DNA of 64,000 bases, from positions 62,001-126,000 of the forward strand of contig NZ_JARGEM010000003.1 of NCBI RefSeq assembly GCF_029211225.1. The letters run 5' to 3'. The notes beneath the pieces are model-generated. The model was not told the origin of the DNA and ran no database searches. It saw only the letters and a list, made by a program, of their open reading frames with translations. The position numbers and the translations under genes were made by a program. Source of the stretch: Antiquaquibacter metalliresistens. Its GTDB lineage: Bacteria > Actinomycetota > Actinomycetes > Actinomycetales > Microbacteriaceae. Below are positions 1-64,000 of the stretch, one piece after another (the first letter of the stretch is position 1; every line of letters starts with the position of its first letter).

Positions 1-740
1 TGGGGCGCCACGAGGATGCCGCGCGCTACAGCGCACGCGCCGACGAGGTGAGGGCGGCCTATGCCGCGGCCTTCGTCGACGCCCGGGGACGCATCGAGGG
101 CGACACGCAGACCGTGTACGCCCAGGCGATCGGCTACGACGTGCTGCGGGGCGACCTCAGAGCACGGGCCGTGGCGCGGTTGGCCGAAAAGGTGCGGGAA
201 CTGGGCCACGTGACCACGGGCATCCATGGTGTCGAGCACATCATCCCCGCCCTCGCACGCAACGGCCATGCCGACCTCGCCGCCGGGTTGCTGCTGCGCG
301 AGGAGATGCCGAGTTGGAAGCACATGGTGGCGATGGGGGCCACCACCGTCTGGGAGAAGTGGGACGGCATCGCCGCGGACGGCACGATGTCGACGGCCGA
401 GATGAACTCCTTCAATCACTGCGCGCTCGGCGCGGTCGGGGAGTTCCTGTTCGAGTCGGTTGCCGGTCTCGACGCGCGCGAGGCCGTCCGCGACGGCGTG
501 CTCACCGTCGCACCCCTGTACCTCGACGGGCTCGACTGGGCTCGCGCGCGCCACGAGAGCGCAGCGGGACCGGTGGAGTCGTCGTGGCAGCGCGATGGCG
601 GCGCCGTCGCGCACGAGATCGCGGTGCCCCCCTCGATGGTGGCTCGATATGCGGCCCCCGTTGGGTACCGCCTGTCGGGCGGCGGCGTCGCGGCGGAGTT
701 CGCAGGCGGTCGACACATCGTGAGGCTCGAGCCGGTATAG
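1..740 (+). CDS. alpha-L-rhamnosidase (GH78), C-terminal part, cut by window start
   Basis: The reading frame is open to the window edge, so this is the last ~246 residues of a larger protein. It carries the last blocks of the GH78 (alpha/alpha)6 barrel: a GIHGVEH block, PSWKHMVAMGATTVWEKWDG (the family's PSW..M...GATT.WE.W), and SFNHCALGAVGEFLF. A short beta-rich tail follows, with the SSW signature of the GH78 C-terminal domain. The family hydrolyses terminal alpha-L-rhamnose from glycosides and polysaccharides. A GTG at 48 is only an internal codon, because the residues before it continue the family alignment. Cytoplasmic or exported location cannot be judged without the N-terminus. Confidence 0.85.
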   Translation, partial: GRHEDAARYSARADEVRAAYAAAFVDARGRIEGDTQTVYAQAIGYDVLRGDLRARAVARLAEKVRELGHVTTGIHGVEHIIPALARNGHADLAAGLLLREEMPSWKHMVAMGATTVWEKWDGIAADGTMSTAEMNSFNHCALGAVGEFLFESVAGLDAREAVRDGVLTVAPLYLDGLDWARARHESAAGPVESSWQRDGGAVAHEIAVPPSMVARYAAPVGYRLSGGGVAAEFAGGRHIVRLEPV

Positions 741-751
741 CCTCGTCTGCG

Positions 752-1225
752 ATGACTCGACTCACCATCCCCATGCCCCTGCGTTGGGGCGACCAGGACG
801 CCTACGGACACGTGAACAACGCCACGATGTTCCGACTGCTCGAAGAGGCGCGTATCCGCGCGTTCATCCTCGACGAGGGCGGCTCCGGGCAGTCGCCGAT
901 CGCGGCCCTGCCGGCGAGTCCGAGCGCGCAGATCTGGACCCTCATCGGCGGGCAGCAGATCGAGTACCTGCGTCCCGTGCCGTACCTGCGCGATCCGCTT
1001 CGCATCGAGCTGTGGCTCGGGCACCTCGGGGGCGCCAGCATCGACATCTGCTACGAGGTGAAGTCCCCGGCCGGGGTGCAGCCCGAGGTCACCTATGCGC
1101 GCGCGCTCACGACGCTCGTGCTCGTCGACGCGGACACGGGCCTGCCGCGACGCCTCGACAGCGAGTTGCGCGCGCTCTGGGAGCCATACCTGGAGGCGCC
1201 GATCGCCTTCCGCAAGCGGGGGTAG
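752..1225 (+). CDS. hotdog-fold acyl-CoA thioesterase (4HBT-like)
   Basis: 157 residues, the usual length for a single hotdog domain. Near the N-terminus it has WGDQDAYGHVNNATMFRLLE, the 4-hydroxybenzoyl-CoA thioesterase signature in which the first Asp is the catalytic residue and HVNN caps the helix. It probably hydrolyses an acyl-CoA or aromatic-CoA thioester in the cytoplasm; the substrate cannot be read. The ATG lies 8 nt after TAGCCT (738-743), so translation may be leaderless or nearly so. It converges with the TesB gene downstream, giving two thioesterases of different architecture tail to tail. Confidence 0.85.
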   Translation: MTRLTIPMPLRWGDQDAYGHVNNATMFRLLEEARIRAFILDEGGSGQSPIAALPASPSAQIWTLIGGQQIEYLRPVPYLRDPLRIELWLGHLGGASIDICYEVKSPAGVQPEVTYARALTTLVLVDADTGLPRRLDSELRALWEPYLEAPIAFRKRG

Positions 1226-1234
1226 CCGCGGCGC

Positions 1235-2104
1235 CTAGAAGCCGGGCACCCGCACGGTGATCTCCTGTGCGACGCTCGCGATCAGCACGCCGTCGCGCGT
1301 ATAGATGCGGCCCTGGCCGAGACCGCGGCCGCCGACAGCGGTGGGCGACTCCTGCACATAGAGCAGCCAGTCATCCACTCGTCCGGGGCGGTGCAGCCAC
1401 ATCGCGTGGTCGAGGCTCGCGACCTTGAGCCCGGGCGTGGCCCACGGCACCCCGTGCCGCCGCAGCACCGACTCTTGGATGCTGAAGTCGCTTGCATAGA
1501 CGAGGGCGGCCTGGTGCAGGTTGCGGTCGTCCGGCATGGGGCCGACCGTCTTCATCCACACCGCCTGGGTTTCGGTGCGCTCGCCCTCCACCGTCAGGTA
1601 GATCGGGGATGGCACGTGCCGCACGTCGAACGAACGCTCCATCGCCCACGCCCGAGCCACCGGGTGCTCGACACCGGCGAGAGCGTCGGCGGTGCTCGGC
1701 AGGGTCTCGGGGTCGGGCACGTCGCGCGGCATCTCGACCTGGTGGTCGAGACCGGGGTCGTCGTCTTGGAACGAGGCGATCATCGAGAGGATCGGCAGGC
1801 CGGCCTGGTAGGCCTGCGTGCGACGGGTGGAGAACGAGCGGCCGTCATGGATGCGGTCCACGGAGAACGTGATCGGCAGTTCGAGGTCGCCGGGTCGCAG
1901 GAAGTAGCCGTGCATGGAGTGCGCGTGCCGTTCGGGGCTGATGGTGCGCTGCGCGGCGACGAGTGCCTGCGCCATCACCTGACCGCCGAAGACGCGGCCG
2001 CTGGGCATCGGCTGACTGTGACCGGTGAAGATGTCCTCGCGCGTGCGGGCGCCGGTGTCGGTGAGGTTGAGGGATGCCAGCATCTCGGACAAGGGGTCGG
2101 CCAT
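1235..2104 (-). CDS. tesB: acyl-CoA thioesterase II
   Basis: 289 residues with the double-hotdog architecture of TesB. The first hotdog has FGGQVMAQAL and HSMHGYFLRPGD. The second has SLDHAMWLHRP, ESPTA and SVAQE, which supply a D232 / T256 / Q280 set spaced like the E. coli D204 / T228 / Q278 catalytic residues. It cleaves medium- and long-chain acyl-CoA to free fatty acid and CoA. I chose the ATG at 2104 because the family begins just before the first hotdog; an upstream in-frame ATG at 2176 would run into the divergent gene at 2126. Confidence 0.93.
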   Translation of the reverse strand: MADPLSEMLASLNLTDTGARTREDIFTGHSQPMPSGRVFGGQVMAQALVAAQRTISPERHAHSMHGYFLRPGDLELPITFSVDRIHDGRSFSTRRTQAYQAGLPILSMIASFQDDDPGLDHQVEMPRDVPDPETLPSTADALAGVEHPVARAWAMERSFDVRHVPSPIYLTVEGERTETQAVWMKTVGPMPDDRNLHQAALVYASDFSIQESVLRRHGVPWATPGLKVASLDHAMWLHRPGRVDDWLLYVQESPTAVGGRGLGQGRIYTRDGVLIASVAQEITVRVPGF

Positions 2105-2125
2105 GCCCTGTAGTTTAGGAGACCT

Positions 2126-2806
2126 ATGAGCCGCACCTTCACTCTCGTCGACTCCCTCGCGCTCGGGGATCTGCACGTGTTCCTCGGGCGCGCGATGCGC
2201 GTCGAAGACGGGTCGGTGCGCCTGATCGCCGGTTCCGGCGTGCTCGCCGTCTACGTGCCGGTGCTGCTGCCGGCGGGACTGCTCGACGAGTCCCCGACCG
2301 TGCTCGGGCTGCGCACCTTCGCGCTGACGAGCCCAGAGGACTTCGACGCCGTAGTGCCGGTGCGGTCACTGCTGGCGCGCGTGGAGGGGTTGCTCGAGGC
2401 ATCCACGGCGGATGTCGGCGAACCGGTGGTCGTGCGCCTGCCCATGGAGGTCAACACCGTCACCTGGACCTCGATCTCACCGCCGCGTGGCGGCTGGCAC
2501 CCGCTGCCGACGATCGAGTGGAACGTGCTCGACGCGGCCGCGAAGGCGGGCATCGACGAGGTCGCTTCGGCCGTGCCGGATGGCGCGGGGGAGCAGATCG
2601 TGCATCGCGTGCGCACGGAGGTGTGGGGCCGACCGATCGACGGGATGCCGCACGTGCCGGCCGGCGCCGCCTTCGCCGCCCTGAGCCTCGGCTTTCTGCA
2701 CGAGGGCGACACGGTGTCGATCTACGAGTCCGGGCCGTGGACCCGCGTCACCACCAAGCGCGGCCACGTGCTCATCAAGCGCCGCAACTGGACGATCGCG
2801 CGCTGA
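2126..2806 (+). CDS. conserved hypothetical protein
   Basis: 226 residues, soluble, with no signal peptide or membrane segment and no motif I can name. The sequence alternates beta-strand-like valine/leucine stretches with acidic turns. It ends in a basic tail (KRGHVLIKRRNWTIAR) that could touch nucleic acid or a partner. The ATG has AGGAG close upstream, and a TAGTTT box 9 nt before it could serve as the -10. It is divergent from tesB with a 21-bp gap, so the two promoters overlap. Codon use is normal for the window. Function unknown. Confidence 0.8.
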   Translation: MSRTFTLVDSLALGDLHVFLGRAMRVEDGSVRLIAGSGVLAVYVPVLLPAGLLDESPTVLGLRTFALTSPEDFDAVVPVRSLLARVEGLLEASTADVGEPVVVRLPMEVNTVTWTSISPPRGGWHPLPTIEWNVLDAAAKAGIDEVASAVPDGAGEQIVHRVRTEVWGRPIDGMPHVPAGAAFAALSLGFLHEGDTVSIYESGPWTRVTTKRGHVLIKRRNWTIAR

Positions 2807-2860
2807 TCGCTGCCCTGTTGTCTGTCGGCCCGCGCTGCGTATCTCCGGTCGGCGCATGCC

Positions 2861-2940
2861 CGCACGGATTCGGGATATCCCGCACAGACTCCTGACATCC
2901 TGCACAGACTCGGGACATCCCGCACAGACTCGGGAGTTCA
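2861..2940. repeat. four 20-bp tandem repeats
   Basis: Four consecutive 20-nt units start at 2861, 2881, 2901 and 2921. Units 2 to 4 begin CGCACAGACT or TGCACAGACT; unit 1 begins CGCACGGATT. Three of the four end GACATCC or GATATCC. The last unit diverges after CACAGACTCGGGA and runs into the left arm of the palindrome at 2925-2969. There are no spacers, so this is a mini-satellite rather than a CRISPR. Confidence 0.9.
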
Positions 2941-2969
2941 AGGACGATGTCCTTGAACTCCCGAGTCTG
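2925..2969. repeat. perfect 21-bp inverted repeat with 3-nt loop
   Basis: Left arm 2925-2945 (begins CAGACTCGGGAGTTC) and right arm 2949-2969 (ends GAACTCCCGAGTCTG) are exact reverse complements around GAT. There is no T-run, so it is not a classical intrinsic terminator, although it sits between two genes whose 3' ends face each other (2806 and 3120). The left arm is the continuation of the fourth 20-bp tandem unit. Confidence 0.92.
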
Positions 2970-3124
2970 CAGCACCCGGTCGCACCCGGCGCGGGCGGTC
3001 GCGGCGGTCGCGGGCGTGATCTCGCGTCGTGACCGCGTGGTCGCGGTGGTGTGGCTCTCCGAACAGACCTGGGTGAACCCGGAGGTGCCTACGACGTCGA
3101 CGGCCCGGCTGGTGGCCGTCTAGT
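2948..3124 (+). CDS. possible small protein or 3' gene remnant (58 aa)
   Basis: An open frame from an ATG at 2948 to a TAG at about 3122. The third codon positions are almost all G or C, as in real genes here. The first codons lie inside the right arm of the palindrome, so the original 5' end may have been replaced by the repeat. The translated C-terminus (EVPTTSTARLVAV) looks protein-like but I do not recognise it. The stop overlaps the stop of the gene at 3120. There is no ribosome site. It is most likely the remaining tail of a longer gene. The rest of 2807-3119 holds only the repeats. Confidence 0.3.
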
Positions 3125-3737
3125 AGTAGCGACCGGACAAGCCCACGGCCTCGAACACCGCGGAGAAGACCTGCACCATCATGATCGTGGCGACCACGAA
3201 CGAGAGCACGATCGAGCCGATCGCGGCCCACAGCGTCGCGGTGCCGCCCGTGCCGGTGCGGCGCTTGACGACGACGGAGCGGCCGATCACGTAGACGATC
3301 GAAGAGAGGAATGTGAAGGCCCAGTGGAACGGGCGCGGCACGCCAACCTTCTCGAGCTCGCGATAGTCGCGGTAGGAGAAGAACACGCTGAGGCCGTAGG
3401 TGATCCAACCGAGCATGACCGTGGCGAGATACCAGGGGGAGAAGAACAGGCCGAGCGTCATCGTGTAGGAGCTCGTCGGGTCCGCGAGTTGGGAGCCGAT
3501 CAGCCCGCGCCAGTCGATGAAAAGCAGCGGCAGCATGGGCAGCAGCGGCAGCACGATGACGAGCCAGATCCACACGGTGTTCGTCTGCGCGCCTTCGGGG
3601 GCTTTCAGCGGTTCCGTCGCGCCGTAGGCGGCTTGGCGGTGCTCGGTCCAGGTGTTGCCATCCCACCAGCGCAGGCCGGCGCCCGCCGGGTCCTGATACC
3701 AGCCGGGGGCCGCGGTCGGGGTCGTCGGTTCGCTCAT
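3120..3737 (-). CDS. DUF2510 membrane protein
   Basis: 205 residues. The N-terminus has GWYQDPAGAGLRWWDGNTWT, the DUF2510 signature common in actinobacterial membrane and secreted proteins. After a short linker there are four or so hydrophobic segments (about residues 55-75, 95-125 and 135-200), so the DUF2510 part probably sits on one side of the membrane as a small binding module. Function is unknown. It lies 23 bp from the end of the FAD dehydrogenase gene on the same strand and may be read through from it. Confidence 0.85.
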   Translation of the reverse strand: MSEPTTPTAAPGWYQDPAGAGLRWWDGNTWTEHRQAAYGATEPLKAPEGAQTNTVWIWLVIVLPLLPMLPLLFIDWRGLIGSQLADPTSSYTMTLGLFFSPWYLATVMLGWITYGLSVFFSYRDYRELEKVGVPRPFHWAFTFLSSIVYVIGRSVVVKRRTGTGGTATLWAAIGSIVLSFVVATIMMVQVFSAVFEAVGLSGRYY

Positions 3738-3760
3738 GCCGCGATCCTACCGAGCGAAGC

Positions 3761-5416
3761 TCAGGACTGCGCCGCCGCCGCGCGCCCAGCGGCCCGTCCG
3801 CTGAACAGGCACCCACCGAGGAACGTGCCCTCGAGCGCGCGGTAGCCGTGCATGCCGCCGCCGCCGAAACCGCTCGCCTCACCCGCCGCGTACAGGCCGG
3901 GGATCGGCTTGCCCGCCGCGTCGAGCGCGCGCGCCTGAAGGTCGGTCTGGATGCCGCCGAGGGTCTTGCGGGTCAGCACGTGCAGGCGCACGGCGATGAG
4001 CGGTCCCGCCTTCGGATCCAGCAGCCGGTGCGGCTTGGCCACCCGGATGAGCTTGTCGCCGCGGTAGTGGCGCGCCTGCCGGATGGCGTTGATCTGGGCA
4101 TCCTTGGCGAAGTCGTTGGTGAGCTGGCCGTCGCGCGCCGCGACCTCGTGGCGCACCCGCTCGGCGTCGATCGGCACCTCGGGCGTCAGCGACTGCATCC
4201 CCGCGATGAGTTCATCGAGGGTGTCGGCGACGACGAAGTCGGCCCCGTCGGACTTGAACTTCTCGACCGGGCCCGTCGCACCCTTGCCGAGGCGCTGCTT
4301 GAGCAGTTCGCGCACGCTCTTGCCCGTGAGATCCGGGTTCTGCTCGCTGCCGGAGAGGGCGAACTCCTTCTCGATGATCGCCTGGGTGAGCACGAACCAG
4401 GTGTGGTCGTGGCCGCTGTGCCGGATGTGCTGCATCGTCGCGACGGTGTCGAAGCCGGGGAACAGTGGCGGCGGCAGGCGGTGGCCCGTGGCATCCAGCC
4501 ACAGGCTCGACGGGCCGGGGAGGATGCGGATGCCGTGGTGCGGCCAGACCGGCGAGTGGTTCTCGACACCCTCCGTGTAGGCCCACATGCGGTCGAGGTT
4601 GATGAGTTCGGCGCCGGCCTTCTCGGTGATGCGCAGCATGCGGCCGTCGGTGCTCGCAGGCACCCCGCTGAGCATGCGCTTCGGTGCAGTGCCCCAGCGC
4701 TCTGGCCACCACTCGCGCACGAGGTCGAAGTTGCCGCCGATGCCACCGGAGGTGACGATCGTCGCCCCCGCGCGCACCTCGAAGTAGCCAACGGCGTCGC
4801 GGTTGCTGGCGGCGCCGCGCTCGGCGGCATCCTGGGCGAGCACCGTGCCGCGGGCGCCGACGACCGCCCCGCCCTCGACGATGAGCTCGTCCACGCGGTG
4901 GCGGAACAGGAAGGTCACGAGCCCGCGCTCGACGCCCTCGCGCACCGCGGCCTCGAAGGGAGCGACGATGCCGGGGCCGGTGCCCCACGTGATGTGGAAG
5001 CGCGGCACCGAGTTGCCGTGGCCGGTCGCGAGCGACCCGCCGCGTTCGGCCCAGCCGACCACGGGGAAGAAGCCGACGCCGCGCTCGCGCAGCCAGGCGC
5101 GCTTCTCGCCGGCGGCGAAGTCGAGGTAGGCCTGCGCCCAACGCCTGGGCCAGGCATCCTCGTCGCGGTCGAAGGCGGCGCTGCCGAACCAGTCCTCGCG
5201 GGCCAGCTCGAAGGAGTCTTTGATGCCCATGCGGCGCTGCTCGGGGGAGTCGATGAAGAACAGCCCTCCGAACGACCACCACGCCTGACCGCCGAGGCTC
5301 GCCTCCGGCTCCTGGTCGATCACCGTCACGTGCTTGCCCGCCGCGACGAGTTCGGCGGCGGCGACGAGACCGGAGAGTCCCGCCCCGATCACGATGGCGT
5401 CAGTGCTGGTGGGCAC
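3761..5416 (-). CDS. FAD-binding dehydrogenase (FAD_binding_2 / KstD-like flavoprotein)
   Basis: 551 residues. The N-terminal dinucleotide fold is IVIGAGLSGLVAAAELVAAG followed by VIDQEPE, the acidic residue that binds the FAD ribose. The C-terminus has LYAAGEASGFGGGGMHGYRA and LEGTFLGGCLFSGRAAG, the second FAD contact of the fumarate-reductase / 3-ketosteroid-dehydrogenase superfamily. Length and blocks fit the uncharacterised actinobacterial FAD-binding dehydrogenase group. Substrate unknown; a flavin-linked alkene or ketone redox reaction in the cytoplasm is the likely class. The GTG start has GAAGGAGA at a good distance. Confidence 0.9.
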   Translation of the reverse strand: MPTSTDAIVIGAGLSGLVAAAELVAAGKHVTVIDQEPEASLGGQAWWSFGGLFFIDSPEQRRMGIKDSFELAREDWFGSAAFDRDEDAWPRRWAQAYLDFAAGEKRAWLRERGVGFFPVVGWAERGGSLATGHGNSVPRFHITWGTGPGIVAPFEAAVREGVERGLVTFLFRHRVDELIVEGGAVVGARGTVLAQDAAERGAASNRDAVGYFEVRAGATIVTSGGIGGNFDLVREWWPERWGTAPKRMLSGVPASTDGRMLRITEKAGAELINLDRMWAYTEGVENHSPVWPHHGIRILPGPSSLWLDATGHRLPPPLFPGFDTVATMQHIRHSGHDHTWFVLTQAIIEKEFALSGSEQNPDLTGKSVRELLKQRLGKGATGPVEKFKSDGADFVVADTLDELIAGMQSLTPEVPIDAERVRHEVAARDGQLTNDFAKDAQINAIRQARHYRGDKLIRVAKPHRLLDPKAGPLIAVRLHVLTRKTLGGIQTDLQARALDAAGKPIPGLYAAGEASGFGGGGMHGYRALEGTFLGGCLFSGRAAGRAAAAQS

Positions 5417-5443
5417 GCTCGTTCTCCTTCGAACAGTCTGGGA

Positions 5444-6154
5444 TCAGCGACCGATGAGTTGGCCGAGCACGGTGCCGTCCTCGGCCTGCAGCGTCATGAC
5501 ACCCGCCGCCACGCGACCGAGCACGGCCTTGCTCAGCCACTGGTCGACACCCTCGCACGCCATGCGCGTGATGGCGCCGGGTTCGAAGATCGTCGCGTCG
5601 TCATCGGCCGTCGACCAGGTGCCGCTGAACGTGTTGCAGCCGTCGTTGCCCGTGTAGGTGCGGTCGACGCTGATCGACAGGAACGGGGCATCCGGCGTCA
5701 TCGATTCGACCCAGTAGCCGACCGGGTAGCCCTGCGGGCCGATCAGCGGGTCGGTGGTGCGCACCAGCTCGGTGGTCGTCGAGTCGTGCGAACTGTGGAT
5801 GACGAGCGTGTCGCCGTCGACCTCGACGCGGTCGGCCATCGTCACCGCGAGGGGCAGCTGGGCCCCCTCGCAGTACATGAGCGTCTGCGGACCCGACGTC
5901 GTGGTGATCGCGCCGCCGTCGCCGAGCTCCCACGTGCCCTGCACCCGGTTGCAGCCGTCGGAAGCGGTCCACGTGTTGTCTTGCACGAAGGCGATGAAGG
6001 GCTGCTCGGGGGAGTCGAAGGTCTCGTCGAGGGTCCAGGTGCCGACCAATTCACCGGGGTGCGGAGTGGGAGCCGGCGACGGCGCCGAGCAACCGGCGAC
6101 CAGCAGCGCCGTGCCAAGGGTCGCGACGAGGCCGAGGACTCGCAACTTCGACAT
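5444..6154 (-). CDS. META-domain lipoprotein
   Basis: 236 residues. The signal peptide ends in a lipobox (LLVAGCSAP, Cys about 22), so it should be lipid-anchored on the outer face of the membrane. The mature part holds two META/HslJ-like domains, each with the hallmark DGCN...GTW (SDGCNRVQGTWEL and NDGCNTFSGTWST) and a later conserved Cys (LMYCEG and RMACEG). META domains occur in heat-shock and motility-associated envelope proteins of unclear biochemical role. The ATG is preceded by AGGAGG. It lies 27 bp upstream of the FAD dehydrogenase on the same strand. Confidence 0.88.
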   Translation of the reverse strand: MSKLRVLGLVATLGTALLVAGCSAPSPAPTPHPGELVGTWTLDETFDSPEQPFIAFVQDNTWTASDGCNRVQGTWELGDGGAITTTSGPQTLMYCEGAQLPLAVTMADRVEVDGDTLVIHSSHDSTTTELVRTTDPLIGPQGYPVGYWVESMTPDAPFLSISVDRTYTGNDGCNTFSGTWSTADDDATIFEPGAITRMACEGVDQWLSKAVLGRVAAGVMTLQAEDGTVLGQLIGR

Positions 6155-6178
6155 GGTGTGCCTCCTGGATCGACGCGG

Positions 6179-6592
6179 TCAGTCTAGCGACGCGGCAATC
6201 GCGGTTGGGAGCCCGGTTCGCGGTCGCTGCGACGGGGTGAGGATCTCGTCGGCGTTCGCGGCGATCCAGTCCATGAGCGGCAGCAGGCGCTCCGCCAGTT
6301 CGCGGCCGCGGTCGGTGAGGCTGTAGTCGACCCGCGGCGGGATGGTCGCGTGGGCGTCCCGATGCACGAAGCCGTCGGTCTCGAGCACGCGCAGGGTCTG
6401 CGCGAGCATCTTCTCGCTGATGCCCTCGACCACGCGCCGCAGCTCGCCCCAGCGCAGCGTGCGCTGGGAGAGCGCGATGATCACGAGCACACCCCATTTG
6501 CTCGTCACGTGATCGAGCACGGTGCGGCTCGGGCACATCGCCGGCAGGATTCCGTCGGTGAACCCGTGCAACCGATCATTTCTTTCCTGCAC
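6179..6592 (-). CDS. HxlR-family transcriptional regulator
   Basis: 137 residues with the HxlR winged helix: CPSRTVLDHVTSKWGVLVII at the N-terminus, LRWGELRRVVEGISEKMLAQ as the recognition region and LTDRGREL at the end of the wing. Cys20 in MCPSR is at the position of the redox-sensing Cys of YodB and HypR in this family. It is divergent from a QorB/NmrA-type reductase, the same pairing as ytfH with qorB in E. coli and qorR with qor2 in Corynebacterium. The likely role is a thiol- or quinone-sensing repressor of the neighbour and of itself. Confidence 0.92.
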   Translation of the reverse strand: MQERNDRLHGFTDGILPAMCPSRTVLDHVTSKWGVLVIIALSQRTLRWGELRRVVEGISEKMLAQTLRVLETDGFVHRDAHATIPPRVDYSLTDRGRELAERLLPLMDWIAANADEILTPSQRPRTGLPTAIAASLD

Positions 6593-6684
6593 GTCAGTAG
6601 CTTACCGAAAGGTGGGTACGGTGTTGCGGGAAGAGATGGCGGTTGGCGCCGGTTGCTCCCGAGGATCGAATCGAAAGGATCACC

Positions 6685-7542
6685 ATGACCATCGTCATCA
6701 CGGGCGCCACCGGCCACCTGGGCCGTCTCATCGTCGAAGCACTGCTGCGCGAGGGCACCCCCGCATCCGAGATCGTCGCCACCGGTCGCGACGTCGAGCA
6801 GCTCTCCGAGTTGCAGGCGAGGGGTGTACGCGTCGCGCGCGCCGACTATTCCGACCCCGAGTCGCTGCGCACCGCGTTCGCCGGTGCCGACACGCTCATG
6901 CTCGTCTCGGGCACGGAGTTCGGCAGGCGCGCCGAACAGCATGCCGCCGCTATCGACGCGGCGCGCGCCGCGGGCATCCAGCGCATCGTGTACACGAGCG
7001 CGCCGGGCGCCACCACGAGCGCGCTCGTGCTCGCCCCGGAGCACAAGGCCACGGAGGAGTACTTGGCCGCCTCCGGCATCCCGTTCACGATCCTGCGCAA
7101 CAACTGGTACACCGAGAACTACGTGCAGACCGCGCGTCAGGCCGCCGAGTCGGGGGTCATCGTCGCGAGCGTCGGCGACGGTCGCGTCGCGAGCGCTTCG
7201 CGCCGGGACTACGCGGATGCCGCAGCCGCCGTGCTGACCGGCACCGGCCACGACGGCCGCACCTACGAGCTCTCCGGCGACGTGGCCTGGGACTACACGC
7301 AGCTTGCCGCGACCCTCACCGAGCTGCTCGGGCGCCCCGTCGCGTACACGCCCGTCTCGTCCGAGGAGCACCTCGAGATCCTGCGGCAGGCCGGACTCGA
7401 CGAGGGCACCGCGGGCTTCGTCGTGGCCCTCGACGCGAACACGCGCGACGGCCTGCTCGCGAGCACCTCGGGTGAGCTGCGCGAGCTGATCGGGCGCCCG
7501 ACGACGCCGCTCAAGGAGGGACTGGCCGCCGCGCTCGCCTAG
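6685..7542 (+). CDS. NmrA-like / QorB-type NAD(P)H:quinone oxidoreductase
   Basis: 285 residues. It starts with a Rossmann fold VITGATGHLGRLIVEALL (GxxGxxG), followed by RDVEQLSEL, where NADP specificity is usually set. It later has YTSAPGATTSALVLAPEHKA and LRNNWYTENY, typical of QorB-like atypical SDR proteins. The expected reaction is reduction of quinones or nitrosylated adducts with NADPH. The ATG at 6685 has AAAGGA upstream. Divergence from the HxlR gene (92-bp gap) suggests direct repression relieved by electrophiles. It converges with glbO, with 4 bp between the stops. Confidence 0.88.
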   Translation: MTIVITGATGHLGRLIVEALLREGTPASEIVATGRDVEQLSELQARGVRVARADYSDPESLRTAFAGADTLMLVSGTEFGRRAEQHAAAIDAARAAGIQRIVYTSAPGATTSALVLAPEHKATEEYLAASGIPFTILRNNWYTENYVQTARQAAESGVIVASVGDGRVASASRRDYADAAAAVLTGTGHDGRTYELSGDVAWDYTQLAATLTELLGRPVAYTPVSSEEHLEILRQAGLDEGTAGFVVALDANTRDGLLASTSGELRELIGRPTTPLKEGLAAALA

Positions 7543-7546
7543 CGGT

Positions 7547-7969
7547 CTACTCCTCGAAGGTGTTGACCATGGCGTGGGCGGCGCGGTCGAGGTAGTCCCA
7601 CAGCATCGCCTCCTGCAGCGGCGCCAGCTCGAGGGTGTCGACGGCGGCGCGCATGTGCTTCAGCCAGCGGTCGCGAGCGTCGGGGTTGACCTTGAACGGC
7701 TGGTGTCGCATCCGCAACCGCGGGTGGCCGCGCTGCTCGCTGTAGGTGCCGGGCCCGCCCCAGTACTGCTCGAGAAAGCCGGTCAGGCGCTGGATCGCAC
7801 CCTCGAGGTCCTGCTCCGGATACATCGGCAGCAGCACCTCGTCGGTGCGGACGCCCTCGTAGAAGGCGCGGACGAGCTTCTCGAACGTGGGTCGGCCGCC
7901 GACCTGCTGCCAGAAGCTGCCGCCGACGGGCTCGCCGCCCTGGCCCATGCGCAGGGTGAGGTTGCTCAT
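7547..7969 (-). CDS. glbO: group II truncated haemoglobin (trHbO)
   Basis: 140 residues with the 2-on-2 globin fold. Tyr50 (PMYPEQDL), His89 (RMRHQPF) and Trp102 (RDRWLKHM) match Tyr CD1 36, proximal His F8 75 and Trp G8 88 of Mycobacterium tuberculosis GlbO with a constant +14 offset. These are the residues that define group II truncated globins. Expected role is binding of O2, NO or peroxide near the respiratory chain. Its ATG overlaps the stop of the MscS gene (ATGA), so it is translationally coupled to the channel gene. Confidence 0.95.
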   Translation of the reverse strand: MSNLTLRMGQGGEPVGGSFWQQVGGRPTFEKLVRAFYEGVRTDEVLLPMYPEQDLEGAIQRLTGFLEQYWGGPGTYSEQRGHPRLRMRHQPFKVNPDARDRWLKHMRAAVDTLELAPLQEAMLWDYLDRAAHAMVNTFEE

Positions 7970-8955
7970 GACTTCGCTCCTTCGGGTGGCGGCGGTTTGG
8001 GTCGTCTCGTCGGTTGCGCCCGAGAGCTGCGCAGGCCGGCGGCGCTGTCGAATCCGCTCAGCACGATCGAGTTGAGGGCGGGCAGACGCACGCCCATCTC
8101 GTCGAGGGCCTTCTTGAGGCGCATCCGCAGTTCGCGGGCCACGTCATCCTTCGCCGTCGACCTGGTCTTGACCACGAGCCGCACGACGATCGCCTCGGCC
8201 GAGATCGACTCGATGCCCCACAGCGCGGGCTTCTCGATGATGCGGTTGCGCCACTTGGGCGCCTCGGAGAGCTCGGTGGCGACCTCGAGGATGCGCTCCT
8301 GGATCGCGTCGATGTCGGCGTCGTAGGGCACCGCGAGGTCGATGATCGCGCGTGCCCAGCCGTGCGACATGTTGCCCAGCCGCAGGATCTCGCCGTTGCG
8401 CACGAACCACAGCGTGCCGTTGACGTCGCGCACCTGGGTGATGCGGATGCCGACATCCTCCACGACGCCGGTCGCGGGCCCCAGGTCGACGACGTCGCCG
8501 ATGCCGAGCTGGTCTTCGCCGACCATGAAGATGCCGTTGAGCACGTCCTTGACGATGTTCTGCGCGCCGAAACCCAGTCCGGCGCCGACGGCGGCGGTGA
8601 TGAGGGCGAAGGCGCCCGTCGCGTCAGGGACGACGACATAGAAGATCAGCAGCACCGCGATGATGACGATCACCGCCGTGGTGGCGTTGCCGAAGACGCT
8701 GCCCAGCGAACGTGTGCGCTGCACTATGCGCACCGCCGCGAGCGGGGACGCCGAGAGCTCGCGCGTGTCATCGACGTTGTGCTTCTTCTTCACACCGTTG
8801 ACTACGCGATTGACGACGCGACGGATGATGCGCAGCAGTATCCAGCGCAGCACGATCGCGCCGAGGATGATCGCGATCACGGTGAGCGGGACCTCGAAGA
8901 TCCCGATGAAGGCGCCGACACCGCCCCAGAACGCAACCCAGTCGAATCCATCCAT
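7966..8955 (-). CDS. small-conductance mechanosensitive channel (MscS family)
   Basis: 329 residues. There are three transmembrane helices, at about residues 13-42, 88-110 and 115-140. The pore helix has AVGAGLGFGAQNIVKDVLNG, the glycine/alanine-rich TM3 of MscS, followed by the beta domain (IGDVVDLG...GVVEDVGIRITQVRD) and the alpha/beta C-terminal cage. It releases solutes on hypo-osmotic shock. The C-terminal ~45 residues are proline- and basic-rich and probably disordered. It is the first gene of a two-gene operon with glbO, an arrangement whose physiological logic is unclear. Confidence 0.93.
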   Translation of the reverse strand: MDGFDWVAFWGGVGAFIGIFEVPLTVIAIILGAIVLRWILLRIIRRVVNRVVNGVKKKHNVDDTRELSASPLAAVRIVQRTRSLGSVFGNATTAVIVIIAVLLIFYVVVPDATGAFALITAAVGAGLGFGAQNIVKDVLNGIFMVGEDQLGIGDVVDLGPATGVVEDVGIRITQVRDVNGTLWFVRNGEILRLGNMSHGWARAIIDLAVPYDADIDAIQERILEVATELSEAPKWRNRIIEKPALWGIESISAEAIVVRLVVKTRSTAKDDVARELRMRLKKALDEMGVRLPALNSIVLSGFDSAAGLRSSRAQPTRRPKPPPPEGAKS

Positions 8956-9003
8956 CGTGCCGCAAGCCTAGCGAGCGTCGCCTCGTCGTCCGCTGTGCGC
9001 GGC

Positions 9004-9009
9004 TAGCAT
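9004..9009 (+). promoter_or_regulatory. -10 box of a leaderless gene
   Basis: TAGCAT followed by exactly 6 nt and the ATG at 9016. Transcription would start on or next to the start codon, and no Shine-Dalgarno is present. Confidence 0.6.
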
Positions 9010-9015
9010 CGTCGG

Positions 9016-9507
9016 ATGATCCGCTCCCTGACCCCCGCCGACCTCGACCGGCTCGTCGAACTCAACAACGCAGCGGTGCCCGCGGTCAGCGAGACGGATG
9101 CCGCGGGCATGCAGCGCCTGCTCGCCCTCTCGCACCTCGCCCTCGCGATTGCTGACGACACCGACACCGTGATCGCGTTCGCGCTGCTCATGACCCCGGG
9201 CGTCGATTACGACAGCGAGAACTACCGCTACTTCGAGCGGCGCGGCGGCGAGTTCCTCTACGTCGACCGCATCGTGGTAGCCGACTCGGCCCGCAACCGC
9301 GGCCTCGGTGCCGATCTCTACCGCGCCGTGTTCGACGCGGCCCGTGCCGAGGGCCGCGTCGAGGTCACGTGCGAAGTGAACGTGGATCCGCCGAATCCGG
9401 GGTCGCTGCGCTTCCATGGCCGCCTCGGGTTCACGGAGGTGGGGCGGCAGGTGACGAAGGGCGGCTCGGTCACCGTGGCGTTGCTCGCGGCATCCGTCAC
9501 GCGATAG
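9016..9507 (+). CDS. GNAT-family N-acetyltransferase
   Basis: 163 residues. The acetyl-CoA-binding loop is SARNRGLGADLYRAVFDAAR (R/QxxGxG/A pattern) in the middle, followed by CEVNVDPPNPGSLRFHGRLG, the beta5-alpha4 part with an N-P-S motif of the family. The substrate (amine on a small molecule, or protein N-terminus) cannot be inferred. It is probably a leaderless transcript (TAGCAT, 6 nt, ATG). It is divergent from mscS and converges with pepN. Confidence 0.88.
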   Translation: MIRSLTPADLDRLVELNNAAVPAVSETDAAGMQRLLALSHLALAIADDTDTVIAFALLMTPGVDYDSENYRYFERRGGEFLYVDRIVVADSARNRGLGADLYRAVFDAARAEGRVEVTCEVNVDPPNPGSLRFHGRLGFTEVGRQVTKGGSVTVALLAASVTR

Positions 9508-9538
9508 CGGGGCCGCCAGCTCGGCGACCCCGACACCG

Positions 9539-12079
9539 TCAGTGCAGGTCGCGCTCGCGGGCCTTCAGCGCACGCTCGACGCCGGCAAGTTCCTCGATCA
9601 CCAGGCGCCGCAGCGCCGGGTTCTCGGGGTTCGCCGCCAGCCACGCCTTCGCGCGCTCCACGAGCTCCGCTGACGCGAGCGCCGCGGGGAAGAAGCCGAC
9701 GATCACGTATTCGGCGATCTTGTAGCTGCGCTCCTTCCAGATGCGCGTGAGGTTCTCGAAGTAGGGCTCGACGAGGTCGGCGAAGGCCTCCGGTTCGTTG
9801 AAGTGCTGGAAGCCGATGCCCATGTTGCGCAGCACCGTGTTCGGGATGCTGTCGTCGTTCAGCGCCGTCTCGAGCGCGGCGCGCTTGCCGGCCGCGGTCG
9901 GGATGGTGGCGCGCGCCCGCGCGGCGGCCTGCTGGCCGTTGGCGGTGTTGTCGTTGGCCAGGGATGCGGCGATCTCCGCCTCACCCGCCCTGCCGGTGAG
10001 CACGAGCCCGTCGAGCAGCTCCCACGACAGGTCGGTGTCGATCTCGAGGCCGTCGAGCGTCACCGAACCGTCGAGCAGCCCCTGCAGGGTGGCGGCGTGA
10101 TCGTCGGTGGAGGCGATGTTCGCGAAGAACTTCACGAACTGGAACTGCGCGTCCGAGCCCGCGGCGGCGCCCTGGGCGAGAATCCACAGGCCGTCGCCGA
10201 TCGCCTCGATGGTCTCGTCGCGGCGCTGGCCGGCGACGTAGTAGCGCGCGGCGGTGGTCAGCTGCGTGAGGGTCGTGCGCAGCGTGGTGGACTCGGTCTC
10301 GGATCCGATGTTGTTCAGCACGAGCTGCACGTAGTCGCTCGGCTTTGTCTCGGCGTCGCGCGTGGCATCCCAGGCCGCACCCCACACCAGGGCGCGGGCC
10401 AGCGGGTCGTCGATGTCTTCGAGGTGCTCCATCGCGACCGCCAGCGATGCCTCGTCGAGGCGGATCTTGGCGTAGGCGAGGTCCTCGTCGTTGACCAGCA
10501 CGAGGTCGGGTCGTTCGAGTCCCACCAGCTGGGGCACCTCGGTGCGCTCGCCGTCGACGTCCAACTCGATGCGGTGGTCGCGCTGAAGCTTGCCGGCGCG
10601 CAGGTTGTAGAAGCCGATCGCGAGGCGGTGGGGACGGATGGTGGGGTAGTCGGGGTCGGCAGACTGCAGCACCGCGAACGAGGTGATCGTGCCGTCCTCG
10701 GTCGCGCCGATCTCCGGACGCAACGTGTTGACGCCCGCCGTCTCCAGCCACAGCTTGGACCACTCGCTCAGATCGCGACCCGAGGTCACCTCGAGCTCGG
10801 CGAGCAGGTCGCGCAGCTCGGTGTTGCCGTACTCGTGCTTGGCGAAGTAGTTCGCGACGCCGAGCATGAACTCCGGCAGCCCGACCCACGCGACGAGCTG
10901 CTTGAGCACCGATCCGCCCTTGGCGTAGGTGATGCCGTCGAAGTTCACCTGCACGTCTTCGAGGTCGTTGATGGTCGCGACGACGGGGTGTGTGGAGGGC
11001 AGCTGGTCCTGCTTGTAGGCCCAGCTCTTCTCCATGGCCTGGAACGTGGTCCACGCCTCATTCCACTCGGTCGCCTCGGCGGTCGCGAGCGTCGATGCCC
11101 ACTCCGCGAACGACTCGTTGAGCCACAGGTCGTTCCACCACTTCATGGTCACCAGGTCGCCGAACCACATGTGCGCGAGTTCGTGCAGGATCGTGACGAC
11201 GCGACGTTCCTTGATCGCGTCGGTGACCTTGGAACGGAACACGTAGGTCTCGGTGAAGGTGATCGCACCCGCGTTCTCCATCGCACCGGCGTTGAACTCG
11301 GGCACGAAGAGCTGGTCGTACTTCTCGAACGGGTACGGGTAGGCGAAGTGCTTCTCATAGAACTCGAAGCCCTGCTTGGTCTTCTCGAAGATGTAGTCGG
11401 CGTCCAGGTACTGGCTCAGCGACTTGCGCGAATAGATGCCGAGCGGGATGACCCGCCCATCGCTGCTCGCCAACTCGTCGCGCACCACGGCATACGGCCC
11501 GGCCACGAGCGCCGTGACATAGCTGGAGAGCACCGGCGTGGGAGCGAACACCCACGTGGCCTCGTCCCCGTCGACCTCGGGCTCGGGCGTCGGCTGGTTG
11601 CTCACGACCTGCCACGCGGCGGGCGCCTTCACCGTGAACTGGAACGTCGCCTTGAGGTCGGGCTGCTCGAACACCGCGAACACGCGGCGGGAGTCCGGAA
11701 CCTCGAACTGCGAGTAGAGGTACACCTCGCCGTCGACTGGGTCGACGAAGCGGTGCAGGCCTTCGCCCGTGTTCGTGTACATGGCATCCGCCACGACGAC
11801 CAGCTCGTTCTCGGCGGCGAGGTCGTGCAGCTGGATGCGAATGCCGTCGCTGACCTCGCGCGGGTCGAGCGGCAGGCCGTTCAGGGTCACCGCGTGCACG
11901 GACTTGGTGATCGCGTCGATGAAGGTCGAGGTGCCCTTCGTCGCGGAGAAGCGCACGGTGGTCGTGCTCGCGAACGTCTCCGCACCCGTGGTCAGGTCGA
12001 GGTCGATCTCGTAGCTGTGGACGTCGATGAGCGCCTTGCGCTCCTGGGCCTCTGCTCTTGTGAGGTTCTCACCGGGCAC
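9539..12079 (-). CDS. pepN: aminopeptidase N (M1 metallopeptidase)
   Basis: 846 residues, typical of actinobacterial PepN. GAMENAG at 265-271 is the exopeptidase motif that binds the substrate's free N-terminus. HELAHMWFGD at 299-308 gives two zinc His and the catalytic Glu, and WLNESFAEW supplies the third zinc ligand. The C-terminal half is the helical ERAP1-like domain. It removes N-terminal residues from peptides in the cytoplasm, downstream of proteases such as Clp. Start is GTG at 12079 with GAAGGAG 8 nt upstream. The antisense frames across this gene are shadows. Confidence 0.96.
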   Translation of the reverse strand: MPGENLTRAEAQERKALIDVHSYEIDLDLTTGAETFASTTTVRFSATKGTSTFIDAITKSVHAVTLNGLPLDPREVSDGIRIQLHDLAAENELVVVADAMYTNTGEGLHRFVDPVDGEVYLYSQFEVPDSRRVFAVFEQPDLKATFQFTVKAPAAWQVVSNQPTPEPEVDGDEATWVFAPTPVLSSYVTALVAGPYAVVRDELASSDGRVIPLGIYSRKSLSQYLDADYIFEKTKQGFEFYEKHFAYPYPFEKYDQLFVPEFNAGAMENAGAITFTETYVFRSKVTDAIKERRVVTILHELAHMWFGDLVTMKWWNDLWLNESFAEWASTLATAEATEWNEAWTTFQAMEKSWAYKQDQLPSTHPVVATINDLEDVQVNFDGITYAKGGSVLKQLVAWVGLPEFMLGVANYFAKHEYGNTELRDLLAELEVTSGRDLSEWSKLWLETAGVNTLRPEIGATEDGTITSFAVLQSADPDYPTIRPHRLAIGFYNLRAGKLQRDHRIELDVDGERTEVPQLVGLERPDLVLVNDEDLAYAKIRLDEASLAVAMEHLEDIDDPLARALVWGAAWDATRDAETKPSDYVQLVLNNIGSETESTTLRTTLTQLTTAARYYVAGQRRDETIEAIGDGLWILAQGAAAGSDAQFQFVKFFANIASTDDHAATLQGLLDGSVTLDGLEIDTDLSWELLDGLVLTGRAGEAEIAASLANDNTANGQQAAARARATIPTAAGKRAALETALNDDSIPNTVLRNMGIGFQHFNEPEAFADLVEPYFENLTRIWKERSYKIAEYVIVGFFPAALASAELVERAKAWLAANPENPALRRLVIEELAGVERALKARERDLH

Positions 12080-12195
12080 TGCGCACTCCTTCGGCTGGTT
12101 CGTCGGCGGTTCGTGACCGCGTCGATCCAGCTTAGGAGGCGCAGGCCCGCTGAACGATCACCAGGTGGAGCCGCCTCGCTACGAACGCGGGTGCG

Positions 12196-12834
12196 TCAGT
12201 GAACCGGTTGCAGCGTGCGGGTTGCTCCGCGGGTCGGGCGCACCACCGTCTCGACGTCGGTGATCGCGTCCTCCAGCAGGCGCCGCAGACGCGCGTCGGC
12301 GTCGTCCACGCAGGCAAGCGCGATGCCGATGACCGCGGTGTGCACGATCGCGTAGGCGGCCCGGTCAGTGTGGCGCACCCGGCGCGCAGTGGCGAGATAG
12401 TCGCGAGCCCAGCGCGCCGCGTGCGGTGCCTGCTCGAGGGCGGCATCGGCGATGGCCTCGAGCGCGGGGTCGTCGTCGGCGCGCATGACCAGCCCCAGCA
12501 TCCCGACCGCGAGCGCCTGCTGCCGCTCGGCGCTGGCGATGGGTAGCGCTTCGGCGGCGGCGCGGAGCGCGATGCGAGCATCCAGTCCCGGCGCATCGCC
12601 GTCGAGACCGATCACCCGGTGCACGAGCGGCAGCAGTCGATCGCGCGCGGCGTCGCTCGTCAGGTCGTTGACATCACGGGCGAGCGAGGCCAGCAGGGGA
12701 TGCGTGCACGCCGGATGATCGCTCCAGCGTTCACCGGCCAGGAACGACGCGAACTCCATGAAGCAGGCGCCCTGTTTCGGAGACCGATGCCGTCCGGCGG
12801 AGAGGATCGGTACGAACGACGGTGTGTGCGTCAT
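12196..12834 (-). CDS. conserved actinobacterial protein of unknown function
   Basis: 212 residues, all helical, no signal peptide. The N-terminal block GRHRSPKQGACFMEFASFLA and the following WSDHPACTHPLLASLARDVND recur in many actinobacterial genomes, but no biochemical function is attached to them. The conserved CFMEFAS and CTHPLL cysteines and histidine could bind a metal or cofactor. AGGAGGT lies 6 nt before the ATG, the strongest Shine-Dalgarno in this part of the window. It is divergent from rpiB with a 64-bp gap. Confidence 0.85.
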   Translation of the reverse strand: MTHTPSFVPILSAGRHRSPKQGACFMEFASFLAGERWSDHPACTHPLLASLARDVNDLTSDAARDRLLPLVHRVIGLDGDAPGLDARIALRAAAEALPIASAERQQALAVGMLGLVMRADDDPALEAIADAALEQAPHAARWARDYLATARRVRHTDRAAYAIVHTAVIGIALACVDDADARLRRLLEDAITDVETVVRPTRGATRTLQPVH

Positions 12835-12886
12835 GAGTGACCTCCTGCAACAAGTGTGCTCCTCGGATCGGCGTGCGCGCCAGACC

Positions 12887-12892
12887 TAAACT
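12887..12892 (+). promoter_or_regulatory. -10 box of leaderless rpiB
   Basis: TAAACT, 6 nt, ATG at 12899. No ribosome site precedes the start. Confidence 0.65.
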
Positions 12893-12898
12893 GGCCTC

Positions 12899-13432
12899 AT
12901 GCGCATCCACATCGCCACGGATCACGCCGGCCTCGAGTTCTCGGAAGACCTGCAGCAGCACCTGCGGGCCGCCGGTCACGAGGTCGTCGATCACGGGCCG
13001 ACGAGCTACGACCCGCTCGACGACTACCCGAGCTTCTGCATCAACGCGGCGCTCGCCGTGGTGCGCGACCAGGCCGCGGGCATCGATTGCCTCGGCATCG
13101 TGTTCGGCGGCTCCGGCAACGGCGAGCAGATGGCGGCCAACAAGGTGCGGGGCGCCCGCGCCGCGCTGGTGTGGAGCGAGGCGACCGCGCTGCTGGCCCG
13201 GCAGCACAACGATGCCAACCTCATCTCGATCGGTGCGCGCCAGCACACCGTCGAGGAGGCCAAGCACTTCATCGACGTCTTCATCGCCGAGCCGTTCTCC
13301 GGCGAGGAGCGGCATGCCCGCCGCATCGCGCAGCTCGCCGAGTTCGAGGCCACCGGCCAGATCGCCGGGCACACGATCGACGCGAGCGTCGATCCGATCG
13401 GGCATACGTCAGGCCCCGCACGCGGAGCCTGA
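12899..13432 (+). CDS. rpiB: ribose-5-phosphate isomerase B
   Basis: 177 residues. The N-terminus is IATDHAGLEFSEDL and the phosphate-binding loop is GIVFGGSGNGEQMAANK. The enterobacterial catalytic Cys is absent and Glu76 (GEQ) stands where Mycobacterium tuberculosis RpiB uses Glu75 as base, so this is the actinobacterial subclass. It interconverts ribose 5-phosphate and ribulose 5-phosphate in the pentose phosphate pathway. The gene is probably leaderless. The next gene starts 1 bp after its stop, so the two are one operon. Confidence 0.95.
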   Translation: MRIHIATDHAGLEFSEDLQQHLRAAGHEVVDHGPTSYDPLDDYPSFCINAALAVVRDQAAGIDCLGIVFGGSGNGEQMAANKVRGARAALVWSEATALLARQHNDANLISIGARQHTVEEAKHFIDVFIAEPFSGEERHARRIAQLAEFEATGQIAGHTIDASVDPIGHTSGPARGA

Positions 13433-13433
13433 C

Positions 13434-14405
13434 GTGCCTGAGGGCCACTCCGTCCATCGCATCGCGCGGCAGTTCGCGTTGCACTTCGTGGGCAAGCCGG
13501 TCGCGGCATCCTCACCGCAGGGGAGGTTTGCGGCGGGCGCCGAACGCATCGACGGTCACGTGATGACCGAGGCGAAGGCCGTCGGCAAGCAGATGTTCCT
13601 CGAGTTCGACAACGGCCTGTGGCTGCGGGTGCACCTCGGCATGTACGGGGCCTGGGACTTCGCCGGTGACATCACCGCCGATGCGACCATGGCATCCGCG
13701 AGCGGCCGCATGGGGCAGACCAACCAGAAGGGCACCGTGGTCGGTCAGTTCGAGGACTCGCTCGCCTCGATCGGCGCCCCCCGCCGCACGCGCCTGCGCA
13801 TGGCCGAGCAGGAGAAGCTCGAGGAGCCCGCCGACACGTTTCCGCCCGAGCCGATCGGTGCCGTGCGGGTGCGCCTGCTGACGGATGCCACGTGCGCCGA
13901 CCTGCGCGGGCCGACCGCGTGCGAGGTGCTCACCCCCGACGAGGTGCAGGTCGCGATCGACAAGCTCGGTCCCGACCCGCTCGTGGACGACCCGGTGCTC
14001 GCCGAGGAGCGTTTTCTCGCGGTGGTGCGGCGCAAGCCCACTCCCATCTGCCTGCTGCTGATGGACCAGTCCGTGGTCAGCGGCATCGGCAACGTGTACC
14101 GCGCCGAACTGCTGTTCCGCGCGAGACTGAACCCGTTCATCCCGGGCCGTGATCTACCCGAGGAGACGATCCGCGCGCTGTGGCGCGACTGGGACCACTT
14201 GCTGCGCGTGGGCGTGGCGACGGGGCAGATGATGACCATGGACGGGCTCAGCCCGGAGGCCTACGACGGGGCCATGGCATCCCGTTCCGACCGGCACTGG
14301 GTCTACCACCGCACCGGGCTGCCCTGCCGGGTGTGCGGCACCCCCATCGCGATGCAGGAGATCGGCGGGCGCAAGCTCTACTGGTGTCCCGTCGACCAGG
14401 CCTGA
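13434..14405 (+). CDS. Fpg/Nei-family DNA glycosylase (endonuclease VIII type)
   Basis: 323 residues. After the GTG-coded Met come Pro2 and Glu3 (PEGHSVHR), the catalytic pair of Nei enzymes. The helix-two-turn-helix is in SGIGNVYRAELLFRARLNP. The C-terminal zinc finger reads CRVC ... YWCPVDQA: the fourth ligand position is Asp instead of the usual Cys. It excises oxidised pyrimidines and cuts the strand by beta/delta elimination. The link to rpiB is common in actinobacteria, but the two act in unrelated pathways. Confidence 0.92.
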   Translation: MPEGHSVHRIARQFALHFVGKPVAASSPQGRFAAGAERIDGHVMTEAKAVGKQMFLEFDNGLWLRVHLGMYGAWDFAGDITADATMASASGRMGQTNQKGTVVGQFEDSLASIGAPRRTRLRMAEQEKLEEPADTFPPEPIGAVRVRLLTDATCADLRGPTACEVLTPDEVQVAIDKLGPDPLVDDPVLAEERFLAVVRRKPTPICLLLMDQSVVSGIGNVYRAELLFRARLNPFIPGRDLPEETIRALWRDWDHLLRVGVATGQMMTMDGLSPEAYDGAMASRSDRHWVYHRTGLPCRVCGTPIAMQEIGGRKLYWCPVDQA

Positions 14406-14429
14406 GCCGGGTCGTGTCAGGCTAGGCGA

Positions 14430-15050
14430 ATGCGGCACACTCCGAGCTTTCTGCTGACCGACGAGGCCGAGGTCAAGCGCCTCATCCGTGAGAACCCGTG
14501 GGCGACGATCGTCTCGAACACCGCGGCCGGCCTCGTCGCCTCCCACTACCCGGTGCTGCTCGACGAGGCCGAGTCCGACATCGTGATTCTCAGCCACGTC
14601 GGACGCCCAGACGAGCAACTGCACGAACTCGGGCAGCACGAGGTGCTCGTGATCATCCAGGGCCCGCACGGCTACATCTCGCCCGGCTGGTACGCGACGA
14701 ACGAGTTCGTGCCCACCTGGAACCACGTCACCGCGCACCTCTACGGCGTGCCCGAGTTGCTCGGCGAGGAGGAGAACTTTCGCGTGCTCGGTCGGCTCGT
14801 CGACCACTTCGAGCAACGGATGCCGCAACCGACGTCACTCGAGCTCGACGAGACGACCGCCCGCCGCGTCGCCAAGGGCACGGTCGGACTGCGATTGAAG
14901 GTCACGCGCTTCGACGCTCGCGCCAAGCTCAGCCAGAACAAGGCCCCCGACGTGGTCGCCAGGATCATCGACGAGCTGCAGTCCGGCGAGACCTACGCGA
15001 GTCCCGCCCTCGCCCGCGAGATGCGCCGCGTGCACCATGATCCTCGGTAA
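14430..15050 (+). CDS. PaiB-type FMN-binding protein
   Basis: 206 residues matching the PaiB family: an FMN-binding split barrel with IVSNTAAGLVASHYPVLL near the N-terminus, then QGPHGYISPGWYA and VPTWNHVTAHLYG, the most conserved block. Bacillus PaiB was described as a negative regulator of sporulation and protease genes, but many homologues may simply be flavin-dependent enzymes. Its 3' end overlaps the next gene's start by 14 bp, so they are probably co-expressed. Confidence 0.9.
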   Translation: MRHTPSFLLTDEAEVKRLIRENPWATIVSNTAAGLVASHYPVLLDEAESDIVILSHVGRPDEQLHELGQHEVLVIIQGPHGYISPGWYATNEFVPTWNHVTAHLYGVPELLGEEENFRVLGRLVDHFEQRMPQPTSLELDETTARRVAKGTVGLRLKVTRFDARAKLSQNKAPDVVARIIDELQSGETYASPALAREMRRVHHDPR

Positions 15051-16434
15051 CGCGCGGCTCGGCGACCGGATCGTCGACCTGCGCATCGAGGACGGGCGGA
15101 TCGCCGAGATCGGTGCGATCGGCACCGGCGACGTCGACCTTGCCGGTCGCTGGGTGATCCCCGGCCTGTGGGACGAGCACGTGCACTTCACCCAGTGGGC
15201 GCTCACCTCGCAGCGTGTCGACCTCTCGACCGCGGCATCCGCCGCCGAGGCGGCCGCGATCGTCGGGGCCGCGGGCGGCGAGGGCCTCGTGATCGGGGCG
15301 GGATTCCGCGACGGGCTCTGGCCCGACGCGCCGGGTGTCGAGCTGCTGGATGCCGCGACCGGCGCCCTCCCGGCCGTGCTCGTGAGCGCCGACCTGCACT
15401 CGGTGTGGCTCAACAGCGCCGCGCTCGAGGTGTACGGCCACCGCGGGCATCCCACCGGTCTGCTCGTGGAGGGCGACGCGTTCGACGTCGAACGCCGCCT
15501 CGGCAGCGTGCCGGTCGAGACCGTGGACGGCTGGGCTCGTGCGGCCGCCGCGGCCGCCGCACGTCGGGGCGTCGTCGGCATCGTGGACCTCGAGATGGCC
15601 TGGAACCTGGACGAGTGGCTGCGGCGCATCGCCGCCGGGCATGACGACCTGCGGGTGGAGTTCGGCGTCTACACGGACCACCTGGAGCGCGCCATCGCCG
15701 AGGGCCTTCGCACCGGCCGGCGCATCGACGCGCTGCTGACGATGGGCCGGTTCAAGGTGCTCACCGACGGGTCGCTGAACACCCGCACCGCCTACATCCA
15801 CGGCGACTACGACGACGGATCGCACGGCATGCTCACGGTGCCGCCGGAACGGCTCGTGCCGCTCATGCGTACCGCGAGCGCCGCCGGCATCGATCCGACC
15901 GTGCACGCCATCGGCGACCACGCCAACACGCTCGCGCTCGACGCCTTCCAGCGCGTGGGATGCCCCGGCCGCATCGAGCACGCCCAGCTGCTGAGCCGCG
16001 CCGACCTGCCGCGCTTCGCCGAGCTCGGCGTCGAGGTGAGCGTGCAGCCCGAGCACCTGCTCGACGATCGGGACGTCGCCGAGCGCTACTGGCCGGGCGC
16101 CACGGATCGGGCCTATCCGTTCCGCAGCCTGCTCGACGCCGGCGCGCGGCTGCGGTTCGGGTCGGATGCCCCGGTCTCCCCGCTCGACCCGTGGCTCGGC
16201 ATCGCGGCCGCGGTGGGGCGTTCACGCGGCGGACGGCAGCCGTGGCATCCCGAGCAGCGCATCACCAACGCCGAAGCGCTCGCGGCATCGGCGCGCACGC
16301 GCGTCGCGGTGGGGGAGCCGGCCGACCTCGCGGTGACCGAACGCGACCCCATCGCCGCCGATGCCGAGGCGCTGCGCACCATGCCGGTGGCGGCGACCAT
16401 GCTCGGCGGGCGGTTCACGCACACCACGCTCTGA
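15037..16434 (+). CDS. amidohydrolase (YtcJ-like metal-dependent hydrolase)
   Basis: 465 residues. The metal-binding start is WDEHVHFTQW (HxH), followed by a TIM barrel with GRFKVLTDGSLNTRTA, HAIGDHANTLAL, RIEHAQLLS and FGSDAPVSPLDPW. The last gives the catalytic Asp of the amidohydrolase superfamily. The YtcJ/AepA branch hydrolyses amides or carbamates of mostly unknown physiological substrates. The composite beta-sandwich is formed by the first ~45 and the last ~60 residues. It is translationally coupled to the PaiB-like gene. Confidence 0.9.
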   Translation: MILGNARLGDRIVDLRIEDGRIAEIGAIGTGDVDLAGRWVIPGLWDEHVHFTQWALTSQRVDLSTAASAAEAAAIVGAAGGEGLVIGAGFRDGLWPDAPGVELLDAATGALPAVLVSADLHSVWLNSAALEVYGHRGHPTGLLVEGDAFDVERRLGSVPVETVDGWARAAAAAAARRGVVGIVDLEMAWNLDEWLRRIAAGHDDLRVEFGVYTDHLERAIAEGLRTGRRIDALLTMGRFKVLTDGSLNTRTAYIHGDYDDGSHGMLTVPPERLVPLMRTASAAGIDPTVHAIGDHANTLALDAFQRVGCPGRIEHAQLLSRADLPRFAELGVEVSVQPEHLLDDRDVAERYWPGATDRAYPFRSLLDAGARLRFGSDAPVSPLDPWLGIAAAVGRSRGGRQPWHPEQRITNAEALAASARTRVAVGEPADLAVTERDPIAADAEALRTMPVAATMLGGRFTHTTL

Positions 16435-16439
16435 GCGGC

Positions 16440-16529
16440 CCCCGCTGCCCCCCGCGCCGCGCCGCGCCCGCGCTGCCCCCGCGCCGCGCCCGCTGCCCGC
16501 CCCGCGCCCGCGCCGGCGCGCGCTGCCCG
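16440..16529 (+). repeat. C-rich low-complexity tract
   Basis: Imprecise reiteration of CGCTGCCC and CGCGCC words, strongly C-biased on the + strand. It lies directly between the amidohydrolase stop and the first 58-bp hairpin element. No coding potential. Confidence 0.7.
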
Positions 16530-16587
16530 CGAGGTCGCCACGTCTGCCGCTTCTGCTCCTCAACAAGCGGCAGAAGTGGCGAACTCG
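16530..16587. repeat. 58-bp hairpin element, copy A1
   Basis: Arms 16530-16550 and 16567-16587 with a 16-nt loop. The right arm is GCGGCAGAAGTGGCGAACT plus CG; the left arm carries two mismatches to it. It has the same arm and loop lengths as copies A2 and A3. It lies between two genes read in the same direction. No T-run follows. Confidence 0.85.
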
Positions 16588-16642
16588 ACGGAGATCAGGG
16601 GCCGGCCGGACGGGATGACCCGGGCGCCTTCACGATGGACGG

Positions 16643-17545
16643 GTGCGACCATCCCCGCTGCCGACAGCCCTGCGGGGCATCCCGTTCACCGTGGGGGCGG
16701 CCGTCGAGGCCGGGGCCACGCTGCGCAGGGTACGCGCCCAGGATCTCGAGCGGTCGACCTGGGGTGTGCGACGATTCGGCCGGGCGGCCACCATCGCCGA
16801 TCGCTGCGAACTGCTCGCGACCAGGCTCAGGGATGACGCCTTCTTCAGTCACACCACCGCCGCGCTGCTGTTCGGGGTGCCGTTGCCGCCCGCGTTCGAG
16901 GGCGAACGCGACCTGCACGTCGCCATGACGGCCGCGCTTCCGACGCCCCACGCTCGAGGTATCCGTGGACATCGCCTGACGGTGAGCGCCGACGAGGTAG
17001 TGACGCACGAGCGCGTACGCTGCACGAGCGCGGCGCGCACCTGGTGCGATCTCGGCGGGATGCTGGATCTGGACGACCTCGTGGCCGCCGGCGATTTTCT
17101 GCTGCACTGGCGGTCGCCGCTCGTGGCCGAGGCGCAACTGCGCGAACAGGTGCGTCGGTTCGGCAGCGGTCGAGGGGCACGCAGACTGCGCGAGGCGCTC
17201 CCGCTCCTGAGCTCCCGTTCGGAGTCGCGACCCGAGTCGAAGGCCCGAGTGCTCGTGGTCACGTCCGGGCTTCCGGTGCCAAGCGTCAACCATTCGCTCA
17301 TCGACACGGAAACAGGGCGCGAACTTCGGCCAGATCTCATGTTCGTCGACTGCCGCGTGATCGTCGAGTATCAGGGTGAGCATCACCGCTCGCGGCAGCA
17401 GTGGCGGCGAGACATGACGAGGCGGGCCGAACTCGAAGCCCGGGGCTGGTATGTGATGGAGATCAACGCCGACGATCTGCGCGACGGCGCCGCGTTCGTC
17501 AGTCGTCTCGAGACGGTGCTGCGCCGCCGCGGATGGCGTGGCTGA
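16643..17545 (+). CDS. DUF559-type protein (restriction-endonuclease-like fold)
   Basis: 300 residues. The N-terminal half is the helical, AbiEi-like region common to this actinobacterial family (DAFFSHTTAALLFGVPLPPA). The C-terminal half has RPDLMFVDCRVIVEYQGEHH and later RRAELEARGWYVMEINADDL, the PD-(D/E)xK / Vsr-like core: D in RPDLMF, E-x-Q in EYQGEHH, and R/K on the following helix. Such proteins are abundant paralogues in Microbacteriaceae; their nuclease activity and target are not established. Start is GTG at 16643 without a clear ribosome site. Hairpin elements A1 and A2 flank the gene. Confidence 0.8.
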   Translation: MRPSPLPTALRGIPFTVGAAVEAGATLRRVRAQDLERSTWGVRRFGRAATIADRCELLATRLRDDAFFSHTTAALLFGVPLPPAFEGERDLHVAMTAALPTPHARGIRGHRLTVSADEVVTHERVRCTSAARTWCDLGGMLDLDDLVAAGDFLLHWRSPLVAEAQLREQVRRFGSGRGARRLREALPLLSSRSESRPESKARVLVVTSGLPVPSVNHSLIDTETGRELRPDLMFVDCRVIVEYQGEHHRSRQQWRRDMTRRAELEARGWYVMEINADDLRDGAAFVSRLETVLRRRGWRG

Positions 17546-17567
17546 GCGTGCGCGCTGCTCCAGCACG

Positions 17568-17625
17568 CGAGTTCGCCACTTCTGCCGCGTGCTGGATGGA
17601 CGAGGCGGCAGAAGTGGCGAACTCG
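17568..17625. repeat. 58-bp hairpin element, copy A2
   Basis: Perfect 21-bp arms 17568-17588 (begins CGAGTTCGCCACTTCTG) and 17605-17625, with a 16-nt loop at 17589-17604. It lies between the convergent DUF559 and dps genes. Confidence 0.93.
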
Positions 17626-17666
17626 GCGGGCGGCTGCTCGGCGGGCGGGCTGCCCGGCGCGGGGTG

Positions 17667-18155
17667 CTACTTCGTCGCGACGTGCGCGAAGAGGAACCAG
17701 CGATCCTTCTCGAGGCCGCGCGCGATCTCGATGGCAACATCCTGGCTCACCGGGTCGAGCTCCGCGAGCTCGGTCACCGCGGTGCGCACCGTGACGAGGG
17801 TGGCGTCGATCGCGGCGATGACCTCGGTGATCACCTGGTCGGAGCGCTGGAAGCCCGCCGTCATCTTCGGCGTGGTGGCCTTCGAACCGACGGTCTGGAT
17901 GCGGGCGTCGATGGGCAACCCGAGGGCGACGACGCGCTCGGCGGCCGTGTCGGCGTAGTCGCGGGCGTTGGCGACGACCACGTCGAGCAGCTCGTGCACG
18001 GCCTGGAAGTTCTCGCCGCGCACGTGCCAGTGCGCCTGCTTGCCGTCGACGGAGAGCGCGGTGAGGTCGGTGACCACCGGACCGAGGAACTGCGCAACGC
18101 CCGAGGTCACGTCCGGGTCTGCCGAGGTCTGGGGGACTGCCTTGACTTCACTCAT
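17667..18155 (-). CDS. dps: Dps-family DNA-binding ferritin-like protein
   Basis: 162 residues from the ATG at 18155, which has GAAGGAG 8 nt upstream; an earlier in-frame ATG lacks a ribosome site. The block AHWHVRGENFQAVHELLD contains the His and later Asp/Glu of the intersubunit ferroxidase centre of Dps. The rest is a four-helix bundle. It stores iron, quenches peroxide and protects DNA in stress. A candidate promoter reads TTGCGG, 16 nt, TAGCGT (18213-18185 on this strand). It is divergent from the two-component operon. Confidence 0.93.
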   Translation of the reverse strand: MSEVKAVPQTSADPDVTSGVAQFLGPVVTDLTALSVDGKQAHWHVRGENFQAVHELLDVVVANARDYADTAAERVVALGLPIDARIQTVGSKATTPKMTAGFQRSDQVITEVIAAIDATLVTVRTAVTELAELDPVSQDVAIEIARGLEKDRWFLFAHVATK

Positions 18156-18221
18156 GTGTTGTACTCCTTCTTCCGTCGGGTTCAACGCTACAAGCGGCGG
18201 GGAATTCCGCAACAGAGGGTT

Positions 18222-18266
18222 GACTCACCGAAGCCGGGGGTTACCCCCACCCGGGATCGGTGAGTC
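18222..18266. promoter_or_regulatory. nested palindrome in the dps / two-component intergenic region
   Basis: Outer 9-bp arms GACTCACCG (18222-18230) and CGGTGAGTC (18258-18266) enclose GGGGGTTACCCCC (18236-18248). Both are perfect. It lies about 90 bp upstream of the kinase start and just upstream of the dps -35, the right place for a LuxR-type response-regulator site. Confidence 0.65.
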
Positions 18267-18351
18267 CGCCGGATGGGATGCCGGCCGCGCGCCCGCGAGG
18301 CTCGATGCAGGCCCGCGAGTGCGGCATCCTGAATCAACGAAGGAGAGCACC

Positions 18352-19707
18352 ATGACCACCGAGATCACCGCCGCTCCCGGCCGCGGCTATGGCGCGCTGT
18401 GGCGCACCATGCCGCGCGAGCTCGCCTACCTGCTCCTGAGTTTCCCGGTGGCCGTCATCGGCTTGAGCGTGACGTGGGGGCTGTTCGGGGCCGGGGTGGG
18501 CACGATCGTCACCTTCTTCATCGGCGTGGTGCTGATCATCGCCTGTCTCTATGTGGCTCGCGGTTTCGGCACGGTGGACGTGGCGCTGCTCGGCTGGGCC
18601 GGCCGCCCGGAGATCCCACGACCGGACTGGCAGGATGCCACGGCCCGCACCGGCTTCTTCGGCTGGCTGCGTGCCGTGCTGGGCAACGGTCACTACTGGC
18701 TCTATCTACTACACACCATGCTGCTGGCCTTCATCGCCTCCGTCGTCACGTTCACGATCACCGTCACCTGGGTCGCCATCGCGCTCGGCGGGCTCACCTC
18801 GTGGATCTGGACCCTCTTCCTGCCGGACGGCGATCGGGACTTCTTCCTCTCCCAGTGGCTGTTCGACCGCTTGGGGTGGACCCTCGGCATCGACCCGCTC
18901 GCCGGCGACGTGCTGCTGCAGGCGCTGCTCGGGCTCGTGTTCCTGCTGACGCTGCCGTTCGTCACCCGCGGGCTCACCTGGCTGCACTGGGCGATCGGCC
19001 GCGGCGTGCTCGGCGCGTGGCGCTCCGAGCACCTCGAACGCGAGGTCGTGACGCTCAGCGAGCAGCGCGGCGCGGCCCAGTCCGCGGAGGGACACTCGCT
19101 GCGTCGGCTCGAGCGGGATATCCATGACGGTCCGCAGCAGCGTCTGGTGCGCCTGCAGATGGACCTCGCGGCGGCGGAGCGTCAGCTCGACGCCGACCCC
19201 GAGAAGGCCCGGGGTCTCATCGCGGAGGCCATGCAGCAGTCGAAGGACGCGCTGGAGGAACTGCGCGCGCTCTCGCGCGGGTTCGCGCCGCCGATCCTGC
19301 TCGACCGCGGTCTGGTCGCCGCGCTCGAGTCGGCGGCCGCGAGGGCCACCGTGCCGACCCGCGTCGTGAGCGAGCTGCCCGAGGGTGTCGAACTGCCGCA
19401 GGAACTGGAGCGCAACGCCTACTTCGTCGCGAGTGAGGCCCTGGCCAATGCCGCGAAGCATTCCGGGGCCACCGATGTGGAGATCCGCGTGTCGCAGCGG
19501 GTCGACGAGCGCACCTGGCTGGATGTCACGGTCACCGACAACGGCGCAGGCGGGGCGCAGGCCCAGCCCGGCCACGGCATCGCGGGGCTGGAGGAGCGGC
19601 TGCGCGGACTCGGCGGCGCCCTCGAGGTGCTCTCGCCGGAGGGCGGGCCCACCGTGGTGACGGCGCACCTGCCGATCACGGCGGCGGGGGCATCCTCGGT
19701 CTCGTAG
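18352..19707 (+). CDS. sensor histidine kinase, NarL/LuxR-type system
   Basis: 451 residues. The N-terminal ~220 residues hold about four to five membrane helices with a short loop, typical of stress-sensing actinobacterial kinases. A coiled segment then leads to the HisKA_3 motif LERDIHDGPQQRL with phospho-acceptor His258. The ATPase part has VTDNGAGGAQ and GHGIAGLEERLRGLGG. The signal is probably membrane state. AAGGAGAG precedes the ATG at 18352. The cognate response regulator follows after 45 bp. Confidence 0.93.
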   Translation: MTTEITAAPGRGYGALWRTMPRELAYLLLSFPVAVIGLSVTWGLFGAGVGTIVTFFIGVVLIIACLYVARGFGTVDVALLGWAGRPEIPRPDWQDATARTGFFGWLRAVLGNGHYWLYLLHTMLLAFIASVVTFTITVTWVAIALGGLTSWIWTLFLPDGDRDFFLSQWLFDRLGWTLGIDPLAGDVLLQALLGLVFLLTLPFVTRGLTWLHWAIGRGVLGAWRSEHLEREVVTLSEQRGAAQSAEGHSLRRLERDIHDGPQQRLVRLQMDLAAAERQLDADPEKARGLIAEAMQQSKDALEELRALSRGFAPPILLDRGLVAALESAAARATVPTRVVSELPEGVELPQELERNAYFVASEALANAAKHSGATDVEIRVSQRVDERTWLDVTVTDNGAGGAQAQPGHGIAGLEERLRGLGGALEVLSPEGGPTVVTAHLPITAAGASSVS

Positions 19708-19740
19708 GGCCGCTGGTCTCGCCGGCGCCGCGGGGTCTCC

Positions 19741-19746
19741 TATCCT
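19741..19746 (+). promoter_or_regulatory. -10 box of the response-regulator gene (leaderless)
   Basis: TATCCT, 6 nt, ATG at 19753. It suggests the regulator is also transcribed apart from the kinase. Confidence 0.6.
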
Positions 19747-19752
19747 GGGGGC

Positions 19753-20397
19753 ATGCTGCGCGTGGTGGTCGTCGACGATTCGGTGCTGCTGCGCGAGGGA
19801 CTCGTGCGCGTGCTCGACGAGGCCGGTGTCGAGGTGGTCGGCAGCTTCGGCGACGGCGAGGCGATGCTCGCGAACCTCGAGGCGCTGCACCCGGATCTGG
19901 TCGTGCTCGATGTGCGGATGCCGCCCACCTTTCGCGACGAGGGCGTGCGCGCCGCGATCCGGGCCCGCGAGCTCGTGCCGGGGGTCGGCATCCTGCTGCT
20001 CTCGCAGTATGTGGAGGTCGCCTACGCGCAGGAGCTGCTGTCGTCGGGCAGCGGCGGCATCGGATACCTGCTGAAGGACCGCGTCGCATCCCTCGCCGAG
20101 CTGCAGGACGCGGTCGAGCGCATCGCCGGCGGGGGCACGGTGCTCGACCCGGAGGTGGTCGCCCAGCTGCTGGGGCGCCGCAACGACCCGCTGGCACAGC
20201 TCACGCCGCGTGAGCGGGAGGTGCTGGGGCTCATGGCGGAGGGCCGCACGAACGCGGCGATCGCCGCCCAGCTCGTGATCGGCACGGGCGCGGTGGAGAA
20301 GAACGTGACCTCGATCTTTCAGAAGCTCGGTCTCGAGGACTCCGGCACCGACCACCGCCGCGTGCTCGCCGTGCTCACCTGGTTGCAGCGCGACTGA
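19753..20397 (+). CDS. LuxR/NarL-family response regulator
   Basis: 214 residues. The receiver domain has the acidic pair DDS at residues 8-10, phospho-acceptor Asp53 in LVVLDVRMPP, Ser in LLLSQY and Lys in YLLKDR. The C-terminal HTH has LTPREREVLGLMAEGRTNAA and VEKNVTSIFQKLGL. It pairs with the kinase upstream. Likely targets are its own operon through the GGGGGTTACCCCC palindrome and perhaps dps. A -10 box 6 nt before the ATG suggests a separate leaderless transcript. Confidence 0.94.
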   Translation: MLRVVVVDDSVLLREGLVRVLDEAGVEVVGSFGDGEAMLANLEALHPDLVVLDVRMPPTFRDEGVRAAIRARELVPGVGILLLSQYVEVAYAQELLSSGSGGIGYLLKDRVASLAELQDAVERIAGGGTVLDPEVVAQLLGRRNDPLAQLTPREREVLGLMAEGRTNAAIAAQLVIGTGAVEKNVTSIFQKLGLEDSGTDHRRVLAVLTWLQRD

Positions 20398-20451
20398 GTC
20401 TCAGCGCTCGCCGGCCCGAGGGCGGCGGAGCTCCTGGGCAGACTCGCGATA

Positions 20452-20468
20452 TGAAGGATCGTCCTTCA
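20452..20468. repeat. 17-bp palindrome preceded by a CAGACTCG word
   Basis: TGAAGGATCGTCCTTCA is palindromic apart from its central base triplet and follows CAGACTCGCGATA. The 45-bp palindrome at 2925 also begins CAGACTCG and has AAGGAC..GTCCTT at its centre, so this may be a half copy of the same repeat. Confidence 0.45.
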
Positions 20469-20484
20469 CAACGCGAACGTGGTG

Positions 20485-20613
20485 GGGCGAACGGGGCGGG
20501 GCGAACGCCCGCCGGGGGAGCGCCGCGGGGCGAATGCCCGCAGGGGCGAGCGTCGCGGGGCGAACGCCGCCGGGGGAGCGCCGCGGGGCGACCCGCGCGG
20601 GCGGCGGTCGCGG
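20485..20613 (+). repeat. degenerate ~29-bp G-rich tandem repeat
   Basis: GGGCGA words start at 20499, 20528, 20558 and 20586 (spacing 29, 30, 28), each followed by a version of ACGCCCGCCGGGGGAGCGCC. It fills the gap between the convergent response-regulator and SCO7613-like genes. Confidence 0.7.
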
Positions 20614-20633
20614 TGCGCCCCCTCGCGTCCTCC

Positions 20634-23600
20634 TCAGCGCAGCGCGGTGAAGCGCGTCGCGATCGCGGTGAGGTTGCGGATGCGGCGCTCGATCGTGAAG
20701 CCGAGGAACAGGATGATCGCCCCGCCCACGACCGCCCACACCCACCACGGGGTCGCCTCATAGATCACCCGCAGTTGCGGCGCGAAAGTGCGGATCGCGT
20801 GCACGAGCACCACCGCGGAACCGATCGCGAGCGGAGCCTGCAGTCGTGCGAGCGCACCGACCACGATGGTCGCCACGCACACGAGTCCGAGCGCGACGAG
20901 GCGCCAGAGCGCGCCGTCGGTGAACGTCGCGACCAGCGACGGCAGCAGCAGCACGAGCAGTCCGGGCGCCAGCCACGCCCAGCTGCGTGCCGCCGGCACC
21001 CGTCGCAGGTGCACGGCACCCGCCGCGAGCAACGCCGCGGCCACGGGCAGGGTCGCGCCCTCGAGGGGGTCGACGACGTCCCGCGCGATCACGATGGCGG
21101 CGGCGACGGCGGCGAGTGCGATCGCGAGCCAGGCGATGGCGGGGGTGAACGGCATCCGTGCGATCACGACCGCGACGAGGTGGGCGAGACCGAGCACGAC
21201 GAGCAGCACGACCGCCCGCGTCGCTCCGAGCGGGTCGGGTGCCATCGCGACGAGTTCGACCACGGTGACCACCACCAGCGCGAGCCCCAGCACGACCTGG
21301 GCGAGGATCGCGCGGATCCGTCCGTCGCGTCGGGTCTGCGCCGCGGCGGCGACGATGAGCACTACGAGCGCGCAGGCCAGCCACACGTCGATGGCGAGAT
21401 CGTTGCGCTCGCCGCGGGCGAGCATCCCGGCGGTGCGGGAGAGCGCCGCGAGCAGCACGCCGACGCTTCCGGCGATGGCCGCGACATCGAGGTAGGGGCG
21501 AAGCGCGGGGGAGCCGGCCGCGAGCGAGCCGAGCACCGCGAGGAACGCGGCGACCGCCATCACGATCACGGTGCGGGTCGGTTCGCCCTCCCGAGCGTCG
21601 GCGGCCAGTGGCAGGATCGCCACGAGCAGACCGGCGAGTGCGATGAACGGCGCGGTGCGGCTCGGCCGCGGGCGCGCCGCACGCCAGTCGAGCACCGCGA
21701 TCACCAGCAGGGCGCCGGCCAGCGGCAGCACGAAGGCTTCGAGACGCTGCACGTGGGCATCGAGCAGCCCCCGCCACAGCCCCGCGGTCGCCAGGGCCAG
21801 GGACGCCCAACCCAGGTACTTGCGCGGTGACTGGGAGCCGAAGAGTCCGTCCCGCGAGATCGCGACGAGCAGTGCCGTGACCGCGGCGAACAGCAGCACG
21901 AGCCACGCGGCATCCGGGTCGGCGACCAGACTCCAGCCGATCGCGGCGCCGGCGATCACCCCGGCGCCGATGTCGCGCGCGGGGCGCAGCGCGGGCCGCA
22001 CCGCGAGGGATGCCGCGGCGACCAGCAGCGCCGCCGTCGCCGGTGCGAGCGCGACCACGCTCTCGTGCAGACCGGCGAGACGGGCGAGCGCGTGCAGCGC
22101 CAGCGCGGCCGCGGGAGCCAGGGCGAGGGATGCCGCGACCCGCTCGACCGGCATGCCCGCCGTGCGCGGCACCGCAGCCCAGACGGCGAGCACCCCGACG
22201 AGGCCCGCACCGAGCAGCGCGGAGGCCAGCGGATCCGGCACCACGAGCGCCGGCGGAGCCGACGCCAACAACCAGGTGGCCGGCGCGGTCACTGCGATCG
22301 CGGCGGCGCTCGCCCAGAACGCGACGCGCGCGTCGAGCACGCTCGCGAGGCGTCCGCGCAGCACGACGGCGAGGGCGAGCACGACGATCGCGGTGGCGAG
22401 CACGGCGTGCACCGCCTCCGCGGCCCGTCCGGTGCCGTCGAGGAGCAGCTCGTCGGCGCGCCATGCGCCGGCACCCGTCGCGACGCCGAGCAGCACGAGC
22501 GCGACGCCGAGCAGCACCGCACGGGCACCCTCGAGCTGCACGGCTTGACGGGCGGCCAGCAGGGCGGCGATCGCGACGAGCGAGCCGATCCACCAGGTGT
22601 CGGCACCGGCCCACGACGCGGCGTAGCCGAGGGCGAGGGCGATGCCGCCGACGACGGCGAGCAGCACTCGCACGCCCACCGTCCACACGCGCGCGGCGAT
22701 CAGCAGGGTGACGGCGACCACCGCGATCAGCAGCCAGCCTGCGACGACGGCCCACAGCATCCCGCTCAGCGGCACGGCGACCAGCAGCACGCCGGCCGCC
22801 GCCCACAGCACGGCGAGCCGTCGGGTCGCGAGCGTGCGCGAGAGCGCCCACGCCGCGGCGGCCGCACCGACCACGATCGTCAGCGCCACGACCGCCGACC
22901 ACTGCCCGGTCGCTGCGGTGAACGGCGTGTCGGCGGGCAGGCTCCAGACCCCGGAGGAGAGCGGCAGCACGGCGAGTTCGATCGCGCCGATGCCGGCCGT
23001 GGCGAGCGAGGGGAGCGCAATGAGCCCGCCGACGACCAGCGAGGTCCAGGTCGCGGCGAGCGCCGCGGGTCGAGCCGGCGTTCCGGCGGTGCGGCGCAGC
23101 ACCGCCTCGAGGGCGAGTGCGACGACGGCGGCCGCGACCACGGGGGCGACCCGAACGAAGGGGGAGTCATCCGCCCGCACCGCCATCGACAGTACGGCGA
23201 CGGATGCCGCGGCCGCCCCGACCGCGCCCACCACAGCACCGAGCACCCGCGGGCCGCCCGTGCGCACGATCACCGCGACCTGCACCAGGGCCAGCGCCGC
23301 GACGATGCCGAGCCCGATCGCGGCCGCCCACTCGGCGTCGGGCCGCAGTGCGAAGGCCGTGCCCGCGGCACCGACGAGCCCGACCGCGCCGAAGCTCAGG
23401 GCGAGCACCCGTTCCGGGGTGTGGCCGGGGCCCAAGCGCGCGGCCACCACGTGCGCCAGGCCGCCGATCGCGGCTCCCACGAACCCCGCGTAGACGCGAT
23501 CGGCGGTGTCGAGCGGTTCGGTGAGACCGGCGATGAGGAAGGCGAGCCCGGGCGCGACGGCGGCGAAGCCGACCATGCTGGGCACCCGTAGGCCGGAGAG

Positions 23601-24290
23601 CCGGTGCCAGAGCACGAAGCCGACCGAGGAGGCGAGCAGGGTGACGCCCCAATAGGTGAGGCCATCGGCGCCCGACGCCCCGAACAGATCGTTGGCGCGC
23701 ACGGCGAAGGCGTCGAGGTAGACGAGCACGACCGCGAGTGCGGCGATCGCCTCCGCCGTCGCCCCCAGCCGGCGGCGTCGCAGCAGGGATGCCCCCACGA
23801 ACGCGGCCACGGTGACGGCGGCGATGATCACCGAGCGCCACACCAGGCCGAACGTGATGAACGCGTAGACCAGGAAGAAGATCGCGCCGACCGCCAGCAG
23901 CGAAACGCCGACGATCAGCAGCACCACCTGCACGCCGAGGTGGCGGCGCGGGGCGGCGGCGGTCGCCGGGGACGGCGCGGACGGCGCCGGAACGGTGGGC
24001 GCGGGCGCGACGGGTGCGACCGGCGGGGCCGCCACGGTGGTGGCGGGGGCGGCCGCCGGAGCCGGAGCCGCCGCCGACTGCGTGCGGATGCGCTCGATGA
24101 TCTCGATCCGGCGACGCAGCAGGCCCGCGGCATCCGTCGAGACCGTCGCGAGCTCGACCGCAGCGGGATGCGCGAGGTTCAGCCCGCATGCAGCGCACGT
24201 CGTGCTGCGCAGCGGGGTGAAGCACGCGGGGCAGCGCGTGGTGTCGGTGAGGTCGTCGAACCCGCGAGGAAAGGTGGGCGTGGGCGGCAT
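20634..24290 (-). CDS. large polytopic membrane protein, SCO7613 C-terminal-domain type
   Basis: 1218 residues. The N-terminus has a small zinc ribbon, CPACFTPLRSTTCAACGLNL (two CxxC pairs). An Ala/Pro-rich linker follows at about residues 75-130. The rest is a long run of roughly 30 hydrophobic helices. This matches the actinobacterial SCO7613-type family, whose role is unknown; the domain layout suggests a cytoplasmic ribbon tethered to a membrane scaffold. Start is ATG at 24290, just before the ribbon. The + strand frames across it are antisense shadows. Confidence 0.85.
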   Translation of the reverse strand: MPPTPTFPRGFDDLTDTTRCPACFTPLRSTTCAACGLNLAHPAAVELATVSTDAAGLLRRRIEIIERIRTQSAAAPAPAAAPATTVAAPPVAPVAPAPTVPAPSAPSPATAAAPRRHLGVQVVLLIVGVSLLAVGAIFFLVYAFITFGLVWRSVIIAAVTVAAFVGASLLRRRRLGATAEAIAALAVVLVYLDAFAVRANDLFGASGADGLTYWGVTLLASSVGFVLWHRLSGLRVPSMVGFAAVAPGLAFLIAGLTEPLDTADRVYAGFVGAAIGGLAHVVAARLGPGHTPERVLALSFGAVGLVGAAGTAFALRPDAEWAAAIGLGIVAALALVQVAVIVRTGGPRVLGAVVGAVGAAAASVAVLSMAVRADDSPFVRVAPVVAAAVVALALEAVLRRTAGTPARPAALAATWTSLVVGGLIALPSLATAGIGAIELAVLPLSSGVWSLPADTPFTAATGQWSAVVALTIVVGAAAAAWALSRTLATRRLAVLWAAAGVLLVAVPLSGMLWAVVAGWLLIAVVAVTLLIAARVWTVGVRVLLAVVGGIALALGYAASWAGADTWWIGSLVAIAALLAARQAVQLEGARAVLLGVALVLLGVATGAGAWRADELLLDGTGRAAEAVHAVLATAIVVLALAVVLRGRLASVLDARVAFWASAAAIAVTAPATWLLASAPPALVVPDPLASALLGAGLVGVLAVWAAVPRTAGMPVERVAASLALAPAAALALHALARLAGLHESVVALAPATAALLVAAASLAVRPALRPARDIGAGVIAGAAIGWSLVADPDAAWLVLLFAAVTALLVAISRDGLFGSQSPRKYLGWASLALATAGLWRGLLDAHVQRLEAFVLPLAGALLVIAVLDWRAARPRPSRTAPFIALAGLLVAILPLAADAREGEPTRTVIVMAVAAFLAVLGSLAAGSPALRPYLDVAAIAGSVGVLLAALSRTAGMLARGERNDLAIDVWLACALVVLIVAAAAQTRRDGRIRAILAQVVLGLALVVVTVVELVAMAPDPLGATRAVVLLVVLGLAHLVAVVIARMPFTPAIAWLAIALAAVAAAIVIARDVVDPLEGATLPVAAALLAAGAVHLRRVPAARSWAWLAPGLLVLLLPSLVATFTDGALWRLVALGLVCVATIVVGALARLQAPLAIGSAVVLVHAIRTFAPQLRVIYEATPWWVWAVVGGAIILFLGFTIERRIRNLTAIATRFTALR

Positions 24291-24355
24291 GCGCCTCAGG
24301 CTAGCGGGGCGCACACCCCATCGGTCGATGCCGCGTCAGGAGTGTGGATGAATCC

Positions 24356-24547
24356 TCAGACGTAGTCGTGCTGACGCGTGACGCTGAGGTCGTCCGAGTA
24401 GCCGTAGGTCGGCTGCAGGTCCGGGTGCGGAAACTCGGTGCGCTGCGTCCAGTTGGTGCCATCCCACCAGCGCACCTTCGCGGAGTCGGCGGGGTCGGGA
24501 TACCAGCCGAACGGTGCGAGCTGGGCGTCATCGGTGTGCGAAGACAT
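24356..24547 (-). CDS. small DUF2510 protein
   Basis: 63 residues that are almost only a DUF2510 module: FGWYPDPADSAKVRWWDGTN then WTQRTEFPHPDL. There is no membrane segment, unlike the other DUF2510 protein at 3120. It is probably a stand-alone binding module for a membrane or secreted partner. It lies 65 bp upstream of the SCO7613-like gene on the same strand. Function unknown. Confidence 0.75.
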   Translation of the reverse strand: MSSHTDDAQLAPFGWYPDPADSAKVRWWDGTNWTQRTEFPHPDLQPTYGYSDDLSVTRQHDYV

Positions 24548-24695
24548 CAGAACGGTCCTGAGATGCCCTGCCGTGGGGCGGTTGGGTAACGGCGTGGCGG
24601 CCCACCGGTGGGGGCCCGTGCGGGTCCGGTGTCCTCACTGTAGGGGACCGGTCTTGTACCCCGGCATCCCCAAGTCGGGGGTGGCCGGGTGGCGG

Positions 24696-24701
24696 TAGAG
24701 T
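24696..24701 (+). promoter_or_regulatory. -10 box of a leaderless small gene
   Basis: TAGAGT, 6 nt, GTG at 24708. Confidence 0.6.
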
Positions 24702-24707
24702 GGGCGC

Positions 24708-24881
24708 GTGAAGATCATCGGATTCATCGCTGCGCTCGTCTTCTTCCTGGTCGGCATCTACGTGCTCGGCCTCGCGTTCCAGGTCGTCGGCTACGAGACG
24801 GTCGTCTTCATCGGCGGCATCCTGCTGATCTCGATCGGTGTCGCGATCCCGATGCACCTGATGAAGCGCATCGACGCCTGA
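24708..24881 (+). CDS. small two-helix membrane protein (57 aa)
   Basis: GTG start, TGA at 24879-24881. The peptide is two hydrophobic segments (about 3-25 and 31-50) joined by VVGYETV, ending in HLMKRIDA. Third positions are nearly all G or C and the -10 box spacing matches other leaderless genes here, which supports a real gene. Function unknown; it has the look of a small membrane accessory subunit. Confidence 0.7.
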   Translation: MKIIGFIAALVFFLVGIYVLGLAFQVVGYETVVFIGGILLISIGVAIPMHLMKRIDA

Positions 24882-24968
24882 CCCCTCGCGGGGGCGCATC
24901 GCTTCACCGCCGACGTGCCCCCTGTCAACCCGTGTCGGGTGCTGCCCGGGCTTCGTAACGTGGGCAGG

Positions 24969-25301
24969 GTGAAGCGCATCATCTACGCAGAGACGTCCTG
25001 GCTCATCGGCGACGCCGCAGCAGACACCGTGCTCGAATACGCGGTGGAGCTCGCTCGTCACGACTCCGCGGCGGCGATCGATCTTGTGGTGCTGGATGCC
25101 GCGGGCGCGGAGCAGACCGTGCGCTTCCTGATCGGTCCCTCCACCATGATGATGGCCGAGAGCACCGGCTCCGCCTTCCCGGAGCCCGACAACTCCGTCG
25201 CGGTCGCGGACATGCGCGAGCGCGTCGAGGCGATGGTGCATCCGCCCAACGCGGCGGCCTCGCGCGAACGCGAGTCGATGGACTACTTCGGGGATCTGTA
25301 G
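24969..25301 (+). CDS. small conserved hypothetical protein
   Basis: 110 residues, soluble, acidic. I chose the GTG at 24969, which lies 7 nt after TAACGT (24956-24961) and matches the leaderless pattern of this genome; an ATG at 24915 would add residues with no support. No motif recognised; FLIGPSTMMMAE and SFAFPEP-like turns suggest a small alpha/beta fold. It is the last gene before the pst promoter region. Confidence 0.65.
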   Translation: MKRIIYAETSWLIGDAAADTVLEYAVELARHDSAAAIDLVVLDAAGAEQTVRFLIGPSTMMMAESTGSAFPEPDNSVAVADMRERVEAMVHPPNAAASRERESMDYFGDL

Positions 25302-25368
25302 CGGCCGGACGGTCACTCGCTGCGCGACGCGGGGTCGCGTTCCTCCGGCCTGCCCCCGAGCGGTGTCG

Positions 25369-25386
25369 TATAGAGGATCGTCTATA
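25369..25386. promoter_or_regulatory. 18-bp palindromic operator-like site 1 upstream of pstS
   Basis: TATAGA GGATCG TCTATA, perfect 6-bp arms with a 6-nt spacer. It shares TATAGANGATCNTCTAT with site 2 (25424-25441). Confidence 0.7.
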
Positions 25387-25396
25387 TCAATGCTAC

Positions 25397-25429
25397 GGTC
25401 AGATTCCGTTCATCCGTCGTTCATATAGA
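25397..25429 (+). promoter_or_regulatory. PHO box: three 11-bp direct repeats
   Basis: GGTCAGATTCC, GTTCATCCGTC and GTTCATATAGA follow each other at 25397, 25408 and 25419. The 11-bp repeat spacing with GTTCA at its start is the layout of the PhoP-binding box of Streptomyces and relatives, and it lies in front of pstS as expected. Confidence 0.7.
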
Positions 25430-25441
25430 CGATCTTCTATG
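25424..25441. promoter_or_regulatory. 18-bp operator-like site 2 upstream of pstS
   Basis: TATAGACGATCTTCTATG, with arms ATAGA and TCTAT. It is centred 55 bp from site 1 and overlaps the last PHO repeat and a possible TATAGA -10 box. Confidence 0.6.
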
Positions 25442-25515
25442 TGTACGTCAGCCCTTGCTGGCGCACACATTCCGAAGGTGGCGGCATCATGCCGCCGAAG
25501 AAGGGAACACGCACC

Positions 25516-26460
25516 GTGTCCAAGAAGATTGGCAAGGCGGCCGCGCTGACGGCGACGATCGCCGCTGCGGCTCTGCTCCTGTCCGCCTGTGGCGGCCAGA
25601 CGACCCCGGCGGAGGGCGAAGGCCTCTCGGGCGCCGTCACCGCCGACGGCTCGTCGACCGTCGCTCCGCTGACCGAGGCGGCGGCCGACCAGTTCCGCAG
25701 CGTCGAGGCCGGCGTCAACGTGACCGTCGCGACCTCCGGCACCGGTGGTGGCTTCAAGGCGTTCTGCGCCGGTGAGACCGACATCTCCGACGCCTCGCGT
25801 CCGATCAAGGACGAGGAAGCGGCCGAGTGCGAGGCCAACGGCATCGAGTACACCGAGATCGTGATCGCGAACGACGGCCTCGCGGTCGTCATCAACCCCG
25901 AGAACGACTGGGCCGACGAACTGACCGTCGAGCAGCTCAACAAGATCTGGGCCCCCGAGTCTGAGGGCGTCGTCATGAGCTGGGCCGATGTCGACCCGTC
26001 GTTCCCCGACGTGCCGCTCGCGCTCTTCGGTGCCGGCACCGACTCGGGCACGTTCGACTACTTCACCGACGCCATCAACGGCGAAGAGGGTGCGATCCGC
26101 GCCGACTACAGCCCGTCCGAGGATGACAACATCACCGTTCAGGGTGTCGCTGGCGCCGAGGGCGGCATCGGCTTCTTCGGCCTGAGCTACGCCGAGGAGA
26201 ACGCGGACGTCGTCAAGACGGTCACGGTTGACGGCGTGCTGCCGACGGTCGAGACGGTGCAGGACGGCACGTACACGCCGCTCGCCCGCCCGCTGTTCAT
26301 CTACGTCGCCAACGCCTCGTACACCGACAAGGCGCAGGTCAAGGCGTTCGTCGACTACTACGTCGCGAACGCGGTGGCCATCGCCGAGGTGGCGCTCTTC
26401 GTGCCGCTGACCGAGGAGCAGGTCACGCTCGCCGCTGACGAGCTCGCGACCCTCGGCTAG
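25516..26460 (+). CDS. pstS: phosphate ABC transporter substrate-binding lipoprotein
   Basis: 314 residues from the GTG at 25516. The signal peptide ends LLLSACGGQ, a lipobox, so the protein is anchored outside the membrane. DGSSTVAPLTEAAADQF and ATSGTGGGFKAFCAGETDIS bind phosphate in PstS. It belongs to the shorter SphX-like branch. It captures inorganic phosphate for PstCAB. An upstream ATG at 25489 is possible. The promoter carries PHO-box repeats and two 18-bp palindromic sites. Confidence 0.93.
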   Translation: MSKKIGKAAALTATIAAAALLLSACGGQTTPAEGEGLSGAVTADGSSTVAPLTEAAADQFRSVEAGVNVTVATSGTGGGFKAFCAGETDISDASRPIKDEEAAECEANGIEYTEIVIANDGLAVVINPENDWADELTVEQLNKIWAPESEGVVMSWADVDPSFPDVPLALFGAGTDSGTFDYFTDAINGEEGAIRADYSPSEDDNITVQGVAGAEGGIGFFGLSYAEENADVVKTVTVDGVLPTVETVQDGTYTPLARPLFIYVANASYTDKAQVKAFVDYYVANAVAIAEVALFVPLTEEQVTLAADELATLG

Positions 26461-26520
26461 TTCGACGCAACACACCACGCTGGCCACCACACTCACCAGG
26501 AATCAGGAAACCAAGACCCG

Positions 26521-27477
26521 ATGAGCACAGTCGCCAGCACGGGAGGTCCGGCCACCAGGTCGGACCTCCCGGTCCCCTCCGCCCACTTCGTGGGCAAGCC
26601 TCGCTACGGCGAGTTCGTGATCCGCCTGATCCTGCGCGTCGCCGCAGCCATCACGGTCGTGACGACCATCGGCATCCTGATCGCCCTCGCGGTCCCCTCC
26701 ATCGGCTTCTTCGCCGAGGTGCCGGTGTTCGAGTTTCTGTTCGGCACCCGCTGGGCACCACGATTCGCGGATGCCTCGTTCGGTGTCATCCCGCTGGTCA
26801 CCGCCACCGCGTGGACGACCGTGCTCGCGCTCCTGGTGGCCGTGCCGCTCGGCCTCGGTGCCGCGATCTTCCTCGCCGAATACGCGAGCTCTCGGTTGCG
26901 CAAGATCCTCAAGCCGTTGCTCGAGATCCTCGCCGGCGTGCCGACGGTGGTCTACGGATACTTCGCCCTCCAGTTCGTGCAGTCCACGGTGTTCCGCGAG
27001 TGGCTGCAGCTGCCCACCGGCGCGTTCAGCGTGCTCGCCGCTGGCCTCGTCATGGGCGTCATGATCGTGCCGACGATCGCCTCGATCTCCGAAGACGCGA
27101 TGTCCGCCGTGCCGCAGGCAATGCGCCAGGGCTCGGCCGCGCTCGGCGCCAACCGCATGCAGACCACGCTGCGTGTCGTCTTCCCAGCCGCGCTTTCCGG
27201 CATCGTCGCCGCGATCGTGCTCGGCATCTCCCGAGCCGTCGGCGAGACGATGATCGTCGCGATCGCCGCAGGCAACCAGGCGCGCATCGTCACCAACCCG
27301 CTCGAGCAGGGCCAGACCATGACCGGCTTCATCGCCAACGCCGCCCTCGGCGACTCTCGGGTCGGTTCGCTCGAGTACGACACGCTCTTCGCGGTCGGCC
27401 TGCTGCTCTTCCTCATCACGCTGCTGATCAACTTCATCAGCATCCGCTTCGTCCGCCGCTTCCGGGAGATCTACTGA
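26521..27477 (+). CDS. pstC: phosphate ABC transporter permease PstC
   Basis: 318 residues with six membrane helices. The permease coupling loop is MRQGSAALGANRMQTTLRVV, and it has ETMIVAIAAG. Together with PstA it forms the membrane channel for phosphate. Its stop overlaps the pstA start (TGATG), giving translational coupling. It follows pstS by 60 bp. Confidence 0.95.
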   Translation: MSTVASTGGPATRSDLPVPSAHFVGKPRYGEFVIRLILRVAAAITVVTTIGILIALAVPSIGFFAEVPVFEFLFGTRWAPRFADASFGVIPLVTATAWTTVLALLVAVPLGLGAAIFLAEYASSRLRKILKPLLEILAGVPTVVYGYFALQFVQSTVFREWLQLPTGAFSVLAAGLVMGVMIVPTIASISEDAMSAVPQAMRQGSAALGANRMQTTLRVVFPAALSGIVAAIVLGISRAVGETMIVAIAAGNQARIVTNPLEQGQTMTGFIANAALGDSRVGSLEYDTLFAVGLLLFLITLLINFISIRFVRRFREIY

Positions 27478-28391
27478 TGAGCACGATCGGCAGGACCATC
27501 GCCGGCACCATCCGGCCGGAACGTCCCCTCGCGTCGGGGCGCAACGGCGAGCGCCGCCCGCTCTCGCTGATCTTCCTCATGCTGCTCTGGCTGAGTCTGC
27601 TGATCGCCTTCGGCGTGCTCGTCACCCTCGTGATCACGATCATCATCGACGGGCAGGGGCAGTTCAGCTGGCGCCTGTTCACCGAGTTCCCCGCCTCCGA
27701 CCCCGACCGGGCCGGTGCGCGCCCTGCGATCCTCGGCTCGGCGTGGGTGATCGGCACCACGGCGGTGATGACCATCCCGCTGGGTGTGGCGGCGGCGGTG
27801 CACCTCGAGGAGTTCGCGGACAAGAAGAACTGGTTCAACCGCATGATCGAGCTGAACGTGCAGAACCTGGCGGCCGTGCCATCCATCGTCTATGGCCTGC
27901 TCGCGCTCGCCTTCCTCACCATGCTCGGCGTGCGGGACAAGAACATCGTCATCGCCGGCGCGCTCGCGCTCTCGCTGCTGATCCTGCCGGTGATCATCAT
28001 CTCCACCCGCGAAGCGTTGCGGGCGGTGCCGCAGGACATCAGGCAGGGTTCGCTCGCGCTCGGCGCAACGCAGTGGCAGACCACCTGGCGCCAGACACTG
28101 CCGTCGGCGGTGCCCGGCATCGCGACCGGCTCGATCCTCGCCCTCTCCCGTGCCCTCGGCGAGGCGGCCCCACTGCTCGTGCTCGGCGCGCTCGTGTTCG
28201 TCAGCTTCGACCCCAACGGCCTGCTGAGCGGCTACACGACCCTGCCCATCCAGATCTTCAACTGGACCGGCCGCCCCCAAGAGGGCTTCCACCAGCTCGC
28301 GGCCGCCGCCAGCGTGCTGTTGCTCGGTCTGCTCGTGATCATGAACGGGCTCGCTATCTACATCCGCAACCGATACCAGAAACGGTGGTAA
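27477..28391 (+). CDS. pstA: phosphate ABC transporter permease PstA
   Basis: 304 residues, six helices. The coupling loop is [40 protein letters not shown] is a PstA hallmark. The ATG shares a base with the pstC stop codon. An apparently longer frame upstream is only an antisense-free extension inside pstC, so the short start is right. Confidence 0.95.
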
Positions 28392-28395
28392 CCCG

Positions 28396-29259
28396 ATGAC
28401 CGACACGACCGAGAGCGCCTCGGCGCCCACGATGCACCTGCGGGCGCGCGCGGACGACGGGTTTCTGCCGGACGAGCCCCGCGGCATCCTGCAGGTCGAG
28501 AACGTGGATGTGTACTACGGCAGCTTCCGCGCCGTCACCGACGTGAACCTCAAGTTCGGCCTCAACGAGATCACCGCGCTCATCGGCCCCTCGGGGTGCG
28601 GCAAGTCCACGCTGCTGCGTTCGCTCAACCGCATGAACGACCTCGTCGACGGCGCACGCGTTGAAGGCAAGGTGCTGTTCCAGGGCGAGGACATGTACGG
28701 GCCGAAGGTCGACCCTATCGAGGTGCGGCGGCGCATCGGCATGGTGTTCCAGAAGCCGAACCCGTTCCCGAAGTCGATCTACGACAACATCGCCTACGGC
28801 CCGCGGGTCACCGGCATGCGGGTGTCGAACATGGACGACCTCGTCGAGGAGGCGCTCACCAAGGCCGCCCTCTGGAACGAGGTGAAGGACAAGCTCAAGC
28901 AGTCCGCCTACGGGCTTTCCGGCGGTCAGCAGCAGCGCCTGTGCATCGCCCGCACCATCGCGGTGAAGCCCGACGTGATCCTCATGGACGAGCCCTGCTC
29001 GGCCCTCGACCCGATCGCGACCACCCGCATCGAAGACCTCATGCACGACCTGCGCCAGGACTACACGATCGTGATCGTCACGCACAACATGCAGCAGGCC
29101 GCGCGGGTGGCCGACCGCACCGCGTTCTTCACTGCGCTCGCCGACGAAGGCACGGGCGACCGCACCGGCGTGCTCGTCGAGTTCGGCAAGACCACGCAGA
29201 TCTTCGAGCACCCCGTCGACCAGCGCACCGAGGACTACATCTCCGGCAGGTTCGGGTGA
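28396..29259 (+). CDS. pstB: phosphate ABC transporter ATPase
   Basis: 287 residues. Walker A is [11 protein letters not shown], the Q-loop is VFQKPNPFP, the signature is [15 protein letters not shown], and Walker B is [16 protein letters not shown] followed by [22 protein letters not shown] is specific to PstB. It powers phosphate import. It starts 4 bp after pstA and overlaps the following regulator gene by 4 bp. Confidence 0.96.
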
Positions 29260-29969
29260 GTCTCGCGGTCGCGGTTCCCGTGCCGGTGGGGTCGGTGCGC
29301 ATCATCGCGGTGGGGATGCAGTCGCACCTCGCGCGCGGATCCGCGGCCGAGTACCGTCAACGCGGCCTGTGCCTGGTCAGCAGGCCCACCGCCGCGACCG
29401 CGCTGAGCGAGATCGGCAAGGAGCCCGGCTCCGTCGTGCTCGTGCCCAGCGACATCCCCGACTTCCCGCTGCTCGACTTCATCGACGTGGTGAGCACGCT
29501 CGCGCACACCCCGCTGATCCTCGGCATCGTGCCCGGCGTCGACCGCGCCCTCGTCGGTGCCGCGCTGCAGCGCGGCGTGCAGACCACGGTCTCGCTGCCG
29601 GTGACCGCGATGCGCCTCGCCGCCGCCGCGCGCACCGTCGCGCCGGCCGAGGGGGAGGCGCCCGAGATGCTCACCTGCGGCGAACTCACCCTCGACGGCG
29701 GTCGCTACCAGGTGCTCTGGCACGGCCGCGACGTGCACCTGCCGCCGCAGCAGTTCGAGATCCTTCGGCACCTGATGCGCAGCCAGCCGGGGGTGGTCAC
29801 CACGCGCGAGCTCGTCGCCGCGTTCGCCGACGGGCACGCCCTCGACTCCGCGACGCGCGTGCGGGTCGCGATCGGCCGCATCCGCTCCCGCCTGGCACTC
29901 GTGGCACCGGGCGCGCGCTCGCCGATCGAGACCGTGCACAAGATCGGATACCGGGTGCGGGCCGACTGA
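29256..29969 (+). CDS. winged-helix regulator with a degenerate receiver domain, last gene of the pst operon
   Basis: 237 residues, GTG overlapping the pstB stop (GTGA). The C-terminal ~95 residues are an OmpR/PhoB-type winged helix: [20 protein letters not shown] then [14 protein letters not shown] and [10 protein letters not shown]. The N-terminal ~125 residues have the length and strand pattern of a receiver, but the phospho-acceptor position reads [10 protein letters not shown], where Pro replaces the Asp of LLDLxLPD, and the DD pair is absent. It should therefore act without phosphorylation. No kinase is nearby. A role in phosphate or pst feedback is inferred from position only. Confidence 0.82.
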
Positions 29970-29974
29970 GCCGT

Positions 29975-30943
29975 TCAGACCGCCGGAACGAGTCGCATCT
30001 CGTCGATGAGCCGCAGCACGCGATCACGGATCTCGTCCCGAATGCGGCGCTGCTCGTCCAGGGGCAGGCCCAGCGGGTCGTCGAGCTCCCAGTCCATGTA
30101 GCGGCGGCCGGGGTAGATCGGGCACGCGTCGCCGCAGCCCATCGTCACCACGAAGTCCGCCGCCTGCACCACCTCGTCGGTCAGTGGTTTCGGAAACTCC
30201 GCCGCGATCGGCACGCCGATCTCGTCGAGCACGTTCACGATGTCCGGATGCACCACCGACGCCGGGGCGGACCCCGCCGTGCGCACGTGCACGCGGTCGC
30301 CGGCGAGATGCCGTAGCAGCGCCGACGCGATCTGCGAGCGGCCCGCGTTCTGCACGCACACGAACAGCACCTCGGGGGTGCCGCGCAGCACCAGGCCCTC
30401 CGCGGTCGCGAGCGCGGTGAGGCGGTCCGTCGCGAACCGGGTGGTGAGGGATGCCAGGTGCTGCGTCACCTTCGCCCGCTCGGCCAGCAGGGCGTAGCTC
30501 TCGGCCACGTAGCGCGTGACGGTCTCCGCGGAGAACACGGAGTGAAAGCGGTAGGCCAGGTCGCGGGCGATGGTCGCCGCGATCGGCGGCAGCTCGTCCG
30601 CGCTCACCGCGCGCGGCGGCGTGGGCGGGGTCGCGGGTGCCGGCGCCACCAGCCGGCCGAACCGCACCCAGGCGTCGGCGGTGAGCTGCGGGCGGTCGAG
30701 CGCGTCCTCGGAGACCAGCCCCGCATCCTGCAGCTCGGCGATCGCGCGGGTCACCTCGGTGTCGGCGGTCTCGAGCAGGGCGGCGATCCGGTCGACCGCG
30801 AGCGACTCGCCGCTCGTCGCGATCGCGCTCAGCACCCGCAGTCGCACGGGGTCGGTGAGCACCGCGATCTGGCGTGCGCGCTGGGCCGCCGATGCGGCAT
30901 CCAGGGGCAGCCCGATCGCGCGCGGCGCCTGGTGGGCGTTCAC
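29975..30943 (-). CDS. HTH - helical bundle - ArsC-type low-molecular-weight phosphatase fusion
   Basis: 322 residues. Residues ~10-85 look like an ArsR-type winged helix (DPVRLRVLSAIATSGESLAV). Residues ~110-190 are a three-helix bundle (HSVFSAETVTRYVAESYALL). From ~200 comes a LMW-phosphatase/ArsC fold with the P-loop VLFVCVQNAGRSQIASALL (C-x2-N-x-GRS) and a redox Cys pair GCGDACP. It probably reduces arsenate, and the HTH may link it to regulation. The start is the GTG that overlaps the stop of the ArsR gene by GTGA. It converges with the pst operon. Confidence 0.85.
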   Translation of the reverse strand: MNAHQAPRAIGLPLDAASAAQRARQIAVLTDPVRLRVLSAIATSGESLAVDRIAALLETADTEVTRAIAELQDAGLVSEDALDRPQLTADAWVRFGRLVAPAPATPPTPPRAVSADELPPIAATIARDLAYRFHSVFSAETVTRYVAESYALLAERAKVTQHLASLTTRFATDRLTALATAEGLVLRGTPEVLFVCVQNAGRSQIASALLRHLAGDRVHVRTAGSAPASVVHPDIVNVLDEIGVPIAAEFPKPLTDEVVQAADFVVTMGCGDACPIYPGRRYMDWELDDPLGLPLDEQRRIRDEIRDRVLRLIDEMRLVPAV

Positions 30944-31266
30944 CGCAGCAGGTCCAGGATGCCGTCGCGGCGGTCGGGCGCGATCGACAGCCACACGTAC
31001 TTGCCGCGCGACTGACGCACCAGCAACCCGTCGTCGGACATGATGCGCACGTGATGCGTCACGGTCGGCTGGGAGAGCCCGAGCGCCACCGCAAGATCGC
31101 CGATCGTCGCCTCGCCCGCGGGCGACCCCGCGATCATGCTGAGCAGCTGCAGCCGGGTGGGGTCGGCGACCGCGCGAAGCGTGCGTGCGCGCTCCTCGGC
31201 GACACTGCGCTCCAGCGGCCCACCCGCGACCTCGTGCGGAGCGTCGCGTCGAGCGTGGGCGGCCAT
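30940..31266 (-). CDS. ArsR/SmtB-family repressor
   Basis: 108 residues. The winged helix has LRAVADPTRLQLLSMIAGSP, IGDLAVALGLSQPTVTHHVR and GLLVRQSRGKYVWLSI. The usual ELCVCDL arsenic-binding Cys motif of ArsR is absent, so the inducer ligand, if any, must sit elsewhere. The start ATG lies 6 nt after TACACT (31278-31273), another leaderless gene. It is coupled to the ArsC-type gene behind it and is the likely controller of that pair. Confidence 0.9.
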   Translation of the reverse strand: MAAHARRDAPHEVAGGPLERSVAEERARTLRAVADPTRLQLLSMIAGSPAGEATIGDLAVALGLSQPTVTHHVRIMSDDGLLVRQSRGKYVWLSIAPDRRDGILDLLR

Positions 31267-31272
31267 GCGGAG

Positions 31273-31278
31273 AGTGTA
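31273..31278 (-). promoter_or_regulatory. -10 box of leaderless arsR-type gene
   Basis: On the minus strand TACACT, 6 nt, ATG at 31266. Confidence 0.6.
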
Positions 31279-31334
31279 ACCGGCCTGCCTAGCCGCCGAG
31301 CTGTGGGGGAGGGGGTCATGACGCCCGTTGCCAT

Positions 31335-31392
31335 CGAGTTCGCCAGTTCTGTCGCCTCGAGCGCGCCAGAAGCGGCAGAACTGGCGAACTCG
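31335..31392. repeat. 58-bp hairpin element, copy A3
   Basis: Arms 31335-31355 and 31372-31392 (one mismatch), 16-nt loop. Arm sequence CGAGTTCGCCAGTTCTG. It lies between two divergent genes, so it cannot be a terminator for either. Confidence 0.9.
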
Positions 31393-31429
31393 GCGAGTCC
31401 CGAGCGGGCAGCAAGCGATGCCGCGGCAA

Positions 31430-31435
31430 TAGGCT
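31430..31435 (+). promoter_or_regulatory. -10 box of a leaderless lipoprotein gene
   Basis: TAGGCT, 6 nt, ATG at 31442. Confidence 0.6.
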
Positions 31436-31441
31436 GGGAAC

Positions 31442-32218
31442 ATGAGGTCTGCTCGGCTGGGTGCAGCGATGCTCGTGGGGGCGGTCGTGGCATCCCTCGC
31501 CGGATGCGCGCCGCCCGGCGACCTGCTCGCCCGCCAGCTCGCGGAGCGCGTGATCATCGGCATCGGCGACGACATCACGCCGCCGTACCCGACGCCGCGC
31601 GAGGCCGACTTCCTCGCCGCCTGGGCGGTGGATGACCCGCGCCTCCCGCACGCGCCCGGCGCCGACTACGTGGTGGAGGCGCTGTCGTGGCAGGGCAACT
31701 CGGGCGACGAGACGGGCGCGCGCATCGAGTTGCGGATCACCGTCGACCTGCGCGCGAGTGGCGGCGGGTTCGGCGACCGAAGGGTGCCCGAGGGGCACGC
31801 CGTGCGGTGCTGGCAGCTGACCGTGTTCGGCCTGCACGACTACGACAGCCTGCGGCAGCAGGAGATCGGATGCCCCACCACCCCCGCGCCGCCGCCACCC
31901 ACCCCCGCGCCGATCCCGGACTTCCCCGACGACGTCGACGGCCTTCTCGCCCAGGCGATCACCGGCGCGACCGCAGCGAACATCGACGAGCGGGTGCGCG
32001 AGGCGTTCCCGGAGGACTACTACTCGATCGAGTCGCAGTCGCACGAGGGCGAGCTGGCCGTGGCCCTCGGCATCCCCGCGGAGTCGGAGTGCGCGGTCGG
32101 AGTGGTGCACGCCGACGGGTCCGTTGAGGTGCTGCGTGGCTGGAAGCGCGAGCTGCTGCAACCGGGGGAGATGGGATGCTCGCCGCGCCTGTACTTCTTC
32201 CCGGTGGTGACGCACTGA
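31442..32218 (+). CDS. hypothetical lipoprotein
   Basis: 258 residues. The signal peptide ends VASLAGCAPPG (Cys about 22), a lipobox. A proline-rich stretch (PAPPPPTPAPIPD) at about 145-160 separates two globular halves. CW, GCP, ECAV and GCS cysteines could form disulphides outside the cell. No known domain recognised. Its ATG follows TAGGCT by 6 nt, so the mRNA is leaderless. Confidence 0.78.
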   Translation: MRSARLGAAMLVGAVVASLAGCAPPGDLLARQLAERVIIGIGDDITPPYPTPREADFLAAWAVDDPRLPHAPGADYVVEALSWQGNSGDETGARIELRITVDLRASGGGFGDRRVPEGHAVRCWQLTVFGLHDYDSLRQQEIGCPTTPAPPPPTPAPIPDFPDDVDGLLAQAITGATAANIDERVREAFPEDYYSIESQSHEGELAVALGIPAESECAVGVVHADGSVEVLRGWKRELLQPGEMGCSPRLYFFPVVTH

Positions 32219-32266
32219 GCGTATCGGGCGGGCGGATGCTCCTCCCCGCGCATCACGCCGGGAGCC

Positions 32267-32866
32267 TCAACCGCAGTCGCCCGCGTCGAGCAGTCGCTCG
32301 ATCGCGGGGGCGACGAGATCCTCAAGTTCCGCCTGGTCGAGTTCATTCGTGTAGGAGATCGACAGGGCCTCGAGGCCGAGGTCGCCGCACGTGATCAGCA
32401 TGCTCGAGAACACGTAGTCGCCCAGGTCGTCGCTCGCGTGACTCTGGTACGCGAACGAGTCGTCGCCGACCGGGGTGATCATCGCCCCGTGAAGCACCTC
32501 GCCAGATTCGGGTGCACACGGCGCGAGCGCCTGACGCAGCGCCTCGATGTTCGCGGCAGCGTCGCCGTCGAGGCGCTTGACGACGAGTGCGACACTCTCG
32601 TCCGGTCGGTTCAGGAACTGGGATGCATGGGCGACCGTCTCGAGGTCCGGCCAATCGAACGCGGCGCCCGTGCAGTCGGTGGTTGAACCGTCGACCGGAC
32701 CCTCGTCGGGAACCACGATCCAGCCTGCAGCCTCATTGTCGGTGACCAGGATCGCGGCGAGCTCGGCATTGGCACCAGCGGTCGCGGGGTCCTCCGCGGC
32801 CGCGCACCCCGTGATGGTGAGTGTGGTCAGGGCGCCGATGAGCAGGAGAGATCTCGAGAGTTTCAC
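32267..32866 (-). CDS. hypothetical lipoprotein
   Basis: 199 residues from the GTG at 32866. The signal peptide ends LTITGCAAAED, a lipobox. The mature part is acidic and has DCTGAAFDWP, APCAPESGEV and ITCGDLGLE. It resembles the actinobacterial PknH/DUF-type extracellular sensor folds only loosely, so I leave it unassigned. CAAGAT lies 6 nt before the GTG (leaderless). The divergent gene at 32949 starts 82 bp away with a CAGAAT box in the same geometry. Confidence 0.75.
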   Translation of the reverse strand: MKLSRSLLLIGALTTLTITGCAAAEDPATAGANAELAAILVTDNEAAGWIVVPDEGPVDGSTTDCTGAAFDWPDLETVAHASQFLNRPDESVALVVKRLDGDAAANIEALRQALAPCAPESGEVLHGAMITPVGDDSFAYQSHASDDLGDYVFSSMLITCGDLGLEALSISYTNELDQAELEDLVAPAIERLLDAGDCG

Positions 32867-32948
32867 ATCACGATCTTGGCGATGTCCTGTGCGGTGGCTG
32901 TGCTCCTGGGTGACCCAGTGCGTCGGAGGGGTGCGGCAGAATCTGTCC

Positions 32949-33683
32949 ATGGCGCAGGTTCAGGACGGACTAAATCAGACGCAGGCGTTCGCGCTGATCT
33001 TCGAGACCACGTCCACGCGGAATCTGTTGGGGTATGGCCTATGGGCTCTGCGCAACGCGCGGTTCTGGGAGACGACACGCGACCCGATCCTCACCATGCT
33101 GTCGATCGGTGTCGAAAAGCTGTTGAAGATGTCGCTCGGGTTGACGCACGTCGCGGAGCAAGCCGAGTGGCCGCCGCTAGCGAAGTTTCGGGATACTTGG
33201 CGACACAACATCGTCAGCATGCATGACGACCTCATGCAGGCGATCCGACGCCGACTGCCGGAGGCGACCCATCCCGCTTATGTGGAGTCTCAACTGGTCG
33301 AAGTCGAGGCCGACCCGGTGCTCCCCGTGCTCATGGCCGCGCTCTCTCGCTACGGGCAGAGCGGGCGGTTTTACTACCTTGATGAACTCGCGCTCAGTCC
33401 GCAGACGGGTGAGGACCCGAGTCATATGTGGAGCGAAGCCGAGAACGTGGCGCTGCGCCTCGACCCGGTCATGAAGGCGAAGTTTGAAGCAGCGTCTGGT
33501 TCTGCCCCGGACGTGTTCGACGCATTCATCCATGAGTTGGAGGCGCGCATGGCCGAGTCCATCGAGCGCTGGTGGGATGTGATTGCTCTCGCGGGCAAAC
33601 ACGGCATCCTCGGTGAGCGCGGGAAGGCATGGGGGTTCGATGTCGAGAAGTCGATGGTCGGTCGCCAAGTCCGCGAGAACTAA
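32949..33683 (+). CDS. HEPN-like protein, accessory
   Basis: 244 residues, helical. The segment LSIGVEKLLKMSLGL resembles the first helix of HEPN proteins, and RHNIVSMH gives an R-x6-H arrangement like the HEPN catalytic RX4-6H motif. HEPN proteins are often RNases of toxin or phage-defence systems. I would not call it a toxin without a partner. GC content here is lower than in the core genes. ATG at 32949, 6 nt after CAGAAT. It converges with a second HEPN-like gene. Confidence 0.6.
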   Translation: MAQVQDGLNQTQAFALIFETTSTRNLLGYGLWALRNARFWETTRDPILTMLSIGVEKLLKMSLGLTHVAEQAEWPPLAKFRDTWRHNIVSMHDDLMQAIRRRLPEATHPAYVESQLVEVEADPVLPVLMAALSRYGQSGRFYYLDELALSPQTGEDPSHMWSEAENVALRLDPVMKAKFEAASGSAPDVFDAFIHELEARMAESIERWWDVIALAGKHGILGERGKAWGFDVEKSMVGRQVREN

Positions 33684-33788
33684 CTCCACTTCCACGCACT
33701 GCGTTGACGGTCGAGCAGCGTCGAGAACGTATGCCGCTGCGATGAACCCACCCCACCACAGGAGCACAACGTGTCCTGGGCGCGACAG

Positions 33789-34307
33789 CTAGACGTCGGT
33801 TTGGATTCCTCGGAGGGCAATCTCTGGGAGCGTGGCGAAGTCTCTCTGGATGTCGTACATCCTGGCGCGCAGATCGGCTAGAGCCTTCACCGTCAGGCGA
33901 GGTCCGCCCAGTCTCGCCACGCCGCCCTCATCGAGGGTGTAGTTGACATTCGTTGGAAGCCACTCCACTCCGTCGGATTGGTCCACAAGGGTCCCGTGGA
34001 ATAGCTTGTTGCGATCCTCACGCACTAGCTTCACCGCTTTCAGCCACGTCCTTATTGGCTCGGACACTGTGGGATCGCGATGTTTCAGCAAGGTGAGCGT
34101 GATGTCGGACATGGTGTCACCCGTCAGCCGTCGAACCAAGACCGTAGCGGCAGGCTCGTCTAGCTCGACCACCCCCAGAAAGACACGAGATACGTAGAAT
34201 TCGACTCGAGACCACGCGACGAGGAGCCGTCCAAGGCTTGCTTCGATCTCTAGCCACCGCGCCTCATAGTCCCCGTGAGAGCTCGCAGCGTTGTTCTCGT
34301 CGGTCAT
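33789..34307 (-). CDS. HEPN-like protein, accessory
   Basis: 172 residues from the ATG at 34307 (GGAG just upstream); a longer start at 34406 has no ribosome site. A helix EASLGRLLVAWSRVEFYVSR is followed by VREDRNKLFHGTL, the canonical RNxxxH of HEPN domains (R-N-K-L-F-H). GC content is about 55-60%, clearly below the ~70% of the window. It sits between the second HEPN-like gene and a tRNA-Gly whose 3' end is repeated next to it. Likely acquired; partner not evident. Confidence 0.6.
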   Translation of the reverse strand: MTDENNAASSHGDYEARWLEIEASLGRLLVAWSRVEFYVSRVFLGVVELDEPAATVLVRRLTGDTMSDITLTLLKHRDPTVSEPIRTWLKAVKLVREDRNKLFHGTLVDQSDGVEWLPTNVNYTLDEGGVARLGGPRLTVKALADLRARMYDIQRDFATLPEIALRGIQTDV

Positions 34308-34413
34308 GACCACTCCGTCCTTCAGCATTGGAAGAGTACTTAGGATCCCGAAGCGCGTGCGCTCGAACACAGGCGAGGGTGTCTTCACGCGAATGCCAGC
34401 GGGCAATTGTCCG

Positions 34414-34431
34414 GAGGGGATGACGGGAATC
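34414..34431. repeat. 18-bp direct repeat of the tRNA-Gly 3' end (att-like)
   Basis: GAGGGGATGACGGGAATC is identical to 34553-34570, which covers the last 16 nt of the tRNA-Gly gene plus two flanking bases. It lies just outside the lower-GC HEPN-like pair. Confidence 0.75.
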
Positions 34432-34510
34432 CCCTACTGAGCCGCCGCCAGGTCGCTTCGCGCCCCGGCGGACTGCTCAGCGGGGGCCCATTCGATTCAC
34501 GTGCCGATAA

Positions 34511-34551
34511 CGCGAGAGAGCGACCGCCCTTCGGACGGCCGCTCTCTCGCG
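34511..34551. terminator. strong hairpin downstream of tRNA-Gly
   Basis: 12-bp stem CGCGAGAGAGCG (34511-34522) with CGCTCTCTCGCG (34540-34551) closing over a smaller inner stem. It begins 3 nt after the tRNA 3' end. No T-run. Confidence 0.65.
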
Positions 34552-34554
34552 TGA

Positions 34555-34624
34555 GGGGATGACGGGAATCGAACCCGCGTAATCAGTTTGGAAGACTGAG
34601 GCTCTACCATTGAGCTACATCCCC
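34555..34624 (-). tRNA. tRNA-Gly(TCC)
   Basis: Acceptor GGGGATG pairs with CATCCCC. The D arm is GCTC/GAGC, the anticodon arm TCAGT CTTCCAA ACTGA with anticodon TCC, and the T arm is GCGGG TTCGATT CCCGT. 70 nt, no encoded CCA. Its 3' end is repeated at 34414-34431, as is typical of tRNA genes used as integration sites. Confidence 0.95.
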
Positions 34625-34746
34625 GGGGGCATCCTTCGGATACACCGTCTAGCAGTGTACCGGGCCGATGCCGGAGCCACTAACGGGCGCGGGCGCGGCA
34701 CCACTACGATTCGGTGAGCACAGTCGCGTCCAGTCAGGGGAACCCG

Positions 34747-36639
34747 TTGAACAAGCCCACCTTCGCAGAGCGTTTCCGCTACTGGTTCGACTCCTGGATG
34801 TCGAAGGGCACCGCCGCGCTGATGGCGCTGCTCGGTCTCGCCACCCTCGTGTTCGTGGCGCTGCTCGGCGCGATCACCGTCGTCGTGCTGCTGCTGACGC
34901 GCGAGCGCGACGCGCCGCAGATCAGCGACGCGAACAGCGTGTGGGACATCTTCTGGGGCAGCCTCATGCGCACCCTCGACCCCGGCACCATGGGCGGTGA
35001 CGGGGGATGGTTCTTCCGCATCCTCATGCTCGTCGTCACCATCGGCGGCCTCATCATCGTCGCGAGCCTCATCGGCATCGTCTCCGGCGCGTTCGACGCC
35101 AAGGTGGAGGAGCTGCGCAAGGGCCGCTCCAAGGTGCTCGAGACCGACCACACGCTGATCCTGGGCTGGAGCACCAAGGTGTTCCCGATCATCCACGAGC
35201 TCGTCATCGCCAACGAGTCCCGCGGCAAGGCCGCGATCGTCATCCTCGCCGACAAGGACAAGGTGGAGATGGAGGACGAGATCCGCGCCGAGGTCGGCAA
35301 GACCGGCAAGACGAAGATCATCTGCCGCACCGGCGACCCGATGAACCTCACCGACCTGGAACTCGGCAATCCGCACACGGCGCGCAGCATCATCCTGCTC
35401 GCCCCCGAAGGCAGCCCAGACCCGGACGCCGACGTGATCAAGACCGCGCTCGCCGTCACCAACAACCCGCAGCGCAAGGCCGGCAAGTACCACATCGTGG
35501 GGGAGCTCGACCACGACTCGAGCCTCGAGGCGGCGCGACTGGTGGGCAAGCAGGAGGCGCACTGGGTGGTCGGCAACGACGTGATCGGGCGCATGGCGGT
35601 GCAGAGCTGCAGGCAGTCGGGCCTCAGCGTGGTCTACCAGGAGCTGCTCGACTTCGACGGCGACGAGATCTACTTCACCGAGCAGCCGGGCCTCGTCGGC
35701 AAGAGCTACTTCGAGGCGCAGCTCGCCTTCGCCGACTCCACGGTGATCGGCCTCGTGCAGGGCGGCGGCGTGCACCTCAACCCGCAGGCCGAGACGGTCT
35801 ACGCCGCCGGCGATCAGCTCATCGTGATCGCCGCGGACGACAGCACCATCCGCACCGCTGCACCCGGGACTCCGGATGCCGCAGCCCTCAGCACCGCGCC
35901 CGTGCCGGCACCACACCCCGAGTCGACCCTCGTGCTCGGCTACAACTCGGGCCTGGCCGGCATGCTCGCCGAGCTCGACCAGTACGTGCCGAAGGGATCC
36001 TCCGTCAGCGTGCTCGCCGACGTGGAGCAGCCCGCCTTCCCGACGTTCGCGAACTTCGAGCTGACCTTCCGGCGGGGGGATGCCACGAGCCGGGCCCTGC
36101 TCGACGAGCTCGACGTGGCATCCTTCGACCACATCATCGTGCTCGCCTACCGCGAGACCCTCGACTACCAGCGCGCGGACGGCAAGACCCTCGTCACCCT
36201 GCTGCAGTTGCGCGACATCGAAGACCGCACGGGCCGCGACCTGAACATCGTCAGCGAGATGCTCGACGACCGCAACCGGGAGCTGGCCGAGGTGACCAAT
36301 GCCGACGACTTCATCGTCAGCGACAAGCTCATCAGTCTGCTGCTGAGCCAGATCTCCGAGAACGAGCAGATCACGCAGGTGTTCGACGAGCTGTTCTCCT
36401 CCAAGGGCAGCGAGATCTACCTCAACCCCGCCGAGTTGTACGTGGCGCCCGGGGCATCCGTCGACTTCTACACGGTGCTCGAGGCGGCCCGGCGCCGGGG
36501 CGAGACCGCGATCGGCTACCGCGTGATCGCCGACCAGCGGGATGCCTCGAAGGCCTACGGTGTCGCCGTCAACCCGCAGAAGGCCGCCTCGATCGCGTTC
36601 GCTCCGGGCGACAAGGTGATCGTGCTCGCAGAGGGCTAG
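34747..36639 (+). CDS. CASTOR/POLLUX-related putative ion channel
   Basis: 630 residues from the TTG at 34747, which has AGGGGA 7 nt upstream and gives an N-terminus (LNKPTFAERFRYWFDSWMSK) that fits the family; a GTG at 34714 is the alternative. Two membrane helices (about 25-50 and 85-110) flank a pore-like segment, followed by two RCK/TrkA-N-like Rossmann domains (ETDHTLILGWSTKVFPII and ESTLVLGYNSGLAGMLAEL). Bacterial members are thought to pass K+ or Ca2+; the ligand is unknown. A tRNA-Pro gene follows on the same strand. Confidence 0.88.
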   Translation: MNKPTFAERFRYWFDSWMSKGTAALMALLGLATLVFVALLGAITVVVLLLTRERDAPQISDANSVWDIFWGSLMRTLDPGTMGGDGGWFFRILMLVVTIGGLIIVASLIGIVSGAFDAKVEELRKGRSKVLETDHTLILGWSTKVFPIIHELVIANESRGKAAIVILADKDKVEMEDEIRAEVGKTGKTKIICRTGDPMNLTDLELGNPHTARSIILLAPEGSPDPDADVIKTALAVTNNPQRKAGKYHIVGELDHDSSLEAARLVGKQEAHWVVGNDVIGRMAVQSCRQSGLSVVYQELLDFDGDEIYFTEQPGLVGKSYFEAQLAFADSTVIGLVQGGGVHLNPQAETVYAAGDQLIVIAADDSTIRTAAPGTPDAAALSTAPVPAPHPESTLVLGYNSGLAGMLAELDQYVPKGSSVSVLADVEQPAFPTFANFELTFRRGDATSRALLDELDVASFDHIIVLAYRETLDYQRADGKTLVTLLQLRDIEDRTGRDLNIVSEMLDDRNRELAEVTNADDFIVSDKLISLLLSQISENEQITQVFDELFSSKGSEIYLNPAELYVAPGASVDFYTVLEAARRRGETAIGYRVIADQRDASKAYGVAVNPQKAASIAFAPGDKVIVLAEG

Positions 36640-36668
36640 ACTTACCGAGGCCATTTTTCGGGCCTGAG

Positions 36669-36742
36669 CGGGGCGTAGCTCAGCTTGGTAGAGCGCCCGC
36701 TTTGGGAGCGGGAGGCCGCAGGTTCAAATCCTGTCGCCCCGA
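36669..36742 (+). tRNA. tRNA-Pro(TGG)
   Basis: Acceptor CGGGGCG pairs with CGCCCCG, discriminator A. The D arm is GCTC/GAGC, the anticodon arm CCCGC TTTGGGA GCGGG with anticodon TGG, and the T arm TTCAAAT. 74 nt. It sits in front of tig, as in many actinobacteria. Confidence 0.96.
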
Positions 36743-36782
36743 CGTGCACCATCAGACCAACCGATAGCAGGAGAACTTTTCC

Positions 36783-38201
36783 GTGAAGACCACCGTCGAG
36801 AAGCTCAGCCCCACGCGCGTCAAGCTCACCATCGCCGTGACGCCCGACGAGCTGCAGCCCTCCATCAAGCACGCCTACGAGCACATCGCTTCGCAGGTCA
36901 ACATCCCGGGCTTCCGCAAGGGCAAGGTTCCGCCGCAGCTCATCGACCAGCGCGTCGGCCGCGGCGAGGTGCTGCAGCACGCCGTCAGTGACGGTCTCGA
37001 CAAGTTCTACCGCCAGGCGGTCACGGAGGAGAAGATCCGCGTGCTCGGCCGTCCCGAGGCCGACATCGTGGCGCTGCCCGACGTGAAGGACTTCTCCGGC
37101 GACCTCGAGATCGCCGTCGAGGTCGACGTGCGCCCCGAGTTCACGCTGCCCAAGCTCGACGACCTGAAGCTCACCGTCGACGCCGTCGAGGTGTCGGCGG
37201 ATGACGTGAAGAACGAGCTCGACGAGTTGCGCAGCCGCTTCGGCACCCTCATCACCGTCGACCGCCCGGCCAAGAAGGGCGACTTCGCCCAGCTCGACCT
37301 GGTGGCCAAGATCGGCGACGAAGAGGTGGACACGGCATCCGGCATCTCCTACGAGGTCGGCTCCGGCGAGTTGATCGAGGGCATCGACGAGGCGCTCGAC
37401 GGCCTGAGCGCCGGCGAGCAGACCACCTTCGAGTCGGTGCTGCTCGGTGGCGACCACGAGGGCGAGACCGCCCTCATCTCGGTGTCGCTCATCTCCGTCA
37501 AGGAGCGCGAGCTGCCCGAGGCCGACGACGACTTCGCGCAGGTCGCGAGCCAGTTCGACACCATCAAGGAGCTCAAGGCCGACATCAAGGAGCAGGTCAC
37601 CCGCTCCAAGTCCTTCGGCCAGGGCGCCCAGGCGCGCGACCAGATCGTTGACGAACTGCTCAAGTCGGTCGACATCCCGGTGCCGCCGAAGCTGGTCGAA
37701 GACGAGGTGCACCGTCACCTCGAGAACGAGAACCGCCTCGAGGATGCCGAGCACCGCGCCGAGGTCACCGAGTCGAGCGAGAAGACCTTCCGCACGCAGA
37801 TCCTGCTCGACGCCATCGTCGAGGCCGAGGAGATCAAGGTCTCGCAGAACGAGCTCACCAGCTACCTGGTGCAGGGTGCCGCGCAGTACGGCATGGACCC
37901 GAGCGAGTTCATCCAGATCCTCAGCCAGAACGGGCAGATCCCCGGCATGATCGGCGAGGTCGCGCGCAACAAGGCGCTCGCCTCCGTGCTCTCGAAGGCG
38001 AAGGTCGTGGACTCCAAGGGCAAGGCCGTGGATGTCTCGGCCTTCACGGCATCCGTGCTCGGCGACGGCACCGACGACTCGGGCGAGATCACCGCGGCCG
38101 ACCTCGAGGCGCCCGAGGGCGACGGCCACGAGCACGGCGGCGCGAAGGACTCGCACGGCCGCAAGCCGGGCCACGAGCACTACGGGCACGACCACAAGTA
38201 G
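36783..38201 (+). CDS. tig: trigger factor, ribosome-associated chaperone
   Basis: 472 residues. The ribosome-binding part has [20 protein letters not shown] (the GFRxGKxP signature), followed by the FKBP-like domain ([10 protein letters not shown]...GSGELIEG) and the helical C-terminal arms. The extreme C-terminus after about residue 440 is histidine-rich (HEHGG...[10 protein letters not shown]), an extension not needed for the core fold. It binds nascent chains at the exit tunnel. GTG start with AGGAG. It is followed by the clpP operon, which degrades failures of folding. Confidence 0.96.
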
Positions 38202-38211
38202 TACCGCCTCA

Positions 38212-38284
38212 CCATTCGGGAGGATGACACGCCGCCTCGCCGCGCCTGCGGCGGGCGCGAGCGGCGCGTCATCCTCCCGAATGG
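38212..38284. repeat. 73-bp hairpin element, copy B1
   Basis: 24-bp arms 38212-38235 and 38261-38284 with one mismatch (arm CCATTCGGGAGGATGACACG plus four bases). The 25-nt loop has its own CGCCGC/GCGGCG stem. It lies between convergent tig and the membrane-protein gene. Confidence 0.9.
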
Positions 38285-38303
38285 CGTTCGGGGGATGCCC
38301 CGG

Positions 38304-39122
38304 CTATGCCGTCGGCTGGCCCTTTCCCAGCCTGAAGAACCAGTTCGCCAACGCCGTGCGACGGGTGGGCGAGAACAGCACCAGCCCGACCAGCACGATG
38401 TTCGCGATCGTGGCCAGGGCCGCGAGCAGGGTGGGGATCGCGGTGATCGTGGGCGCATCCGTCACCCCGATGAGGCCGACGGCCGCCACGAAGTAGAGCG
38501 GATGCGACCACGGCAGCCCGAGCACGACGAGCGCCCAGGTCTGCGGGCCGCCGATCGCCCCCGCGCCGTCGCTGAGGTCGACGCCGATGAACGGCGAGGC
38601 GATCGCGAACATGAGCGCGGCGACGGCGACCACGAGGTAGGTGAGCGCGGCGGCGCGCGCCCACTGCGGCAGCACGGCCGACTCCAGTCGCGGCACCGCC
38701 CCCGGCCGCAGGTGGCGGGCCAGCGCCGAGACGAACAGCGCGATCGACAGCAGGGCGATCACCGCGCCGAAGGCGAGTGCGGACGCACCGATGACGCCGA
38801 ACGCGAGCAGCACGATCCAGATCACGAGCAGGCCCTCCAGGCTCGCGAGCATGATCGAGATCGGGCGCGTGGCGACGCCGGAGGCGAGGGTCTGCGGATG
38901 ACGCAGCAGCAGCCATCCGTTCAGCGTCATCGATCCCAGCAGCACGAAGCAGTACACCGCCACGACGAGCGCCGCGATGCCGTCGCTGCCACCGCCGAGC
39001 GCCTCGCGCAGCAGCGCCCCAGACACACCCGTGACGGCGGCGATCACCGGCAGCAGCAGCGCCGGCACGACGCTGGCGAGCATCGCGCGGTCGAACAGGG
39101 CAGCGGGCTGGGGCTCGGTCAT
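38304..39122 (-). CDS. polytopic membrane protein of unknown function
   Basis: 272 residues with about seven to eight hydrophobic segments, no known motif. The ATG at 39122 lies 7 nt after TAGGGT, so it is near-leaderless; I prefer it to a longer start that would run through the hairpin. Hairpin elements B1 and B2 flank the gene on both sides. It separates tig from clpP1 and is read on the other strand, an insertion into an otherwise conserved tig-clpP neighbourhood. Function unknown. Confidence 0.75.
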   Translation of the reverse strand: MTEPQPAALFDRAMLASVVPALLLPVIAAVTGVSGALLREALGGGSDGIAALVVAVYCFVLLGSMTLNGWLLLRHPQTLASGVATRPISIMLASLEGLLVIWIVLLAFGVIGASALAFGAVIALLSIALFVSALARHLRPGAVPRLESAVLPQWARAAALTYLVVAVAALMFAIASPFIGVDLSDGAGAIGGPQTWALVVLGLPWSHPLYFVAAVGLIGVTDAPTITAIPTLLAALATIANIVLVGLVLFSPTRRTALANWFFRLGKGQPTA

Positions 39123-39142
39123 GCCCCACACCCTAGTGCTCG

Positions 39143-39216
39143 ACCATTCGGGAGGACGACGCGCCGTCGCGCGGCGCCTTCGGCGCTCCGCGCGGCGTGT
39201 CGTCCTCCCGAATGGT
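39143..39216. repeat. 74-bp hairpin element, copy B2
   Basis: 24-bp arms 39143-39166 and 39193-39216 with one mismatch, inner CGCGGCGCC/GGCGCTCCGCG stem. It shares the ACCATTCGGGAGGA..GACRCGCCG arm with B1. It lies between divergent genes and overlaps the -35 region expected for the gene at 39122. Confidence 0.9.
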
Positions 39217-39318
39217 GGGCGAGCGCGGCTCGGCGCTCTGCCCACGGCGAACAGGCCGATCTGGGCGCCCCGCCTCGGATAGATTCGTCACGAAGCGACA
39301 ACTGAAGGAGCGCACGAC

Positions 39319-39909
39319 ATGGCCGAACCGGCACTGGTCAGCAGTGTTTTCGATCGACTGCTGAAGGACCGCATCATCTGGCTCGGGTCGGAGGTGCGCG
39401 ACGAGAACGCCAACGAGATCGCGGCGAAGCTGCTGCTGCTCGCGGCGGAGGACCCGAAGAAGGACATCTCCCTCTACATCAACTCACCCGGTGGCTCGAT
39501 CACCGCGGGCATGGCGATCTACGACACCATGCAGTTCATCCCGAACGACGTGGTCACCGTGGGCATCGGCATGGCGGCCTCCATGGGCCAGCTGCTGCTG
39601 ACCGCCGGCACCAAGGGCAAGCGGTTCATCACGCCGAACGCGCGAGTGCTGCTGCACCAGCCGCACGGCGGATTCGGCGGCACGAGCTCCGACATCCAGA
39701 CCCAGGCGCAGTTGATCCTCGACATGAAGCGCCGCCTCGCGGAGATCACCGCGGCCCAGACCGGCAAGACCGTCGAGCAGGTTAACGAGGATGGCGACCG
39801 CGACCGCTGGTTCAACGCCCAGGAGGCGCTGGAGTACGGCTTCGTCGACCACATCCGCGAGACCGCCATCGATGTCGCCGAGGTCACCGCCGGCGAGACC
39901 AAGAAGTAA
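39319..39909 (+). CDS. clpP1: Clp protease proteolytic subunit 1
   Basis: 196 residues. The catalytic triad is Ser88 (GMAASMGQ), His113 (LLHQPHGG) and Asp162 (DGDRDRW), with the ClpP serine-histidine spacing of 25. It forms the tetradecameric peptidase with ClpP2, and both subunits are needed in actinobacteria. GAAGGAG precedes the ATG. A -10 TAGATT lies at 39280-39285. ClpX, 3 kb downstream, is its unfoldase. Confidence 0.96.
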
Positions 39910-39925
39910 GGCAGGAAAGACAACC

Positions 39926-40585
39926 ATGCAGACCCCGACCTTCAGGGCGGCCGGCAACCTCGCCGAGTCCCGCTACATCCTGCCCTCCTTCGAGGAGCGC
40001 ACGGCCTACGGCTACAAGCGCCAGGACCCCTACGCCAAGCTCTTCGAGGACCGCATCATCTTCCTCGGTGTGCAGGTGGATGACGCATCCGCCGACGACG
40101 TCATGGCCCAGCTGCTCGTGCTCGAGTCACAGGATCCCGACCGCGACATCGTCATGTACATCAACTCGCCCGGTGGCTCGTTCACCGCGATGACGGCGAT
40201 CTACGACACGATGCAGTACATCCGTCCGCAGATTCAGACGGTCGTGCTCGGCCAGGCGGCCTCCGCCGCCGCGGTGATCACGGCCGGTGGCACGCAGGGC
40301 AAGCGTCTCGCGCTGCCGAACGCGCGCATCCTGATCCACCAGCCCGCGATCCAGGGGCAGGGCGGCGGTCAGGCCTCGGACATCGAGATCCAGGCCCAGG
40401 AGGTGCTGCGCATGCGCGAGTGGCTCGAGGAGACGCTGGCCTTCCACTCCAACCGCACCAAGGAGCAGGTGAACAAGGACATCGAGCGCGACAAGATCCT
40501 CAGCGCCGCGGAGGCCGTCGAGTACGGACTCATCGACCAGGTGCTGTCGAGCCGCAAGAGCATCCCGGCGCTCACCGCCAAGTAG
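39926..40585 (+). CDS. clpP2: Clp protease proteolytic subunit 2
   Basis: 219 residues from the ATG at 39926 (GGAAAG upstream). Ser113 (GQAASAAA) and His138 (LIHQPA) are the catalytic pair, 25 residues apart as in ClpP1; Asp in the NKDIERDK block completes the triad. The N-terminal ~35-residue extension (FEERTAYGYKRQDPYAKLF) is typical of actinobacterial ClpP2 and contacts the ATPase ring. It overlaps functionally with ClpP1; the genes are 16 bp apart. Confidence 0.96.
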   Translation: MQTPTFRAAGNLAESRYILPSFEERTAYGYKRQDPYAKLFEDRIIFLGVQVDDASADDVMAQLLVLESQDPDRDIVMYINSPGGSFTAMTAIYDTMQYIRPQIQTVVLGQAASAAAVITAGGTQGKRLALPNARILIHQPAIQGQGGGQASDIEIQAQEVLRMREWLEETLAFHSNRTKEQVNKDIERDKILSAAEAVEYGLIDQVLSSRKSIPALTAK

Positions 40586-40599
40586 GCGCACCGCGCAAC

Positions 40600-40646
40600 G
40601 GAAGGGCCGTCCCGACTCGCTTGAAAGCAGTCGGGGCGACCCTTCC
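40600..40646. terminator. hairpin between convergent clpP2 and copC-like gene
   Basis: 18-nt arms GGAAGGGCCGTCCCGACT and AGTCGGGGCGACCCTTCC with one mismatch, 11-nt loop. It serves both convergent transcripts. Confidence 0.75.
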
Positions 40647-40652
40647 GCATGC

Positions 40653-41246
40653 TCACTCCGGGCGACGTCGGCTCAGCACGAGCACCGTGATGAGCCCGGC
40701 GGCGAGCACCGCGAGCACCGCACCGCCGATCCACAGCACGTCGCCGAGGTCTGCGTCCGGCTGCGCGGTCGCCGGATGCCCGGCCGGGTGCTCCCCGTCG
40801 CCGGTCGCCGCGCCCCCGCAGTCCGGGGCCGCCTCCGATCCCGTCGAGATCTCGGCGTCATCCGCCGGCTCCCAACGGAACCCGAACTCGTCGGAGACGG
40901 TGTGCCCGTCCTCGGAGACGATGCGCCACACCAGGGTGTAGTCGCCCGCCTCGCCGAGGGCGGCGGCCGTGGAGAGCGTCGATCCGGAGACCTCGACGCA
41001 GCCGTCGCCGTAGTAGCGGCCGTCGGCATCCACGATCTGGATGGCGAAGCCGCTGCCGTCGCCGAAGGCGTCGAGCAACGGAGCGTTCGTCGTCACCGAG
41101 AAGCGCTCCGGCAGCTCGGTGATCGTCGAATCGGCCTCCGGCGTGGTCGACACGACATAGTTGTGCGCGAACGCGGGGGAGGAGATCCCCAATGCGGACG
41201 CGGCGACCAGCGCGCCGGCGAGGGCTGCTGCGGTGCGACGACGCAT
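40653..41246 (-). CDS. copC: CopC-domain copper-resistance protein
   Basis: 197 residues. A signal peptide ends at AFA and the mature N-terminus starts HNYVVS, the His-led copper site of CopC. The barrel carries LPERFSVTTNAPL and VWRIVSEDGHTVSDEFGF, the DGH block of CopC. A C-terminal transmembrane helix (~170-190) follows an Asp/Pro/His spacer. It binds copper outside the cell. It starts 5 bp after the ycnI-like gene and ends the three-gene operon. Confidence 0.92.
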   Translation of the reverse strand: MRRRTAAALAGALVAASALGISSPAFAHNYVVSTTPEADSTITELPERFSVTTNAPLLDAFGDGSGFAIQIVDADGRYYGDGCVEVSGSTLSTAAALGEAGDYTLVWRIVSEDGHTVSDEFGFRWEPADDAEISTGSEAAPDCGGAATGDGEHPAGHPATAQPDADLGDVLWIGGAVLAVLAAGLITVLVLSRRRPE

Positions 41247-41251
41247 CGCGG

Positions 41252-41935
41252 CTACTTCGTGGCCGACGTGCGACGCGCGGTCACACCGAATGCGATGCCG
41301 ACCGCGCCGAGCACGAGGCCCGCGATGCCGAGCACGCGCGCGAGCACGTCGTCCCCGCCGCCGGATGCCGTCGCCGGCACCGCCTCCGCGTGCTCGTCCT
41401 CATCGGCGGGGGTGGCGGCGTGGTGGTCGTCGCCCGAGACCGCAGCCGTCAGTGTGATCGATGGCACCTCGTCGCCCTCCCAGACGGCCGTCGCGCCGTC
41501 GGGCGCCGTCTGCACAACGCGGAACTCGACCACGTCACCCGCCTCGCCCTCCGGCAGCTTGAGCGAGAGCTCGAAGGTGTCGCGCTGGTGCGCGTCGAGC
41601 GGCTCCGCTTTGGCGGTGTAGATCACCTGGGCGGTGCGCTCGGTCTGGTCCTCGGTCGGCGGCTCGAGCGGTTCGGTGACCGTCGAGATCGTCCAGTTCG
41701 GGTTGACCGTGGGCGTGACGCTCAGGATGCTCGCCGGAATGTCGATCGTCACCGACTGGGTCGGCTGATCCTCGACCCCGTGCGGCACGCTGATTGTGAC
41801 GACGGTGTACGAGCCCGCGGCCGTGGAGGTCGCGGAGGCGCCCACATGCGCGCTCGCGCTGAGCGGCACCGCGAGGGCGAGGAGGGTTCCAGCGGCGAGC
41901 GCGGTGGCGCCCATGCCGATCTTCTTGATGTTCAT
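41252..41935 (-). CDS. ycnI: YcnI-family copper-binding membrane protein (DUF1775)
   Basis: 227 residues from the ATG at 41935. The signal peptide ends SASAHVGASA, and the mature protein begins with His, the copper-coordinating residue of YcnI. TVSIDIP-like strands and WEGDEVPSITLTAAV form the beta sandwich. A His-rich linker (DDHHAATPADEDEHAEA) precedes a C-terminal membrane helix. It probably hands copper between the outside and the membrane with CopC. Middle gene of the operon. Confidence 0.92.
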   Translation of the reverse strand: MNIKKIGMGATALAAGTLLALAVPLSASAHVGASATSTAAGSYTVVTISVPHGVEDQPTQSVTIDIPASILSVTPTVNPNWTISTVTEPLEPPTEDQTERTAQVIYTAKAEPLDAHQRDTFELSLKLPEGEAGDVVEFRVVQTAPDGATAVWEGDEVPSITLTAAVSGDDHHAATPADEDEHAEAVPATASGGGDDVLARVLGIAGLVLGAVGIAFGVTARRTSATK

Positions 41936-42027
41936 GCTGTCCTTACGAATGGGACGCGAAGCGTCCGTTGCTGAATGAGATGGTGGGCGATGGCCCGGTG
42001 ATCCGTGTGCCGCGACCGCGCGAAGCG

Positions 42028-42600
42028 CTAGCGGGCACCATTCAGCGCGGGCGGGCCGCGATAGCGCATCGGCGAGAACAGCACCCCGAGGTCGCGCCAC
42101 GGGGCCGGTGCGGTGACCGCGGGGCGCGGCCGGTGCGGCACGATGGGCAGCGGCGCGACGGTGAGCCGCGCGAGCAGCAGGCGCGCCGTCTCCCGCACAC
42201 CCCAGAACGCGCGCTCGGAATACCTGAGCACCACGAGGGTGACGAGCCCGGCGGCGATGTGCGCGAGCAGCATCTCGGCGTGCTCGGCGGAGGCGGGGGC
42301 CTCCGCGAGCGTCGGGGCGTGCTCGTGCGCGACCGCCGTCGGCGTGCCGAGCGTGCCGAACAGTGCGTGGAACATCGCCTGGCTGACCGCGACGGATGCC
42401 GCGAGCCTCGGTAGCGACAGCGTGCGACCGGTGAGCAGGGTGCACGCGGCGATCGAAAGCACCAGCGAGGCGGTGAGGCCGAACACGCTCGGCGGCACCC
42501 CGCCGGCGAGCGTGTGCGAGAACGCCGCGACGAGCGTCGCGATGAGCGCGACCACGGCGCCGCGGGCTGCGCGCGCCGGCCTCGAGTGCATGGCATCCAT
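42028..42600 (-). CDS. membrane protein of the copper operon
   Basis: 190 residues with about five hydrophobic segments. [10 protein letters not shown] and [22 protein letters not shown] supply several His and Met in or near helices, a pattern for copper handling. I do not know its family. It is first in the operon with ycnI and copC on the same strand (gaps 92 and 5 bp). ATG at 42600 is chosen; ATG at 42591 is an alternative. Confidence 0.7.
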
Positions 42601-42712
42601 TCTCACCCAGTTTCGGGATGCCGCGGCGCGCCGCAATTCGTGTGGACTCACTGCGTCGCTGGCCGGTCCTCTCGGGTTAGGCTCGTTCTACCGCACACCG
42701 GGGAGGAATCGC

Positions 42713-43990
<1,278 letters not shown>

Positions 43991-44040
43991 CCCGAAACCC
44001 CCCGCCCGTCAGGGCGCCTGTCCGCTCAAGGAGGAGTGGC

Positions 44041-45366
44041 ATGAACCCGAGCCCGTCCGCACGTCTGGGTGCCCGCGTCTGGAGCGCCATCGTCGTGCTC
44101 GGCCTCGCCGGCCAGCTGGCGTGGACCGTCGAGAACATGTACCTCAACGTGTTCGTCTACGACACCATCACCGACGACCCGGGCGTGATAGCCCTGCTCG
44201 TGGCGCTGTCGGCGATCACCGCCACCCTCGCCACCATCGTGATCGGCGCCTGGTCGGACCGCACCGGCCGCCGCCGCGTGTTCGTCGCGGTCGGCTACGT
44301 GCTGTGGGGCCTGTCGACCGCAGCCTTCGGCTTCGTCTCGCCCGAGACCGCCGCGGCGCTGCTGCCGGGGCTGGATGCCGTGACCGCCGCGATCGTCACG
44401 ATCGTGCTGCTCGACTGCCTCATGTCGTTCCTCGGCTCCGGCGCGAACGACGCCGCGTTCCAGGCGTGGGTGACCGACACGACCGTGCCCGCGAACCGCG
44501 GCCGGGTGGACGGGGTGCTCTCGATCATGCCGCTGCTGGGCATGCTCATCGTGTTCGGTGCGCTGGATGGCCTCACCCGCGCCGGCGAATGGCGCACCTT
44601 CTTCGGCGTGGTCGGCCTCGCCACCGCGGTGGTGGGACTCATCGCCGCGTTCACCGTGCGCGACCGCGCCCCGGGCATCCGCGACGGGGGTGCGTTCTCC
44701 GACCTGATCTACGGGCTGCGGCCCTCCACGGTGCGCAGGCACCCACGGCTCTACGAGCTGCTCGTGCTGCTGGCGGTGGTGGGCATCAGCACCCAGGTGT
44801 TCCTGCCGTTCCTCATCATCTACCTGCAGCGCACCCTGCGCATCGACGGCTACGCGATCGTGTTGGGCGTCGTGCTGATCGTCGCCTCCGTCGTCAGTGT
44901 GCTCGGCGGCCGGGTGATCGACCGGGTGGGCAAGCTGCGGGCGATCCTGCCCTCGATCGGCATCCTGGCCGCGGGGCTCATCGGCATGTTCTTCGTGCGC
45001 GACATGCTCGGCGTGATCATCGCCGGCAGCGTGATGATGAGCGGTTTCATGCTCTCCTTCGCCGCGATCACGGCGACGATCCGCGACCACACCCCCGCCG
45101 ACCGCGCGGGCACCGTACAGGGGCTGCGCATGATCTTCGCGATCATGATCCCGATGATCCTCGGGCCGATCATCGGCGCGTCCGTGATCGTCGGTGCGGG
45201 GGAGACCTACCTCGACCTGGGCGTCGAGAAGCAGGTGCCGACCGCCTGGATCTTCATCGCGGCGGCCGTGGTGCTCGTGTTCACGGTGCCGTTGGTGGCG
45301 ATCGTGCGGCGCTCGGCTCGGCGCGCCGAGGAGCGGCACGAGCAGCCGGAGGCGGCCGAGCGGTGA
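44041..45366 (+). CDS. MFS transporter
   Basis: 441 residues with 12 predicted helices and the MFS loop GAWSDRTGRRRVFVAVGYV between TM2 and TM3. The perfect AAGGAGG ribosome site is 6 nt before the ATG. The next gene overlaps it by 4 bp and encodes a GH2 glycosidase, so the likely cargo is a galactoside or related sugar. No regulator is linked to it. Confidence 0.9.
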   Translation: MNPSPSARLGARVWSAIVVLGLAGQLAWTVENMYLNVFVYDTITDDPGVIALLVALSAITATLATIVIGAWSDRTGRRRVFVAVGYVLWGLSTAAFGFVSPETAAALLPGLDAVTAAIVTIVLLDCLMSFLGSGANDAAFQAWVTDTTVPANRGRVDGVLSIMPLLGMLIVFGALDGLTRAGEWRTFFGVVGLATAVVGLIAAFTVRDRAPGIRDGGAFSDLIYGLRPSTVRRHPRLYELLVLLAVVGISTQVFLPFLIIYLQRTLRIDGYAIVLGVVLIVASVVSVLGGRVIDRVGKLRAILPSIGILAAGLIGMFFVRDMLGVIIAGSVMMSGFMLSFAAITATIRDHTPADRAGTVQGLRMIFAIMIPMILGPIIGASVIVGAGETYLDLGVEKQVPTAWIFIAAAVVLVFTVPLVAIVRRSARRAEERHEQPEAAER

Positions 45367-47123
45367 GCCTGCTGACGTCGTGGGGTCGTGACCTCGACGC
45401 CGAGAGCGTGCTGGGCGAGCATCCCCGTCCGCAGCTCGTGCGCGAGGGCTGGCGCGTGCTCAATGGCTGGTGGGACTGCGCGTTCACCGCGGCCGAAGCG
45501 GGGCGTCCGGCCGACTGGACGCAGCGCATCCTGGTGCCGTTCTCGCCGGAGGCGCCGCTGTCGGGCGTCGGTCGACGGCTGACGGCGGGGGAGGCGCTCT
45601 GGTACCGGCGCACGATCGAGGCCGCGCCGCCCGGACGACGCGTGCTGCTGCACTTCGGCGCGGTCGACCGGCACACCACGGTCTGGATCGACGACGTCGA
45701 GATCGGGCGGCACGACGATGGCTACCTGCCCTTCGACTTCGAGGTCACCGCGGCCCTCGCCGCGCCCGGCCCGCACGAGCTGGTGGTGCGGGTGACCGAT
45801 CCGACCGACGCCGAGCCGGGGGCGCGCGGCAAGCAGTCCAGCACGCCCGGCGGCATCTGGTACACCCCGCAGTCCGGCATCTGGCAGACCGTGTGGACCG
45901 AGACGGTGCCGCAGCGCCACGTCGAGCGACTGCACCTCGACCCCCTGCTCGAGCAGAGCGCGGTGCGCGTCACCGTGCACGCCGAGGCGGGCGCGCCCGC
46001 GCGGGTTCGGGTGCTCGCGGCGGGACGCGTGGTCGCCGAGGCGCAGGTGCCGGTGGGTGAGGCCACCGAGCTGACCCTGGCCGAGGTGCGCGCCTGGTCG
46101 CCAGCGGACCCATTCCTCTACGACGTCGAGGTCGAGCTCGGCGACGACCGCGTGCGCAGCTACTTCGGGTTGCGCAGCCTCGGCACCGTCACCGGCCGCG
46201 ACGGGATGCGACGGCTCACCCTCAACGGCGCCCCCATCCTGCACGCCGGACTCCTGGACCAGGGCTACTGGCCCGACGGCCTGCTCACCCCGCCCTCGGA
46301 CGCGGCGATGATCCACGACATCCAGACCGCTCGCGATCTCGGGTTCACCATGTTGCGCAAGCACATCAAGATCGAGCCGGCCCGCTGGTACCACCACTGC
46401 GACCGGCTCGGCATGCTGGTGTGGCAGGACATGGTCAACGGCGGGGGCAAGTACCGTCCGTCCCTCATCACGGTGCCCGCGTTCCTGCCCTGGTGGCGCC
46501 TCGACGACCGCAAGCACCGTCGCTGGTTCGCGCGCGACGACGCCGCGGATCGGGCCGCGTTCCGTGAGGCCACGCGGCGCACCGTCGACCTGCTGCGGGA
46601 TGCGCCCTCGGTGGTGCTCTGGGTGCCGCAGAACGAGGGCTGGGGGCAGTTCGACTCCCTCGACATCGCCCGCGAGGTGCGCGAGCTCGACCCGAGCCGT
46701 CCCATCGATCACGTCAGCGGCTGGCACGACCAGGGTGGCGGCGACCTCGCGAGCCTGCACGTGTACTTCCGCCGGTTCCGCATGCCCTCGCGGCGCCGGG
46801 TGCGCGGGCGCGCGGTGGCGCTGACGGAGTTCGGCGGCTACAGCCTGCCGATTCCGGGGCACCGCTTCAGCGAGCGCGAGTTCGGATACAAGCGGTTCCG
46901 GGATGCGGCGGCGTTCCGTGCCGCGATCGAGAAGCTCTGGCGCCGGGAGCTCGAGCCCGCGGTGCGGGCCGGGCTCGCGGCGTTCGTGTACACCCAGTTG
47001 AGCGATGTGGAGGACGAGGTGAACGGCGTGATCAGCTACGACCGGGAGGTGCTCAAGCTCGACCCGCAGCGCATGCGCGAGTTGAACGCCGAGCTCGCGG
47101 CCGCGTTCGGGGTCGGAGCATGA
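45363..47123 (+). CDS. GH2 glycoside hydrolase (beta-galactosidase type)
   Basis: 586 residues from the GTG overlapping the MFS stop. The sugar-binding domain has WYRRTIEAAPPGRRVLLHFG, then an Ig-like domain, then the TIM barrel. Acid/base Glu425 is in VPQNEGWG and nucleophile Glu489 in LTEFGGYS. It cleaves beta-galactosides, beta-glucuronides or relatives in the cytoplasm after uptake by the MFS protein. No signal peptide. Confidence 0.9.
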   Translation: MSLLTSWGRDLDAESVLGEHPRPQLVREGWRVLNGWWDCAFTAAEAGRPADWTQRILVPFSPEAPLSGVGRRLTAGEALWYRRTIEAAPPGRRVLLHFGAVDRHTTVWIDDVEIGRHDDGYLPFDFEVTAALAAPGPHELVVRVTDPTDAEPGARGKQSSTPGGIWYTPQSGIWQTVWTETVPQRHVERLHLDPLLEQSAVRVTVHAEAGAPARVRVLAAGRVVAEAQVPVGEATELTLAEVRAWSPADPFLYDVEVELGDDRVRSYFGLRSLGTVTGRDGMRRLTLNGAPILHAGLLDQGYWPDGLLTPPSDAAMIHDIQTARDLGFTMLRKHIKIEPARWYHHCDRLGMLVWQDMVNGGGKYRPSLITVPAFLPWWRLDDRKHRRWFARDDAADRAAFREATRRTVDLLRDAPSVVLWVPQNEGWGQFDSLDIAREVRELDPSRPIDHVSGWHDQGGGDLASLHVYFRRFRMPSRRRVRGRAVALTEFGGYSLPIPGHRFSEREFGYKRFRDAAAFRAAIEKLWRRELEPAVRAGLAAFVYTQLSDVEDEVNGVISYDREVLKLDPQRMRELNAELAAAFGVGA

Positions 47124-48130
47124 TCATCGAGCGGGAGCTCACGACGGCGGTGTCGCTCACCGACGCGCGGGGGCGGCTGAACCCCTCCGCGGTGGGGTGG
47201 ACGCGGCATCCCATCCACGACACCGCGGGCATCGGCGGCCGGCACGGCTGGGGTCGCAACAAGCGGTGGGAGTACTGGTCGGTCATCACGCCGAGGCACA
47301 TCGTCTCGCTCACGGTCTCCTCGATCGACTACGCGGGCGTCTCCGAGGTGTGGGTCTTCGACCGGGAGACCGGGGCGGAGCACCAGCGCGTGGTGATCGC
47401 CCCGTTCGCGCGCGGCACCGTGCTGCCGCCCAGCCTTGCCACCGGCCCGTCGTCGGTGCGGGTCAAGGACCTCGAGATCGACATCGACGAGCTCGCCGAC
47501 GGCACCAGGCTGCGGGTGCGCATCCCCGGGGTGGAGGCCGACCTGGTCGCGGCGACCCCGGCGGGGCAGGAGAGCCTCGGCGTGGTCGTGCCGTGGTCGC
47601 CGACGCGATTCCAGTACACGGTGAAGGATGTCGCCCGCCCCACGACCGGGACGCTCACCGTCGACGGCGCCACCTATCCCGTCGGCGGCACCGCGGGCGA
47701 GGCCTGGGCGGTGCTCGACCACGGACGCGGCCGCTGGCCCTACGACGTGCGCTGGAACTGGGGTGCCGGCAGCGGCATCGTCGACGGTCACCGCATCGGC
47801 GTGCAGGTCGGCGGGCAGTGGACGGTCGGCAGCGGCTCCACCGAGAACGCGCTCTTCGTCGATGGCAGGCTGCACAAGATCTCGGAGGAGCTCAGCTGGC
47901 ACTTCGATGCCGCCGACTGGCTCGCCCCCTGGAGTGTGCGTGGCGAGCTCGCCGACCTGAGCTTCCAGCCCTTCCACGACAAGGCCTCGCGCACCGCGCT
48001 CGGCATCATCTCCACCCGCACCGATCAGTGCTTCGGGCACTGGTCGGGGTGGATGGCCGCCGACGACGGCGAGCGGGTGCGCGTCGACGGCGTGGTGGGC
48101 TGGGCGGAAGACGTGCGCAACCGCTGGTGA
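47120..48130 (+). CDS. DUF2804 protein
   Basis: 336 residues matching DUF2804: AVSLTDARGRLNPSAVGWTR at the start, WGRNKRWEYWSVITP, and YDVRWNWGAGSGIVDG then DGRLHKISEELSW. It is a beta-rich soluble protein of unknown activity. It overlaps the GH2 stop (ATGA), forming a three-gene unit with the MFS transporter. A lipocalin-like carrier or enzyme role is possible but unproven. Confidence 0.85.
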   Translation: MIIERELTTAVSLTDARGRLNPSAVGWTRHPIHDTAGIGGRHGWGRNKRWEYWSVITPRHIVSLTVSSIDYAGVSEVWVFDRETGAEHQRVVIAPFARGTVLPPSLATGPSSVRVKDLEIDIDELADGTRLRVRIPGVEADLVAATPAGQESLGVVVPWSPTRFQYTVKDVARPTTGTLTVDGATYPVGGTAGEAWAVLDHGRGRWPYDVRWNWGAGSGIVDGHRIGVQVGGQWTVGSGSTENALFVDGRLHKISEELSWHFDAADWLAPWSVRGELADLSFQPFHDKASRTALGIISTRTDQCFGHWSGWMAADDGERVRVDGVVGWAEDVRNRW

Positions 48131-48131
48131 G

Positions 48132-48941
48132 TCACTGCCGTTCGAGCTGACGGCGCAGGATGTCGAAGCCCGCGCGCGGGAACTCCGACCAGCCGTGCGC
48201 GAGCTCGCGTTCGGCCAGATCGAGGAGGGCGCGCGCAGCATCGTCGACCGGGAGGCGCACGGTGCGCTCGAGCGTCTCGCCGATGCCCGGGTGCACGACC
48301 TCGAAGCGTCGGCGCGGGTCGAGCGGGTCCAGGCGGGTTGCGTCGCCGGGCAGTCGCGCGGCGATGGCTCGCGCGAGGTGGTTGACCGCTTCGAAGCGCA
48401 CGAGACCGGATGCGCTGAGCGTCTCGCCTCGCCGAGCGCGACCGAGGCCGGAGTGCACCTGGGTGAGGAAGAGGCGGATCTCGCGGGCGGCATCCACCTC
48501 GCCCTCAGGGCGGCTGGCGGCCACGGCAGCGGCGGCGGCGTGCACGGTCTCGTCACCGACGAGCACCTCGATGGGCGCCCCGGCCCAGGTGGCGAAGGAG
48601 CGCACATCGGCGATGCCGAACTCGAGCCGGTGGCCATTGTCGTAGATCACCTTGACGCCCCCGTGATGTTCGACGACCGAGAGTGCGATCGACGCGGCGT
48701 TCGGCAACCAGGAAAGGCTCGCGCGGTAGCGCTCTTCCACGCCGGTCTCCGTGAGCCAGGCGAAGTCGTGATCGGACCACTCGTCGGCCCTCACACGGTG
48801 CGCCGTGGAGCCGAAGGCGACGAGGCCGACCACTGCGGGGGAGCGGCGCGCGGTCTCGGTCAACTCATCGAGGAAGGCCAGGAACTCGGGTGATGTGGTC
48901 ACGATCGCCTCCAGCGACGTTGACAGTGGGCGTGACTTCAT
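48132..48941 (-). CDS. nucleotidyltransferase-fold protein
   Basis: 269 residues. The NTase core is VGLVAFGSTAHRVRADEWSD followed by HDFAWLTE: G-S ... D-x-D of the polymerase-beta superfamily. The C-terminal half is helical. It resembles aminoglycoside/streptomycin adenylyltransferase-like proteins but lacks a clear drug-specific block, so the substrate is open. The start is divergent from the ROK regulator; the 53-bp gap holds the ROK operator palindrome. Confidence 0.8.
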   Translation of the reverse strand: MKSRPLSTSLEAIVTTSPEFLAFLDELTETARRSPAVVGLVAFGSTAHRVRADEWSDHDFAWLTETGVEERYRASLSWLPNAASIALSVVEHHGGVKVIYDNGHRLEFGIADVRSFATWAGAPIEVLVGDETVHAAAAAVAASRPEGEVDAAREIRLFLTQVHSGLGRARRGETLSASGLVRFEAVNHLARAIAARLPGDATRLDPLDPRRRFEVVHPGIGETLERTVRLPVDDAARALLDLAERELAHGWSEFPRAGFDILRRQLERQ

Positions 48942-48960
48942 TCTAGAGTTTATTTAGTTC

Positions 48961-48977
48961 TGAACAAAGAGTGTTCA
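48961..48977. promoter_or_regulatory. palindromic operator in front of the ROK regulator
   Basis: TGAACA AAGAG TGTTCA, perfect 6-bp arms, 5-nt spacer. It lies between the divergent NTase-like gene and the ROK gene, just before the ribosome site. Confidence 0.75.
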
Positions 48978-48994
48978 CGAAGGAGCAAGGGTCA

Positions 48995-50212
48995 ATGGCG
49001 TCTCGCCCCGCAGCACGAACCGATGTGAATCGGTCGGCCATTCTCGCCTTCCTCGGTGCACAGGGTCCGGCCTCGCGCGCCGACCTCGCCCGGGCCCTCA
49101 ACGTGTCTCCGGCGCTCATGACTGCCCTCACGAAAGACCTCATCGCCGACGGCCTCCTGGTCGAGCTGGACCACTCTCCATCGCAGGGCGGACGGCCGGC
49201 GCGGATGCTGGGGCTCGTGTCATCCGCGGGCCGTGCGGTCGGCGTGAAGGTCGTCGCCGACCACGTGGCCTTCGTCGAGGTGGGAATCGACGGGGCCGTG
49301 CGCCGGTCGGCCAGTGAGCCCTTTGACGCCTCCGCCACCACCCTGCTCGGGGACCTCACCGCGCTGCTTCGCCGCTTCATCGCGGGGGGCTCGAACGAGC
49401 CGCTGCTCGGCATCGGCGTCGGCGTGCCCGGCAGCGTCGACCGGCAGGGCAACGGTCTCGTCGACTCCTCGCAGCTCGGCTGGCAGCAGGTGCCCATCGG
49501 GGCGACCCTGCGCCGGGAGTTCTCGCTGCCCGTGCTGGTCGAGAACAACGTGAACGCCCTCGCCGTGGCCGAGCGTCTCTACGGGGTGGGCCGACAGCAC
49601 GAGAACTTCCTCGTCGTCACCATCGGCACCGGCGTCGGAGCGGGCATCGTCGTCGACGGTGTCGTGTTGCGCGGCAACGCGGGTGGAGCGGGCGAGATCG
49701 GTCACATCCCGGTCGCGGAGACCGGGCCGCTGTGCAGCTGCGGCAATCGCGGCTGCCTCGAGTCCTTCATCGGGGAGGCATCGCTCGTGGCGCAGGCGCG
49801 CGAGCGCGGCGTGATCGGCCCCACGAGCGGGATGGCGGCCCTGAGAGCCGAGGCGGATGCGGGCAACCCGAGCGCCACGGCCATCTTCAGCGAGGCGGGG
49901 CACCTGCTGGGCCGGGCGCTGGCGGGCATCATCCACACCCTCGACCCGGAGATCGTGATCGTGCTCGGCGAGGGCACCGCGGCATGGAAGCACTGGTCGT
50001 TCGGGTTCGAGCCGGCCTTGCGTGCGGCGCTGATCTCTTCGCGCCGCGGCATCCCGGTGGCCGTGGAGACCTGGCAGGACGAGAGTTGGGCGCAGGGTGC
50101 CGCGGCGATCGTGCTCGCCACCCCGTTCGACTCCGACGGCCTCGCCGGGGATCAGGGTCGACTGGTGCGAGAGCGACTGGTCGAGCAATCGAGCCCGCAG
50201 GACACACCGTGA
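48995..50212 (+). CDS. ROK-family transcriptional repressor
   Basis: 405 residues from the ATG at 48995 (AAGGAG upstream). An N-terminal winged helix (ILAFLGAQGPASRADLARAL) precedes the ROK kinase-like domain with TIGTGVGAGIVVDG, GGAGEIGHIPV and the zinc motif CSCGNRGCLES. The likely ligand is a glucose-type sugar. It overlaps the permease gene by 4 bp, so it is in the operon it probably represses through TGAACA-N5-TGTTCA. Confidence 0.92.
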   Translation: MASRPAARTDVNRSAILAFLGAQGPASRADLARALNVSPALMTALTKDLIADGLLVELDHSPSQGGRPARMLGLVSSAGRAVGVKVVADHVAFVEVGIDGAVRRSASEPFDASATTLLGDLTALLRRFIAGGSNEPLLGIGVGVPGSVDRQGNGLVDSSQLGWQQVPIGATLRREFSLPVLVENNVNALAVAERLYGVGRQHENFLVVTIGTGVGAGIVVDGVVLRGNAGGAGEIGHIPVAETGPLCSCGNRGCLESFIGEASLVAQARERGVIGPTSGMAALRAEADAGNPSATAIFSEAGHLLGRALAGIIHTLDPEIVIVLGEGTAAWKHWSFGFEPALRAALISSRRGIPVAVETWQDESWAQGAAAIVLATPFDSDGLAGDQGRLVRERLVEQSSPQDTP

Positions 50213-51156
50213 GCGTCTCGACCCTGCAGACGAGTCTCGTCGACCGATCCGCGCCCGCCCCTGTTCGCCCGGTGCGCCGCGCCGGCACGCGCGCCCGCTA
50301 CGCGCTCACCGTGCTCGCATTCCTGCTGCCGAGCGCCATCCCGCTCACGCTCTTCGTGCTCGGGCCCATGATCGCCGCAGCGTGGGTGAGCCTCAACGAG
50401 TGGAACCTCATCGCGCCGATGCGTTTCGTCGGCCTCGAGAATTTCGCCACCCTGCTCAGCGATCCCACGACCGGCGAGGTGTTCCTGCACACCGTCTTCT
50501 ACATCGTCGGCTACCTGCCGCTGGTCTATCTCGGCGGTCTCGCGCTCGCCCTCGCGCTCAACACGGCGCTCAAGGGGCGGTCGTTCCTGCGCGGCGTGTA
50601 CTTCCTGCCGGTCGTCACGAGCTGGATCGTCGTCGCCCTCGTGTGGCGCTGGCTGCTCAACCCCAGCAACGGCATCGTCAACAGCGCGCTCGCCGCAGTC
50701 GGGATCGAAGGCCCCGGGTGGTGGACCGACCCGCTCTGGGCGATGCCGTCGATCATCATCGCCTCGGCGTGGAAAGACCTCGGCTTCGTCATGGTCATCC
50801 TGCTCGCGGGACTGCAGGCGATCGACCCCGACCTTTACGACGCGGCGAAGATGGATGGTGCGGGCTGGTGGCGTCGGCTGTTCAGCGTGACGCTGCCCCT
50901 GTTGTCGCCGTCGACCTTCTTCGTGCTCGTCATCTCGCTCATCAACGGCTTCCAGGTCTTCGACCAGGTGTACGCGATGACCGGCGGTGGCCCGAACGGC
51001 GCGAGCGAGGTCGTGGTGCAGCGCATCTACGACCTGACCTTCCGCTACGGACAGGCGGGGGAGGCGGCCGCACTGTCGTGGATGCTCTTCATCGTCATCC
51101 TCGCCGTCACGCTCGTGCAGGTGCGCGGCCAGCGTCGGTGGGTGAACTATGGGTAG
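50209..51156 (+). CDS. sugar ABC transporter permease (MalF/CUT1 type)
   Basis: 315 residues from the GTG overlapping the ROK stop. Six membrane helices, and the coupling loop DLYDAAKMDGAGWWRRLFSV (EAA motif). It imports an oligosaccharide with the second permease and the lipoprotein. No ATPase gene lies in the cluster, so a shared MsiK-type ATPase is expected. Overlaps the next permease by 8 bp. Confidence 0.94.
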   Translation: MSVSTLQTSLVDRSAPAPVRPVRRAGTRARYALTVLAFLLPSAIPLTLFVLGPMIAAAWVSLNEWNLIAPMRFVGLENFATLLSDPTTGEVFLHTVFYIVGYLPLVYLGGLALALALNTALKGRSFLRGVYFLPVVTSWIVVALVWRWLLNPSNGIVNSALAAVGIEGPGWWTDPLWAMPSIIIASAWKDLGFVMVILLAGLQAIDPDLYDAAKMDGAGWWRRLFSVTLPLLSPSTFFVLVISLINGFQVFDQVYAMTGGGPNGASEVVVQRIYDLTFRYGQAGEAAALSWMLFIVILAVTLVQVRGQRRWVNYG

Positions 51157-51967
51157 ACGCCGCCTGGGGTGGATCGCACTCCACGTCATCGTCGTGCTCG
51201 GCGCGATCGCGATGTTCTTCCCGTTCCTGTGGACGATCATCACCTCGATCAGCCCCGGGGTCGGACTCACGGTCACTCCCGCGCTCTTCCCGGAGAACCC
51301 CTCGCTCGAGGCGTACGCGCGGCTGTTCGCGGAGCGGCCGTTCGGTCGGGTCATCCTGAACAGCCTCGGGCTCGCGATCGCGACGACGCTCGTGCAGCTG
51401 GTCACCAGCTCGACGGCGGCCTACGCCTTCAGCCGCCTGCCGTTCCGGGGTCGCGGCGCCGTCTTCGCCGTGTACCTGGCCACCATGATGATCCCGCTGC
51501 AGGTGCTCATCGTTCCGCTGTTCGTCGAGCTGAAGACCTTCGGGCTGCTGAACACCTACCTCGGTGCCCTGCTGCCGACCTTTGCGAGCGCGTTCGGCAT
51601 CTTCCTGCTGCGGCAGGCCATCAACCAGGTGCCTCGGGAGCTCGACGAAGCGGCGACGCTCGATGGTGCCGGCCACTTCCGCATCTTCTGGACCATCGTG
51701 CTCCCCAACATCCGCCCGGCGCTCGCGACCCTGACGGTCTTCGCGTTCATGGGCAGCTGGAACAGCTTCCTCTGGCCGCTCGTTGTGCTGCGCAAGCCCG
51801 AGTTGCAGACCCTGCCCATCGCGCTCGCGGGGCTCCAGGGGCAGTACACCACCGAGTGGGACATCATCATGGCCGGCTCCGTCGTGAGCATCCTGCCGAT
51901 GCTCGCGCTCTACATCTTCGCCCAGAAGTACGTCATCCAGGGCGTGGCCAGCTCGGGGATCAAGTGA
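51149..51967 (+). CDS. sugar ABC transporter permease (MalG/CUT1 type)
   Basis: 272 residues, six helices, coupling loop ELDEAATLDGAGHFRIFWTI. It pairs with the first permease. The family imports maltose-type and other oligosaccharides. ATG at 51149, overlapping the first permease by 8 bp. Confidence 0.94.
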   Translation: MGRRRLGWIALHVIVVLGAIAMFFPFLWTIITSISPGVGLTVTPALFPENPSLEAYARLFAERPFGRVILNSLGLAIATTLVQLVTSSTAAYAFSRLPFRGRGAVFAVYLATMMIPLQVLIVPLFVELKTFGLLNTYLGALLPTFASAFGIFLLRQAINQVPRELDEAATLDGAGHFRIFWTIVLPNIRPALATLTVFAFMGSWNSFLWPLVVLRKPELQTLPIALAGLQGQYTTEWDIIMAGSVVSILPMLALYIFAQKYVIQGVASSGIK

Positions 51968-52022
51968 GCCCCGCAGCCGAGGAACACAGCACCACAACCA
52001 CCATCGAAGGAGATACCGCACC

Positions 52023-53261
52023 ATGAATCGCACACTGCTGGCCACCGCCGGGATCGTGGGCATCGCCGCCCTCGTTCTCACCGGTTGCACGACCCAGGCC
52101 GACGACGGCCCGGTCACGATCACGTACACCAACTTCATCTCGAACGACGGCAACGAGGAGAACCTCCAGGCCATCGTCGACGCGTTCGAGGCGGAGAACC
52201 CCGACATCACGGTCGAGGTCACGACGCTGCCCTACGGCGACTACGGCACCGCGCTGCAGACCGACCTCGCGGCCGGAACCGTCTCCGACGTGTTCGACAT
52301 CGAGTACTCCAACTACGCCGCCTACCAGGCCAACGGCGTGCTCGCCCCGCTCGAGGTCGCCAACCCGGAGGCGTACCGCCAGTCGCTGCTCGAGGCGTAC
52401 TCGACCGACGGCACCTCGTACGCCTTGCCGAGCTCCTTCTCGGATGTCGTGCTCTACTACAACGCCGACCTGTTCGACGCTGCCGGGCTCGAGTACCCGA
52501 ACAGCGACTGGACGTGGGCCGATGAGAAGGCCGCGGCCGAGGCGCTGACCGACCAGGCCGCCGGTGTCTGGGGCGACCACCAGCCGATCAGCTTCTACGA
52601 GTACTACAAGGTGCTCGCACAGAACGGCGGCCAGTTCCTCAACGACGACAAGACCGCCGTCGCCTTCAACACCCCCGAAGGCATCGAGGCCGCCGAATGG
52701 CTCGTGAACAAGAGCGGCACCGTGATGCCGACGATCGAGCAGGGCCAGGGCACCGCCGACTTCGACACCAACCTGTTCAAGGATGGCAAGCTCGCGATGC
52801 TGCACACCGGCATCTGGGTGTTCGGCTCGGTCGCCGACGTGCCGTTCAACTGGGACATCGCCGTCGAGCCCGGCAACACCGTGCAGGCCAGCGCCGTGTT
52901 CTCCAACGCCGTCGGCGTCTCCGCGACCTCCGAGCACATCGAGGCGGCGACCAAGTGGGCCGAGTTCCTGACCTCCTCCGACGTCATGGTGCAGACCCGC
53001 CTCGACGCCGGCTGGGAACTGCCGCCCATCTCGGATGAGGCGCAGCTCGCCACGTACCTCGACAAGGGCAAGCCCGCGAACCGCCAGGCGGTCTTCGACT
53101 CGCTCGACGGCATCGCGCTGCCGCCCGTGGTCGCGAACGGCCAGACCGAGATGCAGGACATCATCGGCGAGGAGCTCGTCGAGGCCCAGGCCGGTCGCAA
53201 GACCGTCGAGGAGGCTCTCGCATCCGCCGAGGAGCGCATCAACGCCGTCATCGGCGGATAG
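52023..53261 (+). CDS. extracellular sugar-binding lipoprotein (SBP family 1)
   Basis: 412 residues. Signal peptide with lipobox LVLTGCTTQ (Cys about 22). The mature protein has ITYTNFISNDGNEENLQAIV and DVFDIEYSNYAAYQANGVLA, typical of CUT1 solute-binding proteins. It captures the sugar for the two permeases. GGAG precedes the ATG. GH15 and GH31 genes follow, so the cargo is probably an alpha-linked oligosaccharide. Confidence 0.94.
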   Translation: MNRTLLATAGIVGIAALVLTGCTTQADDGPVTITYTNFISNDGNEENLQAIVDAFEAENPDITVEVTTLPYGDYGTALQTDLAAGTVSDVFDIEYSNYAAYQANGVLAPLEVANPEAYRQSLLEAYSTDGTSYALPSSFSDVVLYYNADLFDAAGLEYPNSDWTWADEKAAAEALTDQAAGVWGDHQPISFYEYYKVLAQNGGQFLNDDKTAVAFNTPEGIEAAEWLVNKSGTVMPTIEQGQGTADFDTNLFKDGKLAMLHTGIWVFGSVADVPFNWDIAVEPGNTVQASAVFSNAVGVSATSEHIEAATKWAEFLTSSDVMVQTRLDAGWELPPISDEAQLATYLDKGKPANRQAVFDSLDGIALPPVVANGQTEMQDIIGEELVEAQAGRKTVEEALASAEERINAVIGG

Positions 53262-53345
53262 CACGACGGGTCCCGGCGTCCTCGCGACGCCGGGACCCAC
53301 CCCTGCACCTGACTTCCACCACCACACACGAAGGACCTCGACGGC

Positions 53346-54464
53346 ATGACCACCGCCACCGACTGGACGCCTGCCCAGCTCGCCGCCCTCGCGACGAGCA
53401 GTCTCGCGACGATCCAATCGCTCCAGCACGAATCCGGCGCGTACCCGGCGAGTCCGACCTTCTCGGCGTACCGCGGGTACTCCTGGTTCCGTGACGGTGC
53501 CTTCATCGCCGATGGCGTCTCAGCGGGTGGAGGCGTCGAGTCCGCTGGGCGATTCTTCGACTGGTGCACTCGCATCCTCGTCGAGCGACGGGCCCAGGTC
53601 GTGGAGATCGTCGCCGCCGCCGAGGCGGGCACCCCCGTTGCGGACGATCAGATGCTCGCGACCCGGTTCACACTCGACGGCGAAGCCGGCGACGACGACT
53701 GGTGGGACTTCCAGCTGGACGGCTACGGCACGTGGCTGTGGGCGGCGGTCGCCCATGGTCGGCGGCACGGCATCCCGTTGGAGCGCTGGCGGGAGGGCTT
53801 CGAGCTCTCCGTCGACTACCTCGTGAGCTCCTGGCAGCGTCCCTGCTTCGACTGGTGGGAGGAGAACCCCGAGCGGGTGCATGTCTCCACGCTCGGCTGC
53901 ATCGCGGCCGGCTTGACCTCGGTCGCCGGTGCCGGGGTGCTGGATGCCGCACGCACCGCCGCGGCCAGCGCGGCCTCCGAGCAGATCCACTCCCTCATCC
54001 GCGCCTCCGGCACCGCCGACGGACATCTCGTCAAGTGGCTCGGCGCGACCGAGGTCGACGCGAGCCTGCTCGCCCTGCTCGCGCCCCTCTCCGTCTTCCC
54101 GCCGACCGAGCCGCTCGGGGCGCAGACGCTCGACGCGATCGAGCGCTCCCTCTCCGTCGATGGTGGCGTGCACCGCTATCTTGCGGACACCTTCTACGGT
54201 GGTGGCCAGTGGCCGCTCTTGAGCTGCATGCTCGGCCTCGCCCAGGCGGCGGCCGGCGACCGCGCGGCGGCCCTGGCCGAACTGCGATGGGCGGCCGCCA
54301 CAGCGTTGCCGGACGGCACGATGCCCGAGCAGGTCGACACGCATCTGCTCGCTCCGCACATGCGCGCCGAGTGGGTCGAGCGGTGGGGTACTGTCGCGAC
54401 GCCGCTGCTGTGGACCCACGCCATGTACCTGCGGCTGGCCGTCGAGCTGGGGGTGGTCGAGTGA
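53346..54464 (+). CDS. GH15-like glucoamylase/glucodextranase-type enzyme
   Basis: 372 residues, an (alpha/alpha)6 barrel without the N-terminal beta domain of full glucoamylases. YSWFRDGAFIADGV carries the substrate-binding Arg-Asp, and CFDWWEENPERVHVST has the Trp-Glu-Glu catalytic region. TPLLWTHAMYL closes the barrel. No signal peptide, so it acts on imported oligosaccharides in the cytoplasm. It overlaps the GH31 gene by 4 bp. Confidence 0.85.
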   Translation: MTTATDWTPAQLAALATSSLATIQSLQHESGAYPASPTFSAYRGYSWFRDGAFIADGVSAGGGVESAGRFFDWCTRILVERRAQVVEIVAAAEAGTPVADDQMLATRFTLDGEAGDDDWWDFQLDGYGTWLWAAVAHGRRHGIPLERWREGFELSVDYLVSSWQRPCFDWWEENPERVHVSTLGCIAAGLTSVAGAGVLDAARTAAASAASEQIHSLIRASGTADGHLVKWLGATEVDASLLALLAPLSVFPPTEPLGAQTLDAIERSLSVDGGVHRYLADTFYGGGQWPLLSCMLGLAQAAAGDRAAALAELRWAAATALPDGTMPEQVDTHLLAPHMRAEWVERWGTVATPLLWTHAMYLRLAVELGVVE

Positions 54465-56647
54465 TCCGGCACCGCCCGTTCGGCTCGGGGCATCCGTACT
54501 CCGCCGACACCGATCAGCGCGAGCCCGTCGACCCGGTCGCGGGCGCACCCGTGCGACTCGGGGTGCGCACCTCGCCGGGCATCGCGGGCGTCGTGCTCGA
54601 GTACTCCGTCGACGGTGCGGGCACCCGTGAGGTCGACCTCGCGCCCGAGGCCCGGCGATCGCGCGGTCAGGCCGTCGACGGTGGCCACCTCGCCTCCGCG
54701 CAGGCACGCCTCGCGCGGGCGGCCAACGGCTGGTCGGCGACGCTCGACGACCTGCTCCCCGGCCAGAGCGTGCGGTATCGCTTCGTCGCGGCGGGGGAAC
54801 GCACGCGATGGTTCGACTTCCGCGTGGCGAGCTGGCGGGCATCCGACGACATCGTCGGGGCGCTGCCCGGCTCGGTCTCGGTGCTCGACGATGGTGAGCG
54901 CATCGTGCGCGCGCGCTTCGCCCTGCCGCTGGCGCCGGGGGAGCACGTCGCCGGCTTCGGCGAGCGCTTCGACGCGCTCGACCACCGCGGCACGAGCCTC
55001 GACTCGGTGGTCTTCGAGCAGTACAAGAGCCAGGGCGCCGAACGCAAGACGTACCTGCCGATGCCGTTCGCCCACGTCGTCGGCGGCGAGGGCTGGGGCT
55101 TTCACGTGCGCACGGCGAGGCGCGTCTGGTTCGACATCGGCGAGCACGAACCCGAGCGGCTGTGGATCGAGGCCGAGACCGGCCCCGACGGCGCGATCGA
55201 CCTCGGCATCTTCCGGGGCGACCCGACCGCGGTGCTGGACGCCTTCCTCGCGGAGGCGGGACGGCCCGAGGAACTGCCCGACTGGGTGTTCCGGCTGTGG
55301 GCGAGCGGCAACGAGTGGAACACGCAGGCCGAGGTGATGCGACAGGTGGACGCGCACCGCGACCACGACATTCCGGTCGGCTCCGTGGTGATCGAGGCGT
55401 GGAGCGACGAGAGCACGTTCACCGCGTGGCGCGGCGCCGAGTACACCCCGAGCGAGCAGCCGCACCGCCTCGCCGACTTCACCTTCCCGGCGGACGGCCC
55501 CTGGCCAGACCCCAAGGGCATGATCGACGAGCTGCACGCCCGCGACATCCGGCTGTTGCTGTGGCAGATCCCGCTCATCAAGATGCGGCCCCACCCGTCC
55601 GGGCAAGCGCGACTGGATGCCGAACAGGCGATCAGGGAAGGCATGCTCATCCAGGAGCACGCCCCCGACGGCTCGCTGCGCCCGTACCGCAACCGCGGTT
55701 GGTGGTTTCCGCTGGGACTCATGCCCGACCTCACCGACGAGCGCGCCGCGGCGTGGTGGACCGACCGCCGCCGCTACCTCGTGGAGGAGCTCGGCGTCGA
55801 CGGCTTCAAGACGGACGGCGGGGAGCACGCCTGGGGACGCGACCTGCGCTACCTGGACGGTCGCGGCGGCGACGAGGGCAACAACACCTTCCCGGTCGCG
55901 TACGCCAAGGCCTTCGGCGACCTGCTGCGCTCGGCGGGCAAGGCGCCGGTAACCTTCAGCCGTGCCGGCTACACGGGCAGCCAGGCGCACGGCGCGTTCT
56001 GGGCGGGCGACGAGAACTCGACCTGGGAGGCGTTGCGCTGGTCGATGTTCGCGGGGCTGTCCGCGGCATCCAGCGGTGTCGTCTACTGGGGGTGGGACTT
56101 CGCCGGGTTCTCGGGCGACATCCCGGATGCGGAGCTGTACCTGCGCTCCGCGGCGGCGGCCGCGTTCGTGCCGATCATGCAGTACCACTCGGAGTTCAAC
56201 CACCATCGCAGCCCCTCACGCGACCGCACGCCGTGGAACATCGCGCAGCGCACGGGGGACGAGCGGGTCATCCCGGTCTTCCGCCGGTTCGTGGCGCTGC
56301 GCGAGCGGCTCGTGCCCTACCTCGCCGAGGCGGCCCGCGCGGCGATCGCGACGAGCTCGCCGCTCATGCGGCCGCTGTTCTTCGACCACCCTGCCGATCC
56401 CGAGGTCTGGCGTCATCCGCTGCAGTGGATGCTCGGCCCCGACCTGCTCGTCGCCCCGGTGCTCGAGCCGGGAGCAGCGGCATGGGATGTGTACCTGCCC
56501 GCAGGCGACTGGGTGGATGCCTTCACCGGCGAGCGCATCGCCGGCGGTCGCGTGCACTCCCGCGCCGTGCCGATCGACGAACTGCCCGTCTACGTGCGCG
56601 CCGAGGCGTGGCCGCGGATGGAGGCCGTCTTCGCACCCGGGGACTAG
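54461..56647 (+). CDS. GH31 alpha-glucosidase/alpha-xylosidase-type enzyme
   Basis: 728 residues from the GTG overlapping the GH15 stop. Nucleophile Asp452 is in DGFKTDGGEHAWG and acid/base Asp517 in FWAGDENSTW. WGWDFAGF and LFFDHPADPEVW follow in order. It removes alpha-linked sugar residues in the cytoplasm. With the importer and GH15 gene it points to use of isomalto- or xylo-glucan-type alpha-oligosaccharides; the exact substrate is open. Confidence 0.92.
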   Translation: MIRHRPFGSGHPYSADTDQREPVDPVAGAPVRLGVRTSPGIAGVVLEYSVDGAGTREVDLAPEARRSRGQAVDGGHLASAQARLARAANGWSATLDDLLPGQSVRYRFVAAGERTRWFDFRVASWRASDDIVGALPGSVSVLDDGERIVRARFALPLAPGEHVAGFGERFDALDHRGTSLDSVVFEQYKSQGAERKTYLPMPFAHVVGGEGWGFHVRTARRVWFDIGEHEPERLWIEAETGPDGAIDLGIFRGDPTAVLDAFLAEAGRPEELPDWVFRLWASGNEWNTQAEVMRQVDAHRDHDIPVGSVVIEAWSDESTFTAWRGAEYTPSEQPHRLADFTFPADGPWPDPKGMIDELHARDIRLLLWQIPLIKMRPHPSGQARLDAEQAIREGMLIQEHAPDGSLRPYRNRGWWFPLGLMPDLTDERAAAWWTDRRRYLVEELGVDGFKTDGGEHAWGRDLRYLDGRGGDEGNNTFPVAYAKAFGDLLRSAGKAPVTFSRAGYTGSQAHGAFWAGDENSTWEALRWSMFAGLSAASSGVVYWGWDFAGFSGDIPDAELYLRSAAAAAFVPIMQYHSEFNHHRSPSRDRTPWNIAQRTGDERVIPVFRRFVALRERLVPYLAEAARAAIATSSPLMRPLFFDHPADPEVWRHPLQWMLGPDLLVAPVLEPGAAAWDVYLPAGDWVDAFTGERIAGGRVHSRAVPIDELPVYVRAEAWPRMEAVFAPGD

Positions 56648-56650
56648 CAT
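56645..56650 (+). promoter_or_regulatory. -10 box of a leaderless gene
   Basis: TAGCAT, 6 nt, ATG at 56657. It overlaps the GH31 stop region. Confidence 0.6.
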
Positions 56651-56656
56651 GACCCC

Positions 56657-57406
56657 ATGAGCGACGCAGCCCAGGCCGCCCCGTCCGTCATTCGCGGGGT
56701 GCGCCGCGCCGCGATCGTGGTCGTGATCGGCTCGCTCGCGATCGCCGCCGCCCTCGGCATCGTCGCGCTGCTCGCCCGGGAGTTCGGCGAGACGCAGGCC
56801 AAGGTGCTGCTGACGACGCTCGCGGTCGCCGCGTTCAGCATCACCGCGCTGTGTCATCTCGCCATCGTCGGGCGCACCGTGCGATGGGTCGGCTACGTCG
56901 GCATCGCCGCGAGCACGGTCGCGCTCGTGCCGGCGCTCGTGCTGATCTGGGCCGAGGGCATCGAGCCCGACGCGCAGGGCGACTGGTTCAAGGCGCTGGG
57001 CGTGCTGGCGGTGCTCGCCGCGAGCCTGGCGCAGGCGAACCTGCTGCTCCTGCTCGCCGCGCGCCGACAGCGTGCGGTGCGTGTCGGCCTCGCGCTCACG
57101 CTGCTGTTCGTCGCGGTGGTCGCCGTGATGATCTGGCTGCCGATCCTCACCGACGGCGACATCCCCGGCGACAACCAGGACTACTGGCGCGCGTTCGGGG
57201 TCATCGCGATCCTCGACGTGCTCGGCACCATCGTGCTGCCGATCCTCGGACTCGTGCTGCGGCACGGGGCCGCGACCCAGAGGCTGAACCTCACACTCTC
57301 CCCGGCGCTGGCCGAGCGCTTGACGGCCGCCGCGTCCGCCGACGGCATCAGCCGGGATGCCGCCGCCCTCGCCGCGCTCGACCGCGCGCTCCCGCCCGCC
57401 CCCTGA
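56657..57406 (+). CDS. membrane protein of unknown function with C-terminal ribbon-like tail
   Basis: 249 residues. Seven or so hydrophobic segments fill residues 15-200. The last ~45 residues (LSPALAERLTAAASADGISR) are a soluble amphipathic tail resembling a short ribbon-helix-helix or CopG-like helix pair, so a cytoplasmic partner is possible. Leaderless start (TAGCAT, 6 nt, ATG). Function unknown. Confidence 0.75.
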   Translation: MSDAAQAAPSVIRGVRRAAIVVVIGSLAIAAALGIVALLAREFGETQAKVLLTTLAVAAFSITALCHLAIVGRTVRWVGYVGIAASTVALVPALVLIWAEGIEPDAQGDWFKALGVLAVLAASLAQANLLLLLAARRQRAVRVGLALTLLFVAVVAVMIWLPILTDGDIPGDNQDYWRAFGVIAILDVLGTIVLPILGLVLRHGAATQRLNLTLSPALAERLTAAASADGISRDAAALAALDRALPPAP

Positions 57407-57456
57407 CCGGGCCAGCCCTGCGCGAGTGGCGGGCGGAGCCCGCCCGCTGCGGGTTC

Positions 57457-57462
57457 TAGGCT
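57457..57462 (+). promoter_or_regulatory. -10 box of the BenE-type gene
   Basis: TAGGCT ends 6 nt before ATC at 57469, exactly the geometry seen before ATG or GTG at eight other genes. Confidence 0.6.
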
Positions 57463-57468
57463 GGAGCA

Positions 57469-58647
57469 ATCGCATCCACATCCGTCCTCCAGCCGATATC
57501 GGCCGGGTTCATCGCTGCCATCTCGGGGTTCGCGAGCTCGTTCGCGCTCGTGATCGCCGGCCTGCAGGCCGTCGGCGCCTCGCCGGCCGAGGCCGCGTCG
57601 GGGCTGTTCGCCGTGTGCCTGGCGATCGCGATCACGAGCGTCACGGCAGCGCTGTGGCTGCGCATGCCACTGGCCATCGCGTGGTCGACCCCGGGCGCCG
57701 CAGTGCTGCTCGCCGCGGGCAGCCACGAGCTTCGATTCTCCGATGTGGTCGGGGCGTTCCTGGTCTCCGCCGCCCTCATGCTGCTGTGCGGACTGGTGCC
57801 GGCGCTCGGACGTGCGATCACCCGCATCCCGAGAACTCTCGCGAGCGCGATGCTCGCCGGCGTGCTGCTGCCGATCTGCCTCGCCCCCGTCGAGGCCGTC
57901 GCCACGATGCCGTTGTTCGCGGCGCCCATCGTGCTCGTCTGGCTGGTGCTGTTCCGGCTCGCTCCGCGCTGGGCGGTGCCGGCCGCGATGCTCGTCGCGA
58001 TCGTCGCCATCCTGATCGCCGCGGGCACCGACTGGCTCGGCGAGGCGAGCATCGCCCCTCAACTGACCTTCGTCGCCCCGACCTTCGACCCGTTCACGAT
58101 CCTCAGCGTCGGTCTGCCGCTGTTCATCGCGACGATGGCCGGACAGAACATCCCCGGATTCGCCGTGATGTCCACCTACGGCTACACCGTGCCGCCGCGC
58201 TTCGCCTTCGTCGCGATCGGTCTCGGCTCGGGCGCCGGGGCGCTCGCGGGCGGGCACTCCATCAACCTCGGCGCGATCACCGCAGCGATCATGGCCGGCC
58301 CCGAGGGCGGGGAGGACCGCAACCGGCGCTGGATCGGCACCCTCACCAACGGGCTGCTCTACGTGCCGTTGGGCATGGGCGCCGGCATCGCGACCGCGCT
58401 CATCGGGGCGGCACCCACCATCCTCGTGATCGCGGTCGCCGGCCTGGCGGTGCTCGGCGCGCTCATCACGAGCATCACCAATGCACTCGAAGAGCCCGAG
58501 CATCGGGTCCCCGCGATCGTGACCTTCCTCGTGGTCGTCTCCGGCGTGGTCGTGCTCGGCATCGGCTCGGCGCTGTGGGGACTGCTCGCGGGCGCGCTCG
58601 TGATGGCCTGGCTCGGCTGGGTGCGCCGCCCGCGAGAACGCGAATAG
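57469..58647 (+). CDS. BenE-family benzoate/aromatic-acid transporter with probable ATC start
   Basis: 392 residues if it begins at ATC 57469. The residues VLQPISAGFIAAISGFASSF align with TM1 of BenE/YdcO, and the next canonical in-frame start, GTG 57550, would delete most of that helix. An in-frame stop TAG at 57457 and no NTG between it and 57550 leave ATC as the only start 6 nt after TAGGCT. Family features include WSTPGAAVLLAAGSHELRFS, AMLAGVLLPICL, MAGQNIPGFAVM and GGHSINLGAI. It imports benzoate-like acids with protons. A sequencing error is the other possibility. Confidence 0.82.
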   Translation: MASTSVLQPISAGFIAAISGFASSFALVIAGLQAVGASPAEAASGLFAVCLAIAITSVTAALWLRMPLAIAWSTPGAAVLLAAGSHELRFSDVVGAFLVSAALMLLCGLVPALGRAITRIPRTLASAMLAGVLLPICLAPVEAVATMPLFAAPIVLVWLVLFRLAPRWAVPAAMLVAIVAILIAAGTDWLGEASIAPQLTFVAPTFDPFTILSVGLPLFIATMAGQNIPGFAVMSTYGYTVPPRFAFVAIGLGSGAGALAGGHSINLGAITAAIMAGPEGGEDRNRRWIGTLTNGLLYVPLGMGAGIATALIGAAPTILVIAVAGLAVLGALITSITNALEEPEHRVPAIVTFLVVVSGVVVLGIGSALWGLLAGALVMAWLGWVRRPRERE

Positions 58648-58673
58648 GTCACCTGCCGGTCACCTCCCTCGCC

Positions 58674-58679
58674 TAGGGT
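58674..58679 (+). promoter_or_regulatory. -10 box of leaderless phosphoesterase gene
   Basis: TAGGGT, 6 nt, GTG at 58686. Confidence 0.6.
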
Positions 58680-58685
58680 TGAGCC

Positions 58686-59618
58686 GTGATCCAACTCGGC
58701 CAGTATCCGGCGCCATCGCACACCATCGCCCACTTCAGCGACACCCACCTGCTCGGCGGCGGTCGGCCGCTGTACGGCAAGGTGGACACCATCCACCACC
58801 TCGGTCAGGCCCTGCACCAGCTCGAGCGCTCGTCCGCCAAGCCCGAGGCCATCGTGTTCACCGGCGATCTCGCCGACCTCGGCGAACCCGACGCCTATCT
58901 GCGCCTGCGCGAACTCGTCGAGCCCGTGGCCGCGCGCATGGGCGCACAGGTGATCTGGGTGATGGGCAACCACGATGAGCGCGCCGACTACTCGCGTCTG
59001 CTCTTCGATCAGGAATCGGATGCCCCGCAAGACCGTGTCTACGACGTGAACGGCCTGCGCATCATCTCCTTCGACACCACGGTGCCCGGCTACCACCACG
59101 GCGACGTCAGCGACGACCAGCTGGACTGGCTCGCCGACGTGCTCGCGAGCCCCGCGAAGCACGGCACGCTGCTCGCGGTGCATCACCCGCCCATCCCGAC
59201 TCCGCTGCTCGAGGCGATGGGCATGCTCGAGCTGCAACGGCAGGTGCGCCTGGCGGAGGTGATTCGCGGTACGGATGTGCGTGGCATCCTCGCGGGGCAC
59301 CTGCACTACTCGACGCACTCGACCTTCGTCGGCATCCCCGTCTCGGTCGCCTCGGCGACGTGCTACACACTCGATCTGAGCGCCGAGAACCGGTTGCTGT
59401 CGGGCGTCGACTTCGGCCAGTCGGTGAACGTCGTGCACGTCTACGACGAGCAGATCGTGCACTCGGTGATCCCGGTCGGCGACACCGTGGAGATCTCCGG
59501 ATTCTCCGCGGATGCGTGGGCGCAGATCGAGGCGATGACGCCCGAGCAGCGCCTCGAGACCTTCTCGGCGAAGAACTCGAGCTTCAACGCCGGCGAGGTG
59601 GCCTCTTCGGGGCAGTGA
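58686..59618 (+). CDS. calcineurin-like metallophosphoesterase (CpdA-like)
   Basis: 310 residues. The metal site is HFSDTHLLGGG, TGDLADLGEP, MGNHDE, VHHPPIPTPL and GHLHYSTHSTF, the full class III phosphodiesterase motif set. The closest named group is 3',5'-cyclic-nucleotide phosphodiesterases (CpdA / Rv0805), but the substrate needs testing. The GTG follows TAGGGT by 6 nt. The xerC gene starts 22 bp downstream and may be in the same unit. Confidence 0.92.
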   Translation: MIQLGQYPAPSHTIAHFSDTHLLGGGRPLYGKVDTIHHLGQALHQLERSSAKPEAIVFTGDLADLGEPDAYLRLRELVEPVAARMGAQVIWVMGNHDERADYSRLLFDQESDAPQDRVYDVNGLRIISFDTTVPGYHHGDVSDDQLDWLADVLASPAKHGTLLAVHHPPIPTPLLEAMGMLELQRQVRLAEVIRGTDVRGILAGHLHYSTHSTFVGIPVSVASATCYTLDLSAENRLLSGVDFGQSVNVVHVYDEQIVHSVIPVGDTVEISGFSADAWAQIEAMTPEQRLETFSAKNSSFNAGEVASSGQ

Positions 59619-59640
59619 GCGCGTCGCGCCGACGCTGACC

Positions 59641-60564
59641 GTGCTCGCGCGCGACGATGGGGCCGTGGACCTGCACCGCACCGTCGACGTCTTCGCCGAG
59701 CACTTGGCGGCGGAGCGCGGCTTCAGCGCGCACACGGTGCGCTCCTACCGTTCGGATCTGACGCAGCTCGCCGACTTCGCGTCGGCCCGTGGGGCGGTGG
59801 AGCCGGGCGATCTCGACCTGGAACTGCTGCGCGATTGGCTCTGGCGAGCCTCGCAGGAGGGCCTGGCCAAGTCCACACTCGCGCGTCGCGCCGCCGCCGC
59901 CCGCGCCCTCACCAGCTGGCTCGCCCGCACGAACGCGACCGCGACGGATGCCGCGACCCGCCTCAAGGCGCCCAAGTCCGACCACCACCTGCCCCGCGTG
60001 CTCACGCGCGAGCAGATGGCCTCGATCCTGACCCGGGTGGCGGACCGCGCGGAGACCGGCGATCCGATCGGGTTGCGCGACCTCGCCATCGTGGAGCTGC
60101 TCTACGCATCCGCCCTGCGCGTGAGCGAACTCACGGGGCTCGCGATCCGCGACGTCGACCTGGGCCGCCAGACGGTGCGGGTGCTGGGCAAGGGGTCGAA
60201 GGAGCGGGTCGTGCCGTTCGGCATCCCGGCACGCCGCGCGATCGTGGGCTGGCTCGAGCGGGGTCGCCCCGCGCTGCCCGCCGAGGGCGAGGCCCTGTTC
60301 GTCGGGGCGAAGGGCGCGCGACTGGCCAACCGCGCAGTGTACGAGCTGATCTCGGGGCTGTTGGCCACGATCCCCGGCACCGGTCCGGCCGGCCCGCACA
60401 CGCTGCGCCACACGGCGGCGACGCACTTGCTCGACGGGGGAGCGGACCTGCGCGCCGTGCAGGAGATGCTCGGTCACGCGAGCCTGGGCACGACCCAGCT
60501 CTACACCCACGTCTCGACTGAGCGGCTCAAGGAGAGCTACCGCATCGCGCACCCGCGCGCCTAG
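59641..60564 (+). CDS. xerC: tyrosine recombinase XerC
   Basis: 307 residues. SAM-like N-terminal domain (FAEHLAAERGFSAHTVRSYR), then the catalytic set: Arg in SALRVSELTGL, His-x-x-Arg in HTLRHTAATHLL, His in LGHASLGTTQ and Tyr in LYTHV. It resolves chromosome dimers at dif. Start GTG 59641 is uncertain; GTG 59665 is also possible. Its place before the M23 peptidase and rpsB is the usual actinobacterial order, here broken by the MarR/MMPL pair. Confidence 0.93.
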   Translation: MLARDDGAVDLHRTVDVFAEHLAAERGFSAHTVRSYRSDLTQLADFASARGAVEPGDLDLELLRDWLWRASQEGLAKSTLARRAAAARALTSWLARTNATATDAATRLKAPKSDHHLPRVLTREQMASILTRVADRAETGDPIGLRDLAIVELLYASALRVSELTGLAIRDVDLGRQTVRVLGKGSKERVVPFGIPARRAIVGWLERGRPALPAEGEALFVGAKGARLANRAVYELISGLLATIPGTGPAGPHTLRHTAATHLLDGGADLRAVQEMLGHASLGTTQLYTHVSTERLKESYRIAHPRA

Positions 60565-60565
60565 C

Positions 60566-60640
60566 CCGCTCGCAGCCGCCCCCTCCCCCCGCAGCAGCCG
60601 CCCGCATCCGCCCCTCCGCCCCGCGGCCGCCCTCTTCGCA
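60566..60640 (+). repeat. C-rich low-complexity tract
   Basis: Reiterated CCGCC and CCTCC words after xerC, directly in front of the hairpin at 60647. It mirrors the tract at 16440 that precedes element A1. Confidence 0.65.
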
Positions 60641-60646
60641 TGCGGT

Positions 60647-60730
60647 TGCGCAACTCATGGCACCTGCTGTCCTGGGGGACGACACGCCGGGCCGCGCGGC
60701 GTGTCGAGCCGCCTCCCCATGAGTTGCGCA
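60647..60730. repeat. 84-bp two-tier hairpin
   Basis: Outer 14-bp arms TGCGCAACTCATGG / CCATGAGTTGCGCA and inner 9-bp arms GACACGCCG (60681-60689) / CGGCGTGTC (60697-60705). The inner part shares GACGACACGCCG with the B elements. It lies between convergent xerC and the MarR gene. Confidence 0.88.
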
Positions 60731-60785
60731 CAGAGAGTGCGGGCGCGGATGGTGCGGCCCGGACGGGCGCACCCACCCGTCGGGT

Positions 60786-61265
60786 TCAGGGCTCGAGTCG
60801 GGCGCGGTACGCGTCCACGATGCGTTGCAGGTACTCGGTGATGGTCGCCTGCTGTTCGGCGTCGAAGCCGTCGAGCACCCGATCGATCCCGAGGATCATC
60901 GGCATGAGCGCGGCCATCGCGCGGTCCACGGACTCCGGGCGCGGCACGACGACGATGCTGCGCCGGTCGCTGGGATGCTGCTCGCGCGTCGCGTGCCCGA
61001 CCGCCACCAGGCGGTCCACGACGGCGGTCGCGGCGGCCGTGCTGATGTCCAGTCGTCGCGCGAGCTCGGTGGGACTCATGGGGCCGCTCGTGATGAGGTG
61101 CTGCATGGCCTGCAGGTCGGTGGGGTTGACCTCGAGCTCCCGTCCGAGCTGCACGGAGTATCGCGCGTTGACTTCGATGAACTCGCGTACGAGTTCGCTC
61201 GCGCGGTGCACGCGGAACGATCGCGGCGATTCCGCGGGCTCCATCTCGGCACTTTGCACGGACAC
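60786..61265 (-). CDS. MarR-family regulator
   Basis: 159 residues with the MarR winged helix: MSPTELARRLDISTAAATAV, LVAVGHATREQHPSDRRSIV. Divergent from an MMPL exporter; the 77-bp gap holds TTAG and CTAA half sites. It probably represses the exporter and is relieved by its substrate. Confidence 0.92.
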   Translation of the reverse strand: MSVQSAEMEPAESPRSFRVHRASELVREFIEVNARYSVQLGRELEVNPTDLQAMQHLITSGPMSPTELARRLDISTAAATAVVDRLVAVGHATREQHPSDRRSIVVVPRPESVDRAMAALMPMILGIDRVLDGFDAEQQATITEYLQRIVDAYRARLEP

Positions 61266-61293
61266 GAGTTTACCGCTATGTTCTTCGATTGGT

Positions 61294-61317
61294 TAGTAGT
61301 TCGATCATCTAGCTAAT
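61294..61317. promoter_or_regulatory. MarR operator candidate
   Basis: TTAG at the left and CTAA at the right enclose TAGTTCGATCATCTAG, a partly palindromic AT-rich stretch between marR-type gene and exporter. AT-rich against a 70% GC background. Confidence 0.55.
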
Positions 61318-61342
61318 TTGGACCGCAGCGCGAAGGATGCCC

Positions 61343-63424
61343 ATGCACCGCCTCACCCGTTTCATCGCCGGCCGCCGCACGTCGTGGATCGTGCTCGCCG
61401 TCGCACTGCTCGCCGCCGCGGCCGTCTTCGCACTCGGCTCGGGCTCCGAGAAGGAGACCGCGCCCGGCGTCGGGCTGCCGGCATCCGCCGAGTCCGAGCT
61501 CGTCGCCGCGGCCCAGGAGAACCTGCCCGGCGCCGACTCCACGAGCGCGCTGCTCGTCTTCAGCCGCGATGGTGACGAGCTGACCGAGGCCGACCTCGAC
61601 GCGGTGGCCGCGGCATCCGCCGATCTCGCGGAGTTCAGCACCGAGGGCTTCGTGCCGCCGCCCACCATCTCCGACGACGGCACGGCTGCGCTCGTGGTCG
61701 TGCCGCTGGAGGCGGAGTCGGATGTCACGGCCCAAGCCGACCGCGCCGCCGAGCTGCGCGCCACCGCCAACGCCGACCTGCCCTCCGGTCTCACGGCCCT
61801 GCTCACCGGAGCCGAGGGCTTCGCGGTGGATGTCGCCGCTGTCTTCAAGGGCGCGGACTTCACGCTGTTGCTGACCACGGTGATCGTCGTGGCCGTGTTG
61901 CTGCTGATCACCTACCGCAGCCCGTGGCTGTGGCTCGTGCCGCTGACCGTGGTCGGCCTCGCGGACGGCCTGTCGGGCATCGTCGCGGCCCGGGTCGCCG
62001 CCCTCGCCGGCATCGCCCTGGATGCCTCGGTCACCGGCATCCTCTCGGTACTGGTCTTCGGCGCCGGCACGAACTACGCGCTGCTGCTCATCGCCCGCTA
62101 CCGCGACGAGTTGCGCCTGGTGGAGGATCGCCGCGAGGCGATGTCCAGGGCGCTGCGCGGTGCGGGACCTGCGATCATCGCGAGCGGCAGCACGGTCGTG
62201 CTCGCCCTGCTCACGCTGGTCTTCGCGCAGCTCGAGGGCAACCGTGCGCTCGGCATCGCCTGCGCCACCGGTGTCGTGATCGCCATGCTCTTCGCGCTCT
62301 TCGTGCTGCCCGCCGCCCTCGTGCAGTTCGGTCGCGGCCTGTTCTGGCCTGTCGTGCCCAGATTCGGCACGGAGGGCTCCGCCGAGCGCGGCGTGTGGCG
62401 CAAACTCGGCACGCTCGTCTCCCGCAAGCCGGTGGTCGTGGCCATCGTCGGCGCCCTCGTGCTCGGCGCCCTCGCGCTCGGCACGACGCAGATCAAGGTC
62501 GGCCTCGCGCAGACCGAGCGCTTCACCGCGGTGCCGGAGGCGGTCGTGGGGCAGGAGATCATCGCGGACGCCTTCTCCGCGGGCAGCGGTTCCCCGGCGG
62601 CGGTCATCACGAACGCGGCCTACGCCGATGAGGTGGCGGATGCCGCGGCATCCGTCGACGGCGTCGTCTCGGCCACGGTCGGCGAGACCGACGGCGAGAT
62701 CACCCAGGTGAACGTCGTGCTCGACGCGGCAGCGGAGACCTCGGAGTCCTTCGCCGCGATCGACGCGCTGCGGGCGGAGCTGTCGTCGATCGACGGTGCC
62801 GACGCGATCGTGGGCGGGCTCGACGCGCAGTCCCTCGACGTGGCCCGCGCCCAGCAGGCCGATCAGGATCTGGTGATCCCGCTCATCCTCGCCCTCGTCT
62901 TCCTCGTGCTCGTGATCCTGCTGCGCGCACTCGTCGCGCCCCTGTTGCTGCTGGCCACGGTCGTCGCGAGCTTCTTCGCGAGCCTCGGCGCGAGCTGGCT
63001 GCTGTTCGAGAGCGTGTTCGGCTTCCCGGCGATCGACACCAACGTGGTGCTGTTCAGCTTCCTGTTCCTGGTGGCCCTGGGTGTGGACTACAACATCTTC
63101 CTCGTCACCCGCGCGCGCGAGGAGACCGTCGCGCACGGCACCAAGGAGGGCATGATCCGCGCGTTGTCGTCGACGGGCGGCGTGATCACGAGCGCCGGCA
63201 TCCTGCTCGCGGCCGTGTTCGCGGTGCTCGGGGTGCTGCCGCTGATCACGCTCACGCAGATCGGCATCATCGTGTGCATCGGCGTGCTGCTCGACACCCT
63301 GCTCGTGCGCACCGTGATTGTGCCGTCACTGGCCTTCATCACGGGGGAGCGCTTCTGGTGGCCGAGCCGGGTCGCCTCGGTCGGCGCGGTCGTGCGCACC
63401 ACCGGCAACGGCGTGCAGCACTAG
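61343..63424 (+). CDS. MMPL/RND-family exporter
   Basis: 693 residues from the ATG at 61343, which has GAAGGA 5 nt upstream; ATG 61337 overlaps that site. Twelve helices in two repeats: TM1, an extracellular domain, then TM2-6 with VTGILSVLVFGAGTNYALLL, repeated as FSFLFLVALGVDYNIFLVTR. It should export lipids or drugs using proton motive force. Induced by the MarR-type gene's ligand in all likelihood. Its stop overlaps that of the M23 gene. Confidence 0.93.
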   Translation: MHRLTRFIAGRRTSWIVLAVALLAAAAVFALGSGSEKETAPGVGLPASAESELVAAAQENLPGADSTSALLVFSRDGDELTEADLDAVAAASADLAEFSTEGFVPPPTISDDGTAALVVVPLEAESDVTAQADRAAELRATANADLPSGLTALLTGAEGFAVDVAAVFKGADFTLLLTTVIVVAVLLLITYRSPWLWLVPLTVVGLADGLSGIVAARVAALAGIALDASVTGILSVLVFGAGTNYALLLIARYRDELRLVEDRREAMSRALRGAGPAIIASGSTVVLALLTLVFAQLEGNRALGIACATGVVIAMLFALFVLPAALVQFGRGLFWPVVPRFGTEGSAERGVWRKLGTLVSRKPVVVAIVGALVLGALALGTTQIKVGLAQTERFTAVPEAVVGQEIIADAFSAGSGSPAAVITNAAYADEVADAAASVDGVVSATVGETDGEITQVNVVLDAAAETSESFAAIDALRAELSSIDGADAIVGGLDAQSLDVARAQQADQDLVIPLILALVFLVLVILLRALVAPLLLLATVVASFFASLGASWLLFESVFGFPAIDTNVVLFSFLFLVALGVDYNIFLVTRAREETVAHGTKEGMIRALSSTGGVITSAGILLAAVFAVLGVLPLITLTQIGIIVCIGVLLDTLLVRTVIVPSLAFITGERFWWPSRVASVGAVVRTTGNGVQH

Positions 63425-63879
63425 CGGGTCGGCAGCAGCACGGAGAACGGCAGCCCGCCCAGCAGGCGCAGCGGATTGACGTACTCCCCGTCGAGGCGCA
63501 CGCCGAAGTGCAGGCACGGGGATGCGCAGTGCCCGGGCACCACGGAGCCGATCGCCTCGCCGCGCCGCACCGGGGCACCCGCCGTCAGCGTCGAGGTGAC
63601 CGGCTCGTAGCTGGAGATGAGGCCGCCCGGATGCCGGATCGAGAGCACCGGACGGTCCACCACCACCCCGGCGAAGTGCACCACCCCGGCGGCGGGCGCG
63701 AACACCGTGCCGCCGGGTGCGCGCACATCGATGCCGCGGTGACCGGAGCCGTAGGGGGTGGCCGGTGCGATGTAGGGGCGCACGATCTCGTGCGGCGGTG
63801 CCACCGGCCACGCCCAGCTCGGGTCGGGCACGGCGAGCGGGAGCAGCAGGAGGCTCAGGAGGGCGATGGCGCGTCGCAT
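63421..63879 (-). CDS. M23-family peptidase (LytM-like), degenerate active site
   Basis: 152 residues with a signal peptide (AIALLSLLLLPLAVPDPSWA). HRGIDVRAPGGTVFAPAAG has the first zinc His and Asp. The second site is CLHFGVRL: the usual HLHF has lost its first His to Cys, as commonly seen in the rpsB-linked actinobacterial subgroup. It is probably a peptidoglycan-binding or weak endopeptidase protein. Divergent from the rpsB leader. Confidence 0.85.
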   Translation of the reverse strand: MRRAIALLSLLLLPLAVPDPSWAWPVAPPHEIVRPYIAPATPYGSGHRGIDVRAPGGTVFAPAAGVVHFAGVVVDRPVLSIRHPGGLISSYEPVTSTLTAGAPVRRGEAIGSVVPGHCASPCLHFGVRLDGEYVNPLRLLGGLPFSVLLPTR

Positions 63880-63953
63880 CCCTCCACGATCGCGCGACGG
63901 TCGTCCCCGCGGGCGGGCGGGGACGGGGCGGTGGAGAACCCGGGCGCTGGTGC

Positions 63954-64000
63954 TACCATTGGGGACAGCATCCGGGCAACCGGGTGACTACGCGTGCCCG
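63954..64000 (+). promoter_or_regulatory. promoter and start of the rpsB leader, cut by window end
   Basis: TACCAT at 63954-63959 is a possible -10. The transcribed region that follows contains CCGGGCAACCGGG, a short stem. By gene order this should be the leader of the rpsB-tsf operon, which begins beyond the window. Confidence 0.4.

What the first reader, a model, noticed from the sequence alone, without database searches (positions are those of the whole stretch)
16530..16587. A 58-bp hairpin element repeats three times with identical geometry
Copies at 16530-16587, 17568-17625 and 31335-31392 all have two 21-nt arms and exactly 16 nt of loop. Arms are GAGTTCGCCASTTCTG plus flanks; loops are unrelated in sequence. 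The arms match across copies while loops vary, which means the arms are under selection or the element spreads as a unit. Copy A3 lies between divergent promoters, so the element is not simply a terminator.
Basis: seen in the sequence. Interest (0 to 1): 0.78.

Follow-up and report, generated by a model that had tools for sequence, protein, structure and literature searches.

The report
Nuclease genes bracketed by private palindromes
The repeated hairpin is one of many short palindromes that bracket genes for a homing-type DNA-cutting enzyme and lie scattered around actinobacterial genomes, which looks like a so far unrecognised kind of mobile element.

Summary
Three 58-bp palindromes (21-16-21) lie at the given places, and the genome has two more. 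Two of the three bracket a 300-aa DUF559 gene (16643-17545). Its predicted fold is an AbiEi-like N-terminal half joined to a Vsr/I-Bth0305I-type (EDxHD homing) nuclease. Among 77 homologues with full flanks, 44 share a palindrome on both sides of the gene, against 0 of 437 random segments and 0 of 600 swapped flanks. Arms differ between lineages but match within a unit, and paralogues in one genome have different palindromes. Cognate palindromes are dispersed: 35 sites in one Microbacterium, 16-23 in four Cryobacterium genomes, unit flanks included. Presence varies between related genomes, and one unit locus is a solo palindrome in two relatives. Arms do not covary and spacing is fixed, so they look like paired protein half-sites rather than an RNA stem. 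Best reading: non-autonomous palindromes spread by their partner nuclease. This works like REPIN-RAYT, with an unrelated enzyme. Binding, cleavage and mobility are inferred, not shown. Ten searches of open-access papers found no description.

The parts
16530..16587 (.). palindrome A1, 58 bp (21-16-21, 19/21 matched), 55 bp upstream of the nuclease gene
16643..17545 (+). DUF559 nuclease gene (GTG start, 300 aa): AbiEi-like N-terminal part (about residues 1-190) and Vsr/EDxHD-type nuclease (about 195-298)
17568..17625 (.). palindrome A2, 58 bp, perfect arms, 22 bp downstream of the nuclease stop codon
31335..31392 (.). solo palindrome A3, 58 bp, between divergently read genes
15037..16434 (+). 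amidohydrolase gene, left neighbour of the unit; in nine of 13 relatives examined its stop lies 3-230 bp from the Dps-like gene, with no unit between
17667..18212 (-). Dps/ferritin-like gene, right (convergent) neighbour of the unit

Best explanation
Each palindrome is a pair of inverted half-sites, with fixed spacing, for the DUF559 nuclease whose gene it brackets. SHOWN by sequence: gene and palindromes form a unit; nuclease lineages have their own arm sequences; other copies of the same palindrome are dispersed; unit and solo copies are present in some relatives and absent in others. INFERRED: one part of the protein (perhaps the AbiEi-like half) binds the arms, and the Vsr/EDxHD half nicks or cuts DNA at or next to a palindrome, probably as a dimer. 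Host repair or replication then copies the palindrome to new, mostly 3'-intergenic places, and now and then the whole 1.1-kb unit. Solo palindromes are thus non-autonomous passengers, as REPINs are of RAYTs, but the partner is a hydrolytic homing-type nuclease. Once settled, some copies may serve the host as 3'-end structures.
Against: No binding, cleavage or movement was observed. No clean insertion junction or target-site duplication was found; junctions are diverged. The two palindromes of a unit have no fixed relative orientation (21 inverted, 22 direct, 2 ties of 45). The arm-protein correlation is weak (rho 0.15 for the N-domain, 0.22 for the C-domain), and the N-domain, which I suppose to bind, correlates less. 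Many units sit at the same locus in several species, which fits vertical descent as well as movement. At two sites loss in G612 explains the pattern as well as gain elsewhere. G671 and G672 keep palindromes without the cognate gene, so copies persist without it. REPINs show common compensatory changes (PMC3116915, passages); these palindromes do not. 33 of 77 homologues fall below the threshold; some of those matches were truncated, others (Rhodococcus, Bifidobacterium) may really lack palindromes.
Confidence: 0.58

Rival explanations
1. Operator model: the AbiEi-like domain represses its own gene by binding the flanking palindromes, and dispersed copies are a regulon; nothing moves.
For: AbiEi fold in the N-terminal half and a PADLOC AbiEi match (E 5.9e-9); a palindrome lies upstream of the gene; that AbiEi binds inverted repeats is recalled, not from a call.
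Against: The second palindrome lies downstream of the gene. Of 33 sites in G438, 16 lie between convergent genes and 0 between divergent ones, the wrong place for operators; in other genomes a few are divergent (3 of 13 in G023, 1 of 5 in G000, 2 of 11 in G024 and G014). It does not explain dispersal, local clusters or presence/absence.
Confidence: 0.16
2. Bidirectional terminators or 3'-end stabilisers that duplicate by ordinary recombination; the nuclease gene is merely insulated by them.
For: Strong folding; 16 convergent versus 0 divergent of 33 sites in G438 and 8 versus 3 of 13 in G023, against 51:47 for ordinary gaps in Microbacterium. Three unit-free relatives (G003, G014, G019) have unrelated inverted repeats between the same two genes, and G016 a terminator-like one, by eye.
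Against: T-runs are absent (TTTT in 0 of 62, 1 of 30 and 0 of 10 flanks). Pairing is not maintained by compensatory change. A terminator role does not predict a private palindrome per nuclease lineage.
Confidence: 0.16
3. Classical MITE/IS pair: the unit is a transposon with palindromic terminal inverted repeats and solo copies are MITEs or solo ends.
For: Gene between two like ends, lineage-specific occurrence at the window locus, unit-to-solo replacement.
Against: Ends have no consistent inverted orientation; no target-site duplication seen; the listed structural matches are Vsr-type nucleases and AbiEi, not transposases (a second look at Foldseek's own matches only).
Confidence: 0.07
4. Defence or DNA-repair role: a Vsr-like nuclease acting on foreign or mismatched DNA, with the palindromes as self-marks or regulatory sites.
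For: Vsr-like fold; weak restriction and homing-nuclease matches in PADLOC for one of four proteins each (E 0.015 and 0.036).
Against: The neighbours examined in the window include no methyltransferase or AbiEii. No match in 50,697 phage records and three distant plasmid hits neither support nor exclude it.
Confidence: 0.03

Closest known systems
REPINs / REP sequences with RAYT (TnpA_REP)
   Same: short dispersed extragenic palindromes with conserved ends and a variable centre, and a partner endonuclease gene associated with the repeats (PMC3116915, passages; the rest recalled)
   Different: partner is not a HUH tyrosine transposase but a Vsr/EDxHD-type nuclease with an AbiEi-like half; compensatory changes, called common in REPINs in that paper, are not seen here; end tag is mostly (C)GAG
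EDxHD homing endonucleases (I-Bth0305I)
   Different: no intron or intein seen; AbiEi-like half instead of phage-type DNA-binding domains; partner is a dispersed palindrome
AbiE type IV toxin-antitoxin (AbiEi)
   Different: no AbiEii toxin among the neighbours examined in the window; fused to a nuclease
CGTC-tagged REPs without a transposase
   Same: palindromic repeats for which PMC3733652 (passages) reports no linked transposase gene
   Different: the main text of that paper has no occurrence of 'actinobacteri'; whether those repeats have a DUF559 partner was not tested

Membership tests
REPIN-RAYT | dispersed short extragenic palindrome with fixed length and variable centre | tested here: met
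REPIN-RAYT | partner gene bracketed by the same repeat | tested here: met
REPIN-RAYT | partner is a HUH/Y1 transposase | tested here: not met
   Pfam DUF559; Vsr/EDxHD and AbiEi folds over most of the protein
REPIN-RAYT | compensatory changes across the hairpin | tested here: not met
   two families
REPIN-RAYT | GTAG or CGTC end tag | tested here: inconclusive
   CGAG dominates, 67 of 180 ends vs 12.3 in shuffles; CGTC 33 vs 15.7; GTAG not counted on its own
EDxHD/Vsr-like nuclease | catalytic fold and conserved acidic/His residues | tested here: met
EDxHD homing endonuclease | proven cleavage of its target site and homing | not testable with these tools
AbiE toxin-antitoxin | AbiEi-like fold | tested here: met
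AbiE toxin-antitoxin | adjacent AbiEii toxin gene | tested here: not met
   neighbours are an amidohydrolase and a Dps-like gene; only the window copy was checked
IS/MITE | terminal inverted repeats in fixed inverted orientation | tested here: not met
   21 inverted, 22 direct, 2 ties of 45
IS/MITE | target-site duplication | tested here: inconclusive
   junctions diverged
intrinsic terminator | GC stem followed by a T-run | tested here: not met
   searches found none but only test loops of 3-8 nt
structured RNA | compensatory base changes in the stem | tested here: not met
   84.0% cells paired vs 85.0% shuffled; 84.8% vs 86.3%; no Rfam match at the palindromes at gathering threshold

The most novel reading that the evidence does not exclude
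Actinobacteria have a second, independently evolved REPIN-like system. A fused AbiEi-Vsr (DUF559) nuclease and its private palindrome co-evolve as a pair, and the palindrome is copied round the genome by homing-type cutting and repair, probably with the nuclease gene under a DnaA-box-like promoter element. Many DUF559 genes of Microbacteriaceae would then be drivers of selfish palindromes.
Probability: 0.48. Interest if true: 0.9.

Novelty: categorically new. Interest (0 to 1): 0.82.

Why it matters
Short palindromic repeats in bacteria are linked in the literature I saw to one mobiliser class, the HUH-type RAYTs. A non-homologous partner, from the Vsr/homing-nuclease lineage with a toxin-antitoxin-like half, would show that the arrangement evolved twice. 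It would also suggest a function for a domain of unknown function. Because paralogues have their own palindromes, it offers many natural protein-site pairs for studying DNA recognition.

Tried and rejected
Terminator-only and RNA-structure readings: weakened by absent T-runs and absent covariation. Consistent terminal inverted repeats: suggested at first by the G022 and G024 units, then rejected on 45 units. Exact pattern for the Microbacterium palindrome in 398 family genomes: 0 hits. This is uninformative, because the pattern demanded near-perfect arms; a covariance model later found 35 sites in one Microbacterium. A DNA query from a poorly conserved Microbacterium region matched 5 of 59 genomes, the query's own included, otherwise with short matches only. 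Cryobacterium empty site: palindrome absent in L085, but the spacer is too variable to read a junction. Vectors: none in phage records, three Arthrobacter plasmid hits at 31-36%. Third palindrome family in the window (38212-39216): two overlapping ORFs between its copies have no Pfam match, and the own-genome second DUF559 gene does not carry it. Hairpin label on the protein tree is not clustered (20 changes, shuffled mean 20.6). Decay of palindromes in gene-less G671/G672 was not tested formally. The DnaA-box-like motif is absent from the window copy. Papers: ten searches. Of the 14 papers naming DUF559 I saw only the listing and abstract starts, none of which concerns palindromes linked to the gene. 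No paper was read in full; passages only of PMC3733652, PMC3943268 and PMC3116915. That nothing is in print is therefore limited to this open-access library and these terms.

Full report
OBSERVATION. The core pattern is far above chance (6 against 0.87 expected, 0 of 100 shuffles). Arms match 19, 21 and 20 of 21. An exact pattern found one more copy in the genome, and a covariance model (R1) found five strong sites: three here, C30:37646 and C12:320120, plus three weak ones. The C30 copy lies about 50 bp 3' of a tRNA-Leu gene and has a loop like A3's.

THE GENE BETWEEN. A1 and A2 bracket one gene, 16643-17545, with Pfam DUF559 (E 3e-5) and a sub-threshold MTES_1575 match. In relatives found with R1 (10 of 60 genomes at E<=0.01, the window's own included), pairs of palindromes about 1 kb apart again enclose a homologue: L031, L032 and L046. 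One pair (L047) encloses an unrelated gene. Thirteen of 27 genus genomes have no homologue at E<=1e-20; among these R1 found one weak site, in G008. R1 knows only this arm type, so this is a limited test.

HOW GENERAL. I fetched the best 80 of 90 homologues from public genomes and scored whether a palindrome is shared by the two flanks. Of 81 including the window, 77 had flanks of at least 200 bp; four were dropped before the count. 44 of 77 score >=14, against 0 of 437 random segments of the same loci and 0 of 600 swapped flank pairs; at >=12 it is 49/77, 11/437 and 3/600 (threshold chosen with the controls in view). Palindrome-bearing units are spread over the protein tree: Microbacteriaceae, Ruania, Flexivirga, one Rhodococcus, one Blastococcus and one unassigned actinobacterium (70 of 81 proteins, ten shorter than 225 aa and one with a stop left out). 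Within the genus, one search lists 46 matches and gave loci for 30. I scored 28 of these (two halves of a split gene left out): 19 pass the same threshold, and paralogues in one genome have different palindromes. The own genome's second homologue (C12:12897) has its own palindrome, and the weak R1 hit at C33:49002 is a solo copy of that one.

CO-DIVERGENCE. Across 45 units, arms are shared (score >=9; 13 of 400 with shuffled arms) in 8 of 8 protein pairs with N-domain identity >=60%, 6 of 11 at 50-60%, 29 of 154 at 40-50%, 47 of 604 at 30-40% and 8 of 213 below 30%. The overall correlation is weak: rho 0.15 (N-domain, 9 of 500 permutations as high) and 0.22 (C-domain, 0 of 500). The outer ends share a (C)GAG tag: 67 of 180 ends against 12.3 in shuffles, 30 of 45 units (related units are not independent).

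DISPERSAL. Counted from the tables, distinct sites, unit flanks included, are 35, 25 and 8 in Microbacterium G438, G439 and G440 (E<=0.001) and 16, 23, 21 and 23 in Cryobacterium G499-G502 (E<=1e-5). At most 150 candidates per genome were scored, so these are lower bounds. In the two genomes where I counted it, copies cluster near the unit: in G438, 3 of 33 other sites lie within 20 kb (about 0.4 expected); in G500, 4 of 21 (about 0.2 expected). Local duplication could add to this.

PRESENCE AND ABSENCE. Of 15 genus genomes read at the unit locus of G023, seven are occupied (G006, G014, G019, G021, G022, G023, G024) with arms that mostly differ from genome to genome (G022 and G024 share TGTTCCGAT). 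Seven are empty (G000, G005, G012, G015, G016, G025, G026), and G003 has other sequence there. The window's locus between amidohydrolase and Dps genes has no unit in nine of 13 relatives (gaps 3-230 bp, some with unrelated inverted repeats). Three others (G021, G022, G024) have 0.8-1.2 kb of other sequence, and G006 could not be read. In Microbacterium, of 13 G438 sites compared, two are absent in G612 (flanks 94/90% and 98/96%); one of them is also absent in the more distant G569 and G800. Five (1291233, 1293592, 932836, 724760, 1454666) are kept in every relative with both anchors, which for two of them is a single relative. The two unit sites are read as the unit in G612 and G439, and the other four could not be read cleanly. 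At the unit locus G671 and G672 have one solo palindrome instead of the 1.17-1.20 kb unit of G438, G612 and G439; they also have a palindrome where G438 and G612 have none. G671 and G672 hold no close copy of the gene (best 43%), yet keep several palindromes.

WHAT THE PALINDROME IS. In 31 of 35 G438 copies (one duplicate, one of other length and two not fetched were left out) and 15 G023 copies, the alignments need no gaps. Variable arm positions do not covary beyond shuffles, and T-runs are absent. This fits two inverted protein half-sites at fixed spacing better than a selected RNA stem. Sites in G438 lie 16 between convergent, 14 between co-directional and 0 between divergent genes, with 3 in a called ORF, of 33. 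Gaps >=60 bp in 20-kb Microbacterium regions give 51 convergent, 56 co-directional and 47 divergent. In G023 the counts are 8 convergent, 2 co-directional and 3 divergent of 13; in G000 2 co-directional, 1 divergent and 2 in a called ORF of 5; in G024 and G014 together 4, 4 and 2, with 1 in an ORF, of 11 (crude gene caller).

PROMOTER ELEMENT. TGTGGA lies within 200 bp upstream in 50 of 80 homologues, 1 of 80 downstream, and 14 of 343 neighbour genes. The fuller TGTGGAYAA is in 15 of 80 against 0 downstream. It resembles a DnaA box (recalled, no call). The window copy lacks it.

MECHANISM AND LIMITS. I favour a homing-like spread of non-autonomous palindromes by their partner nuclease. Binding, cutting, copying and any role of DnaA are inferred. 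Shared loci across species, unfixed orientation, the weak arm-protein correlation and the lack of a readable junction stand against a simple transposon or a simple one-to-one code. Membership in REPIN-RAYT fails on the enzyme. The analogy in architecture stands. On checking I lowered the best-explanation confidence from 0.60 to 0.58 and the novel case from 0.50 to 0.48, because the N-domain correlates less with the arms than the C-domain, and the no-covariation result also differs from REPINs.

Noticed in passing
window 38212-38284 and 39143-39216: A second palindrome family (core TTCGGGAGGAYGACRCGCCG, 25-26 nt between arms) lies on both sides of a stretch whose ORFs have no Pfam match; its partner nuclease, if any, was not found.
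   Followed up: partly
upstream of DUF559 genes in L071-L150: DnaA-box-like TGTGGA element within 200 bp upstream of the gene in 50 of 80 homologues against 14 of 343 neighbour genes.
   Followed up: partly
L003:1376-1558: The fourth copy of the palindrome (1495-1558 with flanks) lies about 50 bp 3' of a tRNA-Leu gene (1376-1450).
   Followed up: partly
L088:1480-1860: Cryobacterium spacer carries another repeat-like sequence (GTGGTCGAGCCTGTCGAGACC type) beside the palindrome.
   Followed up: no
window 2905-2969: Perfect 21-nt inverted repeat with a 3-nt loop (2925-2969), preceded by a partial further copy of the arm at 2905.
   Followed up: no
L234:901-966 and 4139-4204: Two identical G438 palindromes 3.2 kb apart with the same flanking bases, apparently from a duplication.
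   Followed up: no
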